Below are positions 1 to 64,000 of a DNA stretch of 64,000 nucleotides, in pieces. A program made the position numbers and the translations under genes. Under the pieces are notes generated by a model. It had not been told where the DNA came from and made no database searches. It was given only the letters and a program-made list of their open reading frames with translations. Position 1 is the stretch's first letter, and every line of letters starts with the position of its first letter. This DNA is from Rhizophagus irregularis (taxonomy: Eukaryota; Glomeromycota; Glomeromycetes; Glomerales; Glomeraceae), in NCBI RefSeq assembly GCF_026210795.1, contig NC_089457.1, positions 186,001 through 250,000 on the forward strand, in the 5' to 3' direction.

Positions 1-909
1 TCCTCTACCTATATCTTTATAAGGAACTATTAACCAACTAAGATTCGGATATCCTCCATCACCTAATATGTATTTATTATTAAAAGTTGTTACTAAATTA
101 TTAAACTTATTATATAGATTAGAATTTACTAAAATTCTACTATCATGTGTAGAACCTGGCCAACCAATACATATATCTAAAAAACTTTTTTTATGGTCAA
201 CCACTGCTTGTAAAACAATTGAATAAAATCCTTTTCTATTAAAATAATCTACAGGAAATAGATGAGGTGCTTTAATTGGTATATGACTACCATCAATAGC
301 TCCAATAACATTAGGAATTCTTCCTGTACCTTTGAATCCATTTGTAATTTCATTAATTTCTGATTCTGTATTTGGAAAAACAATTTTTTCTGCTAGAAAT
401 TTTGTAACTATTACATTAATAAAATCTCTTAATGCATAACTAAAAGTTGATTCTCCCATTCCAAACCTATTACCTATAGACCTAAAACATTCTCCAGTAG
501 CAAGAAACCATAATGATGTACCAACCTTTTGTTCCCATACAAGTCCAACTATACCAGGTCCTGTAATTTCTCTTCTTAAATGTGGTATTATTTCACAGTA
601 TAACCATTCAAATGTAGACCTGGTTAACCTAAAATGTCTTTTAAATTCAAAATCTTGCATATTTAAACATATTTCATTAAACCAATACTGAGATATTGAT
701 CTATTTAATCTTCTTAAATTGATTCACTCATTAATTTCTATTCTATTAAGTTGTAAATATAGCAAGTTTAAAGGTAAAATGTTAAAATTTTCTTCCTCTT
801 CTTCTTGTTCAGTTTGATAAGTAGCAATTAAATTTTCTTCAAATTCATTATATTTAATAAGTATAATAATTATTAATATACAAATTGAAATTTGGAATTC
901 CCTGTTCAT
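1..909 (-). pseudogene. PIF/Harbinger transposase (HARBI1-like), partial, one in-frame stop
   Basis: Reading the minus strand from 909 gives an acidic N-terminus, then a TGA at 726-724, after which the same frame stays open to the window edge. The downstream part carries clear DDE_Tnp_4 (Harbinger) motifs: IGAIDGSHIPI around 300-270 (first catalytic Asp), DICIGWPGSTHDSRIL around 190-145 (second Asp in a typical context) and GDGGYPN near 70-50. The family makes a DDE nuclease that normally works with a separate Myb-like partner; no partner gene is visible. The last catalytic Glu lies beyond the window. The single stop suggests a recently inactivated copy, although a short unannotated intron around the TGA cannot be excluded. 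Confidence 0.88.
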
Positions 910-1052
910 TACTGAGAAAATAATATGTAATATAAAAATTTATGTAAAATTTTAAAAGAAAGTACGAAAAAAAAAATTTTTAAAGCATAACGGTAAATCA
1001 TTAATCTAATGTAACACAAAAATTTGTGAATCAAGATTGAAACGTTAATCTC

Positions 1053-1102
1053 AATTTCAAGCTGATCTCAATCCCAATCTCAATCCCAATCTCAATCACG
1101 GG
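1053..1102. repeat. 12-bp minisatellite
   Basis: Short tandem iteration of a unit close to AATCTCAATCCC, about three to four copies, directly beside the repeat that starts near 1113. Confidence 0.6.
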
Positions 1103-1112
1103 TTTTGTGAAG

Positions 1113-1356
1113 ACCCCCAATATATTTAAAATTGAATTTAATAAAATATATTAATTAATAAATATATTTTATAAATTATATATGTTATAATAAAAATTTA
1201 ATTAGGTTAGAAGATTGATTTGCTTATTTTTATATAATTTTTAAGGTTAGATATCAACAATGCTTAGCGATTATAGTAAAAACCTATGCTTAGAGCTACT
1301 AATAAAAAATATTTTTGGAACCTTACCTATATAAGTATTTTCTGGGGTCCTGCATA
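1113..1356 (-). repeat. Short copy of the 27.2-kb TIR element
   Basis: This stretch is the reverse complement, with few changes, of 27202-27440, including the terminal motif around TATATAGGTAAGGT and the CTAAGCATAGGT segment. It is bounded by GACCCCC at the left and GGGGTCC at the right, so it may be a short deletion derivative with its own terminal inverted repeats. No coding capacity. Confidence 0.6.
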
Positions 1357-1510
1357 ATGCGTAATGTTTGATTAAATAATTTAATAAATTGACTATAAAT
1401 CATATATGTCAAAATTTGGCCAATTTTTAATAATTTCTGAAATTTGGCTGAAATGTATAACAGATCAGCTGATTTGTTACATGGTCAAAAGTTTTTATTT
1501 CGACCAGTGA
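1357..1510 (-). repeat. Dispersed repeat shared with 48178-48347
   Basis: The sequence is a diverged reverse complement of 48178-48347 (shared segments include CACTGGTCGAAA and TTTGGCCAAATTT). It directly abuts the preceding repeat. Probably a short non-autonomous transposon or SINE-like unit; no clear terminal inverted repeats were found. Confidence 0.5.
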
Positions 1511-1564
1511 TTGTATTATCATTAATTTCTTGATAGTCATCCAGTTCTTCTGAATAAGTATCTA

Positions 1565-3768
1565 CAGTCAAACTTCGATATACCGATATTCTATATACCG
1601 ATAATTGCTTTTAACGATAAATTTTTATTGTCCCATTTCACAATTAATAAAAAAACCTCAATATATCATATTATATATAAATTCGCGTTGTAACATATAA
1701 CGATACAAGTTCTTTGTCCCTTTATAGTAACGAATAGTAACATTGTATCGATATTTAGGTTACACATTCACGTGCACTTATCTTTTTTTGCTCTTTAGAT
1801 GCATGCAACATTTCGGTATCTATGAAATATCATTCTTGAAATAATGCATTTAATGAAAGTATCAAAAATTCATTACAACCAAAGAAAAGAGATGTTTTAA
1901 CGCACGCGCAAAAGCGTCAACTCTGTTAGATTCTCAGAAGACACCACGGCTTACTTAACAAGAACTTGCAGCCATATACCAAATCAAGCAAAACACTGTG
2001 CTCTGATATTTTAAAAAACAAAGATAAGTGGCTGCTTGTAAATCCCAATTCAGAAGAAGCAAATAAATAAAGAGAAAGGCCACTTTGCTTTCCTCAAGTG
2101 GAAGAAGCTCTTGCGCTGTGGTTAACAAATGCTCTTGCTGCAGGAGTTATAATTAACGGTGATATTTTACGTGAAAAGGCAAAAATTTTTGTGCGAGGGT
2201 TTGAAATTGATAATTTTACCGCTTCTAATGGATGGTTAGAGAAATTTAAACAACGCCATCATTTAAAAGAATATGTTAAGTGGGGTGAAGCAAACAGTGC
2301 ACCATTAGAAACTTTAGAAGAAAAAAGGAGAAAATTACGTGAAATTATCAAGGATTATAACTTAAATGATGTTTTTAACTGTGATGAAACAGGTAATCAA
2401 GATCTTCTTCAAAAATCCAAATAATATTCTAACATTTTATGTTACTATTTTCAGGATTGTACTGGGACCTGGAATATTCAAAGACACTAGCACAAGGGCC
2501 ACTTTCTGGAAAATAGAAATCAAAAAAACGGGTTACTCTTCTCCTTACATGTAACGCAACTGGAACTGAAAAATTGAAGCCGACCTTTATTCACACATAC
2601 CAAAATCCACGAATATTACGCAGAAAAAAAAGGAAGAATTGCCAGTTAATTACTACTGGAATTCAACAGCTTGGATGCAAGTTTCGATATGGAATGATTA
2701 TCTTACAAAATTGGATGCACGAATGCGATTACAACATCGCAAAATTCTTTTAATTGTTGATAATGCTCCAGTACATGTCATAAATGAAAATCTAAATTTA
2801 ACAAATGTGGCTGTGCATTTTTTGCCACTAAACACTACAGCTTACTTGCAGCCCTGTGATGCGGGAATTATTAATTCTTTTAAGGTTAGTGATGGTTTTT
2901 TTTTATTCTTTTAATGATTAACATAAATTTTATTTTAAACTTTAATAATTTAGGCGCGTACCGGAAATTACTTATCAGAAATAGGATTGAAGCATATGAA
3001 ATTTCACAGGAATTAAACAAAGGAGCCACCCCTTTAAATATTCATGATGCCATTAATTTTAGTAGTGATGCTTGGAATTCCGTAAGTCAACGGACAATTT
3101 CTAATTGTTGGCGCCATACAGGAATTTTACTGCAGGATGATATAGATGAATCAGATGACGAAACTGATGATGATGATGATCAAGCAATTCGGGATGAAAT
3201 GGAATTGCAAGATCTAATTGATCAACTCCCATTCAATGACCCTATGAATGTGGAAGAATTTCTTCATATAGATGACTTTTTGAAGGGTAATGAAGGGTTA
3301 ACGGATGACGAAATTATATCAATGGTAAAATCAAATAACGAACCAGAAATTGATCTGAATGAAGGACCTATGGAAATAATTTCAAAAGGAGAAGCTTTGA
3401 GTCATTTGGATAACCTTGTTGTATTTTTTGAGTATTCATCCGATGTTTCTGTTAATCCAAGTGAATTAAGTATATTACAAAAACTAAGACATCAAGTGTT
3501 GAAATCATATATTAATAGTTCAAAACAAATTACATTAGATAATTTTATCCAAACTTTGTAATGTGATATTAAATAAATACTAACTGTATTACATGAATAA
3601 AAATTATAAAATTTATAAATTTGTATATATGTGAAAAAATTTTTATACCGATATTGATCAACGTACAATATATATATCGGTATATAAGATTTTTATGATA
3701 TAACGATAATTCGATCTACCGATGATTTTTTCCCAAACCAACAGTATCGGTATATCGAAGTTTGACTG
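1565..3768 (+). mobile_element. pogo/Tigger-type DNA transposon, complete ends
   Basis: A 2204-bp element with terminal inverted repeats starting CAGTCAAACTTCGATATACC at both ends (24 identical bp) and a TA duplication on both sides (1563-1564 and 3769-3770), as expected for Tc1/mariner-pogo elements. Subterminal TATACCGATA motifs repeat in both flanks. It contains one decayed transposase gene on the plus strand. Confidence 0.93.
1860..3561 (+). pseudogene. Tigger/CENP-B-like transposase, decayed
   Basis: Fragments in order show a CENP-B/Tc5 helix-turn-helix region (KRQLC near 1915, then QELAAIYQIKQ near 1965 in another frame), a second HTH domain (NGWLEKFKQRH near 2230) and a DDE_1 catalytic core (FNCDETG near 2380, LLIVDNAPVH near 2755, LPLNTTAYLQPCDAGI near 2830). 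Two introns are still recognisable: 2393-2454, which joins DET-G to LYWD in frame, and 2885-2953, after which one base appears lost. Stops and frameshifts upstream of 2098, and a TAG at about 2511 in GK*KSKK, show it is dead. The C-terminal acidic tail runs to the TAA at 3561. Confidence 0.88.
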
Positions 3769-6700
3769 TATACTAACATCTTTTATTAAAGAAGGTTGAT
3801 TATCATTTCTAAATTTATTATCGAAGTCATACAAATATTGAAATGAAAACTAAAACAAAAAAAGAAAAGAAAAACAAAAGTGTTAGTTAACAAAAAGCAA
3901 AAAAAATATGACTAAAGATAAACAAAAAGCTAGAAACACTAAAAAAGGAAACAGAAATACTTGAAGGAAAGAAGTATCTTTAGTTCGCTTATCACCATCA
4001 TAGATTTCTTGTTTTTCATTGATATTAAATATTAACCTGTTTGATATTTCTTGCAACATTTTAGTATGCAACTTAAGAAGATTTTTATCTTGGAAAGTAT
4101 GACAAAGTTTTGCAGATAAAAGTTTAGAAGAAAAAAAGAAAAAAAGAAAAAAAAGTATTTTATTAAGTAAAGTATATGGCAATTTGCACAGTAATGAACA
4201 AATAATGACATAAATAATTTTTGCATAATTTGGCTAATACCACGTGATTAAACAAAATTAATAAAATCACATGATTTGTGTTTCGCACACTAGTGTATTT
4301 TAAGAAATATTCTAATAATTAAACTGATTTTATTAATTTAATAATTATATTTTACATCAAAGTAAAGGTTAGAACTATCCAGAAAAATCTTAGTCAGTTA
4401 AAAACTAGTTAATCAAAGGCTTAACCAATTAATTAACTAATTAATATAAAAAATATTTAAAAAATTTTTTTTGCTAAAAATTGTAAAGAAAATTATTTTT
4501 CATTAATATCATTATTAATAAATAGAAAAAAAATATCATTATTAATAAATAGAAAAAAAAATTTGGTATTAAAACTTTAGGTTTGAAAATATATGACTGA
4601 AATTACTAAGTTGCTGAGGTGTATTAAGTAAATCTAACCAGAATTATAGATTTATAGTTAAAGTAATTTTAACTGGTTAACTGTTTTTAACCAGTTAATT
4701 AACTGGTTAACTATGATCATTGAGTAATTATTACATTTTGTTTAGTTTAAACTATAGTTTTTAAATATTTTTTATTTATTTTTTTTTAATTTATACATAA
4801 AATTATATTGTAAATAGCTAAAAGTAAATTATATATATGAATAATATTTTTTTTTATAATTTAACATTTTTTACATATATTATAATATAATAATGAATTT
4901 TTATATATAATTTATGATATATGATATATTTTGACAATATTAAACGTGTTACAAAAAAATTTTATTTTAATAAAATGCAGTACTTAACATATTATAAGTA
5001 ATAATATTTATTATACGTTATTATATATATGTTATCACTTTTGGTTATAATATCATAAACATAATACATTGTCATAATTAAATCGATACAATTTAATATC
5101 TTGTGATTACCAATTCCTGAAACTATAATGATTAAAAAACATAATTGTTCTGTTTTTTCGCCGCAATTAAACGATTAAAAAATTAAACAAATTTGACGAT
5201 TTAAAGAAACGATTTTTTTAATTGTTCCTTTTATACCTTAGAACGATATCTTTAAGTTAAAAATCATCTTGCATTATCATTTAATTTCTTTTTATGTAAG
5301 ATAATCTTACTAAAAAATTATTTTTTTTTTTGGTTATCATATCTTATGCAATCAGATTTTATCTTTTGCATCTTTACACAAACAAAAACATCATTTTTTT
5401 ACTTACAACTTGTTACGTAAAAAAAAAAAGGTGGGTATAATACGATTTACAACAATACTAAGGTTTCAAACTAATGTAAACAAAAAGACTGAATAGGTAT
5501 AATAATTAATAATTATTCCGTCAGTTTGAATTTTTTTACAATTGGCGTTCATATATATGCAAGAATTTTTATTTTATGCTTACACTAAAAAAATTTATTT
5601 TATATTATTGGAAAAAAAAAAAAACTAAAAAAAAAAAAACTAAATCAATACGCGCATGAATCGTAATTCGTAAAACCTTGAATCTCCCTGAATCTGAAAT
5701 AATTAAATTGGGGTGTGGAGTGGAAATATGGCGCAGAGTTACTGTGCGAATGTTCGAATGTGCGAATTTCAAAAATCAGCCAATCAATAATCGCCATTTA
5801 CACTAGTTTCAAATATTGATAAGATCAACAAATTATATTATTTATATCCGAATAAAAAAGAAAATTCCTTTCCTAATCAGTGATTACATTGTTATAAAAA
5901 AAAAAAAAGTTTTTTTACGATTTGCTAATCTCAATTGGGGAATGCCCCACTCTTGGGGGGTGGGTAAAAAAAAAAAAAAATTTTTTTTTTTTTTTTTAAA
6001 CTCATTTACGAGAAAAAAGAAAATATATTCTTTAAAAAAACTAAAAAAATCATTTAAAATGATTTAATCCGAGAAACCATACATATATGTTGAATCACGT
6101 TATACCATAATTATTTCCCATTCACAACATGATAGTAAGTAAACCTTTCATTGTAAAATTTACCCTTCGAATGAATTAATCGACTCAGTGCTTCTTTCGA
6201 AGAAATTTTTAAATATTTTTTTTTTAAATATTTTAATATTTTTATTATATTATCATCATTTTACGTTAAAATGGGAAAAAAAAAAATTTTATAATTTTTT
6301 TTAATGGATTTCAGGTGAAATCATACAAACATTGCATTAGAATATGATCGGACGGGAAAATGAAAGAAGAAAATTCCTAACGAAAAAAAATGATTATTTT
6401 AAAAAAATAGAAGCAAAGACATGGGGAAATCAAATAACGAAAAAGAAATTTTTTTTTTTTCGCCCAAACGTATCAATTATGTCAAATAAACGAAGATCAT
6501 TTCCTAATTATTTTTAATAGCAGATGTTGAATGCATAATTTAAATAAAACGTGCTTAAATTATTTGATGAGAGCAGGGACGATAATTTTTCGGACATAAC
6601 CATACAATATGACAAACATGACAAAACTGCCGTTTTAGTTGGTTCAACAAAAAATCTAATCTTATCTTATTACAACATTCCTAATTAGATTAAGAGGCTT

Positions 6701-6956
6701 AGATTCAATCATTTCATTAATTATTTACGTTATTTACGCCATAAAATTATTATTATTAATTCAAAAGATGTATGACAACTTATTAAAAAAAAAAAATTTC
6801 CCTACATTATTTGTAATTGCTTGAAATGTACTACTAGGGAATTTCCATTGAAAAATTTTAAAATGAAATAACTTGATTTGACAAGCTAATATCTTTTTAA
6901 TCATCTAATCTTATCTGACACGTTTTTAAAGTTTACTTTTCGTTTTTTAATATAAT

Positions 6957-6957
6957 A

Positions 6958-7012
<55 letters not shown>

Positions 7013-7013
7013 T
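6957..7013. repeat. (ATT)n microsatellite
   Basis: About 18 uninterrupted ATT trinucleotides in intergenic DNA. Confidence 0.95.
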
Positions 7014-7719
7014 ATCATCATTATTAAAAGAAATTATTTTCTTAATATTTAGTACAACCAATTACGCGTCATGTAAGGGGGATGAATATCTCAAAAAAAC
7101 TTGTTTTTTTTTGAAATCCATTTATTGTTTTCATGCTTTCATTTAACGCCAATTTGACCGTATTGCGTTAGCATATCTTGGCCCCCCCACAATTTTCTTT
7201 CCTTTTCCTCGAGTTTCTAAGTTGCGATCGACCAAATAAATTTTATGTCGGTATATGACATAATTATTATCTGCAACCTCCCAAATCTAGATATTAATAG
7301 GGCTTTCTAAATTTTTTTTTTTATTGTATAAATAAATAATAATGTGAAACATAATTATGGGCTATTGTATTCAAAGCAATTGTTCATTGTTATTTTCCCC
7401 TAGATTAATACTTTTATATCTTACAATAGTGTCCTTAGGAATTTTCAGGAATTTCTCGGTTTTTACCGCAGCAAATAAAAACAATCGCGTGAATAAAAGA
7501 TTTTTTTTGTTTATATTTTTTTGGTGCTGTTGTGGGTGTTGTGAGTTTGTGGCTATTTGGAATATTTGGAATGCCATGATCGAATGATTAAAATTGTGAT
7601 GAAAAAATTGAATCATTTGACCAGCCAATAGAGCTCGTGAGAAAATGCCACTTTCCACCCCGCGAACGAAAAATACCTAAAATAGAAAATAATCAATATA
7701 AGGAAAAATAAATAAATAA

Positions 7720-7721
<2 letters not shown>

Positions 7722-7800
<79 letters not shown>

Positions 7801-7975
7801 ATGATATATATTATAATAATAATATATGTATGTATATAAAATATAATATAATATAATAAATATAATAATAATAATATAATAATAATAATATACAGTATAT
7901 ATATATATATATATATTATATAAAATATATATATAATATATATATCTGATATAATATGTATATATATATATATAA
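7722..7975. repeat. Poly(A) tract followed by AT-rich microsatellite
   Basis: A run of nearly 50 A residues passes into alternating TA and ATA/ATT repeats over about 200 bp. The open frame on the minus strand (Tyr/Ile/Phe only) is a by-product of the repeat. Confidence 0.95.
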
Positions 7976-8349
7976 GAAGGAGTTATTGGCATATAATTAT
8001 CATCAACCACTAGAAAGTTAAACTTTTCACACGAAGCAAATAATAAATAAAATTAAATCAAGATAAAAAAAATATTATCTTACATTTCATAACTGATAAC
8101 CGAACTATAATAATAACAAATAATAAATCTGATAATTATTTATATAGACATTTTATTTTATTCATTTATTTTAGTTTAGTTTATAAAGTACATATTTTTT
8201 TTTTTATACTGTTTATACTGATATGCAGCTTCTGCAGCTTTACGTTCTATTTATTTTTATACTGCAGACACTTGAACAGGAACAGTAACCTTCTTTCAAT
8301 TATATACCAATTACACCAAGATCTTTTTTTGGTGTAGGACCAAAAATTT

Positions 8350-8380
<31 letters not shown>

Positions 8381-8699
8381 GAAAGAGTATATGATCCCTC
8401 GCTTCATCTCCTACTCATCTCTCTTTTCTCCTATTATTTTACAGCCCTCCCCTTCTTCTTGCCTTTATTATTAAAAAATTTTATATTTCATGTTATACGC
8501 TTTTACTCTTATTAAATACCTTGAAACCGCCTACCCAATTCATATATAGAGGCACGAAATAACAACTATCCATCCCACCCATATAATATCAACTTTTCAC
8601 TTTCTTACCTTTCCATAAATTCTCGAATTCAATTTTTTTGACCCTTACGATATATTAAATTTTTAGTGATCAAATTTAACGTGTTCATCTACTTAAAAA

Positions 8700-10566
8700 A
8701 TGGAACCTGTGAACATTATACAACAATTTCAAAATTTAAATCTTGATTCTACACAAGGTGAGTAAAATAAGGAATTATTCCTTTTTACCTTTCTTTTTAT
8801 TTCTCTTTTTTTTTCTATCTATTTTTCTATCTTTTTTTTTTCCTTTTTTTTTTTTTTTTATAATACCTCCGGCTTATCTCTATATTGTGTAATAAGAATA
8901 TAATAATAATTAATAATATATATATATATATATATATACTGTATATATATATATTTATTTATAGATTACATTGTCTATTGTGTTTCTTTTTATCTTATCT
9001 TTTGTCTTATCTTTGTTACGCCTATTTCTCGATTTGATTTATTGTTTGTTTACCTCCACCTTTAAAAACCCCGATTATGGCAAATACATGGCAACACACA
9101 AGTAGTCTAACGTACACTACTTTTTTTTTTTTTCTCTCTTACGAATTTTATTTTGATATCGGCCAAAAAAAAGACTCCCTCTTCACAATGCCAATTTCTT
9201 CGCAAGAATATATGTATCACGAAGGTCATATAGATGATAACGAAGTCGCTGTTAGTAGATATGAAGGGGAGGATAATGATGAAAATTACGAAGATGATTT
9301 ATATGTTTCTCCATCAAATTTTGAATCCATCATCAAGGATCCATATCTTTTAGCCTTCTTCCGCGAACTATGTGAAAATAGAAGTTATGGTTCCCCCGTT
9401 TCTAGTTTTGAGAGAACTTGCTATTTTAACGGTGCAAATTCATTTGCGGTAAATATTTAATTTGCTTTATAAAATTTATTTTGTTGGTGGCGCAGAACTT
9501 CAAAATTTTGTTTCTCTTTTTTTTTTTTAAAAAAAAAAAATTTATTATTTTTTTTTTAATATTAATATTTTTAATTCAATTTAAATTCTTAGATACCAAA
9601 TCGCGGAGATTATATTCAGCCAGCTTCACAAAATATAGCTCATATCCTGGAGTTATGGTTGACAGAAAAATTATCAAATATTGGAGAAACAATTCCCATT
9701 TTGGAAGAATATCCTCAAATTTCCGCTGAAAGTATAATGACTAAACTAAAAGAGAGTAAGTTTTTCGCGTTTTTATTTCAGAATTTGTTAATACTAAGGT
9801 ATTCCGCACGTGGTCCCTCATGTTTCAAAATTTTATTTAATTTTCCATAGAAATTCAAATTTTTTGTTTTTCTTTTTTTGCCTTTTTTTTTAAAAAAAGA
9901 AAAATTGATTTATATTTTTTTTATTATAATTTCCTTTAGCCGTTTCTTCATTAAACGGTCTGGAAAAAGTTCTTATAAATATCCGAGCTGGACATGTTTA
10001 TTTATTACATATGATTGGCGATGTGGTTGTAATGGATCAAAATTGTGAACGGTTCTTTCAACAAGTAAGATATTATTAAATATAAGATATATATAATAAA
10101 TATAGGATTTTGTATTACTACGATTATATTATGATTATTTGATACGAGAAAAAAAAAAAAAAGAATTACACTTTTGCAAACATAATGAGAATTATAATAA
10201 TGATAATTTTTTGAAATACTTAAAAAAAAATTGATTTTTAAATTTTCTAGAAATGAAATTGAAATTTAGATATAAAATAGAGTCTTACTTATCCTTAACT
10301 TCTTATTTTTCTTATAGTTCCCGCTCTTTGTAAACGTATCTATTAAGGTACAAGAACACTCGCCATCAGTGCGCCACAACACGTGCCAAGTTCTAGTTGC
10401 TGTCGAACATGTGACCATGAAGGGAGAGAATCGTAATATTCCTTTATCATGTAGATTTTCTCATCAACAACATCAATCATTTGATGGTGCATTCACGAAT
10501 ACAAGAGTTGCTTCCTCACCTGATGGACAAACATTTTGTTTGTTGGAAGAATTGGCGACAAGATAG
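8700..10566 (+). CDS. Unrecognised protein, five exons
   Basis: I do not recognise the family. Proposed exons: 8700-8757 (MEPVNIIQQF..., donor GTGAGT), 9174-9448, 9593-9755, 9940-10064 and 10318-10566. Junction phases agree at every step (1, 0, 1, 0). The least certain junction is the first acceptor, an AAG at 9171-9173; an alternative start is the ATG at 9188. The deduced protein of about 290 aa has an acidic segment (EGEDNDENYEDD) near its start, then mixed helical-looking sequence including LELWLTEKL and YLLHMIGDVVVM; no signal peptide or membrane segment is evident. An alternative 3' frame (see findings) could replace the last residues. The gene stands alone, well separated from the next cluster. 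Confidence 0.7.
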
Positions 10567-12018
10567 AGATACCTTTCCTGTGACGGTTAACGCTTTTGAT
10601 ATAGGAGTTTGTTAGCTAAAGTTTTTTAAAAAAAAAAACATTATATATCAAATTTCTTTTTTTATATGTTTATTCATGATTCAAAATCCTTTTTTTTAAA
10701 TCATCTTACGTGACGGGTTAACCATTCGCATAATCACTAATCATTTAAAAAAATTCGTGTTTTAGTATAAGCTTAGTGGAGTGGATTCTTATTAATTATT
10801 ATTAATGTTATCGAGGGCCATCGTAAAAAAAAGGTGACATCGGCGACACTTTTTTTTTTTTAATATCAAACATAGCATGCGCCGAGAATGAAAAAAAAAC
10901 AACGATAAAAAAAAAAAATTTACTACGAGCGGGTAGTTCATAAAATGGTGTTGTGATTAATTAAGGACTAAGAAAAAAAAAAACGATAAGGAGGGAAAAA
11001 AATTAAGATAAAAAAAAATATATAATATAAAGAATCGAAACCACAAAAGAGGGGGGATTTAATGAAGGAGAAGAATATTTATCCTTTTGGTTTCAATACC
11101 TAAGATTCTTTGGGTTGGCGGACCCCATTTCTTTTTATGATCCTTTATTTATAGAAATAAGGTGGTGTTATTATTATTATTATTATTATTAATTCACTTA
11201 TAAGATATATTTTGTGTGTGTGTATTAGTATATTATTTAATAGTTATGTATTTCTTATGCATTTAAGTAAAAAAAAGTAAAAGGACCCGGATTACCGGGG
11301 ATAATAGTTAAGATTTTAAGATTTTGAACTCGATTTGGGGAAACAACAGATTTCGTACTATATTATATAAGGCACGTGTTGCGACACAAATTTGCATGTG
11401 ATAAAAATGATAAAAAATGATTTTTTATATTACCCAAGTAAATTATATTACCCAAGTAAAAGTTTATTTGACATTATCGATATATCTACCGATATATCTC
11501 ACAATCCTTGAGTGATAATAATATGGCTCCTAAAATATTTTTCACATGAAATGAAATTGATGATATTTAACGATAAGTATATCCAGTTGGTCACATGCTT
11601 AGATTTTCATATTACAGTAGTTCATAAATTGATAAACTTCACTTCAATGGTATTATTGAGAAAAAACACGAGAAATTTCAATATTTTGTTTTTAACGCGT
11701 TAATTTGAAACCATTCGATCATGTAGATTCATGTGGATTAAGTGACACGTAAAAAATCATTACCATTTTGAACTTCTTTGTAGATTTCTTCCTGCGATTG
11801 TTTTGATCCTTTTTATTATATAATTATATAACTGATAATTTAATCAAATTGTTAAAATCTAATATAAAAAAGTGTTTAAAAGGGTTAGTTAAATTTATTT
11901 TAAGTTATGTGCATGTCTAATGCAATCGGTTTTACATTAAATCTGAATTTGGATAAGTCTAATTTTTACTTGTTTACATTTTAACTTGTAAAAGATATCC
12001 AATTAGAATATAATCTAA
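10567..12018. other. Intergenic, no gene seen
   Basis: A+T-rich DNA with short ATT and GT runs near 11170-11225 and a small direct repeat (ATATTACCCAAGTAAA, about 11430-11462). Nothing coding is evident. Confidence 0.5.
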
Positions 12019-13029
12019 TTAATCTTCTGAATATGAATTTTTATTTATCAATTTTCTTGCTTTAACCAAACGATATTGTGCCATAACTCTTTTCCTTTCT
12101 TCAGCAATAATCCTTTTATTAGCAACATTTAAATGATTCATTTTCTGTCCTTTAGAATTATCTAAATTATCTTTCTACAAAATTGAAAAAATTAAAAGTG
12201 AACATTTAAAAAAATTTGATTTCATTTTTTTTAATAAATTAACTTACTTTTAAATGATTGATTTTATCACGTTTTTTTGGTATAACTGTTAATGAAGGGG
12301 GAGCTTGAACTACTTCACCAAATTTTATTTTATCTTTGAAATCATCAAAATCTTTAAAATTAACTTCTTCTATTAATTTTTTTATTTTTGCCTTTTTCTT
12401 CTCTTTTAATTTTTCTCGAAATCTATTAAACAGAAAGAAAATTATTATTAATTCGACATTAATTTTATAAAATAATGGATATTTATTATCATGTACCGTT
12501 TAGTTTTATCCTTTGCCGAAGTTCCTTCTTTCATTGCTTTAAGTATATCGGGTCTCATATGATCTTCTAACCTCCTATATTTGTAACATAAAAAATATTG
12601 CAATCAAATAATATAGAAATTAATTATAAAAATTTTAACAGTACCTACTAAAATCCAAAAATGATTCACCAGGTATTCTTTGTATAATCTAAATAAATTT
12701 TTATGACAATTTTTTAAACCAATAAGAAAGAAATATAAAATAAGATAAAAATAAAAATGAACATTAATATTTAAGAATTACCTGAGAATTATCTTTATTC
12801 ATTTCGGAACTATTAACTTGTTTTTTCTTAAATTTATTAGCTAGTAATAATCTTTTAAAGTTTTTAGGAATATCGGATATTTTATCAGAAGTAGGTGGTG
12901 CATCATATCTTAAATAATACAAAATATTAATAAAAATATTAAAATATATTTAAACATAATCAAGAAATAAAATAAATACTTTGACTGTTCTGTTTCTATT
13001 CCTCGTTTTCTTTTCTTTTTATTAGGCAT
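12019..13029 (-). CDS. CCDC137-like nucleolar/RNA-associated protein
   Basis: Six exons on the minus strand resolve with matching phases: 13029-12980, 12908-12782, 12688-12645, 12574-12497, 12422-12248 and 12174-12019, giving 209 aa. The start MPNKKKRKRG is a basic cluster of nuclear/nucleolar type. Two conserved blocks identify the family: DKIKFGEVVQAPPSLTVIPK near residues 138-158, and ANKRIIAEERKRVMAQYR near the C-terminus, both matching the pattern of animal CCDC137. The middle is Lys/Glu-rich with coiled-coil character (KLKEKKAKIKKLIEE). Animal CCDC137 is nucleolar and chromosome-periphery associated; the fungal function is not known to me. It is divergent from the uL16m gene with only 116 bp between start codons. 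Confidence 0.85.
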
Positions 13030-13145
13030 ATTAAAGATCGAAAATGAAAATTTTTTTGATCATCAATGAATCGCATTTACATTTTTATCCAATCAAACGG
13101 CTGAGATTTTAATCTATTATCATCGGTAGGATTTGCTTGTAAATT
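13030..13145. promoter_or_regulatory. Bidirectional promoter region
   Basis: The 116 bp between the divergent start codons must hold both core promoters. It contains a CCAATCA motif near 13090. No TATA box stands out. Confidence 0.6.
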
Positions 13146-13865
13146 ATGGGCCATATTTTTATAATGTTCTCTTTATCTTTTAAAAAATTAAAATTTCCTC
13201 TAATACATTATTCTGCAGCATATGCAAAATTGACATCGAAATTTTCACTTTATTCTCTTCTTACAAAAAGAAATTTTCTTTTATTTAAAAATAATCAAAA
13301 TTTATCACCTTCTATATCTTTACCGACCACATTCTTTCTTCAACGTCGTTACCGAGCGGAATTCGCTCCACGTCGTACAAAATATCGAAAGGCTCATAAA
13401 GGAAGAGTACCAGTACGGATAGGTGGTTCAACAAAAGGAAATACGATAGCGTTCGGTTCCTTTGGCTTGAGAGTAAAAGATGGTGTAAGATTATCTTCAG
13501 CTCAATTAACAGCTGCTCATACTGTTATTAAAAGAAAAATTAAAGTTATTAAAGGTAGTCAGGTTTGGATGCGTGTTTTTCCTGATATACCCGTTACTTC
13601 TAAAGGTAATGAAACTAGAATGGGTAAAGGAAAGGGTTCTTTTGAATATTATGCTTGTAGAGTTCCAATGAATAAAATTTTATTTGAAATTGGTGGTGGA
13701 AATATTAGAAAAGAAGTTGCTAAAGAAGCTTTAAGATTAGCTTCTGATAGATTACCTGTTAAAACTGAATTCGTGGATAAGGACGCTGAATTAAAACAAT
13801 TAAAACAAGAACAGAAAAAAATTGAAAAGAAAATAGAAACTAATAAAATTATTCACATACAATAA
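13146..13865 (+). CDS. MRPL16: Mitochondrial ribosomal protein uL16m
   Basis: Single-exon gene of 239 aa. An N-terminal extension of about 60 residues, rich in Ser, Lys and Phe with few acidic residues, fits a mitochondrial presequence. The conserved uL16 core follows: YRAEFAPRRTKYRKAHKGR, then FGSFGLRV, SAQLTAAH, WMRVFPDIPVTSKGNETRMG, GKGSFEYYACRVP and a final EALRLASDRLPVKTEFV block. These are the residues that place bacterial-type L16 in the large subunit near the peptidyl-transferase and 5S rRNA region. A Lys/Glu-rich tail (KQEQKKIEKKIE) extends beyond the bacterial length. The first ATG is used; a second Met at residue 7 would also keep the presequence. Confidence 0.95.
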   Translation: MGHIFIMFSLSFKKLKFPLIHYSAAYAKLTSKFSLYSLLTKRNFLLFKNNQNLSPSISLPTTFFLQRRYRAEFAPRRTKYRKAHKGRVPVRIGGSTKGNTIAFGSFGLRVKDGVRLSSAQLTAAHTVIKRKIKVIKGSQVWMRVFPDIPVTSKGNETRMGKGKGSFEYYACRVPMNKILFEIGGGNIRKEVAKEALRLASDRLPVKTEFVDKDAELKQLKQEQKKIEKKIETNKIIHIQ

Positions 13866-14196
13866 AGTTTATTTAGAATATATGTATGTATGTATGTATG
13901 TATATTTTTTTTACAATATTTGCAAAATATTTTATTTGCAAAAGAAAAAAGAAAACAATTTTACAAAGTATTTCATCTATTAGCTTGTATATTTTTCATT
14001 AAACCCTTTTTTTAAGTCGATCGGTTTAATATACGTATATTGTAATTTAAATAGCTAAATAGCATTCATTTGTATATTCTACTATACGAATTTACGTACA
14101 GTTCTAAAAAAAAGAGCCTGTCGCTGGCTTACGATCTCGTAACTTAGCCTTAAAATTAAATTGTTCGAGTCAATAGTTATAGATATATATTAATAT

Positions 14197-16073
14197 TTAA
14201 AAACTTTCCATTATTACCTCAAAAAATTCATTAACATCTTTAACGGTAACTGTCTTGCCTGATTCTCCGAATGGCTTTAAAAATTCAATAAGCTCATTCC
14301 TATAAACAAATTAAAATTATCAAAAGATTCGTAAAAATAAACAAAATTTATCCTATAATGCTTACTTGAATTGGTTATAAGCAAGTATCCCTATAAATTT
14401 ATATGGTTAATAAATGAAAACAAAATTTCAGATACTATAGACCGCTTACCTTCGATTGCAGTGACTCGATCCATTTGGTTCAATGCTTTCATTCCGCAAT
14501 CAAATAATGATTTTTCTAAATAAGTTATAAAGTAAATATACGCATAGTTATAAATTATTGTGATCCATAAACAACAACTTACGCGCGTCATCATCTTCTG
14601 GTGGTTCATAAGTCTCTTCTACACTGAGAATGAACTCAATTTGATGTTGTTTATAAAGTTCCATACACTAAATATGTGACCAAATTTATTATTATATATT
14701 ATAACTTTTATAAAACACGTAATTTTTATTTTTGCTCTGTCTGTCATAAATACCTTGTGACAACGACACAATTCATCACGCCAGCCTCGTACACAAAATA
14801 GATCAATTTCTACTTCATTACTTACTATTTGCCAACTTTCACGCTTACACGTGTTAACATCATCATTCTTTGATTTTTTAAGTGAAACCACCGCGTTAAC
14901 AACTTCTTTGCAATCATCAGCTTTATCATCTTCTTCAATCTTTCTTTTGTTATTTACAGGAGTTGAGAGTGAAATTGTGCTGGATGTCCCTTCGGTTTTA
15001 GTCGCGGCGATTTCATTATCCTTATTACTTGTTTGAGCGGTAAGAGGTAGTGACATTTTGTCACTTGATTTGGAATCTTTATTCTCATCACTTATCGCGT
15101 TAACTCGCTGATCTTTATTGTATTGGCCAGAGAAAAACATGTGCGAATTGAGATAAGGCTTTAAGAAAGAATATTTGTCAAGACACTTGTGACACAAATA
15201 TTCTTCAAACGCCTCCAAATCAGGTAACTAAAATATAATAAGATTAATGTTAAAAAGCAATTTTTTCATCTTCGTGTAACGATTATGTAAGCGACATGAA
15301 TCAAGTCTTATATAAATATAGTAAGTGGGCATAAATTTGTAGTTTTTTTATACCGAAAATCTTTTTCCTCCTTGCTTTTCTCCGCTTATACAATTTTCAT
15401 GAAACCAATCTTCACATAATACACACTATAACAAAGAAATATTTTGTTATTATATTTAATATTAGGCTATCTTTAGAGCAAAAGAATTTGAAATTACCTG
15501 AAGCATATTATTGTCTTCCTTTTCCGGATCATAATCGACATTGCACCTTTCAAAAGATATAGATTAATAAAAAAAATTTAAAGGACAACCATGAAATTTT
15601 TTATTTTTATATAAGACACTAACCAACAGAATCTACCTTCATAATTATGATCATATTTATTATGCTCATTCACTGTGTTTCGTGATTTTGTTTCAAGCTT
15701 ACAAGCTGCTTCTCCAAGACGAGTTGTTCCGCAATCGCACTTAAAGTTACGTTTCGAAAACAATTCAACAAGTTCATGATCTATATTGAAAAAGAGTATC
15801 GTCATTTACATATTTATTAATTATATTTAGAGGTTTTCTTACTTTACCTGAATGACATGAAATGGAACACGAATAACAAACACCACCTGGTCCATACCCC
15901 TCGCTTGGTTTGCAAGTTTTACAAGCGTAAACTGGCTGACGTATATATCCCTTATTATATGTACATTCGTCAAACCTTCCTGATAAAATTTCTCCCGCTT
16001 CCTCTTCTAAAAGTCTTTGTCTCTCTAAAATCTCTTTAACAGTTAACGTTTCTTTAGTTTCTTTTGTATTCAT
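14197..16073 (-). CDS. UBR7: UBR7-type E3 ubiquitin ligase (UBR box plus PHD finger)
   Basis: Nine exons on the minus strand (16073-15848, 15780-15624, 15546-15498, 15425-15354, 15227-14754, 14667-14583, 14515-14450, 14390-14366, 14299-14197) join with consistent phases to 418 aa plus stop, close to the length of animal UBR7. Residues about 33-115 form the UBR box (FDECTYNKGYIRQPVYACKT, GPGGVCYSCSISCH, then RNFKCDCGTTRLG), whose Cys/His set binds zinc and N-degrons. Next comes an atypical PHD finger (CNVDYDPEKEDNNMLQCVLC, EDWFHENCIS). A low-complexity Ser/Lys/Asp linker with KKRK-like basic patches precedes the conserved C-terminus (RGWRDELCRC, LAYNQFKNELIEFLKPF). Animal UBR7 acts in the nucleus on chromatin; the same is inferred here. 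The acceptor at 15547-15548 is an AAAG. Confidence 0.95.
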
Positions 16074-16430
16074 TGTAGTTATTTTCTTCTGAAGTTAAAA
16101 TACTGTTAATACTGTTGTAAAACTGTAGTACTTATAATTGAAATGTGACAAATGACTAAAATTGGCTTGGTAAATATTTATCACATCATTAATTCAGTTA
16201 TTTATCACATTATAAACAATGCACGTGATTTGATTTCTGGCGATTAAGCATATAAACAATTTAATATCTAAACAACTTATTTCTTGAAATAATTATTACA
16301 ATTATGTATTATAATTTACTTACAGTTGTATATAAATTATTGTATTTGTCAAAAAAAAAGGAAATAACCTCTTATTTTAAATTAAAAAAAAAACTAAAAC
16401 TATATTTATTGAAATTCATCTATATTATTA
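16074..16430. promoter_or_regulatory. UBR7 upstream region
   Basis: This 357-bp gap separates the UBR7 start from the stop of the E2 gene transcribed in the same direction. It is A+T-rich and should hold the E2 terminator and the UBR7 promoter. No distinct motif was recognised. Confidence 0.4.
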
Positions 16431-17266
16431 TTACAATCCAAGTGTCTTTCTAACGGAATCTCTGACAATCCTATTAAATTCTTCACGATCACTTCTCCAA
16501 ATTTTCTATAAACAAATGCATTAAATAATTAATTAAATGATAGATTAAATTAGATATAATCCCAGCGTTATTTTACTTACACAAGCCTCGATATTAGCAC
16601 CACTTTCATCATTAGGTTCTGCCAACATACTAACTACACTCAATAAAATTTTTTCAACACTTTGAACCGGTGACCATCTCTCTGAACTACTTTCATACAT
16701 ATTTGGATCATCACCTGGAGGATGAAGAATCGATATACAAACCATTCCGTCGGGATAAACTATAAAGAATAATAACACATAATAAATTTCTATCCAAAAA
16801 TTAATCAAACATCTAGAGATACATACTATTAGGATGAAACATTTCACATGTAAATTTCATTGTTGGCGGGGAGAGGGGATAATCTGTGGGAAATTTGAGC
16901 ACAGCAGGAAAGATACCACCTTCATATGGTGTTCCTTCTGGCCCTCTACACATAAAAAACTTTTTCTGTCAATAAAGAATTTAAAATTTAATTTAGTTTG
17001 ATTTAATACTTACGCTATTAATGCTTCCCACTCGAAAAATGAATCTTCGGAGACTGGCCCTATAATAAATTACATTTATAAACCTTTTTTATTGAAATCT
17101 TGGAATTGAAATATTTTACCTGCAGTAATACCTTCCGGAGCATTGAGGGTCAATTCTAATGATTTAATAAGTTTAAGTATCCAAGAAAGAATGTGAATTT
17201 ACATTATGTTTATACACACTTGCCTTTGTATTCGGTTAATAACCGTTTAAGTGCTGTAGAAGCCAT
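16431..17266 (-). CDS. UBC7: Ubiquitin-conjugating enzyme E2, UBE2G2/Ubc7 type
   Basis: Six exons (17266-17224, 17155-17120, 17059-17014, 16945-16827, 16759-16581, 16505-16431) encode 165 aa, the length of UBE2G2. The E2 fold is complete: the N-terminal helix [41 protein letters not shown], the HPN motif at about residues 79-81, and the catalytic Cys at position 89 in [10 protein letters not shown]. The acidic-loop insertion after the catalytic Cys ([17 protein letters not shown]) is diagnostic of the Ubc7/UBE2G group that works in ER-associated degradation. The first intron uses a GC donor (AAAG|GCAAGT); only this choice keeps the K-E-L junction in frame. The ATG chosen gives [10 protein letters not shown], as in orthologues. 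Confidence 0.96.
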
Positions 17267-17807
17267 ATTTCTTGAGCTTTCATACATTTTGGAATTTCGT
17301 TATACCCATATGAAGGCAAGAAATCTATGCTTAAAAAATCCAAGTCACGTGGTTTAAAATCAAATAAACAGAATTAACTGTTACACCGCATATGACCTAT
17401 CCCTTGCTCCTAATCATTTTTGGAAAAACTGATTCAAATTTGCCATAATGCCAAATTCTTTATAATGTTTAAATGATTTGTGCTTATGAGGGTAAGCAAG
17501 AAAAAAAAAATAATTTGTACAATTGATATTTTAACAATAATAATAATGCTTTACTTATCCGTTTATCTGAAAAAATACTAATAAAAAAGTCCTTCCTTAA
17601 ACTTTTTTATTATAACGATAACCTTTTTCCAAATTTTCTCATGATTTCTAAATTTTTTACAAGCGATTTTAACCAATTTTCAAAGGCAAGTTATTATAAA
17701 ACTTTTATAATTTGCAATATTTGTGTTAACTAGTCATTTATTATATTTAGATGGATGTTATTTCCAATTTTTACCATACTATATATGATGAAAATGATAA
17801 TGAAAAT

Positions 17808-19004
17808 TAAAGCTCCGAACGGTTCCGGTTTGAACCGGGAACCGATCCGGAACCGGCAAAAAATTCGGTTCGGTTCTCGGTTCGGTTTTGGACTTGGAAC
17901 CGTCCGGTTCGGTTCGGTTCTATCCGAAATTAAGAAAAAATGCGAAAAAACGAATATACGACTATCCAGTGATCGTACAAGGACGAGCCATAGCTCGTTG
18001 GAATCCTCTCATCGAGACGCGTCGAATGGTGGTAAAATCAAGTCTCTAGCATCGATAGATCACGAGATAGCATATGATGAGTGTTTCTTAAAAAATTTGC
18101 ATTAGAAAATGATCCATTGATGCTAGAGACATGAATTTACCACCATTCGACGCATCTCGACGAGACGAATCTAATGAGCTATAATTCGTCTTTTTACAAT
18201 CACTGGATGGTCGTGTATTCGTTTTTTCGCATTTTTTTTAAATTTTCGAACGTCAAAAATTAAAATTCCGATACAAGCGATTAAACGCCATCTATTGATT
18301 ACACAAAGACGAATTTTAGCTCATTGGATTCGTCTCACTGAGACGAGTCGAATGGTGGTAAAATGATGTCACTAGCATCGGTAGATCGTTTTCTAATGCG
18401 AATTGTTTAAGAAACACTTACCATGGGCTATCTCACGATCTATCGATGCTAGAGACTTGATTTTACCACCATTCGACTCGTCTCAGTGAGACGAATCCAA
18501 TGAGCTAAAATTCGTCTTTGTGTGATCAATAGATGGCGTTTAATCGCTTGTATCGGAATTTTAATTTTTGACGTTTGAAAATTTAAAAAAAATGCGAAAA
18601 AACGAATACACGACCATCCAGTGATTGTAAAAAGACGAATTATAGCTCATTAGATTCGTCTCGTTGAGATGCGTCGAATGGTGGTAAATTCATGTCTCTA
18701 GCATCAATGGATCGTTTTCTAATACAATTTTTTTAAGAAACACTCACCATGTTCTATCGCGTGATCTATCGATGCTAGAGACTTGATTTTACCACCATTC
18801 GACGCGTCTCGATGAGAGGATTCCAACGAGCTATGGCTCGTCCTTGTACGATCACTGGATGGTCGTGTGTTCATTTTTTTCGCATTTTTCTTAATTTCGG
18901 ATAGAACTGAACCGAACCGGACGGTTCCGGTTCGGTTCCATTTCGGTTTTCGGTTCTACCCGAACCGCAAAAAAACCGAACCAAACCGACCCGTTCAGAG
19001 CTTT
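17808..19004. mobile_element. Giant palindromic (foldback) element, MULE-like 9-bp duplication
   Basis: A 1197-bp insertion flanked by perfect 9-bp duplications AATGAAAAT (17799-17807 and 19005-19013). Nearly the whole element is an inverted repeat about a centre near 18400. Terminal arms start AAAGCTC and are rich in GGTTCGGTT / AACCGAACC iterations. Inside are three smaller palindromic blocks (about 17940-18235, 18240-18590 and 18595-18890), each with GACGAATC-type arms around CTAGCATCGATAGATC. No transposase is encoded, so it is non-autonomous. The duplication length points to Mutator-like elements. Confidence 0.88.
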
Positions 19005-19999
19005 AATGAAAATAATACAAATAAAGTTAATGATGATGATGAATCTGATAATGATAGTCCATTAAGAGATATATATGTTGGACAAACATTTATGACATTT
19101 GAGATCCTTGAAACATGTTTAAAATGATATGCAAATAATTTGGGATTTGAAATAAAAACAGTAAAATGTGAAAAAGAAAATGGTATCTGGACCAAGAAAA
19201 ATGTAAATCTTACACATACATCGGGAAATTTTTTAAGATGCAGAACTGCGGAGATCTGTAAAATTAGCAGATCTCTGCATTTTTTTTGTGAATTTATGCG
19301 GAAGTCTGTGATTTTGCAGATTTCTGCTTTTTATTTTTTACAAAGTTATGCAATAATCTGCAATTTTGCAAGTTTCCGATTTTTTATGTATGAATTTCTG
19401 CGGTAATCTGCGATTTTGCAGATTTCTGCTTTTTTTTATGTGAAATTTATGCGGAAGTCTGCAATTTTGCAGATTTTTGCTTTTTTTTCATTAAAATATC
19501 AGTTCGATCTGCAATTTCATCATTGATTTAATATTTAAACTTTAATTAACTCTAACTTGATTTAATACCTAAATGATTTTTTCTACATTACTCTTTAAAA
19601 AAAAAAACTTTACAAGACTTTAAAAAAATAATTTTTTCTACAACACTTATTACTAAAGAAAAAAACTTTGTGAAATAATTTTTCTACAACACCTTTTAGG
19701 AAATAATCTGTTAAAGATTCCAAAGAAAAAATATTTCTATTATTTTTTAAGCTTCGAAACTTATTAGAGAAATTTTTTTTTTAAAAAAAAAAATTTATTT
19801 GCAAAGTTCAGAGTCTTTAAGGCAAATTTGTCCAACATTCGGCACATAATCTGTAACATGCAGGGAAATTATAACTAAAAAAGGAGTCGTATTCCTTTTT
19901 TTTCTTTGAAAAAAAAAAAATTTTTTTTAATGAACGTCAGTTAACGTTCAGTTTGTAAGTCAAGAACATAATGGAGTCTATTGTCAATTTAATTTGGAG

Positions 20000-21620
20000 G
20001 TATATCACCTCTGAAACTTTAATTATTTTTAGAGAAAAAAAAATTTTTTATATTATATAGGTTCGGATGGAACCTATCGATGATTTTAGTTGGAATTCGG
20101 AGGTATGCTTACCTCCGAAATTTAATTTATTTTTTTTAAAAAAAAAATTTTTTTTTATATTATATAGGTTCCAGATAGAACCTATCAAAGATATTGGAAT
20201 TCGGAGGTATGCTTACCTCCAAATCTTAATTTATTTTTTTTAAAAAAAATAATTTTTTTTATATTATATAGGTTCCAGATGGAACCTATCAAAGATATTG
20301 GAATTCGGAGGTATGCTTACCTCCAAATCTTAATTAATTTTTTTTTAAAAAAAACAATTTTTTTTATATTATATAGGTTCCGGATGGAACCTATCAAAGA
20401 TATTGGAATTCGGAGGTATGCTTACCTCTGAATCTTAATTTATTTAAAAAAAAAATAATAATTTTTTATTTATATTATATAGGTTCCGGATGGAACCTAT
20501 CGATAATTTTGAAATTCGAAGGTATATTAACTTCCGAATCTTTAATTTATTTTTTAAAAAAAAAATAATTTTTATTATATTATATAGGTTCCGGATGGAA
20601 CCTATTGATGATTTTTGAATTGGAGGTATGCTTACCTCCGAATCTTAATTTATTTTTTTTAAAAAAAATAATTTTTTTTATATTATATAAGTTCCGGATG
20701 GAACCTATCAAAGATATTGGAATTCGGAGGTATGCTTACCTCTGAATCTTAATTTATTTAAAAAAAAAATAATTTTTTAATTTTTTATTTATTATTATAG
20801 GTTCCGTAGATGGAACCTATCGATGATTTTGAAATTCCTGGAGGTATATTAACTTCCGAATCTTTAATTTATTTTTTAAAAAAAAATAATTTTTATTATA
20901 TTATATAGGTTCCGGATGGAACCTATTGATGATTTTGAATTCGGAGGTATGCTTACCTCCGAATCTTAATTTATTTTCAAAAAAAAAAATAATTTTTTTA
21001 TTATATTATATAGGTTCCGGATGGAACCTATTGATGATTTTTGGAATTCGGAGGTATGCTTACCTCCGAATCTTAATTTATTTTCAAAAAAAAAATAATT
21101 TTTTTATTATATTATATAGGTTCCGGATGGAACCTATTGATGATTTTTTGGAATTCGGAGGTATGCTTACCTCCGAATCTTAATTTATTTTTTTTAAAAA
21201 AAAATAATTTTTTTTATATTATATAGGTTCCGGATGGAACCTATCAAAGATATTGGAATTCGGAGGTATGCTTACCTCTGAATCTTAATTTATTTAAAAA
21301 AAATAATAATTTTTTATTTATATTATATAGGTTCCAGATGGAACCTATCAAAGATATTGAAATTCGGAGGTATATTAATTTCTGAATCTTTAATTTATTT
21401 TTTAAAAAAAAAATAATTTTTATTATATTATATAGGTTCCGGATGAAACCTATTGATGATTTTTGGAATTCGAGGTATGCTTTACCTCCGAATCTTAATT
21501 TATTTTCAAAAAAAAAAAATTTTTTTATTATATTATATAGGTTCGGATGGAACCTATTGATGATTTTTTAATTCAGAGGTATGCTTACCTCCGAATCTTA
21601 ATTTATTTTAAAAAAATAAT
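20000..21620. repeat. Tandem repeat block A1 (about 105-bp units)
   Basis: Roughly 15 units, each with TATATTATATAG, GGTTCCGGATGGAACC (itself palindromic), a short spacer, TTCGGAGGTATGCTTACCTC (palindrome around the donor) and a T-run/A-run stem. Units differ by scattered substitutions and small indels; several pairs are nearly identical (for example those at 20910, 21015 and 21120), which points to recent unit duplication. Confidence 0.93.
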
Positions 21621-21639
21621 TTTTTATTTAACGAACGCC

Positions 21640-23960
21640 ACTAACGTTCGTTTTTCATATTTTTAAGTCCTGGAAGCCAAAGTACGGCTCCGGACATTTT
21701 TTTTTTAATTAAGTTATCTAACGAACGTTGCTAACGTTCGATTATAGGTCTTGGATGCCAAAGAACGGTTCCAGACATTTATTTTGAAGGTAAAACCTTT
21801 ACCTTCAAAAATTTTTTTCATATTTTTGTTTAACGAACGTCGCTAACATTCGTTTTTTATTTTTTTTTAGGTCCTGGACGCCAAAGTACGGCTTCGGACA
21901 TTTATTTCGAAGGTAAAATTTACCTCCGAATTTTTTTTTATTTTATTTATACTTACGAATGTTAATTTACGTTCGTTTTTACATTTTATAGATTCTGGAT
22001 GCCAAAGTACAGCTCCGGACGTTAATTTCGAAGGTAAAACCTTTACCTTCGATTTTTTTTTTATTATTATTTAACGAACGTTAATTAATATTCGTTTTTA
22101 TATTTTATAGGTCCTGGACGCCAAAACCAGCTCCGGACTTTACTTTGAAGGTAAAACCTTCGAAAAAAAAAAATTTTTTTTTTTGTTAACTTTATTGACG
22201 AATGTTAACTAACGTTTCGTCTTATTTTTTTAGATAAAGGAAGCCAAAACTGAGTTCCGGGCTTCCTATATCGAAGGTAAAATAAACCTTCGAATTTTTT
22301 TTCTTTTTATTTAAACGAACGTTCACTAACGTTCGTTATTCTTTTTTTTTAGGTAAAGGAAGCTGAAAGAACTTCCATATCGAAGGTAAAATCTTTGATT
22401 TTTTTTTATTATTTTATTTAATGAACGTTACTAATTCTAACGTTCATTTTTTTACTTTTCGTAGATACAACCGTACAAGAAACCGAAAGGCAGGTTCCGG
22501 TCTCTTATTTCGAAGGTAAGGCTTCGAAATTTCATTTTACTTTTTTTCTTTTATTTTAGCGAAACGTTTACTAACGTTTCGTTTTTCTTTTTTGTAGGAC
22601 TACGGCATTCCGGACACTTTGTGGGCTCCATTTCGAAGGTATATTATCCTTTATATCCTTCGAAAGTGTTTATTTTTATTAGTTTTTTTTACGAACGTTA
22701 ACTAACGTTCGTTTTCATTTTTGTAGGTCCAAGACGCCAAAAGTACGTGTTTCGGATTCAATTTCAACGGTAAATAACTTCGAAAAAAAAGGAGTCTCTT
22801 TTTTTTTTAACGAACGTTCACTAACGTTCATTTTTCTCTTTCTTTGTAGGTCCAGGACGCCGAAGGACTTTAATTTCGAAGGTAAACTTCGATTTTATTT
22901 TTATTTTTTATTTAATTTTTTTTTGTTTATTTTAACGAAGCGTTATTAACGTTTCAATTTTCTTTTTTTAGATTTCCGGCTCTCCTGAATTCTCCTGGAC
23001 GGAATTTTGAAGGTATTTCTTCGAAATTCTTTTATTTTTTTTATTTTATTGTTGTTAAAGAACATTTCTAACATTTTTTATTCTTTTTTTTTAGATTTTC
23101 GACTCTCTGGTTTCAGCCTGGACGGAATTTTCAACATGGTTAGTTTCGTAACAAACTTTTCGTTACGAAACTATATTTTTTTTTATTTTATTTAAACGAA
23201 ACGTTACTAATGTTTCGATTTCTTTTTCTTTTGTAGGTTTTCCGGTAGCCACCTGGATTGGACGGGATTTCGAAGGTAAAACTTCGAAATTATTGTATTT
23301 TCATTTTTTATTTGAACAAAACGTAGACTAACGTTTCGATATTATTCTTTCGTAGGTTGACGGCTTCCTGTAACCCTCCTGAAAAGAATTTCGAAGGTAA
23401 ACTTTGAAATTCTTTTACTTTTTTTGTTTTTTTTATTTGAACGAAACGTTTACTAACGTTTCAATTTTCCCTTTTTACGGCTTTCCAGATGCCTCCTGGA
23501 TGAAATTTCGAAGGTAAAACTTTGAAAAAATAATTTTTTTTTGTTTTATTTTAACGAACGTTCATTGACATTTGTTTTTATTTTTGTAGATCCAGAATGC
23601 TGCCGGACTTCCATATCGAAGGTAAAACCTTCGAAAATTATTTTTTATTAATTAATTTATTGACGAACGTTAACTAACGTTCGTACATCTTTTTTTTTAG
23701 GTAAAGGAAGCCGAAAGACAAGTTCCGGACTCCCATATCGAAGGTAAAACCTTCCAAAATTATTTTTATTAATTTATTTGACGAACGTTAGTAACGTTCG
23801 TATTTCTTTATTTTAGGTCCCAGGGTTCATTTAAAGAACTTGAGGTAAATACTTTGAAGTTTTTACTTCTTTCTTTAACGATCGTTATACTAATGATCGT
23901 TTTTCTTCTATGTTTAGGTCCCAGACTGCTGGGTTAGATATTTCGAATCTTTCTTGAAAT
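21640..23960. repeat. Tandem repeat block A2 (about 120-bp units)
   Basis: About 20 degenerate units, each with an inverted repeat around ACTAAC (AACGAACGTTxACTAACGTT type), a T-rich tract ending in TAG, an exon-like segment often beginning GTCCTGGACGCCAAAG or GTAAAGGAAGCC, then TTTCGAAG|GTAAA with a complementary stretch. The spacing between TAG and GTAA is usually 35-50 nt. Block A2 runs on directly from A1 but has a different exon sequence. Confidence 0.9.
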
Positions 23961-24369
23961 TTTCGTTTGTAGGTATCTGTTGTTTGTTGAAATCGAACCA
24001 ACTGGAACGAATATTCCAAACCATTAACAACATGTAAATGTGCAGTAAAGAGATGATGAATAGCAATGACTAGTAATAGATTTCAATTGTATTTGTAAAC
24101 TTGTTAATATATAATAAAAAAGTAATTTTAATTATATAAATAAATTAGTAATTAATGCAATAAATTAATTTGTATTATTGTGACGCAGATTTTTACTGAA
24201 AAAAATTGCTGAGGTATTTTGAAGGTTTTTATTTAAAAATCTGCGCAGAACTTTGTTATTTATAAAATCTGCGCAGATATAATTTCTGAAAATCTGCGCA
24301 GATCTGCTCCCCAAAAAATTTCCCGATGTAATCAAAACCAAGTATCAGCTTGTATTGATTGTAGATATA

Positions 24370-24538
24370 CATGCCATCCAAATTATTTTGGGCTGCTATA
24401 ATTATAAGTGAAATTCCAAATTTAATTATGGCATTCTGAATTATTTTGGCACTTTATATAGTAAATTATATATAAACTAAATGAATTACGACATCCCAAA
24501 TTATAATTATAGCATCCCAAAATAATTTGAGCAGTATG
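24370..24538. mobile_element. 169-bp MITE (TATA-flanked), copy 1
   Basis: Ends CATGCCATCCAAATTATTTT and a diverged inverted copy, flanked by TATA on each side. Removing the element and one TATA restores the FAR1 frame at R-Y-N-C. A second copy of the same length lies at 58099-58267. Confidence 0.82.
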
Positions 24539-24668
24539 TATAATTGTGAATTACTAGTAAATGCAGCATATCATAAACATCCAAATCTAGTATTTATTAA
24601 CAAATTTATTAGTAAACATAATTATACATTATACAATATATTTGCTCTTCAGAAATTTTCACTTATAT

Positions 24669-25283
24669 CTAGAGTTCCAAATAGATCAAGTCAGGTCAGG
24701 TTAATTGATAAACCTGACCTGAAATTTTTTTTCAGGTCAGGTCAAATCAGGTTATATCAGATTATCTATTTGATTTAACCTGAACTGAAACCTGAAAATT
24801 TCAGGATTTTTATTAATATATCAAAAAAAAAATGGTGCAAACCATTTTTTTTGAAAATATTGCGATTTACTTTTTTATATTAAAATTATATAAAAAGGTG
24901 AATCACAATATCGCAACTAACTTTTTTTATATAAAATCAATATAAAAAAGTGAATTCCAATACTGCAATTCACTTTTTATATATAAAATTAATATAAAAA
25001 AGTAAAATCCAATATCACAACTCACTTTTATTATATAAAATCAATATAAAAAAATGAATCCTAATATCACAACTCACTTTTATTATATAAAATCAATATT
25101 AAAAGTAAATTATAATGCCATCACTTATATTATATAAAATTATAGTTTCAGGTCAACAGGTCATTCAGATTATATTGATGTTACAACCTAAACTGATGCT
25201 GAATTGCAATTGTTAAACCTGATCTGATAAATTCAGGTCAACCTATTAGGTTATCTGAATTTGGTCAACCTTTTTGAAACTCT
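24669..25283. mobile_element. hAT-like non-autonomous element
   Basis: A 615-bp insertion flanked by an exact 8-bp duplication ACTTATAT (24661-24668 and 25284-25291). Terminal repeats read about AGAGTTYCAAAWAG. The subterminal regions carry repeated CAGGTCAGGTTA motifs, typical of hAT transposase-binding arrays. The middle has about five copies of a 60-bp unit around TATATAAAATCAATATAAAA. Its removal keeps the FAR1 frame open. Confidence 0.8.
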
Positions 25284-25440
25284 ACTTATATTATGCAAGA
25301 TACCAAATAATGTTATAAAAAAGATATAATTTTATATTTAAGAATATCATCTGAATACTTCTGTCTTAAAAAAAATATTACGAAACAAATATTTCAATTA
25401 AGATATTTATAATTAAGATCTCTATCATGGAATATATTAG

Positions 25441-26107
25441 TAAATTTATTAGAATGCAGAACTGCGACAATCTACAATTTTTGCAGATTGCCGCATTTTT
25501 TTTACAATTTTTAATTTAGTAAAAATTGCACAATACTGCAAAACGCAGTTTCCATATTTTTTTAATAAAAAACAATAAATAATTTGCAATAATCTTTAAA
25601 ATTGCAAATTTATCAAATACTCCAAACAAAAATCATTAGAAATTTTCAAAGTTTTTTATTTTATTTTAATAAACTTTGCAAAAAACTTTTATATTTATTA
25701 TTTCGTAGTTTAAAAATAAACTTTAGCATAATACTACAGTCAACTCTCTATAAATGCATCCCCTTTGCACAGGTCGAAATATAATATACCAGTCATCAAT
25801 CGGTCATATAACTGATTAGTACCTGATTGGTAGCTGATCTGTTACTGATTCATTCATTCAGATACCAACTGGTTATCAATCAGGCATTTATTTCAATCAG
25901 TTACTACACATCAGTTGTATGACTGATTGGTGCCAATTAGTGGCTGATTGGTGCCAGTTTAACAATCGGTAAACAATCAGCCATCTGTCATTTATATCAG
26001 AAGTTGACTGATTGGTTGCTGATTGGATATTGTTGACCATCAGTTATCAATCAGCTATCAGCAGGTCGAATTATTGTCAATCGGGTACCAATCAGACATA
26101 TGTCTGA
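25441..26107. repeat. Repetitive region with iterated CTGATTGGT / ACCAATCAG
   Basis: At 25455-25500 there is a GAATGCAGAACTGC segment like the subterminal part of the 19.2-kb element. At 25738 a CAGTCAACTCTCTATAA end of pogo type appears without a recognised partner. From about 25790 to 26100 the motif CTGATTGG occurs repeatedly in both orientations. No coding capacity; probably remains of several elements. Confidence 0.45.
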
Positions 26108-26108
26108 T

Positions 26109-26386
26109 TGATATAGATTACAGCTATTTGTGAAATAACAGACCATTTAATTCATTTTCTGACTGCATATGAAATTTTCATACACAGTCATACGCATACT
26201 AGTAATATCTGCCTGGACTGTCAAACTCATTTTTTGAATTTTTCATATGCAATCATCCGCAGTTATATCACAATAATTCTAGCAGTTAACTATGCGTATA
26301 TGACTTCGTATAGCTGCGTATGAAAATTTTATACACAATCAAAAATTGAATTAGCTTGTCCGTTATTTTGCAAATAGCTGTAATAG
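26109..26386. mobile_element. MITE with TTACAGCTATTTG termini
   Basis: Inverted termini ACAGCTATTTGTGAAATAAC and GTTATTTTGCAAATAGCTGT bound about 275 bp. An ATAGAT sequence lies outside both ends and may be a target duplication. Internal CATATGAAA/TTTTCATA arms form a further inverted repeat. Confidence 0.6.
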
Positions 26387-26982
26387 ATGATTTGTATGTA
26401 GCCAATTGAAGTTCATTCAATAAATGTGCTTTATGATTTTATCTGATCTAAGACTTATTTTAACTGTTATTAGTAAACCGAATAATGATAGAAATCATAA
26501 TAAAAATGTATGTACCCATATTATTTTTATATTGCATAAACTAATACATGATTTATTCTAAATAATAAACAATTTTGTTACCAATTGTATTAAAAGATTT
26601 AATAATTCTCCTAATTACCCACTACATGATGAAATAATGTGTATAAAATGAATAAAAGAATATACAAGGAATGATATTTAATAAAGAAAAAATAGGCAGA
26701 AAAGTCAAAGATTTTTATAAAAAAGAATATCGTTGGATGATTAAAGAAATAATTGAAAAAAGAAATATTACAATAATATTATTTGAAGGAAGTATTTTTA
26801 GAAAAAAAAAAATTAACTGTATGTACTAATTAATATACATAAAATTTGCAAAAGCAGGGGAGGGAGATCAGTTATTAGTGAAAAATAGGTAAATAGAATA
26901 CAAAATATAGGAAATCACCACCATCATAACACTACTACCATCACTACCATCAATCGTCCATTTCAAGATAATTATCATCAGA

Positions 26983-27062
26983 AAGTTGGCCAGAAGGTTG
27001 GCCAGAAGGTTGGTTGGAAGATTGGCCAGAAGGTTGTTAGTTGGAGGATTGGTTAGAAGGTT
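26983..27062. repeat. GTTGGCCAGAAG minisatellite
   Basis: Five to six imperfect copies of a 12-bp unit. The open frame through it (Arg/Leu/Gly repeats) is not considered a gene. Confidence 0.75.
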
Positions 27063-27199
27063 TACTGGTCAAATGAAGGGCTACCGGATAAATTTCATAT
27101 ACCCGATAGCCCTATTATACATTTTTGATTTTGACCTGAATATATGGCAGCTATACTTTTCGTCAAAATGACAAAATACTAATTAAATTTATTTTGACA

Positions 27200-28523
27200 G
27201 ACGTAATAGAACCCCGGAAAATACTTATATAGGTAAGGTCCCAAAAATATTTTTTATTAGTAGCTCTAAGCATAGGTTTTTACTATGATCGCTAAGCATT
27301 GTTGATATCTAACCTTAAAAATTATATAAAAATAAGCAAATCAATCTTCTAACCTAATTAAATTTTTATTATAACACATATAATTTATAAAATATATTTA
27401 TTAATTAATATATTTTATTAAATCCAATTTTAAATATGTTGTGAAGCTAAACTAAACATAATATACAAGTAGATTAACAATATTCAATTAATAAAGTTAA
27501 TAAACAGTAAAAGAAAAATTTGAAATTAATACTATTACAAAAAATGTATATTTCTCCATAAGTATTATACTTACACCCATAAAAATTAATATGTAGGTAG
27601 TTTCGACCTTGCTGAACAATTTTCAATTAATTTAGAAAATCGATTTCATTTGACCAAAGAGGTGTAATTACGCTCTGAAGTTGTAAACGGAGAAATGAAA
27701 AATTTGGAAGTTAGTAACATTATGAAAAATGCACTTTTCTCCATAAGTATTATACCCACACTCATGAAAATTAATATATATAAGTAGTTTCGACCTTGCT
27801 GAACAACTTTCAATTAATTTAGAAAGTCGATTTCATTTGACTGAAGTGGTGTAATTACACTCTGAAGTTATAAACGAAAAAGTGAAAAATTTAAAAGTTA
27901 TTACCGTTAAAAAAAATATGCTTTTCTATATAAATATCATACTTAGCCTTAAAATACAAGTAGATATAACTTGCTGAATAAACTTACTTAAACATAAAAA
28001 ATAATTTGATATAACCAAAGTGGTGAGTAGTGAAATTATATTTTAAAGTAAAACATATTTATAGTAATTTTATTTAACAAAATAAACATGTATAATATAG
28101 TAATTTTATATTAAAAATAATACACTGAGTTTAATAAAAATTCAAAAGATACTATTGACAGATAATTAATAAAACATTGAAAAAAAAAATGAAATTTCAT
28201 CAAAAAAAAATTTTTGTTTATGTATTTATATAAAATTGTGAAATGTAATACAAAATTAACACTCACTGTTAGTGAAAATAAATAAAAATTAATTATAAAT
28301 TCAATATATAATATTTTAAAAAGTTATATAAATATGAAAAATAAGCAACTAAAAACTCTTAGTATTTTAAAATAATACCAAAAGTATGCAATTTAATTAT
28401 CTTACATAGTATAAAATTTTCTTAAAATTAAGCATTATAAAATTCTTACATCATAAAACTTTACTATGTTGGCTAAGCACCTTGGTACCTTACATATATA
28501 AGTATTTTCCGGGGGTCCTGACG
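27200..28523. mobile_element. 1.3-kb TIR element (non-autonomous)
   Basis: The two ends are inverted copies of about CCCCGGAAAATACTTATATA followed by GTAAGGT. A longer sequence, TATTTTGACAGACGTAAT, lies just outside the left end and again just after the right end, and may be a duplicated target or older repeat. A related short copy in the opposite direction lies at 1113-1356. No coding region; the interior holds the tandem repeat at 27540-27960. Confidence 0.68.
27540..27960. repeat. Tandem repeat, about 185-bp unit
   Basis: Two well-matched units and a decayed third share TTCTCCATAAGTATTATAC, GTAGTTTCGACCTTGCTGAA and ATCGATTTCATTTGAC-type segments. Located inside the 27.2-kb element. Confidence 0.8.
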
Positions 28524-28955
28524 TAATGTATTTTGACAGACGTAATTAATTCATAGTAATTTTATAATAAATAGTGAATTAGTCCGTTCGCCGAAATATG
28601 ACATAATTAATTAGCGGAGAAGTATAATGGCAGCTAATCGATCCATCCGATTTGTGACCGATTCTTGGCGCAAATCATGCATCTTTAATGTAAATTTCAG
28701 TTTTGTCACATCAGACGATTTTATTATGAATATCAGCAGATAGAAAGAAATATCGGTACTCCTAAATATTTCTCAATTTATCTAGATTTTCTTCTGATAT
28801 AAGTATAATGTAATTTCTGATATGTTTTATTTACTTAATAATTTATATATAATATTAGTACGATATTTATATCATATTTGTAATTTTTATTAAAAATAAA
28901 TTGAATTTAAATATTGAATTTAATATTAAATGCCATGAAAAGTTTCCTAGTAATA

Positions 28956-29363
28956 CAGTCAACTCTGGATATAACAAACTCTCCATTCCAGAAGGTTTAA
29001 TTCAGTATATAGTGAATTCGTTATATAATATACCAAACTAGTTTTCTTTATAGGTAATTTAGGCCAAATTTGTAATGCTGGCCAAAATTATAATTTCTTT
29101 TAACATAAATTTTTGAAAAAATTACTAGTAATTCTGGCCAGCACTATAAAATTGGCCTGGATTACTATATAGTCACATATAAAGTTATTATATAGCTGAT
29201 ATATAGGGGCTGGTTAAATTTAGTTCAGATGAGTTATATAGTGTTTTATTATAAAAGTTCGTTATATCTAGTGAAATTATTTATAAAAAATCAGTTCTGA
29301 AAATTATGATTTAGTATAGCGAGGTTTCAGTACAAACAGGTTCGTTATAACCAGAGTTAACTG
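28956..29363. mobile_element. pogo-like MITE
   Basis: A 408-bp element with ends CAGTCAACTCTGGATATAAC and GTTATAACCAGAGTTAACTG, flanked by TA on both sides. The CAGTYAAC terminus and TA target fit Tc1/mariner-pogo elements. It repeats TTCGTTATAT-like motifs near both ends and encodes nothing. Confidence 0.87.
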
Positions 29364-29696
29364 TAAATAATTAATACAAATTTAAATTAATAAATTGCTG
29401 ATCTTTAAATACAAAACGAAAATTATTGATACTTTTTGCCAAAGACCTTTAAAATAAGTATCTATTCAGAACGGTATGAATATGAAATTGCCCATTCTGA
29501 TGCATTACGAGATTATTTTCTATATACAATTGATCATTATACCACCTCTTCCTCCCTACTTTTATATTCTGAATATTTTCTCCTGTCAAATTAACATGTC
29601 GTAAAAATTTTGAATCTATAGATAAAAATTTAATTAGTAAAATGTAAATAAATCTATTTCTTATTTTATGTATATAATCTACCTTACTAGATCTCT

Positions 29697-29955
29697 ATTG
29701 TTTATCGTACATATAAATCACATGGTTTGAATTTTTGTTTCGTGATGGGCGAATATTTCTGTTCTTTTCTTTTTGTACTTTTTCTTCGCCTGACTCTGAA
29801 ATTTCATCTGAATGATAACTTGAGTCATTAATAATCGCTTCTAAGCCTTTAATCCAATCATTCTATGGTATAGAAGGCTGAAGATCTGTTAGCTTCTGAT
29901 CTCTTCTACTTAACATATGATGAAATTCTTTCTGCCATCTCTCCTTTTTTTTGTA
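29697..29955 (-). pseudogene. Decayed coding fragment of unknown family
   Basis: The minus strand reads WQKEFHHMLSRRDQKLTDLQ, a stop after PSIP, then NDWIKGLEAIINDSSYHSDE, a Glu/Ser/Lys-rich tail and a stop at about 29697. The base composition is less extreme than in the flanks, which supports former coding use. I cannot name the family; it may be the C-terminus of a transposon protein. Confidence 0.5.
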
Positions 29956-30271
29956 ATATGATAAAATAACAAATAAATATTAGTATTAAAATGCAATGTG
30001 GGTCCTGTGATCACCAGACATTAAAAATAGGGCCTTTATGGTTAAGATACTCATTACTTAAACGAAATCTACTGACGATTGAAACGATCATTTGACAGTC
30101 ACACGTGAATACTAGGTATAAGAGTGGTTTGTAGTTTAATTATATTAGAGTAGTTATTAGGGAATTTTACTTTGTATATATTTTCTTTATTTTTTTTACT
30201 TTAATAAAACTGCAAATGCGTTGCAGAAAAAAAAAAAAGAAAAAAAATTAAAATGTAATAAAAAAATCAAT

Positions 30272-31300
30272 GCATATGTGCCGATTTTTGGAATTAGTCT
30301 AAATTAAGATTTTTATAAAAATTTAATATTTTAGTAAGATTAACATTACACAAATCTAAATTAAATATGTGTTACATATTTACGTAATTCAGATTTAATA
30401 AAAAATAAAAAAAAATTTTTTTAATCAATATTCAAAAATAATGGTAATAACCACTTCTTTTTCCCCATCACTGCCCATCACTTTTCCATCATTTTTCTAT
30501 TTACTTTTATTAAAAAAGTTTATAAGCAAATATAGCAGTTATTTTTAAGTGGTAAGTAAAAGAAAAAACTTAATATTTTATATACATAGATAAGACATAT
30601 TTTTTCATAATTTTTAGCTTTAATTTATTGTTTTTTCTTTGTAAAAAATACATGCAAATAAAAAATAATTATGATGTAAAATAGTTGTAAAATGAATAAT
30701 AAGATATTCTTTTTTTTCAAAATAACTAATTATATATTTGTTTTTTATCTTTAAAATTATTTTATTAGATTTATTCTACTAAAATCCTTAAATGGCAAAT
30801 AAAATCTTTTAAATAAAGTAAAAGAATTTGGGGATTCTCTTATGAAAGCATTTTTTGGTAAGAAATAAAATTTTCAGATCGGACTTTATGCAGGTGACAA
30901 AATCGTGCATTATTATTCCTGGAGATATGCTAATGTCATCATTTTACTGACATTCATTTGAAAGCTGAGAATTTGCTCTATCGTAAGAATCAAAGATCAG
31001 GAAAATTGGATCACTGGATGAGGCGTAATTAACGATCAAAGTCAAATCAAATTTAAAAATTAAAAATAAATATATTAGACGTAATTATTCACAATCCAGT
31101 AATTCAATTCATTCGATTTTAGGCTTATTAGATAGACCTCAATTTTCTCTTTCAAATGAATATAATTTCATTTGTGTAGCTTGCATCTACAGGTATTTAA
31201 TAAATTTTTTTATATCAGATTTTATCAAACTTATAAAATTTTATATTAATAATATAATTGATGATTCCTAAACATCTACATATATTAAACGAATTATTTT
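30272..31300 (+). repeat. Long dispersed repeat, copy 1
   Basis: About 1 kb that recurs in direct orientation at 62473-64000, starting at CATATGTGCCGATTTTTGGA and still matching at the window end. This copy lacks the two small insertions present in the other, so it serves as the empty-site reference. No coding potential was seen. Confidence 0.9.
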
Positions 31301-32062
31301 AAATTTATTTTAAAGATAAAAGTTGGCATCACCTTAGGGAGCAAAGATCATTCAAATTGAATCACTATATGTGAAGTAATTAATGATCAAATTTAGATAA
31401 AATTCAATAATATACTGAACGTGATTACTGAACAATTAGTGATTCAATTCACTTGATTTTAGATTCATTAGATAGATCTCGATTTTCTCTTTCAAATGAA
31501 TGTAAATTTATTTGTATAGCTTTTATTTCTACGAAGAATTATCAATGATTTTGTCATGAGAGTTATATTTGATCTTTTAAATTTTAATGATATCTTATAT
31601 TAAAAAAAATTAAAAATTATATAATTAATTAGTTTTTTTTTGCATTATCTGGTATAAATTTATTATTCTTATATAAATGATAATTTATATTTGCTTTAAT
31701 AAAATTATTTTTGTATAAAAAAATTAGATTCCAAGGATCGGCCCATATGAAACGTAAATATCTCCAGATCTAATGATCCAATCGACAAGCTCATTTTTTG
31801 CTCATATAGACCAGATTAAAGGCTTTCCGATGAGCTTAAATTTATAAAAACGGATCAGTGGATCCCAAGATATTTGCATTTAAGCATGTTAAAAAGTTTA
31901 TACCTCAACTTTAAACGTAAATATCCCTGGATCTAATGATTCAATCAGCAAGCTCTTTTTTCGCCTATAAAGTCCAGAACAAGGGCTTTCCAACGAGCCT
32001 AAAATTATAGAAAACGGATCAGTGAATCTTGATATATTTGCGTTTAAAGATGGTAATACAAA
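31300..32062. repeat. Diverged tandem duplications
   Basis: 31320-31545 is a diverged second version of the GATTCAATTCAYTYGATTTT-containing segment at 30960-31200. 31738-31900 and 31910-32060 are two copies of a unit containing CGTAAATATC, GGGCTTTCC-like and ACGGATCAGTG segments. No gene is visible. Confidence 0.65.
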
Positions 32063-32226
32063 TTTTGACATAAAATAAATATTTTTATTGTTTGAAAATA
32101 TCTATTATGATACCATCTTTTATAGTATGATATTTTTATTATACTTTTATAAACATTTATAGCTACTAAGACTATATATTTTATTAAAATATACTTACTT
32201 TTTAATAATATATGTTAAAAATTCCA

Positions 32227-32688
32227 TATATATGTTGTGCGTCAAGTGTCGATTTGCGTCAGATGCAGCTGACGTACGTCAAATGTAAATTGATACTTGA
32301 TGTGCATCACTTGAATCACACAATAAAGTTCTCCTATAGTAAAAAATTTTTTTTACTCTGTAAGTAAATTTGTTTGCTACAATAATTTACACATATTGTG
32401 AAAATTTTATGGCTATTTAATCTATGTTTAATTAAATATTGTGAATTTACTTGAAAAAACTTGTAATTTATTAATATTTTGAATGAAGTGTTTTCCATGA
32501 AACTGAGTCTAATCAATTTAATATTACAGGGTTACATATTTTTTAACAAGATTAATAAACTTATTTAATAAAGAAATTTAGTTTAAGTTTGAAAATTTTA
32601 GTTTAATTATAACTTAATTTTGCATATTTTATATCACAAGCATTGGCTGCATCTGACACAAATCGACACTTGACGCACAACATATATA
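32227..32688. mobile_element. MITE with 43-bp terminal inverted repeats
   Basis: The two ends are inverted copies starting TATATATGTTGTGCGTCAAG and matching over about 43 bp with one mismatch. The outer TATATA may include a TA-type duplication. The interior is A+T-rich and non-coding. Confidence 0.85.
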
Positions 32689-33146
32689 ATAAATGGGTTT
32701 TTATTAGTGAAATGGGTTTTTTTCACACCTCTTTTACATTTAATAATTTAAGTTTCGCAAATGTAAATTTTTGTTCAACTTATTATTTAGTCAAGTGATC
32801 ATCAATCAGATGATTTTTTGGTATTACAAAACAATGAAAATTGTGAAAATCAATTCAATGATTCTTTTTAATGCAGAGTAGACAAATCAGCCCATATGTA
32901 ATATTTTTTTATAAGTATATGCAATTTTTTTAACTTATTGTAATTTTTCAATTAACTTTATGTATATTATGTATTTCATTATTTTGTTTATTATTACTTT
33001 CTTTTTCAATAACTTCATTTTATTCATATTCATATTTACTTTTTTCTTTTCTTCTTTATCTCTTTCCTTATCATAATTGCATAAAGAGTTAGTAATATTT
33101 ATTTTAGAATATGTAATTTTTATAAGAAAATTTCTAAGTTTATATG

Positions 33147-33369
33147 GGGTGTTTGTACACAGGTCATATAAATATAATTTTTACTAATTTTTTATTTTTT
33201 AATTTGAAATTGAATGCTACCAACATTATACGCTTTTACTTTTTATTCTTATTATATTACAGATAAATATATGTATTTTCACCTGCTCTGCAAGTTTACT
33301 TAAGGCATTAAAGGAGGTTTTGAATGCCGTTTTTAATCTACTAATACGACCCGTGTTTAAACACCCCGT
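33147..33369. mobile_element. Short MITE with GGGGTGTTT termini
   Basis: Left end GGGGTGTTTGTACACAGGTC and right end GACCCGTGTTTAAACACCCC form imperfect inverted termini around 220 bp. No clear target duplication. Confidence 0.5.
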
Positions 33370-34174
33370 GTACAAATAGAAATTGCCATATAATATATTA
33401 ATAAATTTTCACAATTTTAATGTTTATAAATATACAATTAGACAAAATTTTTGATATGTGTATAACCGAATGTAAATTTTTTTTTTACAATAATTAGCAT
33501 TATTATTTTTAACTTATTCTTTTTTCTTGATTTTTTTTATATATATTATTTAATTTTACAAATTATAAATAAAATTTTACAATTCTAGTATTTGTTTATT
33601 TATTTTCTTAAATTTTTATATAATAAGAATACTAATCTTAACGAGACTAGTAATTAATTCAAATTTGAAAATATATTAAAAAATTATCAGTTTAATATAA
33701 ATTCATATTACTTATAATATATCAATTATTTAGTTTATTAAGGACCCACCTACTATTATTAAAATAGGTCATCCTGTAATAAGATTTACATATAAAACTC
33801 TTTAAAGATCCTACTATAAAAGAAAATTTTGGCGTTATATCATATAATTTTTTTTCTTTACCAATTAACCAATAAAATTTAAGCAAAGTTCTAGCGTTTC
33901 ATACGAAAGTGAAATTTCTACCAAGTAACATATTTTAAGAAGAGTGGGAACTCGTTTATCGTAATCAATAAAATTTAGCTTAATTTAATAATTATTACAT
34001 TTTATAAAAAGATAAACTATTTAACGTAATTTATCAATACAAACAATAATATATATGAAAAAATTAATTTAACTTATAAAATTTTTAAATAGATAACTAC
34101 TAGCTAAAAATTTTTTGGATATTCAGGTTATACTAAATCAACTTTAGATATATAAATAATGAACCCAGTTTATA

Positions 34175-37100
34175 TTACTCAATATCATATGTTATCAATT
34201 CCTTTAAATTTTTTCTAACTTTTAAAAAATCGCTATTATTACTATCATTCCATTTATTACTTATTTCTTTAATTTTTCTCTGAATTTCATCAACATTAGC
34301 ATAATAATATCTAAAAATATATTAATAAAAAGTATAAGCTTTTTTTATAAAAAAATAAATAAATAAATTTAACATACATTACTTCAGGAAACCATGTTTT
34401 ATTACATTTCTGATATGGAAATAAATATAATAACTCAATTTCAGCCAAAATCTATAATAAAAAAAAGCTGAAATTTAGTATTTTACAAATATATAACTTT
34501 ATATTAAATGAATAATAAAAATCTTATACCTTTGCCTTCAATACCAAATAAGAAACTCTATTATTATTTTTATCAATTTCAATATTAAGTAATCCAATAA
34601 ATAAATTCATAAGATATATAACAATTAAAAATGAAAATAAAACAATTAATATTACAAGTGATGGATTATTTTTATATGACCAATTAGATAAGGCACTTGA
34701 ATCACCTAATAATAAATATATATAAAAATTTATCAATTGTTAAATATTATAATATATTAAAAAAAATAAATATATATATTATACCTATCAGAAATAAATA
34801 TATTGCAAAAAGTGCAGTTTTATAATCTATAAACATATTAGTATTTTCATCAGGTTGTTGAATTATAAATTGATTTGGTTCAATTATTTTAGGTTTTTCA
34901 ATAGTACTATCACTAAATACTTGTACAAACTTAGGAAGAGATCTACAAGGATTATTAGAACATCAAAGCAGGTTTCATTTAAAGAATAAACAGATTTTGC
35001 GATAATAAAATATAAAATGACGTGTAAAACTTATTATAAAAATTAACAATATTACTATAAAAGAAATAATCTGTTTTCCAACGCTAATAATTATTTCAAA
35101 ATATATACCAAAAGATTCAATTGCCCTAAGAAATAATAAAAATTTTATATCTAAAAATAAACATGAAAAAGCAATTAATGATTCCAATTCTTTTTCATTA
35201 CTTATAAGCCATATAATAGAAGTAATAATTGGAAGTATATATGCAATTATATCTATAATATTAAATAGTCATATAATTAGCTTTTTTTTGTTAAAATATT
35301 GGTTATTAAATATATATACATACCAAACCAGTTCCAAGGATCACTAAACCATTTGATAGGATTATAAAAAAATTGATAAACTTCAAAAATAAGATGAATA
35401 AATCCAAGTAAAATTGAAGTAATTAAAAGTGGTTTTTGAATATTATTATTATCACAATGAACTGCAATAGTAAAACATACAAGTAAAGTAATAAATCCAA
35501 GCCAAATAACTCTATAATAATATTTTCCATAAGTATTCCATTTAAAATTAAGTAATGCTTCTCCATCCCATGTTTTAAATATTTCTTTATTTATTGTTTC
35601 AGCAAATGGACTAGATTTTAAAAGCCAATTATAATTTTGTGAATAATTATTAAATTTAATATAAGGAATCATAAAAGTAATCATTGGTGTTAATGTATGT
35701 TTTGAAGATTTTGAAAAAATTTGATTAAAAATATAAGTAACTTTTAAGGTTATTTTCAATAAATAGGAATATTTTATCAAAATGAAAAAACTTAAATCAA
35801 TTATTTGAAGATTTAGGGAAAAAGAATGAAGATGTAAATTATTTTTTTTGCGATTTATACTATAAAAAGGGGAATCTATAATCATAGTTGTTTCTAATGA
35901 ATATCTTGAAATATATTCTGGATAATATTCATTTAATATTGGCATAACAGAAGTAATAACACTCAAAAATACCTTATTGTTTTTTAAATCCTTTTTAAAA
36001 TAAAACATACATTTTTTATAGATTACTTCTATTAATTCTAATTTATGTTCTTTAATTGCAAAAGTAAATAATTCAACACCATATTTCAAAAGACTTTCCT
36101 TATTATCTACTATATATGAAACCCATTTATCAAATGACTTGAAACTATCATAATTTGGTAAAGGTAAATTAGGCTTTGAAAATACATCTTTATAATATTG
36201 TAATTTATCCTTATATTGTTCTTCATCTTTCATGATATATAAATCCATGAAATAAAAATAATTTAAGGAAATTGACTTATTATTTTCATTAAAATGATAA
36301 ATAAAAAGACCAATTGTTGTAAATATAACAATATTATTACAATTAAATAATTTAGTTTTACATAAATAAATCTCCTTTTCAAAAAGTCTTTCAAATTTAT
36401 CAAGTCTTTTACCAATAATATTAGCATCAGAACTGTTGTTAGAATCGGATCTATTAAGATCAGAATTGTTGTTAAGAACTTTTAATTCCAATCTAACTTC
36501 ATATTCAGTTGCTTTTTTAATTATTATATTCCATATAAATAAACCTTCTTCATTCTCAAGTTCACTTCTGTTGTCAATCAAAGATTCTTCAAATAATTCA
36601 CATATAATACTCATATTTGGATTAAATAAATTAAAGTTTATATCATCATAACCATCACTATTTTCTAAATTTGATTCTTTAGGATTTTGGGGTGAAACTA
36701 TTTTTGATAATTGTTCTGTAAGTTTAATCTTCAGAACAAACCCATCTAGAATTCCAAATGCGTAATTGGTTGTAGTTGTTTTATTTAGAACGTTATTTGG
36801 AAAATTTTCTAAATTATTAGTTTGAAATTCCTTTAAACCATTTTTCCAACATTGTTTCATGACGGAATTACAAACTTCACTGTTTAGTATACAGCTGAAT
36901 AATAATGGGTGTAATCCAATATGACTAGTATGATTCATAAACCTATATAATTGATCATCTAAATAAAGTAAATAAAGGAAATTATGAATCGATATTAATA
37001 AAAGCTAATGGTATAATACATAAAACATAAAATAAAAAGGCAAATACCATTATTTATATCCAAAGAAGCGATAGTAATTCCTAATTCAATTGAATAAATA

Positions 37101-48511: not shown

Positions 48512-50714
48512 GTTCAGCTTTCGGGTGGACTTCCAAAGTACAGAAACTCCAAAGATTCGTAAGTACGAATTCTTTGGAGTTTATTTTATTTTTTTTAATA
48601 TGAACGGTTACTAACCGTTCTTTTTTTACTTTTTTTTTTAGGTTCAGCCGTTTGGGTGGGCTTCCGAAGTATGGAAAAACCAAGTTTCGTAAGTACGAAA
48701 CTTGGTTTATTTATTTTTTATTTTTTTAATTTAATTTAATATGAACGGTTACTAACCGTTCTTTTTTTACTTTTTTTAGGTTCGGCCGTTCGGGTGGGCT
48801 TCGAAGTATAATAGAAACCCCAAAGATTCATAAGTACGAATTCTTTGGAGTTTTTTTTATATTTTTAATATGAACGGTTAATACTAACCGTTCTTTTTTA
48901 TTTTTTTTAGGTTCGGCCGTTCGGGTGGGCTTCTGAAGTATGGAAAAACCAAGTTTCGTAAGTACGAAACTTGGTTTATTTTTTTTTATTTTTTTAATTT
49001 AATTTAATATGAACGGTTACTAACCATTCTTTTTTTACTTTTTTTTTAGGTTCGGCTGTTCGGGTGGGCTTCCGAAGTATAGAAAAACCAAGTTTCGTAA
49101 GTACGAAACTTGGTTTATTTATTATTTATTTTTTTAATTTAATTTAATATGAACGGTTACTAACCGTTCTTTTTTTACTTTTTTTTTAGGTTCGGCCATT
49201 CGGGTGGGCTTCTGAAGTATGGAAAAACCAAGTTTCGTAAGTACGAAACTTGGTTTATTTATTTTTTATTTTTTTAATTTAATTTAATATGAACGGTTAC
49301 TAACAGTTCTTTTTTTACTTTTTTTTTAGGTTCGGCCGTTCGGGTGGGCTTCCGAAGAACGGAAAACTAAGAAACCAAGATTCGTAAGTAAGTACGAATC
49401 TTGGTTTAATTTTTTTGTTTTTTTTTTAATATATGAACGGTTTACTAATAACCGTTCTTTTCTTTTTTTTAGGATCGGGTGGGCTTCCGAAGAACGAAAA
49501 CCCAAAGATTCGTAAGAATCTTTAATTTATTTATTTATTTATTATTATTACGAATGGTTTACTAACCATTCTTTCTTTTTTTTATAGGATCGGGTGGGCT
49601 TCCGAAGAATGAAAACCCAAAGATTCGTAAGAATCTTTAATTTATTTATTTATTTATTATTATTACAAATGGTTTACTAACCATTCTTTCTTTTTTTTTA
49701 TAGGATCGGGTGGGCTTCTGAAAAACGAAAACCCAAAGATAAAGATTTGTAAGTACGAATCTTTACTTTATAATTTTTTTTTTTGTTTTTTCTTTATTAC
49801 AAACGGTTACTAATAACCATTTTTTTCTTTATTTTTTAGGTGCAGTGGGCTTCCGACGAACGAAAACCCAAAGATAAAGATTCGTAAGTACGAATCTTTA
49901 CTTTATAATTTTTTCTTTTTTTTTTAATTTTATTAATGAACGGTTACTAATACCGTTCTTTTCTTTATTTTTTTAGGTGCGGTGGGCTTCCGATGAACGA
50001 AAACCCAAAGATAAAGATTCGTAAGTAATATACTTACGAATCTTTTTTTTAATGTTATGGAACGATTACTAACCGTTCTTTTGATTTTTTTTTTATAGGT
50101 TCGGGTGGATTCCGTCTTTCCAAGGAACGGAAAAAACTAAAGATTCGGTATGAATCTTTATTTTTTTATTTTTGTTTATTATTACGAATGATTTCTAACC
50201 GTTCTTTTTCTTTTTTTTTAGGTCGGTGTCTTCTGAAGAATGGAAAAAACCAAGATTCATAGTACGAATCTTGGTTTTATTTTTATTTTTTTTTTATAAT
50301 ATTAACGAACGGTTACTGATAAACCGTTCTTATTTTATTTTTTTAGATTCAGTGGGCTTTCGAAGAACAACGGAAAACCAAGATTTGTAAGTAAGTACGA
50401 ATCTTGGTTCTTTTTTATTTTTTATTTTTATTTTTTATTACTACGAACGGTTTACTAATAACCGTTCTTTTCTTTTTGTAGGTTTCGAGATCTTTAGAAA
50501 AGTGGAAACAAGATTCGTACTTACGAATCTTGGTTTATTTTTTATTTTTTTTTAATATTATTATGAACAGTTACTAACCGTTCTTTTCTTTTTTTTTATA
50601 GTTTCAGTGGGTTTCAAAAGATCAAGATTCGTAAGTATATACGAATACGTGAATTATGTGATTGTGGAATTGTAGATTAGTAATACTTATTTGTAATATG
50701 CATTTATAAATAAA
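48512..50714 (+). other. Micro-exon array C (putative multi-exon gene)
   Basis: About 17 units. The first exons are sharply defined: 48512-48558 and 48642-48688, both 47 nt, separated by an 83-bp intron; the next intron is 48689-48779. Exons share GTTCGGCCGTTCGGGTGGGC and end in CCAAGTTTC or CAAAGATTC. The donor GTAAGTA is the loop of a perfect hairpin between the exon end and the first intron bases (CCAAGTTTC / GAAACTTGG). GAACGGTTACTAACCGTTC follows, with ACTAAC at its centre, then a T-tract and TAG. The array ends with AATAAA at 50709-50714. A 47-nt exon rotates the frame; the consensus exon is open in all three frames but some copies have stops. No start exon could be fixed. Unit 3 has AT instead of GT at its donor. 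Confidence 0.55.
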
Positions 50715-51914
50715 GTTGTGATTTATTGCGAATATTAAATAAAATGAGTTGTGGCTGAATATTAGTAAATAAATTTAGTACAAATTTGCAACATAAATTA
50801 AGTAACATTCGGAAAACTATTCACGAAAATTTGCTATCTGAAATTGTTTCGAATGTTAACTGAATTTTGGCCGAAATTTCAAGCTGAACTTTAGGCGAGT
50901 GGCAGCGAACTGCAGCCAAAAAATCAGCTAAAGTTCGACCAGCATTAGACCATAAATTAGCCTAAAATCGGCTGGTTGAATTTTGGCCGATTTGGACTAT
51001 TTTGATTAGTGTTGTTCTTTAACTCACTTTATAAGTTTCATCCTTTAGCCTTATTATGAGTTTTTTTTCACGTTGAGTATTTTTTTTCTTTTTTTTCTTT
51101 TTTATTCTTTAGGTTCTTGTTTTCATTATTCTTTACTAACTATATTTTCTTTACTTTATGCCATCTCTTTTACTTCGCAGGCTTTACTTTTCAATGTCAT
51201 GGGTTTTGTTCTTTGATTTTATGAGTTTCATTATCATTTAATTCTTCAACTTTCTTTGTGGGTCTTGTTCTTCATCTTGATTTTGTTTTTAACTCTGTTG
51301 TTGTCATTTTTTTTGTGTATCAAAATTGCTAGTTCTGTTAAAAATAAAATATAAATTTTACAATATTTTTCTATTAGTAAACTTTAATTAAACGATTTTT
51401 AGCCATACAGTATATCATTATTTTATTGCATAAAATCAAAAACTTTTTGCGAATTAAAGTGTTGCGAATTTTTTAACGAAAATAAAAAAGTTGACCAATC
51501 AAAATATAGTATAAAATCACGTGATTAGGGTCGCCATGACGACAGGGTCACCATAAACTAACGCCCATAACTTATAATATTATTACAGTCAAAAAAAGTT
51601 CTTGCTATAAGTCAAATAAAAGGAGAATTTTAACAGTAAAAATAACTGGAAAATATTATAAGTGCAAATAAAAAACTCAAAGATACAAATATTGCAATTT
51701 CAGTTGTTCAAGAACAGCAAAATGATGACCAATTTAATGTATCTGATAATGATGATAATTTTTTAAATCAATTTTCTGAAGATTCAGAATAAAATATTGA
51801 ATCACCTCGTGAATAGAGAAATTTAATTAATAAATGGATTGAAATGGTAGAAGATGAGAAATCAGAAATTCTAAATCAGAAGGATAAAGAAAATAATAAA
51901 ATAGTACCATTTAT

Positions 51915-54900
51915 CAGTGTTGGCACATGACCGGATGTGACCTAAATGACTTAGTGACTAAGTCATTAGTCATATGGTCATTTTAGCTTTGAAGAATTTA
52001 TGTGACTTGGTCATAACGATATATGATCACGTGATTTAACATGATTTAATTTTTACCGTTATAAAATTTCAAAATTTATTTATTATTTAATATATCATAA
52101 ATTTTTACAACAAATACTATAAAGATTAAAACATATGAATTCATTTTTAAAGTGCTGAATAAATCTGATTTCCCTGTAAATAAGCAGGAAATCCTAAATT
52201 AGAAATGAACAAAGATCGTAACGGCCATTTTGCTGTCAGATCGTCTGCAGGATGAATTGTTCTTCCTCCAAAATTAAAGTCATTATCCATTTCACCATCT
52301 AAAAGTATTTCATCTTCAGAATGATCAAATGTATTTTCACGTTTAATAGCTTCAATCCACTCTTTAACAAATATATTCCATCCTTGTTCTTGTTCTTCAG
52401 TATGAGGTTCGAAAGAGTCATTTAAAGTCAAATTATTACTTTCATTTTCACCATTATCATCGTCACTAACCAACAAATCATCATCAGTTAAGTTATTAAA
52501 TTCAGGATTATTTATATTATCATCTTCAATAATTGGTGTTGCTATATGTAAACGCTGAACTTTAGTATCTAATTCTTTTGCATTTTTTTTTTGACGATGA
52601 TAAAGTATATCACTTCGAATCTGACTCATAGCTAATACTTTTTTGCTCTAAAATATTAAATAATATGAATTAAATTTTTGTGTAATAAATAAAATAAATA
52701 TTGATATAAAACATACCTTTAATTTATTTCGCCTATTCGTGTGAAGAAAACCCATACTGCTCCACAATCTTTCAACGGATGCTGAGTTAATACAGACACC
52801 ATGTATGTGTATCGCAACTTTTGCTAATTCTGGTCCAATACCAGCTGTAGAATCCCAATAATTTACCAAATTACCTTTAAATTGTGAAAATGTTTCAAGG
52901 TCATAAGGATCTTCACCATGTTTATATAAAATTATTTCAGCTACAATTGATGAAGGACGGGAATTAAAAAAAGCTTGATAATAGTATTTTAACCATTTTC
53001 CAATATGAGTCCATGTTAAATTATTATTTGTAACTTGAAAATTTTCTAATTTGTATTGGGGGTGGGGGTGAAGAACAATAGAAAGAATAAGGAGCGGCTG
53101 CTTCCACTCCACCCAACGTTTTTCGATTCTTTGAAGGCCCATTCGTGAACCAAAATCAGTATCTTGGTGATTTTCAAAAATCTTAATAGTATTTGCAAAA
53201 CAATGTGTTACTTCAAACAATCGTGCAGTATCCTTCTGCAATTTATTTAAAAAGCCACATAGTGGATAAAGCATATATTGTAGTAAAAAAAGGGTCGACC
53301 AAAATTCTGAATCATTTATAGTATCAGCAATGTCATCAGGAAGTTTTCGGTCGCCATTTTGGCTTGAAGATTTATCTGCAGATGCTGAAGGTATTCCATT
53401 TTGATGTGTTACATTAGCCCGATGTGGATTGAATTTTGCTGAAATAAACTTTAATAAAAAAAATTTAAATATTATATTTTTATTGATATAAAATATTTAT
53501 TAAACTAATAATATTTACCTTTAATGCTGCTTGAGTTTTTAAAATAGAATAAAAACAAAAGTAATAACTGTTCCATCGAGTATCTCCTGGAGATGCTAAA
53601 CATATGTGTTTATTATAAATTCTCATTTGTTCATCACGAAGATTTCCAGTAAAATACACTGATTTATTAAAATAAGTAACTAATCGGACTGCTTCCTTTA
53701 ATATTCTTTGATATAATTCTTTCTCTTTGAAAATGTCGCCAAAAACAAGATTCATTTGATGTGCCATGCATGGTAAAAAAATTTTACTTGGATATTTTCT
53801 TCTCATTTGCCGTCTAGAAAAAATAAAGTTAAATTATTTTTCCATTAATAAATTAATAAGTATTATAATAATGAATTAAAATTAGGTTTATTAAATTTAC
53901 CTTGCTGCTGCATATTCGCCTGCTGAATCTGAGACAAATGCTTTTATACAAACATTTTTGTTTTTTGCGTCTTCCATCATTTCTTTTATATGTTGGATAA
54001 CATCAGTTGTACGAGATCGCTCAGCACTTATTTCATGTGCTCCCCAAACCAAAGGTTGTCCTTTTGATGTAATAAATACTACACCCCATAATTGCTCCAT
54101 TTTTACATTCGTCCAACCATCAAAGGCTGCCGTAACACCATCTTTATCATTTGCTGCGATTTTTACAATATTATGTTGAAGAGATTTAGCTGCATCTTTT
54201 AAGATTCTGCCACCAATTGCTTTACGATTAGGAAGAACAAGTCCAGGAGCAATAAATTCAAATAATGCTTTAGTTTCTTCATTCTCTACAAAAGAGAAAG
54301 GAAGACCATTAGATACTGTCATTCTAATGAATAGTTGTTCAAATCTAGGTACATCATTTGTTGACATTTGGCGACGATAATATGATGTTAATGATTTTTG
54401 TTGGCTGCCAATTGAGTTAAAACTTGATACTGTTGATGTAGAAAGTCTCCTTCGTTTTGCTAAATTTTGAATAGATTCATCATCATCATCAACTTCTATA
54501 ATATCATTAACTTTGTCTTCAGGTACCGGCAATTTAAGGATTTCCTTTACTTCTTCTTCAGAAAAGGTTTTCTTAAAATTTTCACATTTAGCCAAGTGTG
54601 CACGACATAATCTTGCTTTATTTGATGTATAACATTCTGGTCTTAATTTAGCTTCTTCTAACCCCCCATCACAATTATTAATACAACTATTGCATACTGC
54701 AAACGCATTTCCTTTATTTATTGTATTTTTAACAAGTGTAAAGTACAGACGAAAATTATGTGGTTCCGGAGGCATTATTTATTTGGGTTGACGTTGAGTA
54801 AAAATTTTTTCGGTTAGTTGATTTACAAAAAAAGATTATCAATTAGAATTTTATTGGTTAATCAAACAAGGGGTCGTCGATGTGACGTGACCAAGGTGAC

Positions 54901-55027
54901 TTATGGTCATGATGGTGCGTCGGGTTATTTCTGATATGACCGTAATGATCAATGACCATAGGTCACATGCGTAGTGACCTATGTCATTTAAAAAAAAACA
55001 AAATGACCTGGTCATTTTCCATCACTG
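51915..55027 (-). mobile_element. Apparently intact hAT transposon
   Basis: 3113 bp, ends CAGTGTTGGCACATGACC and (inverted) CAGTGATGGAAAATGACC, flanked by an exact 8-bp duplication CCATTTAT (51907-51914 and 55028-55035). Subterminal GTCATTTAGGTCAC / ATGACCTGGTCATT motifs repeat at both ends, as expected for transposase-binding sites. It encodes one uninterrupted transposase on the minus strand. Confidence 0.95.
52147..54775 (-). CDS. hAT-superfamily transposase, full length
   Basis: Four exons (54775-53901, 53813-53519, 53448-52717, 52647-52147) join in phase to 800 aa with no stop. The N-terminus has a BED-like zinc-binding region (FAVCNSCINNC, then CRAHLAKCENF). A linker with an RRRLS nuclear-localisation-like patch follows. 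The RNase H-like core shows FDGWTNVKMEQLWGVVF (first catalytic Asp), IKAFVSDSAGEYAAARRQ (second Asp) and FLPCMAHQMNLVFGDIF. The C-terminal dimerisation region contains CINSASVERLWSSMGFLHT, the hAT signature. An acidic tail ends the protein. The third exon uses a TAAAG acceptor, chosen because it keeps phase. The enzyme would cut and paste this element and perhaps related MITEs. Confidence 0.95.
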
Positions 55028-55542
55028 CCATTTATTGGTCGCACTATGGATTTTGACAAGATTTTACAAAAGAAACATCTACTTATTAGTAAAAGAGCCA
55101 AGTAGAAGTTAGATGATATTTTTAATTTTGAAAAAATTCAGCCTTCTACATATTTGACATTATTACGTAATTTTTTTCAATTTTTAATCTTTTTTTAATT
55201 TAATTATTTAATTATTTAATTAATTTGTAGATGAAACGGAATAAAATCAATAAATTGATTACAATTGGTTAGAAAAATATCCAATGAAATAATTTGTATT
55301 TACTGTAAATAGGCAGATTTAATGTTGATCAACTACATACTAGTAATATTTTTTTTAAGTAAAATTGTGAATTATTTGTAAAGAATTAACAAAATTTACT
55401 TTTTAAATCATTAAATTTAAATAAAATTAAATAAAAATCAATTGGATATGTCCAAAAAAATTATTGGACATTGTGGACATATATCCAATTGGATATTCAA
55501 TTGGATATTCAAATGCTCAATTGGACAAATGGTCCAATACTG

Positions 55543-55846
55543 ATTACACATTACTTCATACCTTTATACATCTCAAAAATTTTACTTAGAAAAAGAATAA
55601 AAGGAAAAAGGAAGAAAGAAGAAAGAAAATGTGTATAGTTTATTTGATCAAAGCATAAACAAATAAATCAGTATGTGACATAAGAGGAGGAACAGGATAA
55701 GTAGCGTATACCTTCTGAAACACGTTAAGATTTCCCATTATATGATGACACATTCACCTCCACATGACTTGTAATTTTAGGTAAAATTAATTGTTCGAAA
55801 TTCTAATATTTTCGTAAAAATAAAATAAAATAAGAAAAAATGTATT
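55543..55846. other. Spacer outside the old hAT element
   Basis: A+T-rich DNA with no gene or repeat that I recognise. Confidence 0.35.
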
Positions 55847-56443
55847 TGTAACAGCCTGTTACATACACTGGTAAAAAAATGATTTATCCTACACATATCT
55901 TACACATATTGGGTACTCAAAATGTAGAAAATCATACACAAATAATACACATATCATACACATATCGGGTACTAATATATATATCATACATATATCAGGT
56001 ACCTGATAGGTATACTATATATATACCAAGTACCCGATATGTATATGATATGTGTATTATTTGTGTATGATTTTCTACATTTTGAGTACCCGATATATGT
56101 AAGATATGTGTAGGATATGTGTAGGATAGACCATTTTTTTACCAGTGATATCTTATTTGTAACATCCTTTTTTTATTTTTTTTGAATAATAAATTTAATA
56201 TGTGTTTCACAAATAAAACTTTTATATGCAAAATTTAATTTGGAAAACTTTTACTTAATGTACTTAAGACAGTTTCATAGACAAAATTTTAAGTTATAAG
56301 CAGTTTCTTGAAATTTTTTAAAAAATTCTTTTGTCTTAGTTACACGACTGATCTTTTGTTTTTGTTTACATTACGCCTGATCTTAAATTTTAATTGGATA
56401 AAATTGGGGTTGTTACAAATAAGACGCGTAACAGGCTGTTACA
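55847..56443. mobile_element. MITE with TGTAACAGCCTGTTAC termini, itself interrupted
   Basis: Termini TGTAACAGCCTGTTAC and GTAACAGGCTGTTACA are inverted copies. The similarity continues into TCTTATTTGTAACA, but on the left only after the inserted element at 55866-56147 is removed. ATT lies outside each end. Confidence 0.72.
55866..56147. mobile_element. Palindromic MITE with CACTGGTAAAAAAATG ends
   Basis: 282 bp, ends CACTGGTAAAAAAATG and CATTTTTTTACCAGTG, flanked by ATA on both sides. The whole sequence is a near-perfect palindrome with CACATATC and GGGTACT motifs. CACTG ends and a 3-bp duplication suggest the CACTA/EnSpm superfamily. Confidence 0.8.
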
Positions 56444-56879
56444 ATTAGATTTATCCATAAAATAAATAATATTTTCATAAAAAAAAATTTTTTTTGTACA
56501 ATAAATCTTAATATTTTTATTCATATTGGAAATTTTAAATTTTTCTTCATCAGCAAGTTTGAAAAGTGTTGATTCACATCAGTATACACATTGATCAATA
56601 CCAGCTAGTTGTTCAATGCGTTTTACAATATTAATTAACACCTGTATACTGGATATACTGGAGTATATCAACACTTAATGTTAATATACGCGTCATTCAA
56701 CTCTAATGTGTAGTTCAACACATTATGCATTGTTGTTCAACGCACTGTATATTAACACAACTATACATATAATATATTAATTAAATTATATTTATTTTGC
56801 TTACCTTAGGAACTGAACTGATTACCTTAATTACACTATTAATACGTCAAATCTCACAACCTAACCATTGTACCATTTA

Positions 56880-57300
56880 ATTTAAGTATATATATACATA
56901 TATTATATCTTCTAGTCGTTCATCATTATTACTCCCTTTTTCTTCTTTCCTTTCGTCTTTCCTTTTCCCTTCCCCTTCTCCTTCGTAGTTCACATCCTTT
57001 AGTACCTCATCATAATCTTTACTTTCTTCTTTGTAGCTTACCTCTTCTTGTACTTCATCATTATTAGTACTCCCACTCTCTTCCTCTCCCTCTTCGTAGC
57101 TCACCTCCTCAAGTCGTTCGTCGTCATCCACTTCCTTCAGTTTTGTTCATATTCTACTTCTTTAGCAATTTCTCTAAGAACTTTATCAATTATATTATCG
57201 TAAGTTTTCACATGATTTTATAGAGAAGCACAATGACTGAAGACTCTTTCACAATATGGACACGAGTATATATATAGCCATTTTTTGAAGTTGATTTATG
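56880..57300 (-). pseudogene. C2H2 zinc-finger protein fragment with acidic repeats
   Basis: From about 57290 down, one frame reads YSCPYCERVFSHCASL, a stop, then NHVKTYDNIIDKVLREIAKE. This is a C2H2 finger (CxxC, 12 residues, HxxxY where the second His should be) followed by a helix. A shift of frame then gives EEVSYEEGEEESGS and similar acidic repeats to about 56880. Comparable fingers occur at the N-terminus of some fungal DNA-transposon (KDZ/Plavaka-like) proteins, but no catalytic domain is present. Clearly broken. Confidence 0.55.
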
Positions 57301-58098
57301 GTGAATAAGTTTTTTATTTGACGCTAGCAAAGTAGATTAATTTATATAAAAACATTAAGATTTTTTACATGTTGATTTATTATATTAACTTGTTTAACAA
57401 TAAATTGACTATGTACCTTAATAATATTAACAATACTTAACAATACAGTATTGCTTGACGTATTGCATAGTTTATACAATGTTAACAGTTAGTGTTACTG
57501 ATTACGATCAATTAAAAAATATATACATTAAATTAATCAATCATTGTGTTGTTTAAATATTTAGGTGAAGATATCAAATGATACCATCAGTTAACTGCGT
57601 AATGATACTGATGAAAATATTCACATTTAAGGTGTCAACAAACACAACAAACATCATAGAAATTAACGCATAATTATTATTATTAGTACTTTTATGATGA
57701 ATAAAATAAAAGATTAATTAATACAGTAAACTGGAACGTCCAAAAGCAAAATTGAGCGTTGGATGAAGGTAATTATATTTTGTTGGAAATTTCACTTGTT
57801 AGAATTTACATCCTTGATATTTATAATTTCCCATTAAAATTTTCTCTTTTCTTCAAATTTAATCTCTTTCTTCTCTTTATTGCTCACCTTTACTAGTTGT
57901 TCTGTTCATCGTTAAACACTTTTATTTCTAGCTGTCCATAGTTACTCATTACGTTTACTTTATCAGCAAAAATTCAATTTGAAACATCACATGATTTCGT
58001 AAAAATGAAAAACAATTAATATTTTTTGCAATGTGATAAATAACGACTAATACTTTTTTTGCAATGTGGGCATTGAAATTCGAAGTGAAGAAATTATA

Positions 58099-58267
58099 CA
58101 TGCTTCCCAAATTATTTTAGGATGCTATAATTATAATTTGGGATGCCATAATTCATTCGGTTTATATATAATTTACTATGTAAAGTGCCAAAATAATTTA
58201 GGATGCCATAATTGAATTTGGGATTTTACTTATAATTATGGCCGTCCAAAATAATTTGGGTGGCATG
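58099..58267. mobile_element. 169-bp MITE (TATA-flanked), copy 2
   Basis: Same length, ends and internal motifs (ATTATTTTAGGATGC, TTTGGGATGCCATAATT) as the copy at 24370-24538, again flanked by TATA on both sides. Confidence 0.85.
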
Positions 58268-58633
58268 TATAGAAGAAATGAATCAGATTTGTCATTGCAA
58301 CACGTGACATAACTAATACTTTTTTGCGATGTGGATATTAAAATTTGAATGAATCGTTGTAACACGTGACATTATACCGCAATTTAGTCTTAAAGTAATA
58401 TCTAGTTAAGTAATTACATTAATTATGTTTGTTACAAGTTACACTAAATACTAAGTAAGTATACTAATCATTAGTATACTTGAAAGTATCTTACGTATAG
58501 GTAAATCAAGTAGATCATCACACATAAGAGTTAAAAAATGATTACTTTTTTTTCTCACATTCTAATATTTTTTTTTCTCATTCTCACATTCTAATAATCA
58601 ATTAATTCTCTCTTGTCAGTCATCTTTTTATCA

Positions 58634-60784
58634 ATGGATAATGATGACAACAAAAATAATAATAATAAAATCAGCGGCAAACGCTTTTTAGATTTTAATA
58701 ATTTAAAACATTTAAAACCTACTACTAGATCTAGTACTAGGTCTACTAGATCTACTAGATCGTCAACGAATATGAATATAGAAGTAATTATTTTAACTTT
58801 AAATTATTATATATATTTGGTTGTAAATTATTATGATTGTATAAATATACTTATATAATTAATATCTTTTAAATCAACGAACAAAATAATTTGAAAGGTT
58901 TTATTTTAGTTTTTTTTTGAACTTGCGTGAACGAATATCTAAAAATACATTATAATTAACAGATACTGAAGCCAATCATCAAACAATTTTAGACGCTTCA
59001 CAAATAGAGACTCCAAAAAAGACGAAAATTGCAAGGTTAGATTTATTTCGTGATAGAGATATTGATGAGATTATTATCGGTACTAATAAAACTACCAAAA
59101 GATCTTCTCAAGTAATATCAGTTATCAATTTTATTATTGTTTATATTATTCATTATTAGTTTATTAAATACATTTTATTGTTTTCATCAGGCAATAAATG
59201 AATCATCAACAATATCCTTTTATATTCCTTCGGTGGTAATTTCTCCTCCTTCTTCTATTAAAACAATGATATCTGATAAAGCAACATCTGGTGGTAAAGC
59301 AGCATCTGGTAAAGCAGCGTCTGGTAAAGCATCTGGTAAAGCAGCATCTGGTAAAATAGCATCTGGTAAAGCATCTGGTAAAGCAGCATCCGGTTCTAGT
59401 AAATTACCATCATCCAGCGTTAAGGCAGTGATTAGTAAAGAATCACCATCAGATAATAATGTGACAACATCATCATCTAAAGTAACAGATCAAGATTAGA
59501 TACGATATATATACTGTTTGTTCATTGTTGTTTTGTTAATAAATTATCAAATTGGTTCTTATTATTCTTATTAATGATAATTTATAGCAGTTAGTTCTGG
59601 TGAATTTGCCAAATTAATACAAATTAATCAAAAAACAGCATCAAAACTCAACACGATTATTAATAATCAAGAAAGGTTTAAAGCTATGTTAAACGAACAA
59701 AAAAACCAGATTTCAAATATAATGTCAGTATTAGATTCTTATCGCAACGTTGAAACTGAAGTCGAGGTTAAAAAAAAGGGTAAAACGAAAAAGAAAGACA
59801 AAAACTCAGATGAATTTTATGACGTAAATATATAATTTAAAGTTATGTATTTCTTTATATTATTTACTAAATATAACAATTTGTATGTATTAAGGATGCG
59901 ATTAAAGATCTTTTTTATGAATTATTTCATGAACATCGACGAGTAACCGACTGACAAATGAAAAATCGCCTTAAAGAAAAATTAGAAAATGATGAAACAT
60001 CCACCAAAATACTCATGAAGTTGTCCAGAAAAGGAGTTTCGTTCGATTATTTGTGGGATGATAGAATGCATTCACAAGTAAGTAGTATTTGTATTATATA
60101 TTAATCATTAATTGCCAAATTTATAACAACTTGTTTATTTTATTAAATATAGTTACTTGCTGCAAATCGCGTTAAAAAAGGTTACTACATTAGAAAATTG
60201 AAAGAAAGTTTGTGGAGTACTTTCGGTATTAATAGAATAACGCCATTCAAAGATAATTTCAGCAAACAACAGATGCAAACATGGAAAGCAAGTAAAAACA
60301 TTCAACAGGTTTATGAAGATTTATACAAACCGAGCTACTTAGATGATCCATCGTTTGATACTTATATTTCGTTAATAATTAAATCAGTTTTTGCATCTGA
60401 TAAAGAGCGTACAAATGAAAACGCCATTTGGGTTCAATCGGTATTAGAAGTTATATTTGACAAGGAACACCTTTTGTCAAAAATCGATGCAGACATTGTC
60501 GATTTATGGACTGGAAATATAATAGATACAGACGTGGTAAGTACTCAACTGAATTGTATGTAATGTTTTAAATTAAATTGCTAGTAATATTATATTTCTT
60601 TATTTAGGATTCTCAAGAATGTGAATGTGAGTCTTCACCCAAAACACCTATAACACTTATTGACGATGATGATGATGAAATTATTGGAGTTGATCATCGT
60701 GTTGATGATGTTTATAATGAGCATACGATGGACGATAATCAAGCAGCTGATTTAGAAGTTGCTGATTTAGAAGAAGAGCAATAA
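58634..60784 (+). CDS. Unknown multi-exon protein with GKAS repeats (transposon cargo), possibly decayed
   Basis: Coding blocks: 58634-58783 (MDNDDNKNNNNKISGKRF, then TRSSTRSTRSTRSS), about 58972-59111, 59191-59430 (tandem GKAASGKASGKA repeats), about 59590-59832 (coiled-coil-like MLNEQKNQISNIMSVLDSYR, then KKKGKTKKKDK), 59895-60077, 60151-60536 (YIRKLKESLWSTFGI, QTWKASKNIQQVYEDLY) and 60608-60784 (acidic tail DDDDDEII...EEEQ-stop). Several junctions are clean (GTAAGT/TAG, phase 0), but the joins of blocks 1-2 and 3-4 do not stay in phase with GT donors, and one TGA lies in block 5 (VTD*QMKN). I do not recognise a catalytic domain. Basic and acidic low-complexity parts suggest a nuclear protein. 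Confidence 0.55.
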
Positions 60785-60904
60785 AAATTCACATGACTTT
60801 TATAATTTAATATTATTCGTTGTTGTCATTTTTTGTCTTTTAATTTATATGTATTATTCTAGTATGCATTATGTATCAATTGCAATTTAGCAATATCATT
60901 AATA

Positions 60905-61409
60905 ATATTAATATAATTATCGTGTTTCAGTTCGTAGAAAGATCATTCAAGTGATTCAGTTGTACAAATCACATTTCCACCTTGTTAGGTTGTGTCACTA
61001 GAAGTGCTATGTCAACGGAAATTTAGTACGTTAATCGCTTAAAAATCTGCGGTAATCCAATTATAATAAAAGGAATTTACATTAGATAATGTATTTAAAT
61101 TGATACGTATTTTATCATAAATAAATTTACATATTTTATATAATATATATATTAATAATATACAATAAAATCATTGCTTTACACATTTTTAATATCAATA
61201 TACGTGTTTTTATACATTGTATACACATTTTTAAACTATCGTTGTTTTACTGTATGTTGTTTTACATTTAAATTGGTGTTATTTTATGCGTTTTTCAACA
61301 TTTTTAGGTGGCGTTGATTGATAAAGGGTTCGTTTCCCTACGTTTTTTGGTGTTAAGCAACACATGGCGTTTTTCAACACTTTATACGCCTGTTTAAAAC
61401 TTGCTGATG
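60905..61409. repeat. Shared right end of the CATCAGCAAG family
   Basis: Counterpart of 44560-45117; includes AACGGAAATTTAGTACGTTA and GGGTTCGTTTCCCTACG. Confidence 0.85.
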
Positions 61410-61974
61410 TTATATGAAAATTTTGTAAATTTACATGCCAATTTTTTTTTCTTTTCAAATAAATCTTTAATAGTATTAATTTAATAAAAGTTATAAAGTT
61501 TTATTATAAGCAAAAACATAAAAATCTTAAGAAAGCTATTAAAAAAATAAATTGAAAACCATTCCTGTTTCAATATTTTTTCACCTTTTACACTATACAG
61601 AAGTTTGATATATAGTTTTTTTATTTTTATATTCTTAAATTTTATGATTACAAATTTCTGTTAAAATAATCCAAATTAATAAATAAACTACCTTTGCATA
61701 AGTAAATAACTATGGCTGAAACACCATTTACAATTAAAACGTATTAAAAATCTAAATATGATAGTTAGTTTATTGTTAGTTAAAAAATAGTATTATAAGA
61801 ACTATCTTTAAAGATTTAAACTATTGTTCTTTTTTTGTAAACTGTAATTTCAGTAAACATTTTTTAAATTTTTTTTAATACTCTTAATCCATTTATAATT
61901 TCCTTTATTTTGTTGATCTATTAGACCATTAATATAAAATTACATTAAACTTAATTTAATTAATTACAAATCAA

Positions 61975-62345
61975 TTACCTTTAAAAATATCAAGTACTTT
62001 TTCTGTTATACTAATAAGCCTTTTATATATCTCTTTACAAACTTGTAAATTCTCATCTTCAGCAACTTCAAAAATTAATGCTGTTTGTAAATTATAAGAA
62101 TTAGATCATTCAAAATCAATAATTTGAGAGGATATTGTATTAATAAAGGGATATTGATGATGATGATAAACTATATCAAAAAATAAAGTATCCACTATTC
62201 CTTTTTGTTATATAAGATATTTACAAATTAAAAAATGGCTAGTAAGAAAAAATGGATATTTACAGAACTAATTATTGATGTTAATTAAATATAAGTCATT
62301 ATTAAAAACTCGTAATGAAAGCTCCTTCCATTTCCTTTTGAATAC
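61975..62345 (-). pseudogene. SWIM zinc-finger/MULE-type relic
   Basis: The minus strand reads KVFKRKWKELSLRVFNNDLY, then FCKYPFFLTSHFLICKYL, in which the Cys spacing recalls a SWIM finger (CxC...CxH) with two ligands changed, then GIVDTLFFDIVYHHHQYP and YNLQTALIFEVAEDENLQVC. Several TAA/TGA/TAG codons interrupt. SWIM fingers usually sit at the C-terminus of FAR1/MULE proteins, so this may be the other end of a family like the one at 17752, but from another locus. Confidence 0.6.
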
Positions 62346-62582
62346 CTTTTACCAATCAGCTTTCTCTTGATTTACAATAAAAATTTGATTAAATTTTCTT
62401 TCATTATGTAAAATCATTTGCTTCGTTCATAATAATAAAGACAATTAAATTCAGGCATGAATAAAAGAATTTCATATGTGCCGATTTTTGGAATTAGTCT
62501 AAATTAAGATTTTTATAAAAATTTAATATTTTAGTAAGATTAACATTACACAAATCTAAATTAAATATGTATTACATACAGT

Positions 62583-62825
62583 TAAGGTTGCTTGTCTAAA
62601 CCTCTTCAAAATCCTACGATTAGTTTCGTCAAAATTTTACTATAGATTTATTATAGTTTCAGCAGAATTTTGGCAGTTTCGGCATTTATAATAAGTTTCG
62701 GCAGTTTCGCCTTTCTCCAAAGTTTCGCCAGTTTTTTAATATAACTTTAATATAGTTTCAGCAGAATTTCGCTTTTTGGCAAAACGCCATCTTGCCTAAA
62801 CCCCTAAGTTTCGGCAAGCAACCTT
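62583..62825. mobile_element. AAGGTTGCTTG MITE, copy 2
   Basis: 243 bp, flanked by a perfect 9-bp duplication ACATACAGT (62574-62582, 62826-62834). Absent at the equivalent place in the repeat at 30272. Confidence 0.93.
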
Positions 62826-62976
62826 ACATACAGTATTTACGTAACTCAGATTTAATAAAAAATAAAAAAAATTTTTTTAATCAATATTCAAAAATAACGG
62901 TAATAACCACTTCTTTTTTCCCATCACTGCTCATCACTTTTCCATCATTTTTCTATTCACTTTTATTAAATATGAC

Positions 62977-63219
62977 TAAGGTTGCTTGTCTAAACCTCTT
63001 CAAAATCCTACGATTAGTTTCGTCAAAATTTTACTATAGATTTATTATGGTTTCGGCAAAGTTTTGGCAGTTTCAGCATTTATAATAAGTTTCAGCAGTT
63101 TCGCCTTTCTCCAAAGTTTCGCCAGTTTTTTAATATAACTTTAATATAGTTTTGGCAAAATTTCGCTTTTTGGCGAAACGCCATCTTGCCTAAACCCCTA
63201 GGTTTCAGCAAGCAACCTT
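62977..63219. mobile_element. AAGGTTGCTTG MITE, copy 3
   Basis: 243 bp, flanked by a perfect 9-bp duplication AAATATGAC (62968-62976, 63220-63228). Nearly identical to copy 2 and absent from the other long repeat. Confidence 0.93.
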
Positions 63220-64000
63220 AAATATGACAAAAAAGTTTATAAGCAAATATAGCAGTTATTTTTAAGTGGTAAGTAAAAGAAAAAACTTAATATTTTATAT
63301 ACCTATAAGACATATTTTTTCATAATTTTTAGCTTTAATTTATTGTTTTTTCTTTGTAAAAAATACATGCAAATAAAAAATAATTATGATATAAAATAGT
63401 TGTAAAATGAATAATAAGATATTTTTTTTTTCAAAATAACTAATTATATATTTGTTTTTTATCTTTTAAAATTATTTTATTAGATTTATTCTACTAAAAT
63501 CCTTAAATGGCAAATAAAATCTTTTAAATAAAGTAAAAGAATTTGGGATTCTCTTATAAAGCATTTTTTGGTAAAAAATAAAATTTTCAGATCGGACTTT
63601 ATGCAGGTGACAAAATCGTGCATTATTATTCCTGGAGATATGCTAACGTCATCATTTTACATTCATTTGAAAGCTGAGAATTTGCTCTATCGTAAGAATC
63701 AAAGATCAGGAAAATTGGATCACTGGATGAGGCGTAATTAATGATCAAAGTCAAATCAAATTTAAAATTAAAATAAATATATTAGACGTAATTATTCACA
63801 ATTCAGTGATTCAATTCATTCGATTTTAGGCTTATTAGATAGACCTCAATTTTCTCTTTCAAATGAATATAATTTCATTCGTGTAGCTTGCATCTACAGG
63901 TATTTAATAATTTTTTTTATATCAGATTTTATCAAACTTATAAAATTTTATATTAATAATATAATTGATGATTCCTAAACATCTACATATATTAAACGAA

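Follow-up and report, generated by a model that had tools for sequence, protein, structure and literature searches.

The window analyzed here, a 64,000-nt stretch of the Rhizophagus irregularis genome, contains a 5,110-bp element with 16-bp terminal inverted repeats (TIRs) at both ends and an interior composed of very short exons and small introns. The explanation that we favor, and consider moderately likely, is that the element is a non-autonomous, Plavaka-related transposon carrying a tandem, spliced, and mostly noncoding exon-intron array. The evidence for a spliced RNA comprises the splice grammar, gene models, and one diverged clade in which the splice sites are retained.

Layout of the element and its arrays

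Exons were called using a splice parser that was blind to reading frame; one exon start was set by hand (from 21714 in the parser output to 21748). Within the element, 35 exons were called between 19971 and 23972 (spliced length, 1,420 nt), matching the 35 units counted in the initial annotation. The features of the window are as follows (a slash marks the exon-intron boundary).

19219..24328, forward strand: whole TIR element; the 2-bp flanking duplication is TA
19219..19234, forward strand: left TIR, CATCGGGAAATTTTTT
24313..24328, reverse strand: right TIR
19235..19517, forward strand: subterminal repeats with periods of ~50 and ~102 bp
19800..19890, forward strand: possible true first (untranslated) exon with the hairpin donor GGAGTC/GTATTCC, proposed from the sequence and from alignment ends
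19971..19999, forward strand: 29-nt exon with an ATG
20061..21578, forward strand: Array A1, 15 exons of 38–43 nt; introns of 65–71 nt within the array
21748..23972, forward strand: Array A1b, 19 exons of 25–55 nt; introns of 73–92 nt
23973..24118, forward strand: terminal exon-like segment with AATAAA at 24113
42999..44428, forward strand: Array A2, separate, 12 parser exons, at least one doubtful (43107–43141)
48518..50661, forward strand: Array A3, separate, 16 exons and a terminal one

The boundaries originally described for the first half, TATATAG acceptors and GTATGC donors, were recovered. The A1 acceptors were mostly TATATTATATAG, and the donors were GTATGC or also GTATAT, located in an exon-intron hairpin that had at least 8 pairs at 9 of 15 sites. 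A CTAAC-type motif was present in none of the 15 A1 introns; CTTAAT occurred 47–53 nt 5' of the acceptor in 10 of them. In the second half, described initially as a different exon family, the donors were mostly hairpins of the GAAG/GTAAA type (at least 8 pairs at 10 of 18), and the CTAAC-type hairpins were confirmed; of the 18 introns, 13 had a CTAAC-type motif 18–50 nt 5' of the acceptor. The proposed polyadenylation signal was present, and a 3' end there is plausible. In one relative (L028), the counterpart of the terminal segment encodes residues 34–82 of gene model P0006 (OCT59_010035) with 100% identity. At the 5' end, the sequence directly upstream of 19971 resembles the end of an intron, so another exon may precede the 29-nt one. 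For about half of the relatives, the alignment ends at ~19913, just inside the intron that follows the possible 19800–19890 exon.

The separate arrays have features of their own. In A2, an intronic hairpin often follows the donor; the leader has TATAAAA at position 42156, and its first intron is long and rich in palindromes. In A3, GTAAGT is situated close to the tip of a long stem, and a branch-type motif is located 26–31 nt 5' of the acceptor in all 16 introns.

Genome family and Plavaka-type ends

The left TIR was found in 101 exact copies genome-wide (reversed-pattern control, 0), and at least 39 loci related to the window element were identified (40 candidates were scored). Arrays were present in all 20 fetched copies but varied in length, with 2–17 A1-type units per copy; array types also varied between copies. 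The proposed transposon of ~5.1 kb between TIRs was recovered. A 2-bp flanking duplication was observed in 16 of the 18 elements for which both ends were read, and a 3-bp duplication in none of the 18; a constant target-duplication length was the behavior sought in a non-autonomous Plavaka element. Because these 2-bp flanks vary in sequence, the target site is not TA-specific. The TA target proposed earlier holds for the window copy but not for the family (TA in only two of the 16 matching flanks).

Two loci that are 98.5% identical to one another (L042 and L043) have the same TIR as the window element. Similarity to L042 extends over the first 93 bp at the left end (86% identity) and over 62 bp at the right end (84%). 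The Plavaka domain PF18759 was detected in a stretch of L043 (E = 1.2e-14), and the Plavaka-coding region of these loci has 8 near full-length copies at 95% identity or more, L042 and L043 included. A TIR and end sequence common to the window element and Plavaka-transposase elements is the relationship looked for in a non-autonomous element; on these sequence comparisons, the array elements are probably non-autonomous derivatives of Plavaka-coding elements with the same ends. No transposase was recognized by eye in open stretches of at least 90 aa in the window copy and 14 fetched two-ended copies, and none of the 8 of those stretches that were scanned was above the Pfam cut-off. In L038, the right end of which is unmapped, a DDE_Tnp_4 stretch is located ~7.3 kb from the left end. 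A Transposase_21 (CACTA) partner was rejected: among the matches listed of 155, none was seen by eye inside the TIR pairs listed. Phage records gave no match.

Splice grammar, structure, and coding potential

The splice grammar depends on the strand, and its scores greatly exceed those of shuffled sequence whether or not donor hairpins are counted. The forward score was 139.6 for the first half (20 dinucleotide shuffles: mean 14.6, sd 5.9) and 142.4 for the second half (mean 28.7, sd 10.2). Because donor hairpins raise the parser's score, donors were picked again and the arrays rescored with the hairpin term switched off, and the outcome was unchanged. The first half then scored 87.4 (50 shuffles: mean 7.0, sd 3.3) and the second half 87.9 (mean 13.2, sd 4.9). 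Shuffling also breaks repeats, and the excess over shuffles is therefore partly a matter of copy number. A2 and A3 scored 57.0 and 73.9; shuffle maxima across the four arrays were 20.2–35.6. The reverse complement of A1 exceeded its shuffles with the hairpin term (51.4) but not without it (13.0; shuffle maximum, 20.2). Control regions scored below shuffle maxima, both forward and as reverse complements. When simply reversed, two of three were slightly above shuffles with the term on (69.4 vs. a maximum of 64.1; 58.4 vs. 57.6), and one with the term off (38.4 vs. 36.3).

Splice dinucleotides were kept at 28/31, 29/31, and 28/31 positions in three diverged copies, compared to 61/92, 62/92, and 61/93 for other GT/AG dinucleotides; these copies are close kin and amount to about one comparison, and splice sites located in gaps (5 of 36 in each copy) are left out of the counts. 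In four near copies, splice sites (34/34, 32/36, 32/34, and 32/33 kept) fared no better than controls (93–94%), with L022 slightly worse. Higher exon divergence was rejected as evidence, as it follows CpG-type sites and slow T/A-rich intron stretches.

Stable stems across donors usually hinder splicing. Hairpins of at least 8 pairs were found at 40 of 61 array donors, and at 38 of 60 when donors were picked regardless of hairpin; in the rest of the window, ~22 of 387 donor-like sites had one. The stems are not alike between arrays. Folding of 14 hand-picked introns as RNA yielded z-scores from -1.51 to -6.51, with 13 at -2.4 or below. Across the family, donor stems had 127 one-sided changes (31 G-U); their double changes numbered 20, compared to 7.6 expected, and 17 of these were paired. 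Branch stems had 6 double changes, 1 of them paired. CpG decay could imitate compensatory change in stems. Swapping arms within an array left pairing unchanged (8.07 own vs. 8.16 swapped for A1 donor stems; 6.62 vs. 6.68 for A3 branch stems).

It is unlikely that the arrays are instead a palindromic satellite whose splice-like motifs go unused and which has grown at the DNA level via slippage and hairpin-directed repair. AACGTT palindromes are common (3,401 places in the genome), an insertion in L035 holds a palindrome array with no splice motifs obvious by eye, and stems decay inside the family, all of which suits such a satellite. It is opposed by the strand-specific order of motifs even with hairpins ignored, the branch-type motif 26–31 nt 5' of the acceptor in every A3 intron, the retention of splice sites in the diverged clade, and the gene models, bearing several annotation prefixes, that cross such arrays.

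The initial annotation described a mobile micro-exon gene in which an ATG exon feeds in phase into the units that follow. The 29-nt exon stands in the window copy, but its ATG is private to that copy among 21: ATGGAGTCT was found in none of the 20 other fetched copies, 16 of which have a recognizable counterpart (ATAGAG in 13). A conserved start codon, looked for as the mark of a micro-exon gene, was accordingly absent outside the window copy. The phase holds for the first six exons (29, 42, 39, 39, 39, and 39 nt) but not for those after them (38, 38, 43, 38, 40, and 41 nt). Lengths of 60 representative exons were distributed 17/21/22 modulo 3, with no preference for multiples of three; among 228 distinct exons the distribution was 109/71/48, the 109 arising because the 39-nt A1 unit recurs. 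Exon length changes between copies were mostly not in threes. Stops in exons numbered 87 in sense and 81 in antisense, compared to 150 in mononucleotide shuffles.

Spliced array translations matched 7 + 37 = 44 proteins at E ≤ 0.01, all of them carrying the name R. irregularis; half of these (22) were read as sequences. A3 exons match gene model OCT59_019420, and residues 1–126 of 130 in P0010 match the window's A3 by peptide-piece matching, with some exons skipped. One exon family appears in different frames within a single gene model. The OCT59 annotation is apparently that of PMC10234402, a study in which short and long RNA reads were used. The gene models are possibly ab initio, and P0010 stays open by skipping exons. 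Should the arrays be noncoding, gene models of this kind would overstate the number of young, lineage-specific genes.

A mobile protein-coding family of micro-exons, from which alternative splicing picks frame-open exon sets to yield variable proteins, is quite improbable. Such a family would fit the six leading exons, the mostly 39-nt A1 unit with its share of multiples of three, the open frames in gene models, and the low number of stop triplets, and T-run errors in the Nanopore-based assembly could explain part of the frame noise. The private ATG, the representative exon lengths, the length changes, the shifting frame within one gene model, and stops that are as scarce in antisense as in sense led us not to favor a protein-coding reading. 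Mobility, an exon-intron array whose splice signals are strand-specific, and hairpins at numerous donors and at the branch-type sites of A1b are what endure of the mobile micro-exon gene.

Interpretation and comparison with known systems

A hairpin-rich small-RNA precursor or other structured RNA, with splicing secondary, is very unlikely: stems of roughly 7–14 bp are short for Dicer, and no Rfam family passed its gathering threshold anywhere in the window. In favor of such a precursor are the strong local hairpins and the abundant ~24-nt small RNAs reported from young-gene regions of this fungus in PMC10234402. An introner-like role, with the element seeding introns across unrelated genes, is hardly credible: a DNA transposon does carry similar introns here, and PMC9860276 reports introner families that have TIRs and TSDs, but 56 of 57 exact copies of one A1 donor hairpin string are within the family, and exon and intron are amplified together, in tandem. 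Of an intron-amplifying element, tandem growth within the element survives; that one donor string shows no spread to other genes.

In the favored explanation, a Plavaka-related transposon with a spliced array, the array would be transcribed from left to right and spliced to a polyadenylated, mostly noncoding RNA of ~1.4 kb. The shared ends, the 2-bp duplications, and the Plavaka domain of the relatives link the element to Plavaka, and the relatives' transposase would move it. Units may be gained and lost via recombination in the AT-rich introns, which would accord with the range of A1-type units and the differing array types. The feature kept would be spliceability; local hairpins often present the donor and, in several of the arrays, also the branch-type site. 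The exons show no constraint from a reading frame. We conjecture that a well-spliced transposon transcript might better escape RNA surveillance or RNAi. Tentatively, such splicing arrays may represent a new kind of transposon cargo: several repeat families here, with dozens of tandem micro-exons and small introns with a hairpin-presented donor and often branch site, would give an RNA that is spliced many times and encodes nothing conserved, selection acting on being spliced itself. If spliced as predicted, the arrays would be natural test objects for the recognition of very short exons and structured introns, and for whether good splicing benefits transposons.

A literature search of titles and abstract starts (most subscription journals and bioRxiv preprints were outside its scope) found no description of such arrays. 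The window element has the TIR of, and end sequence similar to, elements that encode the domain of Plavaka DNA transposons (PF18759), but its interior is an exon-intron array. Micro-exon genes, such as those of schistosomes, have many tiny exons in a row and possible exon skipping; the window array resembles them in both respects, but it has no kept frame or conserved start codon and is transposon-borne. Introners, as summarized in PMC9860276, likewise tie mobile DNA to families of similar spliceosomal introns, but they enter many genes, whereas in the array element each exon is amplified together with an intron, as tandem units of a single transposon. The internally symmetrical stwintrons of Hypoxylaceae, as summarized in PMC8469720, likewise form families of fungal spliceosomal introns and are symmetrical internally; they are nested, whereas the window contains rows of micro-exons in a transposon. 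Finally, the SP7-like effectors of arbuscular mycorrhizal fungi are repeat-built genes of the same fungus; according to PMC11333574, their proteins contain 6–11 repeats and a signal peptide, and a conserved intron lies ahead of repeat one. The signature Y[KR]Rx[AP]x[AP] together with that signal peptide would mark membership in this group.

Exon-intron arrays and splice signals

The positions of the arrays in the window are as follows.
19219-24328: carrier element, with a 29-nt exon (19971-19999) and arrays A1 (20061-21578) and A1b (21748-23972)
42156-44560, plus strand: A2 region, with TATAAAA at 42156, a long first intron at ca. 42273-42998, and array A2 (42999-44428)
48518-50661, plus strand: array A3

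The initial annotation had described a 35-unit array in the carrier. A parser blind to reading frame, with scores for donors, acceptors, and donor hairpins, likewise returned 35 exons (19971-23972), and the region was also inspected directly as sequence. The 29-nt exon is followed by 15 near-identical units (A1) and then by 19 more diverged units (A1b); introns are 61-92 nt long, except at the A1/A1b junction. One A1b exon start was set by hand from 21714 to 21748 ahead of later counts. Forward scores were 139.6 (A1) and 142.4 (A1b), whereas 20 shuffles averaged 14.6 (sd 5.9) for A1 and 28.7 (sd 10.2) for A1b; the reverse complements, hairpin term included, scored 51.4 and 15.5. Hairpins add to this score, so a version lacking that term was also computed (see table); the margin over shuffles is partly copy number, since shuffling also breaks repetition. 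Three control regions scored below their own shuffle maxima both forward and as reverse complements, with and without the hairpin term, and some controls, simply reversed, scored slightly above the maxima in both versions. The multi-copy, transposon-borne exon-intron array is real.

Table. Parser scores without the hairpin term (50 shuffles), introns with a CTAAC-type motif 18-50 nt upstream of the acceptor, donor hairpins of at least 8 pairs, and mean donor stem scores with own arms, with downstream arms swapped within the array, and with arms from other arrays.
Array; forward; shuffle maximum; reverse complement; CTAAC-type; hairpins; own; swapped; other arrays
A1; 87.4; 20.2; 13.0; 0/15; 9/15; 8.07; 8.16; 4.24
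A1b; 87.9; 30.1; 3.9; 13/18; 10/18; 8.11; 6.63; 5.14
A2; 57.0; 25.2; 4.0; 6/12; 6/12; 7.67; 6.65; 4.72
A3; 73.9; 35.6; 5.2; 16/16; 15/16; 11.69; 8.17; 5.67

In all 16 A3 introns, a branch-type motif lies 26-31 nt upstream of the acceptor; 10 of the 15 A1 introns carry CTTAAT 47-53 nt upstream. Donor hairpins of at least 8 pairs totaled 40/61 (38/60 when donors were picked blind to hairpins); among 387 donor-like sites from the rest of the window, the share was 5.7%. Branch-stem scores with own and swapped arms were 7.85 and 6.88 (A1b), 6.83 and 5.94 (A2), and 6.62 and 6.68 (A3). RNA folding z-scores ranged from -1.51 to -6.51 in 14 hand-picked introns.

Carrier element, copies, and Plavaka partners

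The 5,110-bp carrier is delimited by the TIRs CATCGGGAAATTTTTT, whose exact sequence occurs 101 times genome-wide. Its first 785 bp matched 39 other loci (40 of 100 candidates having been scored), 20 of which were retrieved in full; the right end lay inside the retrieved stretch in 14 of these. With the window element and three further TIR-bounded elements (L041-L043), these 14 copies formed a flank test set of 18. The proposed TA target held for the window copy, which is flanked by TA, but not generally: a matching 2-bp flank was found in 16/18 elements, being TA in only two, and a matching 3-bp flank in 0/18. The array region was matched in 20/20 copies. By a fuzzy count over 21 copies (open right ends counted to 6.5 kb), A1-type units numbered 2-17 per copy, and second-half arrays vary (e.g. 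in copies L035 and L036). L041 (1.8 kb, same TIR) apparently holds, by eye, a short array on the opposite strand.

An insertion into the array element in L035 (ca. 1,080-2,920, minus strand) comprises tandem ACATGTAAAA-type palindromes with no obvious splice signals. A 52-bp tandem repeat (4.5 copies, 24871-25104) lies immediately outside the window element, and another (period 326, ca. 2.9 copies) occupies 17927-18868.

In array copies whose two ends were mapped, inspection of open stretches by eye revealed no transposase, and 0/8 of the stretches scanned gave a Pfam match over the cut-off. L038, a locus whose right TIR was not found, has a DDE_Tnp_4 match (PF13359, E 1e-14) ca. 7.3 kb from its left end (at ca. 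7.8-8.2 kb), which is probably another transposon. L042 and L043, TIR-bounded elements outside the 39 related loci, are 98.5% identical over 6.5 kb. Their ends resemble those of the window element (L042: left 93 bp, 86%, right 62 bp, 84%; L043: left 80 bp, 89%, right 62 bp, 82%). A stretch of L043 matched Plavaka (PF18759, E 1.2e-14) above the cut-off; one of L042 gave a C2H2-like finger below it. Their region has 8 near full-length copies at 95% or more, both included, and a further group at ca. 72-73%. The class assignment of the carrier is well supported, and we infer that the Plavaka partners move the array elements.

These Plavaka-encoding elements also hold a second, apparently multi-exon gene (L042 4292-6103; opposite strand in L043) starting MSTKNTKKKTGK; the sole Pfam match in two stretches scanned, to a repeat family without assigned function, barely exceeded the cut-off.

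Arrays and palindromes elsewhere in the genome

The A3 leader plus first unit matched 30 further loci (40 candidates scored), many of which then show repeated unit matches; 9 other candidates match the upstream part alone. With the A2 leader plus first exon, 22 further loci reach the query end. Genome-wide, the hairpin ACGGTTACTAACCGTT has 189 exact matches and its reversed control none; the corresponding counts for AACGTT palindromes with a loop of 2-5 nt are 3,401 and 354. For loops ending in CT, the strand counts are 600 + 573 against 9 + 9 in the control, compared to a calculated expectation of ca. 425 if both bases were random.

In the A2 first intron, AATCGGAACGTT...AACGTTCCGATT and AACGAAACGTT palindromes follow one another with no exons among them. 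The A3 region (47705-51554) is flanked by an imperfect inverted repeat starting GGTGACCC, so A3 may lie within a different TIR element; similarity extends past the repeat. Upstream of the array, 47700-48175 is a repeat in its own right.

Conservation, coding potential, and gene models

In three closely related copies, donor GT and acceptor AG were retained relative to the window copy at 28/31 (L027), 29/31 (L029), and 28/31 (L034) sites, 5/36 per copy having been set aside in gaps; other GT/AG were retained at 61/92 (p 0.007), 62/92 (p 0.002), and 61/93 (p 0.005). Four near copies showed no difference (34/34, 32/36, 32/34, and 32/33 vs. 96/103, 111/118, 97/104, and 93/99). Raw divergence was higher in exons than in introns, largely at CpG-type sites and relative to slow A/T intron stretches. 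Donor stems (922 cells) had 127 one-sided changes (31 to G-U) and 20 double changes (17 paired) vs. 7.6 doubles expected, and CpG decay on both arms can imitate such compensation. Branch stems (806 cells) had 96 one-sided and 6 double changes (1 paired) vs. 3.6 expected.

The view of the ATG exon as a gene start was not borne out: ATGGAGTCT is present in the window copy only and absent from 20/20 others. Sixteen of these have a counterpart of the segment (13 with ATAGAG); none was seen in L035, L036, L039, and L040. From 263 strictly defined exons, 228 were distinct and 60 remained after 80% clustering. Lengths modulo 3 (0/1/2) were 17/21/22 in the 60 and 109/71/48 in the 228, a skew to which the 39-nt A1 unit contributes. 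Stop triplets numbered 87 sense and 81 antisense in the 60 exons (mononucleotide shuffles, 150, sd 9), and 343 and 363 in the 228 (shuffles, 598). Exon length changes relative to the window, with the final two A1b exons (cut by alignment) excluded, were not multiples of three in 9/9 cases in the four near copies (one common to all four), 7/8 in L027, 6/8 in L029, and 7/8 in L034.

Spliced A1 and A3 translations gave 7 and 37 protein matches, respectively (E ≤0.01), all named R. irregularis; the 7 and 15 of the 37 were inspected. Residues 1-126 of 130 in OCT59_019420 are made of exact pieces of window A3; the model passes over some exons and seems to use one donor 4 nt further downstream. The final 49 residues of OCT59_010035 are identical to copy L028. 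These OCT59 proteins are gene models, not RNA; their names point to the R. irregularis DAOM197198 assembly of PMC10234402, whose annotation drew on RNA reads both short and long. Most likely, the array is spliced, as predicted, and mostly noncoding.
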